Below, one piece after another: positions 1-40,411 of a stretch of DNA of 40,411 bases. Source of the DNA: a bacterium (GTDB taxonomy: Bacteria > Patescibacteriota > Minisyncoccia > 1-14-0-10-42-19); NCBI GenBank assembly GCA_030690215.1, contig JAUYHD010000016.1, positions 81,681-122,091 of the forward strand, written 5' to 3'. The position numbers and the translations under genes are program-made. The notes below the pieces were generated by a model. It saw only the letters and a program-made list of their open reading frames with translations. It did not search any database and was not told where the DNA came from. Each line of letters opens with the position of its first letter. Position 1 is the first letter of the stretch.

Positions 1-1
1 G

Positions 2-193
2 GTAACAATCAAGCTCATAGAGCTGTTCCGGGGCGCTGATACCGAAGTACTGACATCTACTGTTTTTCTTTCTACACACGGCGATGAAGAAACAGCATTC
101 CGCTTTACGCTTGATGAAGCGGACAATATCACAAACACCAACCACGACCAGATGTCGCTTTATCAATTCAGGGTACGGCAGGAGGGATACTAA
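2..193 (+). CDS. 3' end of an unknown protein (partial, 63 residues visible)
   Basis: An open frame enters from the left edge and ends at TAA 191-193. The visible tail begins VTIKLIELFRGADTEVL and ends FRVRQEGY; it is hydrophilic, with no membrane segment and no motif I recognise. The next gene's ATG (194) follows its stop immediately, so the two are probably co-transcribed and translationally coupled. The gene begins outside the window, so length and domain content are unknown. The absence of stops and the abutting start of a convincing gene are the support. Confidence 0.6.
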   Translation, partial: VTIKLIELFRGADTEVLTSTVFLSTHGDEETAFRFTLDEADNITNTNHDQMSLYQFRVRQEGY

Positions 194-790
194 ATGTCAC
201 CAATCATAACAACAATCGCGGTATTTGTTTTTATGGCAGCACTCCTCCTCTGGTTTATTATCGGGCTTCGAGGTGGGTGGCTTATAAAGGCGGGTATTAT
301 CGTGATCATCATCCCCCTAAGCATCATGGTCTGGAACGGCATTGAGAGCTACCAGGGATGGCCCACGCCAAAATCTACCCCGCAAAAATTTCTTTTTCTA
401 GGTGCCATAGTACACCATCCTGACAAACAACGGGGGTATGAGGGCGAAATCTTCATCTGGCTTTTGGATTATACGGATGATTCTAAAAAAGAGAAAAAAT
501 CCTTTGTTTCATCACTTTTTGTATATCACCCCAAAAACGAACCGCGCGCGCACACCATACCGTATTCCAAAGAACTGGAAAAAGAAGTATTGGGAGCAAT
601 TGAGCGGGGCAAACGGGGCATACCAACTATCGTGGAACGAATACCAAAACAAAAAGGCGAGGGGCAAGAAGGAGACGGCAAGAGAGAAGACGGACACGAA
701 TCAGGACATTGGACCGACTATACACAAGAATTTTTGTTCTATCCCCTGCCTCCTCCGAAATTCCCCGAAAAAATGCGGGAAAACCAATAA
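194..790 (+). CDS. Small membrane-anchored protein of unknown function
   Basis: This 198-residue protein has two hydrophobic segments at the N-terminus (about residues 5-25 and 30-48), then a soluble domain with an acidic/basic patch and a Lys/Glu/Gly-rich stretch around residues 150-170. The topology suggests anchoring in the cytoplasmic membrane with the larger part on one side. I recognise no family. The ATG directly follows the TAA of the upstream frame, and a strong hairpin terminator follows the stop, so it is the last gene of its operon. Confidence 0.6.
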   Translation: MSPIITTIAVFVFMAALLLWFIIGLRGGWLIKAGIIVIIIPLSIMVWNGIESYQGWPTPKSTPQKFLFLGAIVHHPDKQRGYEGEIFIWLLDYTDDSKKEKKSFVSSLFVYHPKNEPRAHTIPYSKELEKEVLGAIERGKRGIPTIVERIPKQKGEGQEGDGKREDGHESGHWTDYTQEFLFYPLPPPKFPEKMRENQ

Positions 791-803
791 CATAAAAAAT
801 AAG

Positions 804-840
804 AGTCCTAAGCACAAAGCTTAGGACTTTTTTTATTTTT
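804..840. terminator. Bidirectional rho-independent terminator
   Basis: A perfect 10-bp stem (AGTCCTAAGC / GCTTAGGACT, 804-813 and 819-828) with a 5-nt loop is followed by a T-rich run on the plus strand. It is preceded by an A-run that reads as T-run on the minus strand. It separates the convergent genes ending at 790 (+) and 839 (-). Confidence 0.85.
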
Positions 841-1606
841 ACAAATCAATATGCGTGATATCGGGAGTACATGATTCAAGCAAATCTTCTTCCTCATCGG
901 TCAACCCAAGAACATTCGCGAATACGTGAGAAAATTCATGCTCAACGAGCTGGCCTAACTCGTTTACCCAAATAGTCATATGGCCGTCAAACGAACCGGT
1001 CAGCCCGTTTGCGTGCTCTGTAAGAATACACGCATCCTTATCGGAGAGAATAATCATAAAATCGCTTTCTATCGTGCCTTCCAAAATCCGAGAACGGGCG
1101 ACTGCGGGTGTACTCTGTTCATCCGTTCGAGCTACTCCGATTGCATCCAAAAACTCTTCGGGGGGGTACTCATCGGGGTGTATTTCTGAAAGCTCTTCGT
1201 CTGTCATATCAGCGCCATGAAAAACAGAAGACATATGCATTATCCTGATTTCCGCTCCTGCCAGCTCTTGTTCAGTGAGCTTTATTTTTTCTGCGGGGTT
1301 TATAGTAATGCGTATTTCTGCGTCCAATTTTTTTTCGGCGCAACGAATGATGTTATTATATTGTTCGTCTATGTTAGAACCAACCGAATCGGTAATCTGC
1401 CAGCTCTTGGAATTATCCGTATACATTCCGAATCCTAGATCACTGCGTTTAAAAGAATCTGGAACAGGCGCAGGCGGGTCATCAAGCACATAACTGCAAA
1501 TCCCAAAAAAACCGCCACACCCCGAAGACATAAAAAATATTCCTCCAAAAAATATCGCGCATACTACGCAAAGAAACAACCACCTGAATTTTTTTACGTT
1601 CGGCAT
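839..1606 (-). CDS. Putative exported zinc metallopeptidase-like protein (HEFSH motif)
   Basis: This 255-residue protein starts with a basic stretch and a hydrophobic segment (about residues 8-28) followed by SSGCGG, a possible signal anchor or weak lipoprotein site at Cys30. Near the C-terminus HEFSH (223-227) matches the HExxH zinc site of gluzincin/metzincin peptidases; a third ligand is not obvious, and Glu/Asp residues follow at 238-246. The start is supported by a GAGG sequence a few bases upstream of ATG. The gene is monocistronic, convergent with 194..790. No specific family is recognised; the peptidase activity is inference from one motif. Confidence 0.6.
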   Translation of the reverse strand: MPNVKKFRWLFLCVVCAIFFGGIFFMSSGCGGFFGICSYVLDDPPAPVPDSFKRSDLGFGMYTDNSKSWQITDSVGSNIDEQYNNIIRCAEKKLDAEIRITINPAEKIKLTEQELAGAEIRIMHMSSVFHGADMTDEELSEIHPDEYPPEEFLDAIGVARTDEQSTPAVARSRILEGTIESDFMIILSDKDACILTEHANGLTGSFDGHMTIWVNELGQLVEHEFSHVFANVLGLTDEEEDLLESCTPDITHIDL

Positions 1607-1769
1607 TTCTAACCCACCTCTTTGTTAAGATACAACGCAACATGTGTCGCTCTGTTCCCAAATACTGTACTCTATTTTTAAACGGAAATCAATATATATG
1701 CTGTAATTAGGTCTTTTTATATTAAGAAAATCGCACAAAAACACCCTAGAAAAAAGTCTATATATGTTG

Positions 1770-1775
1770 TACAGT
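1770..1775 (+). promoter_or_regulatory. Candidate -10 element (TACAGT) for the sugar-transferase gene
   Basis: TACAGT lies 8 nt before the ATG at 1784, so a transcript would have a leader of about 2 nt. There is no good Shine-Dalgarno sequence. The -35 is weak. A TACAGTAT sequence in the opposite orientation occurs about 100 bp upstream, facing gene 839..1606. Confidence 0.3.
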
Positions 1776-1783
1776 ATAGGGCA

Positions 1784-3169
1784 ATGAAACGAATATCATT
1801 TCTTTCAATTATTCTCCTCGTAGGAGATATTCTGCTTTTTTATGGGTCCCTCGCGCTCACCCTGCTTTTCCGTTACGGGAGAGAGGCGTTTGCAAGCAAT
1901 TGGGAGCTTCATGCAACCCCGTTTAGCATTCTCCTCGTTTTGTGGATCACCATTTTTTATATCGGAGGACTGTACGAACGGAAGTTTTTAAAGGCGACAA
2001 CCGCGCTTCAGGAAAAAATCGTCCGGAACATGCTTGCCGGTGGCGCCATCGGCGCGTTTCTTTTTTATCTCATTCCCTATTTTGGGATAACGCCAAAGAC
2101 AAACCTCTTTATTCATATCCTTCTCCTGATGATATTGCTCGGAGGATGGCGTATGCTTATCGCGCGGTCCATCGCAAATTCCTTTAAAATACGCATACTT
2201 TTTTTTGGCGCCTCTCCGGATGTTGTAGACATGGTGCAGTATTTGCAGACAAACCCTCAATTTGAATACCAGCCGGCTGGACTCATGACCTTAGGAGATA
2301 CGCCGGATCGCGTACCTTCCGACCTTCTCATTCCCTTTAACCACAATCTTCCCGAAGTTATTCGGGACCGTTCGGTTCATCTTGTGGTTGCATCCGCCGA
2401 CATCAAACAGAATGAGGCGGTAGTCCGAATGTTTTATGAAATACTCCCGCTCGGAATATCATTCATGGATTTTCCCACTTTTTACGAACGTCTTACCGGC
2501 AAAATCCCTGTTTCGCTTATCACCGAAGCATGGTTTTTAGAAAATCTCGCGCAGCTCAAAAGCCCCACCCACATTTTTTTAAAACGCGCATTGGATATTA
2601 CGCTCGCGCTCGTGGGCGGAGTTATCACGCTTGCATTGTTCCCGATCATCGCATTTTTGATAAAAATTAATAGCCCGGGCCCTATTCTTATCCGTCAGAC
2701 ACGCATAGGCAAGAACAAAAAAGAATTTACTTTGGTAAAGTTCCGCTCTATGATAGCGCTTTCCAAAGACGGACTTGCCGAAAAAGAAGGAGCGCTTTGG
2801 GCAGAAGAAAAGGATCCGCGTATCACCCGTGTCGGAGGATTTCTGCGAAAAACCCATCTGGACGAACTCCCGCAAATATGGAATATTCTTAACAATGACA
2901 TATCAATTGTAGGGCCTCGCCCCGAACGCGCAGAAATAGTCACGCATTTAGAAGAAATTATCCCATATTACGCCATGCGCCACTTGATAAAACCGGGCGT
3001 TACCGGATGGGCGCAGGTAAGCATGCCCCAAGTATACGCGGGCTCCGTGGAAGAAACGCTTGAAAAACTCCAGCACGATCTCTACTACATAAAACATCAA
3101 AACACCATTATGGATATTGCGATTATATTAAAAACCGCCCTGCTTATAGCAACCCGGCGCGGACGGTAA
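1784..3169 (+). CDS. Polyprenyl glycosylphosphotransferase (WbaP/WcaJ-type sugar transferase)
   Basis: This enzyme starts a surface glycan by moving a sugar-1-phosphate from a nucleotide sugar to undecaprenyl phosphate at the cytoplasmic face of the membrane. The 461-residue protein has four hydrophobic segments in residues 1-130, a Rossmann-like 'CoA-binding' middle part (about 135-250), one more membrane segment near 268-290, and a C-terminal bacterial sugar transferase domain. That domain shows LVKFRSM, RKTHLDELPQIWN, GPRPER and KPGVTGWAQ. The length is normal for the family. It is followed 22 bp later by a GT4 gene, a typical pair in capsule or glycoprotein synthesis. The exact sugar cannot be told. 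Confidence 0.9.
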   Translation: MKRISFLSIILLVGDILLFYGSLALTLLFRYGREAFASNWELHATPFSILLVLWITIFYIGGLYERKFLKATTALQEKIVRNMLAGGAIGAFLFYLIPYFGITPKTNLFIHILLLMILLGGWRMLIARSIANSFKIRILFFGASPDVVDMVQYLQTNPQFEYQPAGLMTLGDTPDRVPSDLLIPFNHNLPEVIRDRSVHLVVASADIKQNEAVVRMFYEILPLGISFMDFPTFYERLTGKIPVSLITEAWFLENLAQLKSPTHIFLKRALDITLALVGGVITLALFPIIAFLIKINSPGPILIRQTRIGKNKKEFTLVKFRSMIALSKDGLAEKEGALWAEEKDPRITRVGGFLRKTHLDELPQIWNILNNDISIVGPRPERAEIVTHLEEIIPYYAMRHLIKPGVTGWAQVSMPQVYAGSVEETLEKLQHDLYYIKHQNTIMDIAIILKTALLIATRRGR

Positions 3170-3191
3170 AGCGGGTAATAAGTAATGAGTT

Positions 3192-4337
3192 ATGAGTACC
3201 ATGGATAAACGTAATAAGAAAAAAATAATCTTCGCCATCACCCGCTCGCATTGGGGCGGCGCGCAGCGCTATCTGCATGATATCGCAATCCATTTGCCGA
3301 AAAATGAATTTTATGTGCAGGCCGTCATGGGCAACGAAGGGATGCTTGCGGAATCCTTAAGAAAAGAAAATATCCCCGTCCATACCTTCCAAACAACGAG
3401 AGGGATCGGCATATTCCAAGAGATAAAGACATTCTTTGCGCTTTGGGAGCTATTCCGCAACGAAAAACCGGATATCGTCCATCTCAACAGCTCAAAAATG
3501 GGGGGGCTCGGCGCGTTTGCAGCTCGTCTTGCGGGCGTCCCTCGCGTCGTGTTCACCGCGCACGGCTGGGCATTCCACGAAAACCGTCCGTTTTGGCAAA
3601 CATATCTTATTCTTTTTTCCTCGTGGGCATCTTCCCTCCTGCACCACGCAATCATCTGTGTTTCTGATTATGACAAACGCGCGGCGAAACGCCTGCCGTT
3701 TGCGTACAAAAAATGCGTAACCATAAAAAATGCCGTTCGTGAGCCTGTGTTCTTAGAAAAAAAAGAAGCGCGCGGACTTCTAAAAAAGGAATATGGCGTA
3801 CAACCGCCCGCCAAATCTATCTGGGTAGGAACTATCGCGGAGCTCACCAAAAATAAAGGTATCCTTCATCTTATTCACGCGCTCGGACGGATACCCGAAC
3901 GGAGCTGGACATGCGTCATCATCGGCGAAGGCGAAAAACGCCAAGAATTACGAAAAAAAATAGCGCGCTTGGGGCTTGAAAAAAACATCTTCCTTGCGGG
4001 ACACATTAAAGATGCCCCTACCCTTCTTAAAGCATTTGATATTTTTGTTCTGCCGTCAATAAAAGAAGGGTTTCCGTATGCGCTTCTTGAGGCAGGATCC
4101 GCGCGCCTGCCGGTAATTGCGTCTGAAGTCGGCGGTGTTCCCGAGATCATACACGGAGGAAAAACAGGATTGCTTACGCCGCCCAAAAACGAATATATGC
4201 TCACAAGCCACATCCAAACACTTATGGACAATGCGAAACTACGAAATCATTTTGGTACCGCGCTAAACGAAAAAATCGGAAAAGAATTCCGATTTGACAC
4301 AATGCTCGCACAGACAATAGAAGCGTATAAGAAGTGA
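3192..4337 (+). CDS. Glycosyltransferase family 4 (GT-B fold)
   Basis: This 381-residue enzyme is predicted to add a sugar to the lipid-linked intermediate made by the preceding transferase. The N-terminal half begins KIIFAITRSHWGGAQRYLHDIA, the typical glycine-rich opening of GT4 enzymes. The C-terminal half has the nucleotide-sugar site EGFPYALLEAGSARLPVIAS followed by VGGVPEII. ATG at 3192 or 3201 are both possible; no Shine-Dalgarno is seen, and the 20 bases upstream are made of 'AATGAGTTATGAG' spacer words seen also inside pilD. Donor and acceptor are unknown. It ends at TGA, followed by two hairpins. Confidence 0.88.
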   Translation: MSTMDKRNKKKIIFAITRSHWGGAQRYLHDIAIHLPKNEFYVQAVMGNEGMLAESLRKENIPVHTFQTTRGIGIFQEIKTFFALWELFRNEKPDIVHLNSSKMGGLGAFAARLAGVPRVVFTAHGWAFHENRPFWQTYLILFSSWASSLLHHAIICVSDYDKRAAKRLPFAYKKCVTIKNAVREPVFLEKKEARGLLKKEYGVQPPAKSIWVGTIAELTKNKGILHLIHALGRIPERSWTCVIIGEGEKRQELRKKIARLGLEKNIFLAGHIKDAPTLLKAFDIFVLPSIKEGFPYALLEAGSARLPVIASEVGGVPEIIHGGKTGLLTPPKNEYMLTSHIQTLMDNAKLRNHFGTALNEKIGKEFRFDTMLAQTIEAYKK

Positions 4338-4403
4338 GCGCTCCCCGAATTTACGCTCGGGGCTTTCTGGTACAGGGCAAGCCTCCCGCCTCCTATAAAA
4401 AAT

Positions 4404-4434
4404 AAAAGCGTTCCGATACTTTGGAACGCTTTTT
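4404..4434. terminator. Bidirectional terminator between convergent genes
   Basis: AGCGTTCC (4407-4414) pairs with GGAACGCT (4423-4430), and the flanking AAAA/TTTT extend the stem. The minus-strand gene's stop codon (4433-4435) touches the hairpin. A weaker CCCCGA/TCGGGG hairpin lies just upstream near 4344-4364. Confidence 0.8.
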
Positions 4435-5026
4435 AAGAGTTTTTGCTCTTTACTATTTTCCCCACAACCTCAACAACATGAGTACGCCTTCCCCACTCTT
4501 TTGCTTCAGCAAGTGTTGGGGTTAATATATCGTACCTATATTTGTATCGGCTATTGGTTCTATCGGCAACGAGAAAGATTTGGTCATCAATTTTTATAAT
4601 CGTCCCAAGGGGCAACTCATTTGTTGCCACTATAGGAATATTCGTATCGCAAAAATTGATACCTGTGTGGGGTGTAAACGCGCCTTCACACGGGTCACCT
4701 GCGGTCTGCTCGGGCACAGCATTATATGCTGTTACAATACGCCCTGACAAAATCCCCACAGACTCATGTTTTACGGACTCATACAAAACCCCCTCTTTCT
4801 CAAGTAAATTCTGAAGATGGCCAAGGCTATCTGATTCCTTTTCTTGCGACACCTCTTCGGCATACGAATTTTGGGTCATAAACGAGCCCACAAACTCGAA
4901 TGCGTCACCTATAAGGGAAGGCGCAAATATAAAAGGAATGGCAATAGAAACAAGAAAAATCGGCTTTTTACGCCTGTTCACGGGGACATTCCCTCCTTTT
5001 TTATTTTTTTGGCTGGTTTTTTCCAT
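4433..5026 (-). CDS. 3D-domain (RlpA-like double-psi barrel) exported protein
   Basis: The protein has a basic N-terminus, a hydrophobic signal/anchor, and a C-terminal 3D domain: GRIVTAYNAVPEQTAGDPCEG, then PIVATNELPLGTIIKI and FLVADRTNSRYKYRYDI. The three conserved Asp positions correspond to this family of putative peptidoglycan-acting (MltA/RlpA-related) proteins. It likely acts on, or binds, the cell wall outside the membrane. I place the start at ATG 5026 (197 residues), because AAAGGA lies about 9 nt upstream; a longer frame starting at 5065 would put that ribosome site inside the gene. A TTGACA-17-TAGTCT promoter is just upstream. Confidence 0.8.
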   Translation of the reverse strand: MEKTSQKNKKGGNVPVNRRKKPIFLVSIAIPFIFAPSLIGDAFEFVGSFMTQNSYAEEVSQEKESDSLGHLQNLLEKEGVLYESVKHESVGILSGRIVTAYNAVPEQTAGDPCEGAFTPHTGINFCDTNIPIVATNELPLGTIIKIDDQIFLVADRTNSRYKYRYDILTPTLAEAKEWGRRTHVVEVVGKIVKSKNS

Positions 5027-5096
5027 ATGGTTTTGTCCTTTATCCATAAGAACAACAAATACCATACAGAAAAGACTAAAAGAACCACCGCTAAAA

Positions 5097-5125
5097 AGAC
5101 TAACAGAAAAATATTATCTTGTCAA
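5097..5125 (-). promoter_or_regulatory. Candidate sigma70-type promoter for the 3D-domain gene
   Basis: On the minus strand TTGACA (5125-5120) is followed by a 17-nt spacer and TAGTCT (5102-5097). The perfect -35 is convincing, the -10 is poor. Confidence 0.4.
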
Positions 5126-5170
5126 GGGTTTTTCATAAAAATAGGCCTATTTTGAGGCATTTTTGAAGAA

Positions 5171-5199
5171 TTGACGCCATACTAAAAATTACCTCTAAA
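5171..5199 (+). promoter_or_regulatory. Candidate promoter for the thioesterase gene
   Basis: TTGACG (5171-5176), 17-nt spacer, TCTAAA (5194-5199). Predicted transcription start near 5206 makes a translation start at TTG 5202 impossible and supports the internal ATG at 5265. Confidence 0.45.
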
Positions 5200-5264
5200 A
5201 ATTGGACAGTCGCCAGAAAAAGCATACAATGAAAGCAGAAGAATCTTTGAAAAACGGAGGAAAA

Positions 5265-5954
5265 ATGGCAAAAGCGCCTCTTTTAGACAAGGCGAAAGAT
5301 GTTTTAGAAAGTGATTCTTTTGATAATCTCAAAAAATCGGGCAAGATAAAGCGCGCTCCGAAATATGGAGGCGACAATAAAAAAACGCATCACATAGCGG
5401 AAGACACAATGAAAGAAGCCGTGGTTCTCGCTATGAGCAGGATATACATACCCAAGGGCGTAAGGCCTGGGGACAAGAACATCAAGAAACAGAAGGGAAA
5501 GCCGGTAAAAAAATCCGTTGCCATTAGCCAAAAAACTGTTTTTCATGACCAATTAAATCCAAATGACGTTATCAACGGCGGACAAGTAATGCAGGAGATG
5601 GACCGTGTATCAAGTATTGCCGCACGAATGCATAGTGGGGAAATATGCGTTACCCGGAGTTCCGATGGCTTTGATTTTAAGGCGCCGGCAAAACTTGGCG
5701 ATATCCTTACATATCGGGCATCGGTAAATAGGGTTTGGAACACATCAATGGAAGTCGGAGTGCGCGTAGATGCTCTTAACCCCGAAACAGGCGAAATGTG
5801 GCACATCAATTCAAACTATTTTACCTACATTGCGATGGATGAGAATGGCCAAAAAACAACAATTGTTCCGGTAATCCCGAGTACAAAAGAAGAAAAACGA
5901 CGCTTTGAAGAAGCTGAAAAAAGAAGAAAAATTCGGCTCAAAAATAGAAAATGA
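5265..5954 (+). CDS. Acyl-CoA thioesterase, YciA/BACH-like hotdog protein
   Basis: The central and C-terminal part matches the acyl-CoA hydrolase hotdog family: FHDQLNPNDVINGGQVMQEMDRVSSIAA, FKAPAKLGDILTYRASVNRVWNTSMEVGVRV and FTYIAMDENG, with the N...GG..M motif at the expected place. Such enzymes cleave acyl-CoA to free acid and CoA in the cytosol. The N-terminal 70 residues are an extra, Lys-rich extension without a recognised domain. I choose ATG 5265 (229 residues), because CGGAGG precedes it; the open frame extends to 5202. Its own promoter and terminator make it monocistronic. The substrate is unknown, and a CPR cell is not expected to make fatty acids, so a non-CoA thioester is possible. 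Confidence 0.78.
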   Translation: MAKAPLLDKAKDVLESDSFDNLKKSGKIKRAPKYGGDNKKTHHIAEDTMKEAVVLAMSRIYIPKGVRPGDKNIKKQKGKPVKKSVAISQKTVFHDQLNPNDVINGGQVMQEMDRVSSIAARMHSGEICVTRSSDGFDFKAPAKLGDILTYRASVNRVWNTSMEVGVRVDALNPETGEMWHINSNYFTYIAMDENGQKTTIVPVIPSTKEEKRRFEEAEKRRKIRLKNRK

Positions 5955-5960
5955 CAAATA

Positions 5961-5988
5961 AGGGGGCTTTGTTAAGCCCTTTTTTATT
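5961..5988 (+). terminator. Rho-independent terminator
   Basis: GGGCTT (5964-5969) and AAGCCC (5974-5979) pair around TGTT, followed by a run of T. It ends the thioesterase transcript. Confidence 0.75.
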
Positions 5989-5997
5989 TTATATTGA

Positions 5998-6137
5998 CCC
6001 CGTTAGGCAAAATCGAATCGTCTTCCTTGCTGTATCTACCAGCGAATTTCGACGATCCGAATAACGGACCATTATTTCTTTAACCACATATAGTATCCGT
6101 CAGATGTAGATACGGCTTTCGATTTAGCCAAACGGGG
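5998..6137. mobile_element. MITE-like element, copy 1 (CCCCGTT...AACGGGG ends)
   Basis: This 140-bp non-coding element begins CCCCGTTAGGCAAAATCGAA and ends TTCGATTTAGCCAAACGGGG, an imperfect terminal inverted repeat. A second inverted pair inside is GTATCTAC / GTAGATAC. It is flanked on both sides by TTGA, which looks like a 4-bp target duplication. The same ends with a different centre occur at 25314-25456. The right-hand TTGA forms the start of the -35 box of the next gene. No transposase is encoded, so it would have moved in trans. Confidence 0.75.
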
Positions 6138-6166
6138 TTGACTTTTATTAAAAATAGTGCTATAAT
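6138..6166 (+). promoter_or_regulatory. Strong sigma70-type promoter
   Basis: TTGACT (6138-6143), 17-nt spacer, perfect TATAAT (6161-6166). The -35 hexamer starts with the TTGA flank of the MITE-like element. Predicted transcript start near 6173; the ribosome site ACGGAGG (6186-6192) follows. Confidence 0.8.
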
Positions 6167-6201
6167 TGGCGCTAGAAAATAAAAAACGGAGGTATTTGAA
6201 A

Positions 6202-6558
6202 ATGTCTAAAATAATTGTTTCCCCCAATAACGAATTAAAAAATTCCTTCTTTGGCACTGGTAGCGCGTACACCAAACCAAAATTCGTTGAAGGAATTGAG
6301 CTTTTTGCCGGAGAAAGTAAGCCGGCAAAAAACGTATTCGTATTTGAAGCTCTCAGCCCGGTTCCTCCTACTCTGTGGGAAATCTTCATTGATGGAGATT
6401 TTTACCAAGGGATGTCATCTGAGGCGGAGGCAAACAAAGAAGCAGAATGGTGTGATCTTTATCTGCGCGGAGAGCTTCCTTCTCAGCGGTCAAAAGAGGA
6501 GAGAATGGCCCTGGAAGCATACATGCAAGCACAGACGCAGCGACACCAAATGTATTAA
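6202..6558 (+). CDS. Small cytosolic protein of unknown function
   Basis: This 118-residue protein begins MSKIIVSPNNELKNSFFGTG and has no membrane segment. It contains an aromatic-rich core (TLWEIFIDGDFYQGMSSEAEANKEAEW) and a Gln/His-rich tail. I recognise no family. The start is ATG 6202, 9 nt after ACGGAGG; an upstream in-frame TTG lies in the promoter. It is monocistronic with a near-consensus promoter and a strong terminator, so it is probably well expressed. Confidence 0.65.
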   Translation: MSKIIVSPNNELKNSFFGTGSAYTKPKFVEGIELFAGESKPAKNVFVFEALSPVPPTLWEIFIDGDFYQGMSSEAEANKEAEWCDLYLRGELPSQRSKEERMALEAYMQAQTQRHQMY

Positions 6559-6561
6559 TGC

Positions 6562-6606
6562 AAAAGCCCGTTACTTTCATAAAGGAAGGAGACGGGCTTT
6601 TTTATA
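6562..6606 (+). terminator. Rho-independent terminator
   Basis: AAAAGCCCGT (6562-6571) pairs with ACGGGCTTTT (6592-6601), followed by T-rich sequence. Confidence 0.8.
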
Positions 6607-6716
6607 TTTCCTAATGAGCCAACGCGAAATTTTATTTTCGTGATGGGCGAAGCGCTTTGCGTTAAATAAGTTTGTAAAATTACAACTGGGGCACCCTTTC
6701 ATTAGCACAAAATCGC

Positions 6717-6866
6717 CTACATTTTTTCAATAAAACCGTAAAAGAGAAACACCTCCAAAAGCTCTCCTATTTTTAAAATAATACGAATAATAAGCACAAT
6801 CATCCCAAACCCGAATGCTATCCGGAGCCATTGCTCTTTTGAATGAGGAACTTCGTAAATTTCCAT
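6717..6866 (-). CDS. 49-residue membrane protein downstream of the T4SS-type pilin
   Basis: A short frame on the minus strand runs from ATG 6866 to TAG 6717. It starts MEIYEVPHSKEQWLRIAF and contains one hydrophobic segment (about residues 16-34) and a second, weaker one (36-46). Its ATG lies 2 nt after the TAA of the preceding pilin-like gene, which suggests translational coupling; there is no separate ribosome site. No family is recognised. The close spacing and the clean membrane-type composition are the main evidence that it is real. Confidence 0.5.
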   Translation of the reverse strand: MEIYEVPHSKEQWLRIAFGFGMIVLIIRIILKIGELLEVFLFYGFIEKM

Positions 6867-6868
6867 GC

Positions 6869-7207
6869 TTAGAGAAGGGGCCCGAGGGGCGTGCTCGGCT
6901 CACCTATCCCAAATGTATTTTGGAGCACAGCAACCAACCCCCAGACAGAGACCATCACAAAAAGCGTGATAATGCCATAGAGCATATAGCTTTTTGCCTG
7001 CGTGGTTTTTTTTTCGTCCCCTGCCGCGATAACATATGATACAACCCCCCACAAAAATATAACGGTACCGAGCGCCATAAAAATAACGATAAGCCGGTTA
7101 AAGATGAAAACAAACTGCAAAATAATTTCGGTGATACGCGATTGCGCGTACGCAAAAACAGGCACCAAGACGCTTACTGATATCAGTATTTTCTTAACAG
7201 TGTTCAT
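6869..7207 (-). CDS. T4SS_pilin-like small membrane protein
   Basis: The 112-residue product has a cleavable-looking signal (MNTVKKILISVSVLVPVFAYAQS) and two long membrane helices joined by SYVIAAGDEKKTTQAKSYMLYG, then VMVSVWGLVAVLQNTFG. This pattern matches the small pilin-like family common in CPR genomes, related to VirB2/TrbC type secretion pilins by topology. Its job is not established; no other secretion ATPase or channel gene is beside it. A TATACT box ends exactly 7 nt before the ATG, so the mRNA may be leaderless. Confidence 0.75.
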   Translation of the reverse strand: MNTVKKILISVSVLVPVFAYAQSRITEIILQFVFIFNRLIVIFMALGTVIFLWGVVSYVIAAGDEKKTTQAKSYMLYGIITLFVMVSVWGLVAVLQNTFGIGEPSTPLGPLL

Positions 7208-7213
7208 ATAATT

Positions 7214-7219
7214 AGTATA
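7214..7219 (-). promoter_or_regulatory. Candidate -10 box placing +1 on the start codon
   Basis: TATACT on the minus strand ends 6 nt upstream of ATG 7207, which puts the predicted +1 on the A of ATG. No clear -35 and no ribosome site are seen. Confidence 0.4.
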
Positions 7220-7318
7220 CTACAAAAAAATAAAAAGGGGGCTACCAAAGTAACCCTCGTCATTAAATTGTATGGCCAATCCGAAAAATATGCTAAGTTG
7301 GGTTTTGAACATGTGTGT

Positions 7319-7924
7319 TTATATCTCTTTTAATATAGCAAAATCCTTTTTGAGAGTCTCCATCTCGCTTCCGTTATAAAGAGCAACAGCTGGATGATAG
7401 AGAGGAACAATTTTTACCGTGCCATATTCGGCTTTTGCGTCAAACATTCTGCCGTGCATTTTGCTTATTGATTGGAGCTCGGACTCAAGCCCAAACTTTT
7501 TCATAATATAATCCATTGAAAACCGCCCCAATGTCGCAATAACTTTGGGCTGGATAATATCTATCTGCCTGTCTAAAAACGGCGCATAGAGCTTTATTTC
7601 TTCGGGTAGCGGGTCTCTATTTGACGTCGGGCGGTCTTTAACGATATTTGTTACATATACCTCTTTTCTATCAAGAGAAATGGATGCTAAGAGCTTATCT
7701 AACACCTTGCCTGCCGCACCACAAAACGGCCTGCCTGTTTCGGCTTCGTTTTTGCCGGGCGCCTCGCCAATAAACATTATTTTGGCGTGATGGCTCCCCT
7801 CGCCAATCACAGGAAATACCTTGTTTTTTATCCGCTCCTTATATAAGGGCGACTCTTTGAGATTAACAACTTCGTCTTTTATTTTGCTCAACTCTTCGGT
7901 GCGGTTGTCGCTTTTATCTTCCAT
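7319..7924 (-). CDS. Uracil-DNA glycosylase, family 4-like, without Fe-S cysteines
   Basis: The enzyme removes uracil from DNA at the start of base-excision repair. Motif 1 is GEAPGKNEAETGRPFCGAAG, and the second active-site motif is HPAVALYN near the C-terminus; NRDPLPEE and PFLDRQ are family signatures. Family-4 enzymes normally hold a 4Fe-4S cluster with four cysteines, two before motif 1 and two around the NRDPLPEE segment. Here the only cysteine is in motif 1, and the others read as Asp (VKDRP) or Tyr (LYAPFL) or are absent. Starts at 7948, 7936 and 7924 are possible; I favour ATG 7924, which aligns with the next gene's start after a shared leader. Confidence 0.85.
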   Translation of the reverse strand: MEDKSDNRTEELSKIKDEVVNLKESPLYKERIKNKVFPVIGEGSHHAKIMFIGEAPGKNEAETGRPFCGAAGKVLDKLLASISLDRKEVYVTNIVKDRPTSNRDPLPEEIKLYAPFLDRQIDIIQPKVIATLGRFSMDYIMKKFGLESELQSISKMHGRMFDAKAEYGTVKIVPLYHPAVALYNGSEMETLKKDFAILKEI

Positions 7925-7933
7925 GGCTTTTAT

Positions 7934-8061
7934 CATACCAAAAAACACAAAAACGCCCTATATTAAACTATTCGCCTATTCCCTCCTCCGTCCCCTCCTT
8001 CTAGAAGGAGGGGACTTCGGACGGGCAAAGCGCGCGAATTAGAGATATGAATAAAACAAAA
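7934..8061 (-). repeat. Duplicated gene leader, copy 1, with a 50-bp palindromic insert
   Basis: Positions 7934-7981 and 8032-8061 match 8939-9016 almost base for base. Both copies lie directly upstream of a minus-strand gene that starts ATGGA. In this copy 50 bp (7982-8031) interrupt the homology; the insert contains a perfect 24-bp palindrome at 7991-8014 (CCCCTCCTT/AAGGAGGGG centred on CTAG). Confidence 0.75.
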
Positions 8062-8099
8062 TAATGTGCTAGATCGGGTTTTGAACAAAACGGGAATTT

Positions 8100-8930
8100 T
8101 TATTTCATCAACGATTGAATCCATTTTTTGCGTTCTATAAAATCGGGGTATTTTTCTTCAAGCGCTTTTGCAAGCAAATATCCCTTTTTGTGAGAACTAT
8201 CTATCATTTTCTGGGCCTCATCATCCATATCAATGTGCTCAAAGCCCAATTGCCGTTTTGCTTCCCTATCTATCATCATTGCGTACATCTCACCAATCGT
8301 TGCCCTATCAATATCTTGGGTTATATCCAATGTTTTCATAAACTCCCGTCTTTGTTTTTCTGAAGGGAAGGCGGGGATCTCGCCCTCATTCGGCCAATCG
8401 CGAAGTAACATTTCTTCTATGTGGCCAGCTTCATGAAAAACAAGATCAGTATCATACTCAAAACGGCTTCCATGGATCCTTTCAAAAACTTCTTTGGGCG
8501 GTATAAGGATTGCTTTTAATATTTTCTCCTTGTTCTCTAGAACTTTCGGATTGGGAACTTTTTTAGCGTTAAGCGCCGTTTCTTCCAGTTCTGGGACTTC
8601 ATACCAAGCCCCCGCTCCCGCATAATCTCTTTTTCTAAAATTCTTTCCGTGCCCAATGCAATATATATGAAAATCTTTTTCGTTCTGGGAAGCATCTTCA
8701 ACCTTAAACTCATCAGTAGATTGATGTTCCCCTTTTGTAATTACATAAAAGTTCTTACTATCAAAGCTTGCGATTCGCAAATCATCTAACGTTTCTTTAC
8801 CGAGAACACCCAAAGAAAAAAGAGTTTTAGCGCTCTCTAATAAAACTTCTTTGTCGTCCTCTCCCATTTCGTATGACTTAAAGTAAGCCTCTTCTGTTTC
8901 TCCAAAATTTTCTTTTGGTAATTGCTCCAT
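8100..8930 (-). CDS. Putative gluzincin-like zinc metallopeptidase (HEAGH)
   Basis: From ATG 8930 the protein has 276 residues. It has no signal peptide and should be cytosolic. HEAGH (about residues 166-170) sits in a helix-like DTDLVFHEAGHIEEMLL, and a Glu-containing helix IGEMYAMMIDREAKRQLG about 40 residues later could give the third zinc ligand, as in gluzincins. The rest is a mixed charged domain I do not recognise. The frame extends to 8966, but that part lies in the leader shared with the uracil-DNA glycosylase gene, where it is in another frame, so it is unlikely to be translated. Peptidase activity is inferred. Confidence 0.65.
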   Translation of the reverse strand: MEQLPKENFGETEEAYFKSYEMGEDDKEVLLESAKTLFSLGVLGKETLDDLRIASFDSKNFYVITKGEHQSTDEFKVEDASQNEKDFHIYCIGHGKNFRKRDYAGAGAWYEVPELEETALNAKKVPNPKVLENKEKILKAILIPPKEVFERIHGSRFEYDTDLVFHEAGHIEEMLLRDWPNEGEIPAFPSEKQRREFMKTLDITQDIDRATIGEMYAMMIDREAKRQLGFEHIDMDDEAQKMIDSSHKKGYLLAKALEEKYPDFIERKKWIQSLMK

Positions 8931-8938
8931 TTCCTTAT

Positions 8939-9016
8939 CATACCAAAAAATACAAAAACGCCCCATATTAAACTATTCGCCTATTCGCGCGAATTAGAGA
9001 TATGAATAAAACAAAA
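8939..9016 (-). repeat. Duplicated gene leader, copy 2 (uninterrupted)
   Basis: A 78-bp sequence nearly identical to the two parts of 7934-8061. It ends at the start region of the HEAGH gene and contains the join CTATTC|GCGCGAATT where the other copy carries its 50-bp insert. Confidence 0.75.
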
Positions 9017-9092
9017 AACGCATTTCTGCAGTTTTTATGTTAACGTGTTACGCGCCGCCCGCCTGCCGGTAGGCAGGTCTGGCAAGAGATAT

Positions 9093-9213
9093 AAGGGGGA
9101 TTTACGCCTTCTTCCCAAAAAATGATGAGTGGAGAGAAGTGGCGCAGTCGCCCAAGAACGCAAAATTTATTTTTGTATTAGTATAGCTTTGTGGGTTTGA
9201 TTAAAATAGGGTG
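9093..9213. repeat. Diverged intergenic duplication, copy 1
   Basis: The segment contains AAAAAATGATGA...GGAGAGAAGTGGC and ends TTTGATTAAAATAGGGTG. The same order of blocks occurs at 9673-9808 with many changes. Just upstream (9056-9082) is a GC-rich palindrome, GCCTGCCGGTAGGCAGG. No gene is seen. Confidence 0.5.
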
Positions 9214-9251
9214 AAAAAGTTGCCAGGAAAGACAACTTGTTTTTAGAGGAA

Positions 9252-9497
9252 TTAGTATTCCAACTTAATCCCCACCTTGTCGGCAATCTGTTTCATCCAT
9301 TTCTCAATCCTATCAACACGATGAGCAAGGACAAGCATTTCTTGAAAGTAGGTATCTGCTTTCTTGGCATAGGAATCAACAGAAGATTGTAAATCAGAAA
9401 AATCTTTTCGCACTTCTTCAAGGTCTTTCTTTGTGGCAACCTCTTCCCTTGTAGCAAAAACCTCTATTAATTTTTTGATATCTTGATCCGTAAGCAT
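9252..9497 (-). CDS. Small coiled-coil protein of unknown function
   Basis: The 81-residue product begins MLTDQDIKKLIEVFATREEVATKKDLEE and is predicted to be almost entirely helical with heptad spacing of hydrophobic residues, ending VDRIEKWMKQIADKVGIKLEY. Similar short coiled-coil proteins are frequent in CPR genomes; no function is known to me. A TTGACG-18-TACAAT promoter lies so close that the mRNA would have only about 2 leader bases. It stands alone between repeat blocks. Confidence 0.65.
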   Translation of the reverse strand: MLTDQDIKKLIEVFATREEVATKKDLEEVRKDFSDLQSSVDSYAKKADTYFQEMLVLAHRVDRIEKWMKQIADKVGIKLEY

Positions 9498-9505
9498 ATA
9501 TTTCC

Positions 9506-9535
9506 ATTGTAGGACGCAACCAAAACATCCGTCAA
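9506..9535 (-). promoter_or_regulatory. Promoter of the coiled-coil gene, near-leaderless
   Basis: TTGACG (9535-9530), 18-nt spacer, TACAAT (9511-9506) on the minus strand. The predicted +1 is near 9499 and the ATG is at 9497. Confidence 0.6.
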
Positions 9536-9558
9536 GGGTACGCCAAAATTAAAGAAGG

Positions 9559-9652
9559 TGGGTAAACTTGCCTCTTCAGGCAACTTTTGTTGCGCGCCGC
9601 CCATTCGGGCGAGCCTCGCAAATTTTTCTGAAGAAAAATTTGCGCGGGTGGG
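9559..9652. repeat. Three-hairpin repeat, copy 1
   Basis: It carries TTGCCTCTTCAGGCAA, then GCCGCC...GGGCGAGC, then a long AT hairpin CGCAAATTTTTCT/AGAAAAATTTGCG. The same three modules in the same order occur at 10855-10941 next to the initiator tRNA, where the last hairpin follows the tRNA 3' end. Confidence 0.7.
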
Positions 9653-9672
9653 ACGAATTTGGCACGGTTTTG

Positions 9673-9808
9673 CTAGGGATTTAAAGGCGATTTATGCTCT
9701 TTCTGCGAAAAATGATGAATTGGAAGAAGCGGCCTGATCGTCTAAACGAGCGATATTAAATTATTATATTCCCAATATAGCACCTGCGATTTGATTAAAA
9801 TAGGTGGG
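9673..9808. repeat. Diverged intergenic duplication, copy 2
   Basis: Shares AGGGATTT, AAAATGATGAATTGGA, AAGCGGC and TTTGATTAAAATAGG, in order, with 9093-9213. Both copies lie upstream of a minus-strand gene start at a similar distance relation. Confidence 0.5.
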
Positions 9809-9870
9809 GGAATTAGTGCGTTAAGGCAAAATATAAACTACCCCGTCTTCGGTCTTATCAAAATATTTTA

Positions 9871-10440
9871 TTATCTCAAATGCGGCTTAAGATACTCTTC
9901 AATTTTTTTGGTTGCCAATTGAACTGCTTGATTAAATTCATCCCCATCACCGCCATCATAAATAATGTTGTCTATTTCTTCCATTTTCCCAGGCTCGGTC
10001 ACTCGTTGCTCAATAAATATTCTAAGGCTTATAAGAAGTTTTTTGATACAATCTTGAAAATCTTTTTGAACTTCAACCGCCCCTTTCCCCCAAGATACTT
10101 CCGCTTCTTTTAATTCAACATCTAAGTCAGAATTTGCTTCTGTAACTTTTTTCCAACGCACAACATAGACTGCTCGAATTGAGTCTTTATTATTTATTGC
10201 CGAAGAAGAGTCTTTGCCTTCCTCTTTGAGAGCCAACATCATTTCTGTGTGAGAAATAAAAGGATTTCTCACATATTTTAGGGCGTCTCTAATTTTATAA
10301 ACCGATCTTAAATATCGTCTAGCAAGCTCATAGTCAGTTTTTCCTTTCAGCTGCTTCTTCCAAGCGGTAAGACCAATTACTGCTACCACCGCTCCGGTTA
10401 AAGCGGCTAGAGCCATAATGCTATCGGTTATTATTGTCAT
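9871..10440 (-). CDS. Membrane-anchored protein of unknown function
   Basis: The 189-residue product has one N-terminal membrane segment (about residues 8-27) followed by WKKQLKGKTDYELARRYLRSVYKIRDALKYVRNPF, a pattern seen in uncharacterised single-pass proteins of many bacteria. The rest is helical and soluble (residues 50-189). No catalytic motif is seen. It is the last of a group of three minus-strand genes (10828 to 9871) with gaps of 1-3 bp, all coding for membrane proteins, so they probably act together. Confidence 0.65.
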   Translation of the reverse strand: MTIITDSIMALAALTGAVVAVIGLTAWKKQLKGKTDYELARRYLRSVYKIRDALKYVRNPFISHTEMMLALKEEGKDSSSAINNKDSIRAVYVVRWKKVTEANSDLDVELKEAEVSWGKGAVEVQKDFQDCIKKLLISLRIFIEQRVTEPGKMEEIDNIIYDGGDGDEFNQAVQLATKKIEEYLKPHLR

Positions 10441-10443
10441 AAT

Positions 10444-10617
10444 TCATGGTAGCTTTGGCAAGCCAAACAGCCCAGGCCGCTCATTTTCAATCCATCCACT
10501 ATGATCAATCTCGCCCTTATAATTAATTTCTATCCCATTACGCAATATCAAAAGAAACCAAAAAATTGTAACCAGGAGTGCTAACTTAAACCAATTTTGT
10601 GTTAAAAATTTCTTCAT
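10444..10617 (-). CDS. Small single-pass membrane protein
   Basis: From ATG 10617 the protein has 57 residues: a basic start MKKFLTQNWFK, one membrane helix (about residues 11-27), and a polar tail ending GLFGLPKLP. The frame extends 6 codons upstream to 10635 but then overlaps the preceding gene more deeply. The start overlaps the upstream stop, indicating translational coupling. Function unknown. Confidence 0.55.
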   Translation of the reverse strand: MKKFLTQNWFKLALLVTIFWFLLILRNGIEINYKGEIDHSGWIENERPGLFGLPKLP

Positions 10618-10618
10618 A

Positions 10619-10828
10619 TTATTTTTTGCGGGCATTTTCTTCCAGTTCTTCGAAACGATTCTTTAGCCATGCCCCAAGCTCAGTAAGTTGAAAAAGTATT
10701 AATACCAGCAGAACAACTACTAATCCTATAAAATTATCCCTTACCCAATCATGAAGTAGCCAGCTAGCAACAGCAAGAACTACAAGAAAAATAAAAACAC
10801 GTTTTCTACTTTCTCTATAATAAGACAT
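10619..10828 (-). CDS. Small membrane protein with two hydrophobic segments
   Basis: I choose ATG 10828 (MSYYRESRKRVFIFLVVLAV, 69 residues). It has two membrane segments and a charged C-terminal helix (ELGAWLKNRFEELEENARKK). The frame is open back to 10954, but that part lies in the three-hairpin repeat and the tRNA, so it is not real coding sequence. It is the first gene of the small membrane protein trio. Function unknown. Confidence 0.6.
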   Translation of the reverse strand: MSYYRESRKRVFIFLVVLAVASWLLHDWVRDNFIGLVVVLLVLILFQLTELGAWLKNRFEELEENARKK

Positions 10829-10854
10829 GTTTGAATAAAATATTATTAAATAGG

Positions 10855-10941
10855 TATGGAAACTTGCCTCTTCAGGCAACTTTTGTTGCGGGCCGCCTAA
10901 AGGCGAGCCTCGCAAATTTTTCTTCAAAAAAATTTGCGGGG
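10855..10941. repeat. Three-hairpin repeat, copy 2, abutting the initiator tRNA
   Basis: Same module order as 9559-9652. The AT hairpin GCAAATTTTT...AAATTTGC overlaps the last bases of the tRNA acceptor strand on the minus strand and is followed there by further hairpins, so it may act as its terminator or 3' processing signal. Confidence 0.65.
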
Positions 10942-11259
10942 GCCGGAATTGCACCGGCGTCTGGAGGTTCTTTTACACCTCTTGTTTCCAAAAGGAATGG
11001 ACTATACCACCTTCCTCTGCAAACTCGCAAAGGAAGTTCCTATTATAGTCTCTGAACCTTGTCGCCTAAGGCGACCTTGGCTGCTGATTACCAAATCCCC
11101 TTTCTTTTCACGCATTCACATATATCTTTACAGATTCTGTTGTAGCGAAAAGGGCTCTTATGGCTTTCCAGCAATTTAAGGAATTTTTCCACTTTACATT
11201 ACTGTAAAGGGTCACAGATATTCTATGAGCCTCCCGAGGTACTACTCCTCCACCCCGCG
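10934..11259 (-). tRNA. Initiator tRNA-fMet(CAT), split by a group I intron
   Basis: Exons are 11259-11225 (5') and 10969-10934 (3'). Joined, they give a full cloverleaf: acceptor CGCGGGG/CCCCGCA with the initiator C1-A72 mismatch, D stem GAGG/CCTC with the initiator-type A11-U24 pair, anticodon arm GGAGG-CTCATAA-CCTCC, T arm GCCGG-TGCAATT-CCGGC. The CCA end is not encoded. Only two of the three hallmark G-C pairs of the anticodon stem are kept (A29-U41). The intron lies after U36. Initiation in this cell would depend on splicing if no second copy exists elsewhere. Confidence 0.9.
10970..11224 (-). ncRNA. Self-splicing group I intron in the anticodon loop of tRNA-fMet
   Basis: The 255-nt intron shows the conserved core in the right order on the minus strand: P (AAATTGCTGGAAA, about 11178-11166), Q (AATCAGCAGCCAAGG, about 11089-11076), R (GTTCAGAGACTATA, about 11057-11043) and S (GGTATAGTCC, 11008-10999). 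R and S pair as P7, the guanosine site. Between Q and R is the P6 hairpin GTCGCC-TTA-GGCGAC; between R and S the P8 hairpin CTTCCT...AGGAAG. The 5' exon ends in U and can pair with GUGACC in the intron to form P1 with a U-G pair; the intron ends in G. No homing endonuclease is encoded. Confidence 0.9.
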
Positions 11260-11268
11260 GCATAAAAT

Positions 11269-11300
11269 CATCACGGGGTACTGCTCCTCTTACACCCCGC
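11269..11300 (-). repeat. Partial duplicate of the tRNA-fMet 5' half in the leader
   Basis: Immediately upstream of the tRNA the minus strand reads GCGGGGTG, a TAA insert, then GAGGAGCAGTACCCCG and GATG, closely matching the acceptor 5' strand, D arm and start of the anticodon arm of the real tRNA 41 bp away. It has no 3' half. Confidence 0.6.
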
Positions 11301-11304
11301 AATG

Positions 11305-11333
11305 TGATTATTATGATAAAACAAATTCGTCAA
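11305..11333 (-). promoter_or_regulatory. Candidate promoter for the tRNA-fMet gene
   Basis: TTGACG (11333-11328), 17-nt spacer, TAATCA (11310-11305) on the minus strand. Transcription would start at about 11298, so the partial tRNA duplicate would be the 5' leader. Confidence 0.35.
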
Positions 11334-11382
11334 ATTCGCAAATACGCCCAAAAAGTGTTTTCTGCTGATTTTCTTAAAACTC

Positions 11383-11411
11383 TTGCTCTTTTATATTTTT
11401 TATGGTATTCT
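11383..11411 (+). promoter_or_regulatory. Promoter giving a leaderless mRNA for the 71-residue protein
   Basis: TTGCTC (11383-11388), 17-nt spacer, TATTCT (11406-11411). The predicted +1 coincides with ATG 11418; there is no ribosome site. Confidence 0.5.
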
Positions 11412-11417
11412 TTACAC

Positions 11418-11633
11418 ATGGACAAAGATACTCTAGTAAAAGATTATAACCCGGTAACTCCTGCTGTGTTCCTTACGCACTACAACAAAAACATCCCAAA
11501 AAGCTTCCCCCACGCGACAAACAAGGCATTGGAGCAGTTTCAAATCGCATATCCCCGGCTTTTTAAAAACCACGACGAATGGTCTGTTGAAAAGCACCGA
11601 AAACGCTTTATGGACTGGCTCTCTTCACAGTAA
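11418..11633 (+). CDS. Small soluble protein of unknown function
   Basis: From ATG 11418 the product has 71 residues: MDKDTLVKDYNPVTPAVFLT ... RFMDWLSSQ. It is rich in aromatic and basic residues and has no membrane segment. The open frame runs back to 11304 but that part overlaps the promoter and the divergent tRNA promoter. I recognise no family; small proteins with this aromatic pattern occur in CPR. A clear terminator follows, so it is monocistronic. Confidence 0.6.
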   Translation: MDKDTLVKDYNPVTPAVFLTHYNKNIPKSFPHATNKALEQFQIAYPRLFKNHDEWSVEKHRKRFMDWLSSQ

Positions 11634-11657
11634 AAAGCTCCCGAAAAGGGGCTTTTT
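11633..11657 (+). terminator. Rho-independent terminator
   Basis: AAAAGCTCC and GGGGCTTTTTT pair around a CGAAAA loop; a T-run follows. Confidence 0.75.
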
Positions 11658-11714
11658 TGTTTATCTCGTTTTTTCTATATATAATAGGATTGTTATCATT
11701 CATCGTTTAAATAT

Positions 11715-12281
11715 ATGGGAATATTTTTCACAGGCAAAGGAGACAAAGGACACAGCAAAGTAGGCAAAGTAAAAATGGACAAAAGCTGTGTTGAGGCAGA
11801 AGTACTGGGCACACTTGATGAGCTTAACAGTCTCTTAGGCCTTATTAAATCGCAAAAAGAACTGCCGAAAGATATCAAAAAACACTTAGAAAATGTGCAA
11901 GAAAAGCTTTTTATTATACAAGCGCATGCGGCAGCCCTCATCTTTAAAGGCAAGCAGACAGCCAAAATTACCACCGATCACATCAAAGAACTGGAAGCAA
12001 TTATTGAGGTGCTTGAAAAAGAAATAAAACCCGCAAAAAAATTCATTCTTTCGGGAGAACATGAGCTTGCCGCCTGGCTTGATTATGCCCGCGCGGTATC
12101 GCGCAAAGTGGAACGCGAAGTAGTCCGCTTTAAAAAGACCCTTCGACGCGGCTCAGGGCGAGCAACAGTATCGCCCGAAACGATTGCGTTTCTTAACCGC
12201 CTCTCAAGCTTTTTGTTCGCGCTTGCCCGAAGCGAAATGAAAAAAAGCGGGAAAAAAGAGAAACACCCCAGCTACAAATAA
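11715..12281 (+). CDS. PduO-type ATP:cob(I)alamin adenosyltransferase homologue
   Basis: The 188-residue protein matches the PduO/MMAB family, which adenosylates cobalamin. The N-terminal ATP site is FTGKGDKGHSKVGKVKMDK, followed by VLGTLDELNSLLG; later come FILSGEHELAAWLDYARAVSRKVER and FLNRLSSFLFALAR. These helices form the trimeric five-helix bundle. The family's usual TGxGDxGxT ends in GHSKV here, a small change in the P-loop-like region. No B12 enzyme or transport gene is nearby, and CPR cells rarely use B12, so another ATP-dependent role is possible. An insertion-like RRGSGRA segment is seen near residue 150. Confidence 0.85.
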   Translation: MGIFFTGKGDKGHSKVGKVKMDKSCVEAEVLGTLDELNSLLGLIKSQKELPKDIKKHLENVQEKLFIIQAHAAALIFKGKQTAKITTDHIKELEAIIEVLEKEIKPAKKFILSGEHELAAWLDYARAVSRKVEREVVRFKKTLRRGSGRATVSPETIAFLNRLSSFLFALARSEMKKSGKKEKHPSYK

Positions 12282-12330
12282 CAAATTTCAAATATCAAAA
12301 TCCAAATTACAAAACACCGCAAATGAAACT

Positions 12331-12360
12331 CCACGGCCTAAAACGGCCGTGGTTTTCTTT
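12331..12360 (+). terminator. Rho-independent terminator
   Basis: CCACGGCC (12331-12338) pairs with GGCCGTGG (12345-12352) followed by TTTTCTTT. It lies after a 'CAAATTTCAAATATCAAAATCC' type spacer. Confidence 0.85.
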
Positions 12361-12372
12361 ACGGGCCATATA

Positions 12373-12403
12373 AAAAATCTGAAGGTTTGCCCTTCAGATT
12401 TTT
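12373..12403 (-). terminator. Rho-independent terminator of the 12394..12675 gene
   Basis: Stem TCTGAAGG/CCTTCAGA with flanking A5/T5 on both sides and loop TTTGC. The TGA stop (12394-12396) is inside the stem. Confidence 0.8.
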
Positions 12404-12675
12404 GCTATTTCATCTTCAAGAAACTTATAAAAAAACCACGCGCCAACTAGCGCTCCCCCGACAACCAGCCACAGCCAGTAGCCAATAATTTCTTTTATTG
12501 ATTCGTTGCTCAACCATACCACCAGCCAATCTATGCCGAATAACGTCAGCACTCCGTTCAATAGAAGAAAACATAACCCCAGCGCTAGAGGAAACACAAG
12601 CCCAAAAAGAAAAATTCCCATAAACGCGCCGAGCAACATCCCTTCGGCTTTCCCGCCTTTTTTTAAAATAGCCAT
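12394..12675 (-). CDS. Small polytopic membrane protein
   Basis: The 93-residue protein begins MAILKKGGKAEGMLLGAFMG and has about three hydrophobic helices (12-34, 38-52, 66-82) with a charged C-terminus KFLEDEIAKI. AAGGAGG lies about 11 nt before the ATG, one of the few strong ribosome sites in this part. No family is recognised. It is followed by its own terminator and sits after the HEPN-like gene in the same direction. Confidence 0.65.
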   Translation of the reverse strand: MAILKKGGKAEGMLLGAFMGIFLFGLVFPLALGLCFLLLNGVLTLFGIDWLVVWLSNESIKEIIGYWLWLVVGGALVGAWFFYKFLEDEIAKI

Positions 12676-12742
12676 CCCTGCAATCCTCCTTTTTTTTAAA
12701 TAACTCTATTTTGTGTTTTGGTTTTTGTAATTTGGTATTTAA

Positions 12743-13240
12743 CTAGATATATTCAAATTCTTTGAGCCCCCTTTTAAAAAGCTCAATTGCGTATTCCGCC
12801 TCGCTCTTCGTGATTGCGCTTTCGGGTTCGTGGGCAATACGGTTGCGCATTTTGTGCGCCTTCCACACATCCTGCAATGCTTCGAAATCGCTCGGTTCAA
12901 TATTTTTTAACCGCTCTCCCATTGTTATTCCCTCGTACCCCATACGCTTAAGCAAATCGTCCATAATAGAATCCGCCTCAATAACCGCCAATTTCCAATC
13001 GGACGGGTGATCTGATTTTATTCGCTTCTCTACTGCCCTCCATCTGCTTGAGCGCGTCTCCCGCGGAAGATGCTCGGTACGCATAAATTCCGCAATATCT
13101 TTAAGCACGCGCCACCGCACAATCTCTTGCGTTTTTACCACAATAGCAATAATCGCGGAAACAGCAGTCACCGAAATGACAATCGCTATCGCTTTCCACC
13201 AAAAAATAAGTCCCGATACTGATGCTAAAAATTCATTCAT
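12743..13240 (-). CDS. Membrane-anchored protein with an RNxxAH (HEPN-like) domain
   Basis: The 165-residue protein has an N-terminal membrane helix (about residues 13-34), then a helical soluble domain. Near the end is HKMRNRIAHEPESAITKSEAEYAIELF; the RNRIAH fits the Rx4-6H motif of HEPN domains, and the preceding WKLAVIEADSIMDDLLKRMG looks like the helix that packs against it. HEPN proteins are often RNases or dimer modules; here the membrane anchor is unusual. No nucleotidyltransferase (MNT) partner is next to it, so a toxin-antitoxin role is not supported. RNase activity is unproven. Confidence 0.65.
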   Translation of the reverse strand: MNEFLASVSGLIFWWKAIAIVISVTAVSAIIAIVVKTQEIVRWRVLKDIAEFMRTEHLPRETRSSRWRAVEKRIKSDHPSDWKLAVIEADSIMDDLLKRMGYEGITMGERLKNIEPSDFEALQDVWKAHKMRNRIAHEPESAITKSEAEYAIELFKRGLKEFEYI

Positions 13241-13249
13241 GTTGTAATT

Positions 13250-13421
13250 GGAGTAATCAAAAATATGCGGATATTATACATGATCACATAACTAAAAACG
13301 CAAAGTGCAAAGCGCAAAACCACAACGCAAAGCGAAAAACTGCAATACAGTAGCGACGTATAATCTTTTAGTTTTAAGCTGTGGTTTTGAGTTTTGATTT
13401 TTACGCTTTGAGCTTTTCATA
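13250..13421 (+). repeat. AT-rich 'AAAGC word' element, copy 1
   Basis: Begins near AGTAATCAAAAATAT, continues ACTAAAAACGCAAAGTGCAA, CACAACGCAAAGCG, TATAATCTTTTAGTTTT, and ends GAGCTTTTCATATGA 7 bp before the gatA stop. It fills the whole gap between gatA and the HEPN-like gene. Three other copies are at 15164-15407, 17443-17600 and 21789-21990. Confidence 0.8.
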
Positions 13422-13428
13422 TGAATAC

Positions 13429-14862
13429 CTACTCCCTATATTTTTCCAATATCCTTCCTGCATCAAACAAAGTAGATTCATGAAACCATGGCGCCATAAG
13501 CTGTACGCCCAAGGGAAGCGAAACGCCGTCGCGTTCCCCTTTTCCGAAAGGAACAGAAAGCGCGGGGATTCCGGCCAAATTTGCGGAAACCGTAAAAATA
13601 TCCGATGCATACATTTTTACCGGGTCCCCCAATTTTTCTCCGAACGGAAATGCGGGCGAAGGAACAGTCGGGGTTAAAAGCGCGTCTACCTCTTTAAACA
13701 CTCGTTCAAAATCTTTGATAAAACGCGCCCGTACTTTCTGTGCTTTCGCATAATACGCGTCATAATACCCCGCAGAAAGAATATATGTCCCTAAAAGAAT
13801 GCGACGTCTTGCCTCATCCCCAAATCCCCTGCTTCTGCTTTTCTCATATACCTCAAGGAGGTCTTTGCCATTATGCGAAAGGCCGTAGCGAATACCGTCA
13901 AACCGCGCGAGGTTAGAAGAAACTTCGGCAGGCATAATTATATAATACAGCGGAAGCGCATAGGATGTGTACGGAAGGGTTACTTCTTTTGTTTCGTATC
14001 CTTCTTGTTCAAGGGTTTTACGCGCCTGCATCCACGCGTCTTTGACATCAGCATCCATAATATCATCCTCAAGCCCGTATTCTTTTGGGATGCCTATGAC
14101 AAGTTTTTGCGCGGGTCTTTTTTCGGCATACGATACGGTTGTTGCGTCTTTCTTGTCTTCTCCGCGAATAACCTCAAACACTGCCCGCGTGTCATCCACG
14201 CACTGCGCAAGCGGGCCTATCTGATCCAAAGAAGAAGCCATCGCAATAAGCCCGGAGCGCGAGACTGCGCCATACGTGGGCTTAAGACCAACCACCCCGC
14301 AAAATGACGCGGGCTGACGGATAGAACCGCCCGTATCCGATCCTAGCCCCGCAAGAGCCATTCCTGATGCCACCGCGACTGCAGACCCGCCCGAAGACCC
14401 CCCGGGCACGCGCGATGTATCATACGGATTTTTGGTAGGCCCGAACGCCGAATTTTCGGTAGAAGAGCCCATCGCAAACTCATCCATATTCGTACGCCCC
14501 AAAAAGACCGCGCCCGCATCACGAAGTTTTTGTATAACATGCGCATCATACGAAGCAACATACGGCTCAAGAATTTTTGACGCGGCCGATGTCCGCTTTC
14601 CCTCAATGAGCATATTATCTTTTATCGCAAACGGAATGCCTTCAAGCGCGCGGGGCTCATCTCCTCTCGCCATCCGTTCGTCTGTTTCTTTCGCCTGATC
14701 TTCTGCATCTTCAAATACCTCAAGATACGCGTTCAGTTTTTTGTTTTCTTTTTTAATCTGGCTGGTGTACATGCCCACAAGCTCTCGTGCCGACATCTTT
14801 TTGCCGTGGAGCGCTTCTTTCGCATCCGCAATCGTAAAATTGTTCAAATCAATTACCGACAT
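13429..14862 (-). CDS. gatA: Asp/Glu-tRNA(Asn/Gln) amidotransferase subunit A
   Basis: GatA is the amidase of the GatCAB complex, which releases ammonia from glutamine and feeds it to GatB to make Gln-tRNA or Asn-tRNA from the mischarged forms. The 477-residue protein has normal length. The catalytic Ser-cisSer-Lys triad is visible as Lys81 (AIKDNM), Ser156 (PGGSSGGS) and Ser180 (GSDTGGSIRQPA), followed by GLKPTYG. gatC lies directly upstream with 1 bp between stop and start, a normal operon. gatB is not in the window. Confidence 0.97.
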   Translation of the reverse strand: MSVIDLNNFTIADAKEALHGKKMSARELVGMYTSQIKKENKKLNAYLEVFEDAEDQAKETDERMARGDEPRALEGIPFAIKDNMLIEGKRTSAASKILEPYVASYDAHVIQKLRDAGAVFLGRTNMDEFAMGSSTENSAFGPTKNPYDTSRVPGGSSGGSAVAVASGMALAGLGSDTGGSIRQPASFCGVVGLKPTYGAVSRSGLIAMASSLDQIGPLAQCVDDTRAVFEVIRGEDKKDATTVSYAEKRPAQKLVIGIPKEYGLEDDIMDADVKDAWMQARKTLEQEGYETKEVTLPYTSYALPLYYIIMPAEVSSNLARFDGIRYGLSHNGKDLLEVYEKSRSRGFGDEARRRILLGTYILSAGYYDAYYAKAQKVRARFIKDFERVFKEVDALLTPTVPSPAFPFGEKLGDPVKMYASDIFTVSANLAGIPALSVPFGKGERDGVSLPLGVQLMAPWFHESTLFDAGRILEKYRE

Positions 14863-14863
14863 A

Positions 14864-15160
14864 TTATTTTCCTAAAACATTTTTTACCGTAACATACCCT
14901 TTTTCTTGTACTGGAGCGGAAGCAAGCAATTGCTGTGTGCGTCTTGCTTCTGCCAGGTCGTTCTCTTTGGCATCTTCCCGCAAACGTGTCTCTAGATGCT
15001 CAAAATGAGTGAATGACTCATCACCCACATCTGCTTCCTGCAACGTTTTTACGTACGCCAAAACCGCCTGTAAATCTTGGGCTAGTTTTTCTTTTTCCGC
15101 TTCGCTCACATCAATACGCGCGAGTTTTGCCAAATGCTCAATATCTTTTTTTGAAATCAT
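14864..15160 (-). CDS. gatC: Asp/Glu-tRNA(Asn/Gln) amidotransferase subunit C
   Basis: The small GatC subunit wraps around GatA and stabilises the GatCAB complex. From ATG 15160 it has 98 residues: MISKKDIEHLAKLARIDVSEAE ... LQAVLAYVKTLQEADV ... LREDAKENDL, the usual helix, linker and belt. The frame runs to 15181 (MYIRDYY), but those codons belong to the end of the repeat element copy 2, so I prefer the internal start. No clear ribosome site exists at either. Its stop is 1 bp before gatA. Confidence 0.92.
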   Translation of the reverse strand: MISKKDIEHLAKLARIDVSEAEKEKLAQDLQAVLAYVKTLQEADVGDESFTHFEHLETRLREDAKENDLAEARRTQQLLASAPVQEKGYVTVKNVLGK

Positions 15161-15163
15161 ATA

Positions 15164-15407
15164 GTAATCACGAATATACAAACATTAACTATTACACAGA
15201 CACATAAAGCTAAAAACGCAAAGCGTAAAGCGCAAAACCACAACGCAAAGCGAAAAACTGCAATACAATAGTAGTGTATAATCTTTTAGTTTTAAGCTGT
15301 GGTTTTGAGTTTTGCCGTCCGAGGCGAGCCTCCCGCCCCATAAGGCGAGGCTCGCTCGTCGGAGCGGCGCTTTTGGCGGGATTTTTAAGCTTTGAACTTT
15401 TCATATG
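15164..15407 (+). repeat. AT-rich 'AAAGC word' element, copy 2, carrying a 66-bp insert
   Basis: It fills the gap between the gatC start and the ligA stop (15413), beginning AGTAATCACGAATATACAAA and ending TTTTCATATGA. At 15315-15380 a GC-rich segment (CCGTCC...GGCGGG, with GGCGAGCCTC / GAGGCTCGC inside) interrupts the sequence GAGTTTTG|ATTTTT seen uninterrupted in copy 1. It is an inverted repeat of copy 3 on the far side of ligA. Confidence 0.85.
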
Positions 15408-15412
15408 AGCGA

Positions 15413-17600
<2,188 letters not shown>

Positions 17601-17601
17601 A

Positions 17602-18147
17602 TTAGTATTGCGCTTGCAATCCTCGTTCAACAACAAATCCTCCCGTACATGTATTATGCCCGCGCGAACGAATCGTGGTGAGTATTCGTTTGTTCGGTTC
17701 GTTTCCCGTCGTACACCCACCGGTATCGCTTGCGCACGTTTTAACGACTTCCACCTCAAAAGCGCACGATTCATTGCTCAAATTTAATTGGCTCACCGTA
17801 CTAAGGCCATCTTTTGTTTCTTCCGAAGAAGAACATGCCGTTGGAGTGCAAGAACCCCACCCCCCCACATCAAAAGATTGGTTGTTACAAGTGATTGTAG
17901 TCGGCGCGGGGGAACTTGTCGCAAACGCCCCCTGCACAAAATCCCAATACACCGCGCATTCAATACCCGAGTTTGCCGCGTAAAACGCGAGCCGTGATTC
18001 TCGAGCAGACGTGGAAAGAGAAATTTCACGAACAACAATACCGAACACCCCCAAGCTAATCGAAAGTACAATGGAAGAAACAAGAAGCGCCAATAACAAA
18101 GTAAAGCCGTTCGTTCTATTTATTTTGCTTCTTTTTTTATTTTCCAT
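17602..18147 (-). CDS. PilX/GspK-like minor pseudopilin
   Basis: The 181-residue protein has a basic leader, the prepilin cleavage site G|F in TNGFTLLLALLVSSIVLSISLG and a long hydrophobic helix. Position +5 after cleavage is Leu, not the usual Glu; in GspK-type tip pseudopilins Glu5 is also missing, which fits a tip role. The globular part has ten or so cysteines, several as close pairs (SCAFEVEVVKTCASDTGGC), so disulfides outside the membrane are likely. It is the last of four minor pilin genes, each separated by about 105-117 bp of hairpin spacer. Confidence 0.82.
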   Translation of the reverse strand: MENKKRSKINRTNGFTLLLALLVSSIVLSISLGVFGIVVREISLSTSARESRLAFYAANSGIECAVYWDFVQGAFATSSPAPTTITCNNQSFDVGGWGSCTPTACSSSEETKDGLSTVSQLNLSNESCAFEVEVVKTCASDTGGCTTGNEPNKRILTTIRSRGHNTCTGGFVVERGLQAQY

Positions 18148-18164
18148 ATTGTTATTTCATCACT

Positions 18165-18250
18165 TTGAATTAGGAATATAGAATTATGAATTATGGAAAC
18201 ATGTCTACTAAAAATCCCTCATTCTTAATTCATGCTTCATGATTCATAAT
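18165..18250. repeat. Hairpin spacer between minor pilin genes, copy 1
   Basis: Contains GAATTAGGAATATAGAATTATGAATT on one side and TTAATTCATGCTTCATGATTC on the other, able to pair imperfectly. Related spacers lie at 18850-18936, 19482-19565 and 20180-20246. Confidence 0.6.
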
Positions 18251-18253
18251 GTA

Positions 18254-18814
18254 TTACGAATCCAGTAATCGCTGACTTAGCGCGGTTTGCAAATCAATAG
18301 TAATAGATTGCCCTTTCACCGTAGCGCTGCCGCGAGCAGTAATAACAACCCGCGGCTGGACGTCATCTCCTACACCAGAACCAAATACATAAAAATCGAG
18401 CCGATCAATGGAAGCATTTTGAGACGTCACGGGGAAAAAAGTATTATCAGGAGGACCGCTCCAACGCTCAATCTGGCCGTTTCGCAATTGATATGACACG
18501 ACTTCGCCTCGAGCATTAAAAAAGGTAAATGAAGGCCCCCCGCCACCGCAATCCCGCGGGTCCGTAAGCACTTCATCAATAGCACTCCCGCAATGAAATG
18601 AATAACCGAGACGCGCTTCTTTTGCCATGGTTTCAAGCGCAAAACGGATATTATCTTGGACATTTTGGATTGCGGCAGCCCGTTTTTGCGCCGCAGAAAT
18701 ACTCAAAATCGCGCCTGTTGATATAAGCATCGCAATCGTAAATATGCCGATAGCGACGATCATCTCTATTAACGTAAAGCCGGATGTATTGCCATTTTGA
18801 TGTTTATTTTTCAT
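18254..18814 (-). CDS. PilW/GspJ-like minor pseudopilin
   Basis: The 186-residue product carries NTSGFTLIEMIVAIGIFTIAM: cleavage after Gly, Phe+1 and Glu+5 as usual. A helix follows (QKRAAAIQNVQDNIRFALETMAKEARLG), typical of PilW/GspJ proteins, then a beta-rich globular domain with two cysteines. It is exported, cut and methylated by the PilD encoded in the same cluster, and would join the pilus tip/priming complex. Order fimT-pilV-pilW-pilX is that of classic minor pilin operons. Confidence 0.85.
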   Translation of the reverse strand: MKNKHQNGNTSGFTLIEMIVAIGIFTIAMLISTGAILSISAAQKRAAAIQNVQDNIRFALETMAKEARLGYSFHCGSAIDEVLTDPRDCGGGGPSFTFFNARGEVVSYQLRNGQIERWSGPPDNTFFPVTSQNASIDRLDFYVFGSGVGDDVQPRVVITARGSATVKGQSITIDLQTALSQRLLDS

Positions 18815-18849
18815 ATTATCTTTCTCATAGTATTGATGTTTATAGAAGT

Positions 18850-18936
18850 AAGAATTAGGAATTAAGAATCAAGAATCATGAATTAAAAAATTAAAACCCT
18901 AATTCATAATTCATGCTTCATGATTCTCGCATCATC
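18850..18936. repeat. Hairpin spacer, copy 2
   Basis: Left arm AAGAATCAAGAATCATGAATT, right arm AATTCATGCTTCATGATTC, loop with AAATTAAAACCC. More than 60 bp are nearly identical to copy 3 at 19482-19565, and both end CTCGCAT next to a stop codon. Confidence 0.75.
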
Positions 18937-19453
18937 TCCAATTTAACAAATGATCTTCAATGATTGCCTGGCGAACACCCCCCACCTGTTCCCATTCAAC
19001 AATGATGTCCACCTGTACTTCTTGGTCAATTACAATTTCCTGCATACGTATCGTGCGTGTAAATAGGGAATTAACTGGCGGAGCGCCACCATATCCATAC
19101 AGGCCGTTTGTTCCATCAAACTCAAGCACGGGGCATGAGGGAGGGCAACCGGAAATCTGGTTATCAGGTACATCAATCCTGCATCCATTCGCGTTTAGGC
19201 ACGTGCCAAATCCTTCAAGCCAACTGTCCCCCGAAAAACTGTTGGACGTTACCCGATTATGGATAAATTCGGCAGCTTCTTCGGCTAAAAAATATGCCAC
19301 TGTTTGGTTGCGTGAAAGAGACGCGTTCCGAATGCTGTCTGAAGCAAGGGTCATGGGGCCCACCGTTGCAAGTATCAGCACCGAAATCGCGACAAGGGTT
19401 TCTAACAATGTAAATCCTCCTTTGTTATGTGTATACTTTTTTTTGTTATGCAT
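18932..19453 (-). CDS. PilV/GspI-like minor pseudopilin
   Basis: The 173-residue protein has the leader MHNKKKYTHNKG followed by GFTLLETLVAISVLILATVGPMTLA, with Glu+5 present. The LETLVA motif and the helix continuing to YFLAEEAAEFIHNR are typical of PilV/GspI. The C-terminal part is beta-rich with a VQVDIIVEWEQ strand. It lies between fimT-like and pilW-like genes and is likely part of the pilus-initiating minor pilin complex. Confidence 0.82.
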   Translation of the reverse strand: MHNKKKYTHNKGGFTLLETLVAISVLILATVGPMTLASDSIRNASLSRNQTVAYFLAEEAAEFIHNRVTSNSFSGDSWLEGFGTCLNANGCRIDVPDNQISGCPPSCPVLEFDGTNGLYGYGGAPPVNSLFTRTIRMQEIVIDQEVQVDIIVEWEQVGGVRQAIIEDHLLNWR

Positions 19454-19481
19454 ATTATATGTTGCAACTGTTATTGTTTTT

Positions 19482-19565
19482 GAATCATGAATTAAGAATC
19501 AAGAACCATGAATTAAAAAATTAAAACCCTAATTCATAATTCATGCTTCATGATTCTCGCATTAT
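19482..19565. repeat. Hairpin spacer, copy 3
   Basis: Near-identical to 18850-18936 through AATTAAAAAATTAAAACCC and TTCATGCTTCATGATTCTCGCAT; the right end runs into the stop codon region of the fimT-like gene. Confidence 0.75.
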
Positions 19566-20173
19566 CGTATTTCAATTTGTCCCGTAATCCATGCGATTAT
19601 CTCTTTGCTATAATTTCTTCTTGGGGTTTGGACCTTAACGCTGAACTCCGGATGTCCGCTGATATTGCTTGTAATGGTAATTGTGGGGTCAGGACGAAGA
19701 TACACAATATCAACAAAAGAAACACTGCAATTTCCGGGAGGATTCGTTTCCGCATTAACGCATATATCCACTATTTGCGGGGTTTTTTCTATAAAGAAAT
19801 GGTCAATTTCTTCCGATACGCCGTCATATACGCCATTCCCCGGCAAGCCGGGGCCTACGGGCAAATCAACAAAAAGAATATACTCACGAGGGTTTGCGGA
19901 AGCAAAATGAACCCCATATCCCGCGAATGTCCCTGACCCCGGGACCGATTCGCGAACCGAAAGAGCAAGGGTTTCTGCTTCTCGCATTGATAACGCAATT
20001 TCCTGGGCGGTACGTTCGAGCGCTACGCGTTCTGAAAATCCCGGGTAATCAGCAAGAATCATACCGGAAATAATAACAAAAATCGAAATCACCACCAAAA
20101 GCTCCATCATAGTGAAACCGGATGTACTTTGATTTTGTGAATTATTTTTTATGTATGCTTTTATTCTATCCAT
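19562..20173 (-). CDS. FimT/GspH-like minor pseudopilin
   Basis: The 203-residue protein carries TSGFTMMELLVVISIFVIISG with Glu+5, and a helix continuing to ALERTAQEIALSMREAETLALS, the hallmark of GspH/FimT proteins, then a beta-rich domain. FimT-type proteins have been linked to DNA binding during pilus-driven uptake; whether this one binds DNA is unknown. It is the first of the four minor pilin genes. An extended -10 promoter lies about 80-90 bp upstream. Confidence 0.82.
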   Translation of the reverse strand: MDRIKAYIKNNSQNQSTSGFTMMELLVVISIFVIISGMILADYPGFSERVALERTAQEIALSMREAETLALSVRESVPGSGTFAGYGVHFASANPREYILFVDLPVGPGLPGNGVYDGVSEEIDHFFIEKTPQIVDICVNAETNPPGNCSVSFVDIVYLRPDPTITITSNISGHPEFSVKVQTPRRNYSKEIIAWITGQIEIR

Positions 20174-20179
20174 TGTATT

Positions 20180-20246
20180 GAATCAAGAATATAGAATTAT
20201 GAATCAGGAGAGAAAAATCCAGCAAAATAATGCTTCATGCTTCTAG
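20180..20246. repeat. Hairpin spacer, copy 4 (degenerate)
   Basis: Starts GAATCAAGAATATAGAATTATGAATC and ends ATGCTTCATGCTTCTAG; the middle differs from the other copies. Confidence 0.5.
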
Positions 20247-20253
20247 TTTTATT

Positions 20254-20262
20254 ATACCACGT
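20254..20262 (-). promoter_or_regulatory. Extended -10 promoter (TGGTATAAT) for the minor pilin operon
   Basis: The minus strand reads TGGTATAAT, a consensus -10 with the TGn extension; no good -35. It overlaps the end of the prepilin peptidase gene. Confidence 0.55.
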
Positions 20263-21125
20263 CACATAAAGAGTCCCAGATACCAATCAAAAATTGGCGT
20301 TCCCCCCAAAAAGCTTATGAGCGCGCCCAAAAAAAGAAACGGACCAAATGGCACTTTTGTCTTCATGTCTGCTTTCCGAAAAAGAAGCAGCGAAACGCTC
20401 GCGATAGTCCCAATAACGAAGGAAAGCATGAGTGCTATGAGCAAAAGCAAGGGGGAGAAGAGCGGAGCCAATACGAACACGAATTTTGCATCCCCAAGCC
20501 CCATCCATTTTCCATGGGATAGGAACCATAAAAAGAAAAAAAAGAGGGACGCAAGAAAGGCGGCGCCAAATTGATACAGTAACGAGTAATGAGTTATGGG
20601 GGATAAGCTATGGGTTATGAGGAATGGATTATGAGTGAGAGGTAGCACATAGCTAACCCCAAGAGCTGCTACTCCAAAGAAGAAGGCAAAAATTAAAAGA
20701 CGATCAGGCAAAATCATGTGGCGGAGGTCATAGAGTGAGGCGACCCAGAGCATGTACCACGCGGCAACAATCAATAACCAATACCCAAGTATTAAGAATC
20801 TTTCAAGGCTCAAATGCCAAAATCCAAATAACAAATCAAATCCAAAATAAAAATTCAAAAATAATAATAAAAATAATATGCCTGTTCCAAGTTCAACGAT
20901 GGGATATTGTATTGAAATTTTGCTTTTACAAAAACGGCAACGTCCCCGAAGCGCGAAAAAAGAAACAATAGGCACCAAATCAAACCATTTTAATTTTTTA
21001 GCGCACGAAAAACACCGGGAGCCCTTCGTTACGATGGACTCTCCGGTGTTTAATCGTACAAGTATGACGTTTGCAAAGCTGCCGAAAATCAATCCGAAAA
21101 GAAATGCAAACACTATCATGGCCAT
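20262..21125 (-). CDS. pilD: Prepilin peptidase PilD (leader peptidase/N-methyltransferase)
   Basis: PilD cuts the leader of all prepilins here and methylates the new N-terminus. The 287-residue polytopic protein has the cytosolic zinc site Cys38-Cys41-Cys63-Cys66 and the two catalytic Asp residues: Asp133 in LYDLRHMILPDR and Asp212 in GLGDAKF. Two stretches look foreign: residues about 83-106 (LLLFLNFYFGFDLLFGFWHL) and about 158-183 (LTHNPFLITHSLSPITHYS). At the DNA level both consist of the short repeated words found in intergenic spacers. The frame is kept, and both sit in or next to membrane helices and loops, so the enzyme may still work. It starts 12 bp after the pilA stop. Confidence 0.93.
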   Translation of the reverse strand: MAMIVFAFLFGLIFGSFANVILVRLNTGESIVTKGSRCFSCAKKLKWFDLVPIVSFFALRGRCRFCKSKISIQYPIVELGTGILFLLLFLNFYFGFDLLFGFWHLSLERFLILGYWLLIVAAWYMLWVASLYDLRHMILPDRLLIFAFFFGVAALGVSYVLPLTHNPFLITHSLSPITHYSLLYQFGAAFLASLFFFFLWFLSHGKWMGLGDAKFVFVLAPLFSPLLLLIALMLSFVIGTIASVSLLLFRKADMKTKVPFGPFLFLGALISFLGGTPIFDWYLGLFM

Positions 21126-21137
21126 TTACACAACAAA

Positions 21138-21641
21138 TTATGGCCTTAGATCATAACAGTGTGACCCTTGATCTACTCCTGGAAATCCAGAACATACCGC
21201 AGGCGAACCCGCAGAACCATCGGGACCCCAATTTCCTGAACAGCCGGCTGGCATCGCGTCAAAGTCACTAGACAACGCGGGATTTGCTGGATCTTCCAAT
21301 GCCGCCCCTACGTGATACATTGTTGCGTTGCACCGCTCATACGTATATGGCGCGCTTAATGGGTCATTCGGGACCGACGCAATATATCCGTCCGTCGAAA
21401 GACTGGAAAGCAGAGCTGGGTATCCCTGCCCGGTACCTATATTTGCGTCAAAAGAGAGTTCAAGCGCTAATTGAATCTGCTTGATATCGGCAATACGGCG
21501 CGCGTCCCGCGACTTCAACCGTGCACTGTTGAGAGAAGCAAGCACGACAGACGCCAAAATACCTATGATGGCAATAACCACCAAAAGCTCAATCAAAGTA
21601 AATCCTTCTTTCGCAAGCTTTGTCTTTTTAAACATAGACAT
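21138..21641 (-). CDS. pilA: Major type IV pilin PilA-like
   Basis: The 167-residue protein has a short leader MSMFKKTKLAKEG, then FTLIELLVVIAIIGILASVVLASLNSARLKSRDARRIADIKQIQLALEL, a textbook type IV pilin/GspG helix with Glu+5. Four cysteines lie in the C-terminal half (two pairs possible). Its place next to pilD and pilC and its consensus helix make it the best major pilin candidate. AGGAG lies upstream of the start but at long distance. A second GspG-like pilin is encoded at 24897. Confidence 0.88.
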   Translation of the reverse strand: MSMFKKTKLAKEGFTLIELLVVIAIIGILASVVLASLNSARLKSRDARRIADIKQIQLALELSFDANIGTGQGYPALLSSLSTDGYIASVPNDPLSAPYTYERCNATMYHVGAALEDPANPALSSDFDAMPAGCSGNWGPDGSAGSPAVCSGFPGVDQGSHCYDLRP

Positions 21642-21731
21642 AAAAAATAGAATAAAAACGACTCCTATTTTAATAATAAAAAGAGAACGACCTTATTAAA
21701 GCTTTAACAAGGCAAATTATGCCTTAGGCCT

Positions 21732-21737
21732 ATTATA
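21732..21737 (-). promoter_or_regulatory. Candidate -10 (TATAAT) for pilA
   Basis: A minus-strand TATAAT lies about 90 bp upstream of the pilA ATG, followed by a hairpin AAGGCATAATTTGCCTT (about 21706-21724) in the leader. The -35 is weak. Confidence 0.4.
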
Positions 21738-21788
21738 CATTCCCCCGCTCGTTTATGCACATATTCGTTGTGGATAAGCTTTCTAGGG

Positions 21789-21990
21789 GTAATCATATGA
21801 AAAGCTCAAAGCTAAAAGCTCAAAACTCAAAGCTGAAAAATAAAAACTCAAAACCACAGCTAAAAACTAAAAGATTATATACTATTACCGGACTGCGGTT
21901 TTTCGCTTTGCGTTGTGGTTTTGCGCTTTGCACTTTGCGTTTTTAGTTATGTGCCGACGTATTACTAGTACCCGCATATTCGTGATTACT
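21789..21990 (-). repeat. AT-rich 'AAAGC word' element, copy 4 (inverted)
   Basis: Minus-strand reading starts GAGTAATCACGAATATGCGG and ends GAGCTTTTCATATGATTACC. Here the two ends show a GTAATCA/TGATTAC inverted repeat. One end touches the pilC stop (21994). Together with the pilA leader it fills the 352-bp gap between pilC and pilA; no gene is seen in it. Confidence 0.8.
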
Positions 21991-21993
21991 CCT

Positions 21994-23202
21994 CTATATA
22001 GAGCTTGAAATGTTATAGATAGGAACAATAACGGACGCGACCAAAAGCCCTACACCCAAACCAAGAACGAGAATCAATATAGGCTCAATCAAATTGATAA
22101 GATTATCAACCGCATTGTTTACTTCTTGCCTATAAAATTTTGAAAGGGTCGCTAAAATAAAATCAAGCTTTCCGGTTTCTTCCCCCACCTTAATCATTTG
22201 CGACACCAACCGCGGCACTTCGGGATACACAAAAAGAGCTTCGGAAATAGACGCGCCGGCACGCACTGCTTCTCGCGCGTCGTAAATAATATTTCTATAC
22301 ACCTGATTGCCCACCACATCTCCCGTAATTTCAAGAGCGCGGACAATGCTTACTCCTCCCGCGACTAGTGTTTGCAAGTTGTCCGAGAAGCGCGCCATAT
22401 ATAACTTTCTATAGAGTTCCCCAATATAAGGGACTTGAAGCTGTAAGCTTGAGATGAGTTCTTTCCCGGCTTTTGTTTGAATATAGCGCCACAACGCAAG
22501 AAGACACAGAACAAAAAGCACTAAAAGAAAAATACCGTAGTTCACAAAAAAATTGGAAACAGTAATGACAATCTGCGTATACAGCGGGATGGGCTGGCCT
22601 GAATCTATAATAATAGAAGACAAGCGCGGGATAATAATTGTCATCATAAGAATCATGACGGCCAAAAAAGCGGACAACACAAACGCGGGATAAATTAAGG
22701 CATTGCGCACCCTATTCGTTAATTGGTAGGACCGGTCCAAATAATCCGCCAAAAAGGTGAATACTTTTTCAAGTTCTCCGGATTCTTCTCCCGCGCGCAC
22801 CATATTTACATAAAAATCGGAAAAAACCTTCGGATGGCGCCCCATCGCTTGAGACAGTGGGAGCCCCCCCTGGATGTCATCAAGCACATCGCGCAAATTT
22901 TTACGAAGCACGTTGCTTGGCGCCTCCGATACCAAAATCTTAAACGAATCAACAACAGGAACTTTTGCTTCAAAGAGTGTGGCGAGCTGACGCGAAACAA
23001 TCACAATATCCCGCAATTTGACTCGTTCAAAAAACGCGGAAAACTTTTCAGAAAACGTGCCCCGTTCTTCAGCAGAAGCGACCGAGACAATAATTAAATT
23101 GTTCCGCTGTAAGGCAGAGACCGCGAGATCTTGAGTGGGCGCTTCAATTGTGCCTTTTCGGATATCTCCTTGTTCTGTTTTTGCTTCGTAATTGAATAAC
23201 AT
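21994..23202 (-). CDS. pilC: Type IV pilus inner-membrane platform protein PilC
   Basis: PilC is the rotor-like platform on which the pilus ATPases act. The 402-residue protein has two copies of the GspF domain: residues about 65-190 (FFERVKLRDIVIVSRQLATLFEAKVPVVDSF) and 265-395 (MARFSDNLQTLVAGGVSIVRALEI). Three membrane helices are visible near 168-190, 215-240 and 370-395. Length and domain order are normal. It lies between pilT and pilA, as in many pil clusters. Confidence 0.95.
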   Translation of the reverse strand: MLFNYEAKTEQGDIRKGTIEAPTQDLAVSALQRNNLIIVSVASAEERGTFSEKFSAFFERVKLRDIVIVSRQLATLFEAKVPVVDSFKILVSEAPSNVLRKNLRDVLDDIQGGLPLSQAMGRHPKVFSDFYVNMVRAGEESGELEKVFTFLADYLDRSYQLTNRVRNALIYPAFVLSAFLAVMILMMTIIIPRLSSIIIDSGQPIPLYTQIVITVSNFFVNYGIFLLVLFVLCLLALWRYIQTKAGKELISSLQLQVPYIGELYRKLYMARFSDNLQTLVAGGVSIVRALEITGDVVGNQVYRNIIYDAREAVRAGASISEALFVYPEVPRLVSQMIKVGEETGKLDFILATLSKFYRQEVNNAVDNLINLIEPILILVLGLGVGLLVASVIVPIYNISSSI

Positions 23203-23247
23203 GCCAATGTTATGTATGAGTAAAACGAATAATTATAAAATTGCGCA

Positions 23248-23311
23248 CCCCGTTAGATGAGCGTCCCGTTAGATAGGCGTAACCGCCATCTCATGGGACT
23301 ATCTAACGGGG
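23248..23311. repeat. Short CCCCGTTAGAT hairpin element
   Basis: A 64-bp unit begins CCCCGTTAGAT and ends ATCTAACGGGG (11-bp perfect arms); inside, GTCCC/GGGAC and GGCG/CGCC pair around TAAC, giving an almost complete long hairpin. The ends resemble those of the 128-143 bp CCCCGTT elements, but there is no flanking duplication. It lies between pilT and pilC. Confidence 0.7.
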
Positions 23312-23369
23312 TAAAAGTTTTCCAACCAATCGCGCTTCGTTTTTAACTCGCGCTCTTGGGGAAATTCCT

Positions 23370-24440
23370 TTATATCTTCTCCTCCAGCATCCGGGGATTT
23401 AATGAATACGACCGGGCAACATCAATGGTTATCTCTCCCTTCCGCACAAGATCAATAAGCGTTTGGTCCATGCTAATCATGCCTGATTCTGACCCGGTTT
23501 CAATAACCAAATCAAGTTCGTGAATTTTGTTTTCGCGGATAAGATTTCGGACCGCGGTTGTTGATATCAAAAGCTCATAGGCCGGAATAAGCCCCCCTGA
23601 AATGCGGGGCAGGAGACGCTGTGAAAAAACGCCCAATAAGGTATTTGAAAGCTGGGAACGGATTTGATTTTGCTGGGCAGGAGGGAACGAATCAATAATA
23701 CGGTCAATGGTTTGAGCGGCATTATTCGTATGCAAAGAAGAAAAAATAAGATGGCCTGTTTCTGCCGCGGTCACTGCCGCTGATATCGTTTCGTGATCGC
23801 GCATCTCTCCAATCATCGCAACGTCAACATTTTGGCGGAACATACTCCGAAGCGCCGTATTAAAACTATGCGTGTCAAGACTGACTTCGCGCTGGTCTAC
23901 AATGGACTGATCGGGCGTAAAAATATATTCAATCGGGTCTTCAATGGTAATAATATGTTCGGTGCGCTCGTGATTAATTAAATCAACAATGGCTGCAAGT
24001 GTCGTTGATTTTCCATGTCCGGTAGGCCCCACCACGATAAAAAATCCTTGCTGTTTATGCGCGAACTCCGCAATTACAGGCGGGAGCGCAAGCTCATCAA
24101 GCGTGCGAATATTTACCGGAATAAGACGCATGGCAATGCCAACATACCCCCGTTGGTAAAATCCATTTACACGGAAACGCGCCTTGTCTTCAAACATGAA
24201 CGAAAAATCTATTTCATTGCTTTTTTCAAACTGCTCCCGTTTTTCGGGTGAAAGCATGGTGTAGAGTATCCCCTTGGTATCGTCGGGCGTAAGTACTTCG
24301 GCCGTACGCATTTTTATAAGTTCGCCGGCAATACGAATTGTCGGGTTGCGCGCGGCAGTTACATGCAGATCGGAAGCGCCTGTTTTTAATACTTCAAAAA
24401 TGAATTGCTCAAGAAGTTTTGAATAGTCTTTTGTTGCCAT
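23370..24440 (-). CDS. pilT: Twitching/retraction ATPase PilT
   Basis: PilT is the hexameric ATPase that pulls the pilus back, the power stroke for twitching and DNA uptake. The 356-residue protein has the N-terminal PAS-like part (DLHVTAARNPTIRIAGEL), Walker A GPTGHGKS (138-145), the Asp box, Walker B MIGEMRDHETISAAVTAAETGH and the His box SSLHTNNAAQTIDRIID. The C-terminal region ends NPRMLEEKI. Length is typical. It follows the CheY-like gene by 55 bp. Confidence 0.96.
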   Translation of the reverse strand: MATKDYSKLLEQFIFEVLKTGASDLHVTAARNPTIRIAGELIKMRTAEVLTPDDTKGILYTMLSPEKREQFEKSNEIDFSFMFEDKARFRVNGFYQRGYVGIAMRLIPVNIRTLDELALPPVIAEFAHKQQGFFIVVGPTGHGKSTTLAAIVDLINHERTEHIITIEDPIEYIFTPDQSIVDQREVSLDTHSFNTALRSMFRQNVDVAMIGEMRDHETISAAVTAAETGHLIFSSLHTNNAAQTIDRIIDSFPPAQQNQIRSQLSNTLLGVFSQRLLPRISGGLIPAYELLISTTAVRNLIRENKIHELDLVIETGSESGMISMDQTLIDLVRKGEITIDVARSYSLNPRMLEEKI

Positions 24441-24495
24441 ATACGTGATGCTAATCTGCTAATTGAATGCTAATCTGCTCATTGCCAATCTCGCC

Positions 24496-24885
24496 CTATG
24501 TTTTATGTTCTAATAATTTTTCTACTCGGCCTACAATCTGAGCAGGCGTATGATTTATTTTTACAAAATAGGCACGCGCTCCCATCCGTAATCCTTTCTG
24601 AATGTCGTGTTTACCCGCGATGTTACTTATCATAACAACAATACCTTTTTTCATCAGCTGTTCCTTTTGAATAGTGGAAAGAACATCAAAGCCATTTGCG
24701 CGCGGCATCATCACATCAAGCGTTACTACATCGGGATTAAAACCGGCTTTTAGCTTTTCTATCGCCACATCCCCGCTTAACGCGACATCCACGTCAAACC
24801 CCGCTTCGCGAAATCGGGATGCGTACACATCAACCAAAAAATCATCATCGTCCACAATCAATATTTTTTTTGTCCCCTGTGCCAT
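24496..24885 (-). CDS. CheY-like single-domain response regulator
   Basis: The 129-residue receiver domain has all key residues: acidic pair in ILIVDDDD (Asp12-Asp15 region), phosphoacceptor Asp57 in TLDVMMP, Ser87 in MISN, and Lys109 in YFVKIN. There is no output domain. In pil clusters such proteins (PilG/PilH type) tune the extension and retraction motors. No histidine kinase is in the window, so the phosphodonor must be elsewhere. It sits between a pilin gene (11 bp) and pilT (55 bp), which supports a role in pilus control. Confidence 0.88.
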   Translation of the reverse strand: MAQGTKKILIVDDDDFLVDVYASRFREAGFDVDVALSGDVAIEKLKAGFNPDVVTLDVMMPRANGFDVLSTIQKEQLMKKGIVVMISNIAGKHDIQKGLRMGARAYFVKINHTPAQIVGRVEKLLEHKT

Positions 24886-24896
24886 ATTCTATCCTA

Positions 24897-25517
24897 TTAT
24901 GGCGCGGTCGTTTGCCACCCCTGATTTTTACCGGGAATACTGCCTGTTTCTAAATTATAGCGAAGCGTGTAGGTTGACCCGTCAACGGATTCATAACAAA
25001 ATAAATAGTCATCCGGGTCTCCGCAGGTCCCGGATGATCCAAATGGGTCAACGGGAGTTTTGCTAAAAACACCGTCATTAATAAGCTCTACAGAAAGACA
25101 ATCCGCTGTGCCATCAATTGCTGATTCGGAACAAATAGCAGGATAACGAAAATGCGTTACATGGTACAAATCCAAACCATTTTTAATTTGTCTTATGTTT
25201 TCTTCCCTGGTCGCGTCCCGCGAATTGGCGCGAAAACCGGTCATCTGCACAAATAAAAATGAGGCAAGCATGCCGATAATTGCTATCACCACCAACAGTT
25301 CAAGAATGGTAAACCCCGTTTGGCTAAATCGAAAGCTGCGTCTACGTCTTACGGAAAATAATACCCCATTGATTAAAAAAATGATCCCTTCATATAATAA
25401 ACCAAAAACAGCTGGTAGCCGCAACACGTAAGACGATTCGATTTTGCCTAACGGGGTAAACCCCATTACAAATCGGCGTGCATGAAATTGATTTTTGTTC
25501 TTTCTAAAAAACAGCAT
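24897..25517 (-). CDS. GspG-like pilin with an abnormal, element-encoded N-terminus
   Basis: The pilin part begins at QTGFTILELLVVIAIIGMLASFLF (about residue 66 onward), with Glu+5 and the helix FRANSRDATREENIRQIKNGLDLYH, then a small globular domain with six cysteines and a DPFG turn typical of GspG. The 65 residues before the cleavage site are far too long for a leader and include a hydrophobic segment and RRRR. They are encoded by two CCCCGTT elements (25314-25456, 25461-25588); the GGGGTTTACC at the element edge is the codons for G-F-T. There is no ATG between the first elements and the GFT codons. It may be a long-leader variant or a damaged gene. Confidence 0.7.
   Translation of the reverse strand: MLFFRKNKNQFHARRFVMGFTPLGKIESSYVLRLPAVFGLLYEGIIFLINGVLFSVRRRRSFRFSQTGFTILELLVVIAIIGMLASFLFVQMTGFRANSRDATREENIRQIKNGLDLYHVTHFRYPAICSESAIDGTADCLSVELINDGVFSKTPVDPFGSSGTCGDPDDYLFCYESVDGSTYTLRYNLETGSIPGKNQGWQTTAP
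25314..25456 (-). mobile_element. MITE-like element, copy 2, inside the pseudopilin N-terminal coding region
   Basis: The 143-bp element has the same outer ends as 5998-6137 (minus strand CCCCGTTAGGCAAAATCGAA ... TTCGATTTAGCCAAACGGGG), but a different middle. Both sides are flanked by TTTA, a likely 4-bp target duplication. An inner CGTCTTACG / CGTAAGACG pair extends the arms to about 40 bp. Confidence 0.75.
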
Positions 25518-25588
25518 ATATTCTTATTGTGCATTGTCTTCGCAAAAATTTTTAATATAAAAATTTTTGCCCAAGATTTGTAACGGGG
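25461..25588 (-). mobile_element. MITE-like element, copy 3, adjacent to copy 2
   Basis: The 128-bp unit has ends CCCCGTTACAAATC and GATTTGTAATGGGG, inverted relative to each other. It is separated from copy 2 only by the 4-bp TTTA; the other flank is TTCA. An AAAAATTTTTATATTAAAAATTTTTG hairpin-like segment lies inside (about 25535-25568). Confidence 0.6.
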
Positions 25589-25688
25589 TGAACCCCGCCC
25601 TTATTTTTCTCCGAAAATGTATATATTTGTTATTCTTTAAAACCATAGCAACCCCAGCCATATCTTTTAGGTACTGTTATTTGCTATG

Positions 25689-27449
25689 TTACGCTTCCTT
25701 TACGTCCTCTTCATTATACACTGGCTGGGCAACCGTCGCTAACTCTTCCATACCTATCATGCCCCCAAGCGCTTTTAGTACGCCGTCTTGGCGCATAGTA
25801 ATCATACTCTGGCGTTCTGCTTCCGCTTCAATCCGCGGCGTTGAAGGATTGTCAGAAAGAATAATTTGTTCAAGCTCTTTTGTCATTGCGAGCACCTCAA
25901 AAATACCAATTCGTCCTTTTGTTCCTTTCGGGCAGGTTGCCGATGGCTTTGCCTGATACATTGCCTTCGGCATTTTTATGCTTTTTTTGATATCAGGAGG
26001 CATGCCTTCAATTTCTTGCTTCAAACTTTCCGAAAGTTTTCCCTGTATGGGCACTTCTCGTTTTGAATCTTCGCATAGCACCTGCACCAACCGCTGGGCA
26101 ATCGCAAGAATAAGGGTGGGCGCAATCAAATATGGATCAACGCCCATGTCTATTAAACGAGGAATAACACCGATTGCATTATTCGTGTGAAGAGTTGAGA
26201 GCACCAAGTGCCCCGTGAGAGCCGCGTGAATTGCAAGTTGCGCCGTCTCTTTGTCACGGATCTCACCTACCATAATAATATCCGGGTCCTGACGCAAAAT
26301 AGAGCGCAGACCCGTCGCGAACGTATAGCCAATTTCGGGACGCACCTGCGATTGATTGACGCCCGCGATATTATACTCAATAGGATCTTCTAAGCTGACT
26401 ATATTAAGCCCTTCTTTGTTCAAAATCTGAAGCATGGTGTAGAGCGTTGTTGATTTCCCAGAACCCGTAGGACCCGTTACCAGCACCATGCCATATGGCC
26501 GTTTTAATTCCTCGGTAACTACGGCAAGATTTCTTCCCATCAAACCAAGCGCCACCAAATCTTTCACCCCTTTTTCCGGGTCAAGAATACGAAGCACAAC
26601 CTTTTCACCAAAACTCGTAGGAAACGTAGAAACACGAAAATCAATATTTCGCCCCTGCACGCGCGTAGAAAACCGTCCATCCTGCGGTTTTCGCTTTTCG
26701 TCAAGTTGCATATTGGTAAGAATCTTGACGCGCGCCACGATTGCGTCATGCACTTTCACGGGCAACAAAAGACTTGTATGAAGCACGCCGTCAACACGAA
26801 ACCGCACGCGAAGCTTGTCGCGTCCGGGCTCAATATGAATATCTGACGCATTGCCCTCTGTGGCGTGGCGTATGATGACCGCGACCATCCGGGTTACCGG
26901 CGCTTTCTCGCTGAATGTTTCTTCGTCTTCCTTTGACTTCTTTTCGGTGGTTTTATACCGCTTCCCTTCTTCCACCATAACGTCCTCCAACTCCCCGAGC
27001 ACCTGCGTTACCTCGCTCCCAAGCGACTTATATTCTTCAAGAATTTTTATAAAATCAGACCGGGCAATCAAAAATACCTTAAAAGCAACATTAAACTTTG
27101 TAGCGATAAACTGGACCGCTTCACGCGCTTCAATATCGGTTGGATCAAGCATGCCGACTTCAAGGACGCCCTCGGTTATTCCCAAGGGTATCATTTGATA
27201 GTGTTTTGCCGCGTCAAGCGGAATAAAACGAAGGATATCCCCCGGCACCGGTACTCCTTTCAGATATCGGAATGGAACGCCCAGCGCCTCTGATTTTGCT
27301 TCCAGAAAATTTTCTTCCGAAACTCCGCGTTCAAAGACTTCCCGCTCAATATCTTCATCGGTGATTGCCTTATTTGCAATTTCGGATACTGCATTTTGCT
27401 CAATAAGATTTTTATCGGCAAGCGCATTTAAAATTCTCGTGTCAGCCAT
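25689..27449 (-). CDS. pilB: Type IV pilus extension ATPase PilB
   Basis: PilB polymerises pilin at the inner membrane. The 586-residue protein has a GspE N-terminal domain (about 1-145), a linker, and the ATPase domain: Walker A GPTGSGKS (326-333), Asp box, Walker B IIMVGEIRDKETAQLAIHAALTGH and His box STLHTNNA. The usual four-cysteine zinc loop is incomplete: only one Cys after RLVQVL and one in ATCPKGTKGRIGIFE remain, and the loop between them is long. The C-terminus ends NEEDVKEA. It follows the small 97-residue gene by 22 bp. Confidence 0.95.
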   Translation of the reverse strand: MADTRILNALADKNLIEQNAVSEIANKAITDEDIEREVFERGVSEENFLEAKSEALGVPFRYLKGVPVPGDILRFIPLDAAKHYQMIPLGITEGVLEVGMLDPTDIEAREAVQFIATKFNVAFKVFLIARSDFIKILEEYKSLGSEVTQVLGELEDVMVEEGKRYKTTEKKSKEDEETFSEKAPVTRMVAVIIRHATEGNASDIHIEPGRDKLRVRFRVDGVLHTSLLLPVKVHDAIVARVKILTNMQLDEKRKPQDGRFSTRVQGRNIDFRVSTFPTSFGEKVVLRILDPEKGVKDLVALGLMGRNLAVVTEELKRPYGMVLVTGPTGSGKSTTLYTMLQILNKEGLNIVSLEDPIEYNIAGVNQSQVRPEIGYTFATGLRSILRQDPDIIMVGEIRDKETAQLAIHAALTGHLVLSTLHTNNAIGVIPRLIDMGVDPYLIAPTLILAIAQRLVQVLCEDSKREVPIQGKLSESLKQEIEGMPPDIKKSIKMPKAMYQAKPSATCPKGTKGRIGIFEVLAMTKELEQIILSDNPSTPRIEAEAERQSMITMRQDGVLKALGGMIGMEELATVAQPVYNEEDVKEA

Positions 27450-27471
27450 GAAGCGTTATTTATTATATATA

Positions 27472-27765
27472 TTATCTCGGCAAAAAAGGATTAATCGCCC
27501 CGCTCTCCGCCGGAAGAATTACTTGAACCCCAGAATCAATAAGACTTTGATACACCGGATCTTGGAAAAATGACGTATCAAACTTCAACCCCTTCAGCAC
27601 GCGCAAAAGCGCAAGAAATTGAATACGCTGCTGGTTTGACGGGCCTTCAACGCGAGAAACACCTTCGTTCCCCGTGCTTGGCGCTTGAGAATACCAAATA
27701 TACAACGTCCCCAAGAGAGCAACCACCAAAACAGCAAAAAGAATATTTTGTTTTGTTTTACTCAT
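27472..27765 (-). CDS. Small single-pass membrane protein of the pilus operon
   Basis: The 97-residue product has an N-terminal membrane helix (about residues 8-25) and a polar domain ending VQVILPAESGAINPFLPR. It occupies the place where pilP is found in pilMNOP operons, but it is shorter and has no lipoprotein signal, so I do not call it PilP. Without a secretin, a short PilO-associated linker protein would suffice. It lies between pilO (44 bp) and pilB (22 bp). Confidence 0.7.
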   Translation of the reverse strand: MSKTKQNILFAVLVVALLGTLYIWYSQAPSTGNEGVSRVEGPSNQQRIQFLALLRVLKGLKFDTSFFQDPVYQSLIDSGVQVILPAESGAINPFLPR

Positions 27766-27809
27766 ATGATGTGGAACATGTCATTATATTATTTTTAATT
27801 GTCCTGATG

Positions 27810-28373
27810 TTACATTGCTCCTATCCAATACGTGTTCGCATCAATTTGAAATTCATAAAAATCTTCGTCCCCCGCGTTAAATCTGATTTCTGCAATATCA
27901 ATAACGCGGGTGTTCATTTCAAGACGCGTAAGAAAATTACGAAACGAACTATACGTTCCGACAATGCTAAGCGTTAACGGTAATTTTTCAAACGGCTGTT
28001 CGGCGACTTCACGCACAATTGTGCCCCGCTGCTGCTGTTGCGTGCGCTGCTGCTGTTCATCAGTAATTGAAATGCTCTCCAGCACAATATTATATTGCTG
28101 GGCGAACGATTCCAGCTCGGCAATCAAAAGCCCCGAGTCAATTTTTGATGGCACGATTTTATCCAGCCGCTCAATATCCAAAGGATTTACCGCGTTATAT
28201 TGCGATAATAGAGCGTCACGGAGTCGCGCCAATTCCTGCAGTTCCGCAAGCGACTGTGAAATTTCTCCTTCTTCTGCGCGCAATAGAGAAATTTTATCCA
28301 GTTCAGGCCGCGCAAAAAAGAGAAAAACCACGACCGCCCCTCCTAATATAACAATGGAAAGAATAAGTTTCAT
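27810..28373 (-). CDS. pilO: PilO-like pilus alignment protein
   Basis: The 187-residue protein has one N-terminal membrane helix (about 3-20), a coiled coil (about 28-60), and a ferredoxin-like domain (PLTLSIVGTYSSFRNFLTRLEMNTRVIDIAEIRF), as in PilO. A Gln/Arg-rich loop (EQQQRTQQQQRG) interrupts the domain. PilO pairs with PilN to link the cytosolic ring to the pilus platform. The start is 3 bp after the pilN stop. Confidence 0.85.
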   Translation of the reverse strand: MKLILSIVILGGAVVVFLFFARPELDKISLLRAEEGEISQSLAELQELARLRDALLSQYNAVNPLDIERLDKIVPSKIDSGLLIAELESFAQQYNIVLESISITDEQQQRTQQQQRGTIVREVAEQPFEKLPLTLSIVGTYSSFRNFLTRLEMNTRVIDIAEIRFNAGDEDFYEFQIDANTYWIGAM

Positions 28374-28376
28374 ATA

Positions 28377-28940
28377 CTATGGTTGATAACGAAAAATGGA
28401 TACATCAAAACCAAGAGAAATATCAAAACCAACCTCTCCGGTATCTTGCAAGCCAAGGTTGGAAATACGGACTGTTCGGATAACACCGCTTGATTCAAAT
28501 AATTTCATCTGCTCGGCAAGAGCCGTGTAGCTTGGCGCAGATCCCGTGAGAACCGCTGCTTCTCCGTCAAATGAGAACGTACTAAAATACACATCCGTAT
28601 GCGTGTACTGCTCAAAAAAACTAAATACTTGGGAATTTTCTACATGACTTGCCAAAACCAGTTTTGCCGCTTCAATTTCTTTAGAAATACGGGTGAGCTC
28701 ATTGATCAAGGGCGCTTCAAATTGTCCCTCAATACGGCGAAGGTTTGCGTTTAAATCATCAATACGATTTTCCAGAAAACGGCGATATAGAAAAATGCTT
28801 CCGGCCAAGAGAAAAGACACCAAGAGCACAATCATGGGTAGAATAATAAATTTGTCTATCGGCGACTGGCGCCGTAGTTCGGGGCGCCTCACCATGCCTG
28901 ACGGCGCTCGTTTTGGGATGAATGATGGGGTATCAGCCAT
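28377..28940 (-). CDS. pilN: PilN-like pilus alignment protein
   Basis: The 187-residue protein has a cytosolic basic tail (MADTPSFIPKRAPSGMVRRPELRRQSP), a membrane helix (about 32-52), a coiled coil (55-95) and a C-terminal alpha/beta domain (YTALAEQMKLFESSGVIRTVRISNLGL). PilN's cytosolic tail binds PilM; the usual INLLP-like motif is replaced here by IPKRAP. It overlaps the operon of pilO. A 167-bp spacer with repeated ATAGAAATA and AAATTTAAAATTC words separates it from pilM. Confidence 0.83.
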   Translation of the reverse strand: MADTPSFIPKRAPSGMVRRPELRRQSPIDKFIILPMIVLLVSFLLAGSIFLYRRFLENRIDDLNANLRRIEGQFEAPLINELTRISKEIEAAKLVLASHVENSQVFSFFEQYTHTDVYFSTFSFDGEAAVLTGSAPSYTALAEQMKLFESSGVIRTVRISNLGLQDTGEVGFDISLGFDVSIFRYQP

Positions 28941-29107
28941 ACAAAAATTTAAAATTTAAAATTCAAAAATCAAAATGACAATATGTTTCTATATATTTCA
29001 ACGCATTTCAGAAAATACATAGAAATATACTTCGCGAAATTTATAGAAATACATTGTCCTTAATGCAGAATATAAACTGTTTATTTTGATATTTACATTT
29101 TTCATTT

Positions 29108-30262
29108 TCAGAGTTCACGAATTGCAAGACCGATTGCTTGCGCGAACGAAGGACCTATTTCTTTCAACACCGGCTGTAAGAATGCGGGGTATTGTATGCG
29201 CCGGAATGGGTCGCCCAACGTTGTTTCTATCCCGAATTTTTTTACGGCATAATCCACAAGTCCGTACATTTTTGCTCCTCCCCCGATAAGAATAACGCGG
29301 TTCACAGAACGGTTATGCCGACGCTGATAGTCCTGCATCACCCGAAGCGCATTTGAAAATACATGGTTGAGCATTGGCTCAATAACACCATGCACCTCCC
29401 GATGTTCAGGCCGCAATGAAAGGCCAATCTCCCGTTTCATTTCTTCGGCGCGCGTAAAATCAATCCCCAAAGCGCGCGAAATGGTCATCGTAATATCCTG
29501 CGATCCCCTATCTATGCCGTGAGATGAACGCACAATGCCGTAATCTACAACGGTAATTTTTGTGGATGACGCGCCAAAATCAACAAGAAGAATGGGTGCT
29601 AATTCCCGCGCAAGCAAAGAGCGGGCAATGCTGAACACTTCAATTTCAAGGGCGCGCACAGACAACCCAACCTTCTCCATAATTTCCTTATATTTGGTGA
29701 TTGTTTCTTTGTGGATGGCAACAAGCAAAATAGCAACCGTGCGCTTTTTTTCTTCCATTTCTGGTTGCTCCGGTTCATTCCCGTCGGGTTCCGGACCGCT
29801 TTCTTTTGTCTGCACAAATCCTTCCGGAATCGCCCACCAATCAAGCACCACTTCGTCTATCGGTACGGGAATATACTTGCGCGCCTCATACGGAACCATT
29901 TGATTTATTTCGGCATCCGACATAAATGGCACCTTGATGAGCGTAACAAAACTTGAACGAAGCGGAATAGAAAGCACAACATCTTTTGCCGTAACGCCGG
30001 ACTCTTTAATAAGGTCTTTCAGCATTTCCACTATTTTTTCATCAACAAGCTGGGTTGCCTGCCCCACGGAAAGACCGCTATACGGACCGGTTGAAAGTTC
30101 GCCATATGTCTCAAGCACCGCGCGTTCTTTTTCCCGACGAAGCTGTACTATTTTTACCGACGATAAACCCAAATCAATACCCGTAATGCTTTTTGCGCCC
30201 TTACTCCACAAGGTAAACTTTTTGCCGAAACCAATATTTTTGAAAAAAGAAATGTCAGCCAT
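29108..30262 (-). CDS. pilM: Actin-like pilus assembly ATPase PilM
   Basis: PilM forms a cytosolic ring under PilN/PilO. The 384-residue protein has the actin-like phosphate 1 motif TGIDLGLSSVKIVQL, the phosphate 2 region LLVDFGASSTKITVVD and the adenosine motif VILIGGGAKMYGL. An insert with EPDGNEPEQPEMEEKKR (about residue 155-175) is acidic and probably a loop. It is the first gene of the pilus locus, and a TGGTATACT promoter lies about 60 bp upstream, divergent from comF. Confidence 0.95.
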   Translation of the reverse strand: MADISFFKNIGFGKKFTLWSKGAKSITGIDLGLSSVKIVQLRREKERAVLETYGELSTGPYSGLSVGQATQLVDEKIVEMLKDLIKESGVTAKDVVLSIPLRSSFVTLIKVPFMSDAEINQMVPYEARKYIPVPIDEVVLDWWAIPEGFVQTKESGPEPDGNEPEQPEMEEKKRTVAILLVAIHKETITKYKEIMEKVGLSVRALEIEVFSIARSLLARELAPILLVDFGASSTKITVVDYGIVRSSHGIDRGSQDITMTISRALGIDFTRAEEMKREIGLSLRPEHREVHGVIEPMLNHVFSNALRVMQDYQRRHNRSVNRVILIGGGAKMYGLVDYAVKKFGIETTLGDPFRRIQYPAFLQPVLKEIGPSFAQAIGLAIREL

Positions 30263-30319
30263 GTATCATTTACGCTAAAAACCGCGTCGCAGAATGACAC
30301 GAACACGCTTTATCTTTTT

Positions 30320-30328
30320 AGTATACCA
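30320..30328 (-). promoter_or_regulatory. Extended -10 promoter (TGGTATACT) for the pilM operon
   Basis: The minus strand reads TGGTATACT about 60 bp before the pilM ATG, with no good -35. Next to it, at 30331-30340, is the palindrome AGAACGTTCT, a possible operator. Confidence 0.5.
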
Positions 30329-30368
30329 CAGAACGTTCTCTAGCCCCCTACTATGGCATACACAGGTC

Positions 30369-30397
30369 TTGTCAATCTTATTTTATTATACTATAAA
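30369..30397 (+). promoter_or_regulatory. comF promoter, near-leaderless
   Basis: TTGTCA (30369-30374), 17-nt spacer, TATAAA (30392-30397). The predicted +1 is near 30404, so the ATG at 30400 cannot be used and 30406 would have a 2-nt leader. Confidence 0.65.
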
Positions 30398-30405
30398 ATA
30401 TGCGC

Positions 30406-31068
30406 ATGGTATTCAGACTTATCCACACAGCGTCCAAGTCCATAGGGGACTTTCTTTTCCCTAAGCGGTGTTTGGGGTGTAGGGCGCCTAACACCCTTTT
30501 TTGCCGAAAGTGCGAACTTTTTTACGCGATGCCGGAACGAACGCGGCTCTCTTCGGGCGTTATAACGCTTTCGTTATTCCGTTATAGCACCCCTCCTATA
30601 CGGCAAGTGGTACGGCATATAAAGTACCGCCACGCATATACTCTCGCCGAGCAATTCGGGGACATATGCAAGAAATACGCCCATGATCTCGCGCCTCTTT
30701 TCCCTCCCGATGCATCTGTTATGGTTATCCCAATCCCCATTTCTTCAAAAACAAAACGAACCCGTGGATATAATCACACAGAAATATTTGCCCGCGCCAT
30801 TGCTGACGCGCACCGGTGGGATATGCGCCTGGACGCGCTCAAAAAAATAAAACATACGCCATCGCAAACCACGTTCCACACGAAACAAGAACGCAAAAAC
30901 AATATAAAAAATTCTATCGCGCTCTCTGATGCATTTTCGCCAAAAGGCAAAACAATCCTTCTCGTAGATGACGTGCTCACAACAGGAGCAACGCTCAACG
31001 AATGCGCGCGTCTGCTGCAAAATGCTGGTGCTAAAAAAATATTCGGAATTGTGGTCGCGAAAGGATAA
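30406..31068 (+). CDS. comF: ComF family phosphoribosyltransferase-like competence protein
   Basis: ComF proteins act in the cytosol in natural transformation, helping handle incoming single-stranded DNA. The protein has an N-terminal zinc ribbon with CLGC...CRKC and a C-terminal phosphoribosyltransferase fold with the PRPP motif ILLVDDVLTTGATL. The start is ATG 30406 (220 residues), because of the promoter position. Divergent placement next to the complete pilus locus supports a joint DNA-uptake role. No comEC or dprA is in the window. Confidence 0.9.
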   Translation: MVFRLIHTASKSIGDFLFPKRCLGCRAPNTLFCRKCELFYAMPERTRLSSGVITLSLFRYSTPPIRQVVRHIKYRHAYTLAEQFGDICKKYAHDLAPLFPPDASVMVIPIPISSKTKRTRGYNHTEIFARAIADAHRWDMRLDALKKIKHTPSQTTFHTKQERKNNIKNSIALSDAFSPKGKTILLVDDVLTTGATLNECARLLQNAGAKKIFGIVVAKG

Positions 31069-31095
31069 TTCCGATTTGCTTCTAGCAAATCGGAA
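31069..31095 (+). terminator. Hairpin after comF
   Basis: TTCCGATTTGC and GCAAATCGGAA (11 bp) pair around TTCTA right after the comF stop. There is no T-run, so it may be a processing or attenuating hairpin. It is followed by AAATTACAAATTCC-type spacer. Confidence 0.5.
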
Positions 31096-31194
31096 ATTCT
31101 AAATTACAAATTCCAAATTACAAACAAATTCTGAATTTTAAATATATTATAAATTTTTATCGGTAAAAATTAGAAATTATTTGGAGTTTGATGC

Positions 31195-31223
31195 TTGGAA
31201 TTTGGGATTTGCTTTGGTATAGT
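31195..31223 (+). promoter_or_regulatory. Candidate promoter for the tRNA-Ser pair
   Basis: TTGGAA (31195-31200), 17-nt spacer, TATAGT (31218-31223); predicted start near 31230, 6 nt before the first tRNA copy. Confidence 0.5.
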
Positions 31224-31235
31224 AACCAAAGCGTT

Positions 31236-31307
31236 GGAGGCGTGGCTGAGTGGCTGAAAGCAACACACTGCTAATGTGTTAACCCCCACAAGGGGTTCGC
31301 AGGTTCG
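31236..31307 (+). pseudogene. Truncated tRNA-Ser(GCT), 3' part lost
   Basis: The copy has acceptor 5' strand GGAGGCG, D arm, anticodon arm ACACA-CTGCTAA-TGTGT, the long variable arm and T stem up to GCAGGTTCG. From the middle of the T loop the sequence changes into two tandem hairpins, and no CGCCTCC acceptor partner follows. From position 31253 it is nearly identical to the intact copy at 31408. Confidence 0.85.
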
Positions 31308-31347
31308 CCCGATCATCCGATCGGGCGCCCAGTCGAATGACTGGGCG
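31306..31347. repeat. Two tandem GC-rich hairpins in the tRNA T loop
   Basis: CGCCCGATC-ATCC-GATCGGGCG (31306-31327) is followed, sharing CG, by CGCCCAGTC-GAAT-GACTGGGCG (31326-31347). Each is a perfect 9-bp stem with a 4-nt loop; the unit length is 20 bp. They lie between TTCG and AATC of the tRNA T loop. Confidence 0.85.
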
Positions 31348-31407
31348 AATCATTATGAAAAAAATTTCACATGTTGCGGACGAAATGTTAAAAATAACGT
31401 TCACAGC

Positions 31408-31495
31408 GGTGGGTTGGCTGAGAGGCTGAAAGCAACACACTGCTAATGTGTTAACCCCCACAAGGGGTTCGCAGGTTCGAATCCTGCACCCACCG
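31408..31495 (+). tRNA. tRNA-Ser(GCT)
   Basis: Complete class II tRNA: acceptor GGTGGGT/ACCCACC, anticodon arm ACACA-CTGCTAA-TGTGT (anticodon GCT, codons AGC/AGT), long variable arm CCCCCACAAGGGG, T arm GCAGG-TTCGAAT-CCTGC, discriminator G. CCA is not encoded. The flanks continue the acceptor pairing by 8 more base pairs (TTCACAGC on the left, GCTGTGAA overlapping the discriminator on the right). Confidence 0.95.
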
Positions 31496-31565
31496 CTGTG
31501 AATGCGTATTAACATAGAATACATAAAAAACCCGAGATTACGTATGTTGCCCAAAAATAAAAAAA

Positions 31566-31606
31566 CCGCCTCCCCATTTCTAGAAAAGGCGGCTCTATTT
31601 TTATTT
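31566..31606 (+). terminator. Terminator after the tRNA-Ser pair
   Basis: CCGCCT (31566-31571) and AGGCGG (31587-31592) pair, with CTAGA in the loop, followed by CTATTTTTATTT; an A-run before the stem makes it possibly bidirectional. Confidence 0.65.
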
Positions 31607-31657
31607 ACGCAACACGGTTGAAATGTTTTGCGCAAAGACACTCCGACAAATCCATAG

Positions 31658-31663
31658 TATACT
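31658..31663 (+). promoter_or_regulatory. Candidate -10 giving a leaderless mRNA
   Basis: TATACT ends 6 nt before ATG 31670, placing the predicted +1 on the start codon. The -35 is weak. Confidence 0.4.
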
Positions 31664-31669
31664 AAAAAC

Positions 31670-31924
31670 ATGGATTATACAGAATTAAAAAAACTCCTCC
31701 AAGACAATCTTACAGTCTCGCAAGAAACATTAAAGATAGTGAAACAGCTCAACCGAGCACGCCTCTGGGGACGGTTTTTCTTTTTTCTCAAGTGGGGCAT
31801 CATTCTTGCCCTTCTCATAGTTGGGTTTATAACGATCCAGCCATACTTGGAATTGTTCACAAACAATATTGAACAGCTTTCAGACACCCTTTCTCAATTA
31901 AAAAATCTTTCCCCGGGCCAATAG
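31670..31924 (+). CDS. Small single-pass membrane protein
   Basis: The 84-residue protein has an N-terminal helical part (MDYTELKKLLQDNLTVSQETLKIVKQLN), one membrane helix (about 36-56) and an amphipathic C-terminal helix. No family is recognised. It stands alone and ends 5 bp from the convergent GT4 gene. The clean topology and a plausible leaderless promoter support it. Confidence 0.6.
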   Translation: MDYTELKKLLQDNLTVSQETLKIVKQLNRARLWGRFFFFLKWGIILALLIVGFITIQPYLELFTNNIEQLSDTLSQLKNLSPGQ

Positions 31925-31929
31925 CCTGC

Positions 31930-33090
31930 TCACTGCTGTAGTATTCTGGCGCGCATATGCGTGATTATTTTTTTTGCGCGCGCGTCCCATGTATATTTTT
32001 GCACTTCCTCTTGCGCGCGTCTTCCCTTGTCTTGCCCCCCGTCAATCGCTTTTTGGATTGCGTCTGCGAAAGATTCGGGATTGTCTGCCTTTGCGAAAAA
32101 CGCCATCTTTTCATCAATGATTTCTTCTATGGATGGAAGGCGCGACGCAACAATGGGCGTGCCTGACGCCATGTACTCAAACAATTTCATGGGAGATGTC
32201 CAGTATCGCGAAATGTCCTCGCGCCCCGTATTCGGCAATACCAACACATCGGCCGCACGAAACCAGAAAGGCATGTTCTCGTGCTGTTCAAATTCAATAA
32301 AACGGACGTTCGCGTTTGCGGATTCTTTTACCTCACGTTTTGTACGCAACACATCTTTTTTCGTTCCTCCAATGATATAAAAATCAATATCCGGCAATAG
32401 CCGAGACGCCCGGATAAATGTATCCGCGCCTTTCCATGAAAAAAGCTGGCCCGCATAAACCGCTATTTTTTTGCGTCCGGAAATCATCACGCGCTCTCTT
32501 GCCTCTTCTTTGCTCATCGGTATCATAAATTGGGCAACATCCGTTCCGTTCGGCCAATAGACAATCTTGTCTTCTTGAACCCCAAAATGTTTTTTCAAAA
32601 AGGGAATCTTTGCCTTTGTCTGAACGGAAAACCCGCGCGCTTTTTTCATGACCGTGCCCGCATACACGCTCTCCGACGGAAAATCATGAATATCATAAAA
32701 TATATTTTTTGAAATAAAACTTAAAAAATAAAGCGGGACTGCGTCGTGAGAAAAGTAAATAATATTTTTTTCTTTTCTATATTTTTTCCAACAATACAAG
32801 GCGGCAAACACAGAAAACGAAATAAACCGCAATGGATATGTTGCATATTCAAAAAACGGCTGAAATGAAAAATCAACCGCAGACACATAGGTAATCGTAA
32901 ATTTCTTTTTTATATTGTAATGCGCAAAAATATCCTGTGGCGCACGAGCCCAAAGACGAGGAACAACCAACTCCAGCTCTGCCCCTGCTCGTACGAACGC
33001 TTCACATAATTTTACTGTCGCGCGACCATGCGCTTTTTCTGTCGGCAGACGCGCATGCGTCACATACACGATTTTTATATTCTTTTCCAT
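31930..33090 (-). CDS. Glycosyltransferase family 4
   Basis: The 386-residue GT-B enzyme opens KIVYVTHARLPTEKAHGRATVKLCEAF and has a C-terminal half with KKIAVYAGQLFSWKGADTFIRA and SPMKLFEYMASGTPIVAS, the usual donor-site Glu in LFEYM. It acts at the cytosolic side of the membrane on a surface glycan. Donor and acceptor are not deducible. Two bases separate it from gmhA upstream, and all five sugar genes run in one direction, so one operon is likely. Confidence 0.9.
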   Translation of the reverse strand: MEKNIKIVYVTHARLPTEKAHGRATVKLCEAFVRAGAELELVVPRLWARAPQDIFAHYNIKKKFTITYVSAVDFSFQPFFEYATYPLRFISFSVFAALYCWKKYRKEKNIIYFSHDAVPLYFLSFISKNIFYDIHDFPSESVYAGTVMKKARGFSVQTKAKIPFLKKHFGVQEDKIVYWPNGTDVAQFMIPMSKEEARERVMISGRKKIAVYAGQLFSWKGADTFIRASRLLPDIDFYIIGGTKKDVLRTKREVKESANANVRFIEFEQHENMPFWFRAADVLVLPNTGREDISRYWTSPMKLFEYMASGTPIVASRLPSIEEIIDEKMAFFAKADNPESFADAIQKAIDGGQDKGRRAQEEVQKYTWDARAKKIITHMRARILQQ

Positions 33091-33092
33091 GA

Positions 33093-33656
33093 TTATCCAG
33101 AAAGCGCATCTTCAATTGCTCCGGACAGCATATGAACAATAAAAAGATGCACCTCTTGAATACGCGCGGTATCTTTTGAAGGAATACGCACAGAAACATC
33201 AACGAGTGAAGCGAGCGCCCCTCCTTCACCCAAGAGACCGACTGTGTGCAGGCCCATTTCTTTTGCTTTACGCGTTGCCGCAATAACATTTTTTGAATTG
33301 CCGCTTGTGCTTATCCCTACAAGCACATCACCCTTTTTCCCTAATGCTTCAAGTTCGCGCGCAAACGCATCTTCATAGCTATGGTCATTTGACCACGCGG
33401 TAAGTATTGCTGTTGTCATCCCAAGAGCGACGGCAGGAATGGGGGTTCGTTCCTTTTTAAAGCGCCCCACAAGTTCTCCGGCAAAATGCCCCGCCTGTTC
33501 CGCGCTTCCCCCATTTCCGCAGATAAACACGGTCCCTCCTTTTGTGAGCGATTCTATGAGTACCGCATACGCGCGCATCATATCATCAACAAAAACTCCT
33601 TTTTCCAAAAGGCCCGCTGTTTCTTGTATTGCCTGTTCTATTATTTTTTTATCCAT
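33093..33656 (-). CDS. gmhA: Sedoheptulose-7-phosphate isomerase (GmhA-like SIS protein)
   Basis: GmhA converts sedoheptulose 7-phosphate to D-glycero-D-manno-heptose 7-phosphate, the first step of ADP- or GDP-heptose synthesis. The 187-residue SIS-domain protein shows FICGNGGSAEQAGHFAGELVGRF, ILTAWSNDHSYEDAFARELEALGKKGDVLVGISTSGNSKNV and a C-terminal QEVHLFIVHMLSGAIED helix with the conserved Gln/Glu/His. Length is normal. No hldE/hddA kinase is next to it, so the heptose route would need genes elsewhere. It sits between two GT4 genes. Confidence 0.9.
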   Translation of the reverse strand: MDKKIIEQAIQETAGLLEKGVFVDDMMRAYAVLIESLTKGGTVFICGNGGSAEQAGHFAGELVGRFKKERTPIPAVALGMTTAILTAWSNDHSYEDAFARELEALGKKGDVLVGISTSGNSKNVIAATRKAKEMGLHTVGLLGEGGALASLVDVSVRIPSKDTARIQEVHLFIVHMLSGAIEDALSG

Positions 33657-33674
33657 CGCACTATGTATTCAATA

Positions 33675-34790
33675 TCATGAATGAAATAATTCTTCAAACT
33701 TATGCACGACAAGAGAAATATCATACTGCCTCACCCATCCGCGAAATAAGTGTTGTATCTCTATGTGTTCTTCCGGGGTGCGCGACAACAAATTACCTGC
33801 TTTCACTATAAAATCTCCAGGATTATCCGGCGAGACAACATATTGCCGAAATGGCGGCGGTACAATATCCAGAACACCGCCGACATCAGTTGCTACAAAC
33901 GGAACACCATACGCCATCGCCTCTAAAAGCACATGAGGAAATCCTTCTTCAAGCGAAGGCATAACAAAAAGATCCGCAATCGCATAATACAAAGGCAATT
34001 CCCCGTGAGGAACGCCCCCCACCATCCGGACCGACTGCGCGACATCCAGCTCCACCAAACTTGACTCAAGCGTTTCCCGGTCAGGGCCGTCTCCTACGAT
34101 AACCGTTATTGCGTTTCTTTGAGCCAGCGAAGAAATAATCTGCGGCAGGAGCTTTGTCCCCTTGCGTTCGGACAGGCGATGCACAAACAGCACTATTTTT
34201 TCTCCGAAGGGAATGGCCAGTTTCTTGCGCAACGTATTTTTTTCTTCTTCAGAAAACGAAACGGCAAATTCCGCAACAGAAATCCAATTCGGCAAAATTT
34301 TTATTTTTTTTCTCGGAATGTTGTACACGCTCGCGTATACATCAGCCATACGGGGGGTGCCGGTGACAAGAACATGCACCATATCAAGCACTGTTTTCAA
34401 AGAACCATCTTCTCCAAAAAGCCACGGCATCCCGCAATTCCAATAATACGACGTCCCGGAGAAAAACCGCGTTACAAGCCCCGCGTTAAACGCGGAAACA
34501 TACGAGTAATGCACATAAAAAGAACTATACCCGCGAACACGCGCAGCAAAAAGAATGAAAAAATTTTCAATCACGCGCAACGGGAAAAAACGAAAGCGCT
34601 GCACATATACTCCTTTCGCGTTTGGGATTGAAGCGACCCCGTCTCGCGCGCGTTCTATGACCACATATATATCCATGCGCTCCCCCGCGCGCACCAATAA
34701 ATCATATATATATCCAAAATGCGTGTCGGTACGCGAATCATATACCGGCAACACATAACATATTTTTGTTTTTTTATTTACTCGAGACAT
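33675..34790 (-). CDS. Glycosyltransferase family 4
   Basis: The 371-residue GT-B protein begins MSRVNKKTKICYVLPVYDSRTDTHFGY and carries GEKIVLFVHRLSERKGTKLLPQII, VGDGPDRETLE and MPSLEEGFPHVLLEAMAYGVPFVATDVGGV in its C-terminal half, all typical of GT4. It overlaps the 3' end of the broken GT4 gene by 13 bp, so it was translated in coupling with it. Substrates unknown. Confidence 0.9.
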   Translation of the reverse strand: MSRVNKKTKICYVLPVYDSRTDTHFGYIYDLLVRAGERMDIYVVIERARDGVASIPNAKGVYVQRFRFFPLRVIENFFILFAARVRGYSSFYVHYSYVSAFNAGLVTRFFSGTSYYWNCGMPWLFGEDGSLKTVLDMVHVLVTGTPRMADVYASVYNIPRKKIKILPNWISVAEFAVSFSEEEKNTLRKKLAIPFGEKIVLFVHRLSERKGTKLLPQIISSLAQRNAITVIVGDGPDRETLESSLVELDVAQSVRMVGGVPHGELPLYYAIADLFVMPSLEEGFPHVLLEAMAYGVPFVATDVGGVLDIVPPPFRQYVVSPDNPGDFIVKAGNLLSRTPEEHIEIQHLFRGWVRQYDISLVVHKFEELFHS

Positions 34791-35988
34791 TGTTCTAGTG
34801 ATTTTTTATACATCTGAAGATACTCTTGTTTGCTTGCATATAGGTGTCTTGCGACATCTCTTTGCGCGCGCTCCCCCATGCCAATTCCCTTTTTTCTGTT
34901 TTTATATAAATCCAAAATCGCTTTTTTCAACGCCTCCGTATCGCCCACAGGAATAATGATACCATTTTCCCCATTGCAAATAACATCGCCGGCCACACCC
35001 ACATCGGTCATAATGACGGGACATCCCGCTATCGTTGCCTCAATAATGGCGCGTCCGTATCCTTCGTACGCAGAAAAAAGCAGGAACGCATCTGCGGTTT
35101 TATAATATGAAGCGATATCCCCCGTCCATTCTTCTACGATAACATTGTTCTGCAATTTTTGGTTCTTAATTATTGATTCTATATTTATTTTTTCCGGACC
35201 ATTCCCCGTGATGATAAGCAGTATCGTCGGGCACTCCTTCTTCAGCTCTCCTACAGCCCGTATCGCCGTAGGAATGTTTTTTTCTTTTGTAAAACGAGAC
35301 ATCATTAACAAAATAAAATCATGCCCGGGATATTTTTTGTGCATGTCGATTGTAACGGGCGCGTTTTTTATTTTTTCAACATCCACAAAAATCGGGAGAA
35401 CAAAAATCTTTAATTCTTGCTTGCCCGCCAAAGCCTTGCTCGCCCAGCGTAGCCTTGGCGAAGCGGGGTCGACGGCGGGATTCTTGATTCTAATGACTCT
35501 TTGATTCGCTTTGAAACGACGCGAATTCCGTCTGCGCGGGGAATAAGAAATGTTGCGATACGCACGCGGATACGATTCAACACGGATTCACGCCCGAAAT
35601 ACGGGCTAAAAAAATCAGTATGGATTTGGAGTTGTAGCGAAATATGGGAGGCCCGTTTTAAAAACCAGCCCGCAAGGCCGGCTTCAAAAGGATCTTGAGT
35701 AGAGATGCAATCGTGTCCTTGCCGAAAATGCATCGTACGAAATATCCGTTTCCCTATATGGACCGCGTCAACAATATAAAAAAATTTATTTCTTGAATAT
35801 GTCGGATATATCCATACATTGTCTCCGACTTTCGTATTCTTAAACCGTACACCATGCTTCTGATATCTCGTTGTAAACACGATGATATGAAGTTCATCAA
35901 AAAGCGTCCCGTATTCAATAATTCGGTTTTGAACATCCGATCCTTCTTCAAATAATTTTCTGTCCGAACCGATGGTGAGAATTTTCAT
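34778..35988 (-). pseudogene. Glycosyltransferase family 4 gene frameshifted by a 56-bp palindromic insert
   Basis: The N-terminal part (from ATG 35988: MKILTIGSDRKLFEEGSDVQNR ... RADGIRVVSKRIKESLES) and the C-terminal part (KIFVLPIFVDVEK ... VEEWTGDIASYYKTADAFLLFSAYEGYGRAIIEATIAGCPVIMTDVGVAGDVI) are in different frames. At 35424-35479 a 56-bp GC-rich segment with ends CCCGCC/GGCGGG lies between them. Taking exactly these 56 bp out joins the frames to give ESRIKQELKIFVLPIFVD, the normal linker of a GT4. Two residual frames remain: 35410-35988 (192 residues) and 34778-35431 (TTG start); the enzyme would be inactive unless the halves assemble. Confidence 0.85.
35424..35479. mobile_element. GC-rich palindromic element (56 bp) inside the GT4 gene
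   Basis: Outer ends CCCGCC and GGCGGG; inside, GCCAAAGCC and GGCTACG/CTTCGCC give imperfect pairing. It is more GC-rich than its surroundings. Relatives in kind, not in sequence identity, are at 7982-8031, 15315-15380 and 31306-31347. Confidence 0.75.
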
Positions 35989-37112
35989 ATTTTTTGATAA
36001 AGATCTGTAAATTCACGCGCCATGTTTTCCCATGAATGCGTATAACGAAACGCCTCCGCGCGTTTCGCGTACTCCTTATAATTTGTATCGTCTGCCAAAA
36101 AAAGTATTTTTTCTGTAAGGTCGCGCTCATCATTCGGATGTATAAAAAGTCCCGTATCGGAAAGCCGCTCGCGCACCCCCGATTCGCGCGTCATAATAAA
36201 TGGCTTATTCATCTGGAGCGCGTCAATAATAAAATTAGGATGCACGTCAGAAAGCGATGGCAGAATAACCGCATAACACTCCCGTATTTTTTCCTTGAGA
36301 TCCTCATACCGCATGCCGGTGATCATTTCAAGCGAAATGTCGTTTCTTTTTTTGCGAGCATCCGCAAATGCGCGTTTGAGCATATCGGTATTTTTAAGAT
36401 ACATCATGCGCCCTGCCCATAAAAAATTTTTCTTTACCGGTTCCCTCCCCTCTATTTTTTCTCCATAAAAGTTTTCAATAACAAAAAGTTTTTTGGGGTC
36501 AAGAGTATATGAATCTCGAAACATATTTTTTTGCCATTCGGAATTAAATGCCAAAACAGACGCATGCCGTAACGTAAATCGCGAAACGCGAAAAATAATT
36601 CTTTCTTTTATGTTCAAATGGGGCATACTGCGGTTAAATTCTTTAAGCGTAACCGCTTTTTTTGCGCGTTCCACATATGATTCCCATAAAAAATCGCCTC
36701 CAATACGAATTGCTATTCGTTTTCCGTATATTACTGCGGCAAGCACCGCGGGGAACCCAACACTGAACGTGTCCATCGCAATAATATAGTCGCACGTTCG
36801 CACATACGGAAGGATGCGCATACAATAAAAAAAGTGCCTGATACCGGGGGGCAAATTTCTTTCCCGCCTAAAAGAAACCGCGTGTACCGTATGGCCTTGT
36901 TTTCGCAATTCATCATGGAGGTGTTTGGCGTATTGCGCAGGTCCTCCGATATCGGGCGGAAATAATCCTGTTGCGATGAGAATCCTTGTCCCGTTAGAAG
37001 TTTTTTTTGTATTCTCTGCTTCAGCCGAAAAAATCCGTGCGGCGGATTCTTCCTTAGAAATTAAAGTTTTTGAGGGTTTCCCTGAACTTGTAATGGGACT
37101 CATAATCTTCAT
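35985..37112 (-). CDS. Glycosyltransferase family 4
   Basis: The 375-residue protein has an extra 40-residue charged N-terminus and then the GT4 opening RILIATGLFPPDIGGPAQYAKHLHDELRKQGH. The C-terminal half has FLWAGRMMYLKNTDMLKRAF, ITGMRYEDLKEKIRECYAVILPSLSDVHPNFIIDALQMNKPFIMT; the usual EGFPxxxLEA is altered to DVHPNFIIDA. It is the first gene of the sugar operon and its stop overlaps the ATG of the broken gene by 4 bp. Substrates unknown. Confidence 0.88.
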   Translation of the reverse strand: MKIMSPITSSGKPSKTLISKEESAARIFSAEAENTKKTSNGTRILIATGLFPPDIGGPAQYAKHLHDELRKQGHTVHAVSFRRERNLPPGIRHFFYCMRILPYVRTCDYIIAMDTFSVGFPAVLAAVIYGKRIAIRIGGDFLWESYVERAKKAVTLKEFNRSMPHLNIKERIIFRVSRFTLRHASVLAFNSEWQKNMFRDSYTLDPKKLFVIENFYGEKIEGREPVKKNFLWAGRMMYLKNTDMLKRAFADARKKRNDISLEMITGMRYEDLKEKIRECYAVILPSLSDVHPNFIIDALQMNKPFIMTRESGVRERLSDTGLFIHPNDERDLTEKILFLADDTNYKEYAKRAEAFRYTHSWENMAREFTDLYQKI

Positions 37113-37138
37113 TACTATACAACGAAAAACACAAAAAG

Positions 37139-37168
37139 AAAAGACGGGGTATATCCCGTCTTTTTCGT
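37139..37168 (-). terminator. Terminator of the AAA+ gene
   Basis: AAAAGACGGG (37139-37148) and CCCGTCTTTT (37155-37164) pair around GTATAT, with T-runs on both strands. It separates the AAA+ gene from the sugar operon. Confidence 0.85.
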
Positions 37169-37172
37169 AGCA

Positions 37173-38807
37173 TCAAAGAAAACCGATAGTTTTATGAGAA
37201 TCGGAAAATTTTTCTTTGTTGTATTCCCTTATTTCAAACAGCAAATCTTCGGTGGTAACCGGAAACGTTTGTTTTTTCATCTCCAGCGCTTCCTTAATCT
37301 TCTTGCGCACTGCTCGAGAAATAACATCCTCTATTCCGGCACCGCTCATATGGTCGCGGACTTCAGATAGCACCGCGTCCCAATCTATGGCGTCAAAGAT
37401 AGTTTCTTTTGCCTTGCTTCGTTTTTCAATTTTTTTGACATGGATATTAAAAACATCCCGCTTCCCTTCTCTGCTTAAATGATCCACCGAAATTTCTTTA
37501 TCAAATCTGCCAGAGCGAAGAATAGCAGGATCAACGTCTTGGCGCCTGTTTGTGGCACCAATGACGATAACTCCTTTATGCGACTGAAGCCCATTCATCT
37601 GCTCAAGCATAGTTGCAACCACCTGCTTGCTTGATTCGTGGCTATCATCACGCCGTGCCGCGATAGCATCTATCTCGTCAAAAAACAGGATACAGGGCGC
37701 GTTTTCTTTTGCTATCTCAAAGGTCCGACGCATATTTCTTGCGGGTTCCCCGACCCATTTTATAAATATATCAGAGAGCTGGACACGGAAAAACGGATAG
37801 CGCACTTCATTGGCGAGCGCTTTGATAAGATGCGTCTTTCCGTTGCCGGGAGGACCGTAAAATAATATCCCAGCAACTCCGCGAATCCCGTATTCTTCAA
37901 AAATACCCGGGTTCTTGAGAGCATAGAGCACATCGCGTAATTCCTGCTTTGCTTTTTCCTGCCCCCCGACATCGTCAAACGAAACATCAAAGTGTTCGGT
38001 GACTTCTATAACCTTGCGAAAATCTTCTTTGATGTCTTGTTCTGATTTTTCTTGCGTTCCCTCTTTTTTTGGTTCAGGGGTCTTTTTTGCAAGAGAAGAT
38101 CCTTTTTTAGGGTCAATCTTCGGGGCCTCAACAGGACAGCTCAATTCAAACGTTTTCTCGGGAAGACCCACCCCTTTAATATGGTAGAGCGCTTCAATAA
38201 TTTCTTGAGTAAGAAGTATCAAACGGTTAACTTTGCCGTAGAACGCGTCGAATTCGCTTGGGTATACCTCGTCACACTTTACTCCGGACGCAGACGCTTC
38301 ACCGCAGGAAAATACAACTCCGTCAGATTCAAATTTCTTTTCCGGAGGACGGGTCGTAAATGAAAAAAGTCGTTCAAGTTGTTCACCGTCGTTTTTTAAA
38401 ATATGTCCGACCAGTTTGTTGGAATGTCCGTCCCACTCTTGCGTGCCGGATTCTACTGCAAATTGGGAGTGCGCGCGGAGATAGGCAATGACAAGCGCGA
38501 GCATGCGTTCCCCCTCTTCCCGGTTTTTTATGTCAGAGACAATGTCAGACAAGCAGAAATAAAACCCGCAATAAATATACATTCCTATCATAAGATGCTC
38601 TACCGGGTCTCTGCCCAAGGAATCTCCGTAAAAGAAAAAATCCCCCATAAGAAAAAGCCCTTCTCCTCCGGAAACTTTTGTCGCAAGCGCAAGATCAAAA
38701 AACTTGCGCACCTCTTCTTTTGATATCTGGAGCGAAAATTTTTTTGTTGAGACACGCGTATATACCTCCTTTCTGGGTATTCTGGGTGTAAAAGAGCTGC
38801 TTTGCAC
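37173..38807 (-). CDS. AAA+ ATPase (FtsH/Cdc48-like module) with an unknown N-terminal domain
   Basis: The C-terminal half (about residues 270-530) is a classic AAA module: DVGGQEKAKQEL, Walker A GPPGNGKT (318-325), pore-like FIKWVGEP, Walker B ILFFDEID (373-380), sensor 1 GATNR and arginine-finger region LRSGRFDKEI. No protease or second AAA domain follows. Residues 1-230 form an unknown, Cys-containing domain, then a Lys/Pro-rich linker. The likely job is ATP-driven remodelling of a protein substrate. The start is uncertain: the only in-frame start before residue 54 is GTG 38807, while a strong AAAGGAGG lies downstream, upstream of an out-of-frame GTG (38755). Confidence 0.82.
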   Translation of the reverse strand: MQSSSFTPRIPRKEVYTRVSTKKFSLQISKEEVRKFFDLALATKVSGGEGLFLMGDFFFYGDSLGRDPVEHLMIGMYIYCGFYFCLSDIVSDIKNREEGERMLALVIAYLRAHSQFAVESGTQEWDGHSNKLVGHILKNDGEQLERLFSFTTRPPEKKFESDGVVFSCGEASASGVKCDEVYPSEFDAFYGKVNRLILLTQEIIEALYHIKGVGLPEKTFELSCPVEAPKIDPKKGSSLAKKTPEPKKEGTQEKSEQDIKEDFRKVIEVTEHFDVSFDDVGGQEKAKQELRDVLYALKNPGIFEEYGIRGVAGILFYGPPGNGKTHLIKALANEVRYPFFRVQLSDIFIKWVGEPARNMRRTFEIAKENAPCILFFDEIDAIAARRDDSHESSKQVVATMLEQMNGLQSHKGVIVIGATNRRQDVDPAILRSGRFDKEISVDHLSREGKRDVFNIHVKKIEKRSKAKETIFDAIDWDAVLSEVRDHMSGAGIEDVISRAVRKKIKEALEMKKQTFPVTTEDLLFEIREYNKEKFSDSHKTIGFL

Positions 38808-38819
38808 CCATCCTATTCT

Positions 38820-40289
38820 CTAGGAAGAATAGCGTTTTTGCAAGAAAACCGCAAAAGCGGACGCAAGCGCAAAAATAAAAATGACCGCAAACCAAAACCA
38901 CTGATGTTGATACAAGGACTTCCCGCTAGGGACTACTGATGCTATTTGGCGATCTGTATGATCCGTTTCTTTATATATTTCCTCGACTGCGTCATTTTTT
39001 ATATCATTATTTTCTTGCACTCCGGCAACAGTACCGTAATTCTTAACTCCCGATTCATAATTCAATACCGTGCTCGGCGCTACACGAGCAACAAACCGCT
39101 CCGAACCGGGGCTTGCAATACCGAGACGCGCGCTTTGGTTTATGTTATGGAAACTTTCGTCGTCTTTCGTAACCCCGCCGTATTGCATCATATCAACAAC
39201 ACGCCCATCGGGATAATACATCAAAGATTCTCCGAACGAATAAAATTCAATATGAGAGATGGCATATGGGATGACAAGATGTAAATACGGCAATATATGG
39301 GTTGCCTGCGGGAAATAATAAGCAAGATTGCCGTTCCCGATGCCCCAATACGATATATCCAATTCATAAGCGGAATCATTACGCAATTCTATAAATCCTT
39401 CCGTACCCGGCTTTACTTCCGTAATAGAAAGGGGTAGCGGGGTTACTGTTGCAGTGATCATATCAGATGCGTTATATACGCCTGACGAAACATCAAAGAC
39501 AACACGATATTCGCCCGGGTACAAAAACGTATGGCGCACATTCTTCCCGCGAGCGCTTCCTCCATCGCCAAACGTCCACAAAAAATCACCTTTCTCAAGC
39601 GGATCGCCATCCAAATCATATCCCTTTCCTTCAAATAATTTTTCAACACCAACAATCGCTACGGCATCGTCTCCCGCGTCCGCACGAAATTGTTTTTTCT
39701 CAATAAACCCCGCCTGTACTACTTTTTCTTCTTGTTGCTGTGTTTCTTCTTCCGGTTCATCTTCGTTGTCTGTAGTATCATCTTCTTCAGATTGTTCTGT
39801 CTCCGCGTTTTCTGCCTTTGGGGTCGCCGGTGCGGTTATCCATCCGCTTCCGGATTTTTGCATTGTCTCTTTTGAGGTGTTGTTCCCAAATATTTCTTCT
39901 GAACCGTTTATTTTCCAATTATCAGACCCGTCTACTCTATCTATTTCATTGCCGTCTAAGTCTTTGAGGATTAGTATTTCTCCGCTATTACTCAATGACC
40001 AGCCGGAACCGTCATTGCCATATATAAAATCGGCGGTAATCCCAGAAACGGTAGAGTCATCAGTCCGTTCAAGTACATAGTACCCGCCCGCAGAGATACT
40101 CCCCATAAGCATAATTGTCATTTCTCCATCTTTAGCGCTCAAGGTCCATCCCTCAAGATTCATTGCCGTATCCGAAAATAGCTCCAGCCATTCGTTTTTC
40201 GCTGCGCTACTCGCGGTTTCTCCTTCATAGGAATACGCCCCCATCCATGCCACCTCATTAATCACAACTGATGTTTTAGGCAGGCACAT
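38820..40289 (-). pseudogene. Surface protein with two lamin-tail domains and a PKD domain, 5' end lost
   Basis: The 489-residue frame starts almost directly with a lamin-tail domain (VVINEVAWMGAYSYEGE ... SDNWKINGS), then a Glu/Gln-rich linker (about 160-195), a PKD domain (ADAGDDAVAIVG ... WTFGDGGSARGKNVRHTFLYPGEYRVVFDV), a second lamin-tail domain (LSITEVKPGTEGFIELRNDSAYELDISYWG) and a C-terminal membrane helix with a basic tail. Such proteins are exported, yet no signal peptide is present. The first codons overlap the 3' end of a transposase gene, so the original start has been replaced by an inserted element. Confidence 0.75.
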
Positions 40290-40410
40290 TTGGCGGATTG
40301 ATTAGTTGATAATTCGCGAGAAATTCATTTGGAGTTTTCCCATTCAATCCGCAATGTTCAAGGTCATTGTAGTACATATTCCATAATCTAAGATAGTATC
40401 GTAAATCCTC
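40276..40410 (-). CDS. C-terminal end of an integrase-core transposase (partial)
   Basis: The minus strand has an open frame entering from the right edge: DLRYYLRLWNMYYNDLEHC, then GLNGKTPNEFLANYQLINPP and a stop (TAA, 40278-40276). The pattern 'YN...H..L...TP.EFL' is the conserved end of DDE transposases with an rve core (IS3/IS481-like); the exact family cannot be fixed from 44 residues. Its end overlaps the beginning of the lamin-tail gene. Confidence 0.75.
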   Translation of the reverse strand, partial: EDLRYYLRLWNMYYNDLEHCGLNGKTPNEFLANYQLINPPNVPA

Positions 40411-40411
40411 T

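Follow-up and report, generated by a model that had tools for sequence, protein, structure and literature searches.

That tRNA genes of bacteria, the cyanobacterial tRNA-fMet gene among them, can harbor group I introns has long been known (PMC1995217, PMC3984707), and the tRNA group I introns of Patescibacteria are the subject of a preprint by Nakagawa, Amikura, Omae and Suzuki (2025, bioRxiv 10.1101/2025.07.03.662931) that is cited in PMC12641178. Likewise, the rRNA introns of the CPR bacteria have been surveyed by Tsurumaki et al. 2024 (PMC11270868). The intron described here comes from a 40,411-nucleotide stretch of Patescibacteriota DNA (the whole of which is hereafter the window), and it adds a member to this already known kind of element. 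Taking together its structure, the comparison with a close relative and its distribution, we propose that it is very probably a site-specific, patchily distributed and near-neutral selfish group I ribozyme, which splits the single tRNA-fMet gene detected in its host genome and on which the maturation of that tRNA depends. As such, it would represent a clean natural case of a selfish ribozyme lodged in a seemingly single-copy essential gene that has an intron-free counterpart within the genus.

On the minus strand of the window, between positions 10934 and 11259, the two halves of the tRNA-fMet gene are interrupted by a 255-nt group I intron, whose insertion point lies between U36 and A37 in the anticodon loop (Table 1). 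The Rfam covariance model RF00028 matches positions 10978-11234 of this strand over the full model (model positions 1-253) with a score of 73.8 bits (E = 4.8e-17) against a gathering cut-off of 50 bits. ARAGORN, when introns are allowed, independently arrives at the same splice sites, calling a tRNA-Met(CAU) with a 255-nt intron from gene nucleotide 36; neither default ARAGORN nor the Rfam tRNA model reports a tRNA-fMet gene at this location. Further, the RNA is predicted to fold more stably than all 100 of 100 dinucleotide shuffles (z = -7.5). That a group I intron interrupts this initiator tRNA gene is hence confirmed, and the preliminary description of this DNA, which had recognized it and proposed a covariance-model search as the check, is sustained in most of its particulars: the model scores above its cut-off across its full length, the exon boundaries it had placed coincide with those of ARAGORN in the intron-permitting mode, the P7 pairing, the U-G in P1 at the splice site and the terminal G that it had read are each found in the window sequence, and the exons join, as it had claimed, into a full tRNA with the initiator hallmarks C1xA72 and A11-U24. 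A homing endonuclease ORF was sought in the window intron and none was found, the sense-strand ORFs in the ORF list that lie wholly inside it all being shorter than 40 aa; thus, if it moves at all, it would have to do so with assistance in trans or by recombination.

Table 1. The split tRNA-fMet locus of the window, with its ribozyme helices and upstream elements, and the loci of Patescibacteria with introns in tRNA-fMet.
Feature	Position or locus	Strand	Content and basis
Promoter-like TTGCGA-17-TATCAT upstream of tRNA-fMet	11313..11341	-	consensus match only, weak, 9/12
12-bp leader hairpin between promoter-like site and tRNA	11269..11304	-	fold
5' exon of tRNA-fMet (nt 1-36)	11225..11259	-	acceptor 5' strand, D arm, anticodon stem 5' strand, C32 U33 C34 A35 U36; ARAGORN with introns; identical to continuous G002 gene
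Group I intron, 255 nt, endonuclease-free	10970..11224	-	RF00028, ARAGORN, ORF list
3' exon of tRNA-fMet	10934..10969	-	A37 A38, anticodon stem 3' strand, T arm, acceptor 3' strand, A73, CCA unencoded; ARAGORN with introns; comparison with G002
P1	11213..11227	-	CAU/AGA (slash, splice site) with UCUGUG; U.G wobble at splice site (11225); alignment
P2 hairpin	11192..11209	-	7/7 pairs covary
P3	11037..11183	-	UUCCU 11183-11179 / AGGAA 11041-11037; 5/5 pairs covary, 100% paired
P4	within 11061..11174	-	11174-11169/11086-11081; RF00028 and alignment
P5	within 11061..11174	-	11164-11161/11093-11090; RF00028 and alignment
P6 arm	within 11061..11174	-	11075-11070/11066-11061; RF00028 and alignment
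P7	11000..11050	-	GACUAUA 11050-11044 / UAUAGUC 11006-11000; catalytic-core helix (G-binding site); mostly invariant
P8 hairpin	11011..11036	-	9/10 pairs covary
P9 hairpin	10978..10995	-	alignment
Terminal omega-G	10970	-	sequence
fMet-U36 loci, first part	L076, L077, L173, L175, L177, L181, L183, L185, L190
fMet-U36 loci, second part	L212, L216, L222, L225, L227, L231, L236, L239
fMet-U33 loci (4, Patescibacteria)	L187, L191, L201, L235

Every helix of the pseudoknotted P3-P7 core, along with P4-P6, P8 and P9, is present in the window intron. In an alignment of 17 fMet-site introns, including that of the window, from which the helices were taken, 93.5% of the cells are paired and both-sided changes are seen at 39 of the 58 pairs. 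The covariation score of this alignment is 0.571 as against 0.203 in shuffles, with none of the 500 shuffles reaching it, and the signal is destroyed when the partners are slid by one to three columns. It is P2, P3, P8 and P9 that covary, with P1 and P6 also listed as doing so; P4 and P7 are near-invariant, as would be expected of the core, and these helices are thus conserved, yet uninformative on covariation. The U.G at the 5' splice site is retained in 16 of the 17 introns. This anatomy appears to support ordinary group I splicing, for which we advance the following plausible course. The pre-tRNA would fold such that the CAU of the 5' exon pairs with the guide sequence of the intron in P1, with the U.G at the cut. 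A guanosine bound by P7 would then attack after U36, and the freed 5' exon would in turn attack after the terminal G, joining the exons to a normal initiator that RNase P and CCA addition would finish.

The splice sites are attested most strongly by the continuous gene of another genome of the same genus (G002), which presents the same locus without the intron. To elaborate, its contig C4 ends ...GGCTCATAACCTCCAGACGCCGGTGCAAT, i.e., with the 5' exon running straight on into 22 nt of the 3' exon, the two being joined as predicted (57/57 identical), and its contig C6 opens with the 3' exon and runs through to the end of that exon. Together, C4 and C6 match the predicted spliced product at 71 of 71 positions, and ARAGORN reads this intronless gene as tRNA-Met(CAU). 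The locus is orthologous with syntenic flanks: the upstream corrinoid adenosyltransferase shows 78% and the downstream uracil-DNA glycosylase 87% protein identity between the window and G002, and the amidase, likewise upstream, also matches. Since the exons are identical despite the flanking DNA being only about 70-84% identical, the tRNA is under constraint; and since G002 has this gene, exons unchanged, without the intron, the intron is dispensable over evolutionary time. Within this genus the empty site fits recent gain and recent loss alike. That G002 lacks the intron while many families have one at this very position agrees with repeated gain or loss. The 3' splice site is also the exact starting point of contig C6, which shares 22 nt with C4; a break of this kind would be expected if the sampled population were a mixture of intron-plus and intron-minus alleles.

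The surroundings of the gene also differ between the two genomes. In G002 the tRNA-fMet directly adjoins the uracil-DNA glycosylase gene, and in the window about 2.9 kb of ORFs of unknown function (7949-10933) separates them. An att-type tRNA-end repeat bounding this extra DNA was sought and not found, and of the proteins of the region that were tested, none matched Pfam or PADLOC, while PHROG gave a single weak match. Upstream of the tRNA, where a promoter-like site and a leader hairpin are seen, positions 11271-11300 of the minus strand resemble a degenerate partial copy of the 5' half of the tRNA (alignment score 30 versus a shuffled maximum of 22). Neither this hairpin nor the partial copy was found in front of the G002 gene or of any of the 15 further fMet-intron genes that were examined for it.

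The host genome is a draft of 1.02 Mb in 38 contigs that is 96% complete; judged by GatA, its nearest named relatives are Giovannonibacteria and further Parcubacteria, at 51-61% identity. In this genome 44 tRNAs score above the Rfam cut-off. Among them ARAGORN calls just one other tRNA with the anticodon CAU (C11:43292-43364), which has G1-C72 and C11-G24 and is thus of the elongator type. A BLAST search of the host genome with the spliced tRNA as query for a second tRNA-fMet gene returned matches only to the two exons of this gene, and a pattern search for an intact 3' half of tRNA-fMet found none in the host genome or in 12 other genomes with fMet-U36 introns. The same pattern was positive in 9 of 16 genomes for which no group I match is listed; hence, it is about half sensitive, and the absence of an intact tRNA-fMet is suggestive rather than proof. 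In sum, covariance-model, BLAST and pattern searches of this 96%-complete genome found no second intact copy, the condition on which the preliminary description had made its reading depend, and they are suggestive of the split gene being the single initiator gene, with a copy in a gap of the 38-contig assembly being possible. We also noted a 44.8-bit tRNA-like sequence with the loop TTTACAA (L046, C5:19824-19894) that ARAGORN rejects and that is possibly a degenerate or unusual tRNA.

The window initiator itself has certain oddities. The three G-C pairs 29-31/39-41, an initiator hallmark that the preliminary description had left out, are incomplete (A29-U41, G30-C40, G31-C39), the T loop is TGCAATT with G55 instead of U, and the D loop has 7 nt and lacks the usual GG. 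The A29-U41 variant also occurs in the fMet genes of several relatives, and the G55 T loop and short D loop recur in many of its relatives within the class, so that another interaction may stand in for the usual G18-Psi55 elbow contact. These odd features, the draft state of the genome and the degenerate partial 5' copy just upstream might be taken to mean that this is a dead or decaying copy, whose intron has lost the ability to splice, with the work being done by a second tRNA-fMet gene that went undetected. We find this scarcely credible: the exons equal the intronless gene of G002 though the flanking DNA has diverged, the core helices are intact and covarying, and none of the three kinds of search yielded another initiator.

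In a class-level sample, we found group I introns in 206 of 384 genomes (E<=1e-6). The 111 loci from this list that were read for their host gene place many of the introns in tRNA-Phe, Thr, Asn, fMet and others, with the remainder being mostly in rRNA. Introns after U36 of tRNA-fMet were found at a minimum of 17 loci besides the window, occurring at this same site across many families. In the tree, the window intron and 16 other fMet-U36 introns form one clade (support 100/100), which persists in a tree made without P1 and the 3' end. The class-level labels 'Leu(cag)' and 'Leu(aag)' were rejected, as a reading of the exons shows these to be fMet genes, and ARAGORN with introns allowed miscalled four related fMet genes as Leu. 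Thus, routine tRNA annotation misses or mislabels the initiator genes of Patescibacteria: with default ARAGORN having found none here and four relatives having been miscalled, a missing tRNA-fMet in these genomes should not be taken as incompleteness. In another genome of the same family (G001), a group I intron is present in tRNA-Phe (L058, contig C35), after U33 as judged by P1, and an apparent fMet half is seen at a contig end.

One might extend these observations to a class-wide Patescibacteria intron lineage that is specialized on the initiator U36 and independent of the cyanobacterial U33 introns, such that translation initiation in many of these reduced genomes hinges on a ribozyme within a single-copy gene, where the rate of splicing could be of physiological consequence; in this broad form we consider the proposal rather unlikely. 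A more specific role would be that of a regulatory device, wherein the rate of splicing, set by GTP or folding, limits the supply of the initiator and hence global translation. While the host gene is the sole detected initiator gene and the intron recurs in the same gene over many families, such same-site recurrence is equally compatible with homing or inheritance, and the genes for tRNA-Phe, Thr and Asn and for rRNA also harbor such introns in this class, implying that they are not aimed at initiation. Moreover, no conserved sensor domain was seen outside the standard group I fold, and the same-genus G002 does without the intron. A regulatory device is hence highly improbable. For guanosine binding by group I introns, micromolar concentrations suffice, and cellular GTP is far more abundant than that. 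The control point tied to the GTP level that had been proposed earlier was not borne out either, as an intron missing from G002 with identical exons is dispensable. A selfish, near-neutral element accordingly remains our preferred explanation, and it is as such that we compare it with known systems.

The 23S and 16S rRNA introns of the CPR bacteria (PMC11270868) share their phylum and ribozyme class with the window intron; however, they reside in rRNA and often carry LAGLIDADG endonuclease genes, unlike the latter. The host genome has a 23S region with large insertions and two more group I matches, one of them over the cut-off (contig C18, L051). The cyanobacterial tRNA-Arg(CCU) introns (L294, L298) are also inserted after position 36, but they have a different host tRNA and are not sister to the window intron in the tree.

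The tRNA-fMet intron of Synechocystis 6803, which encodes I-Ssp6803I (PMC1995217), resembles that of the window in being a group I intron in the initiator anticodon loop; in contrast to the endonuclease-free window intron, it codes for a homing endonuclease of the PD-(D/E)XK type. Our cyanobacterial sample comprised 145 genomes from the class of a Prochlorococcus record, 85 with group I matches. All 8 of the fMet introns that were read from this sample lie after U33 as opposed to U36, with some of these splice points having been read from the exons by eye rather than placed by ARAGORN. In the tree they stand apart, outside the lineage of the window intron, and a topology that unites all fMet introns in one clade is weakly rejected (p-AU 0.044), a value that should be given little weight. 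Thus, the parallel with cyanobacteria drawn in the preliminary description stands with respect to the host tRNA and falls with respect to the insertion site and intron lineage.

One of the fMet-U33 introns of Patescibacteria encodes a 185-aa protein (L235:578-1135, minus strand) that matches PF11645 and PDB 2OST (E = 1.4e-54), the latter of which we take to be I-Ssp6803I, the endonuclease of the Synechocystis fMet intron. This match suggests that the cyanobacterial-type fMet homing endonuclease is also found in Patescibacteria and speaks for movement between phyla in the case of the U33 type rather than the U36 type seen in the window. The shared host tRNA, this close endonuclease homologue and the grouping of the fMet-U33 introns of Patescibacteria near the cyanobacterial ones are what would favor descent of the window intron from a cyanobacterial tRNA-fMet intron through lateral transfer. 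Given, however, that it sits at U36 rather than U33, that it belongs to a separate clade with other introns of Patescibacteria and that monophyly of the fMet introns as a whole is weakly rejected, such a descent is very unlikely. We instead favor a selfish ribozyme of the U36 lineage; with the U36 and U33 lineages being separate, the initiator anticodon loop appears to have been invaded at two positions.
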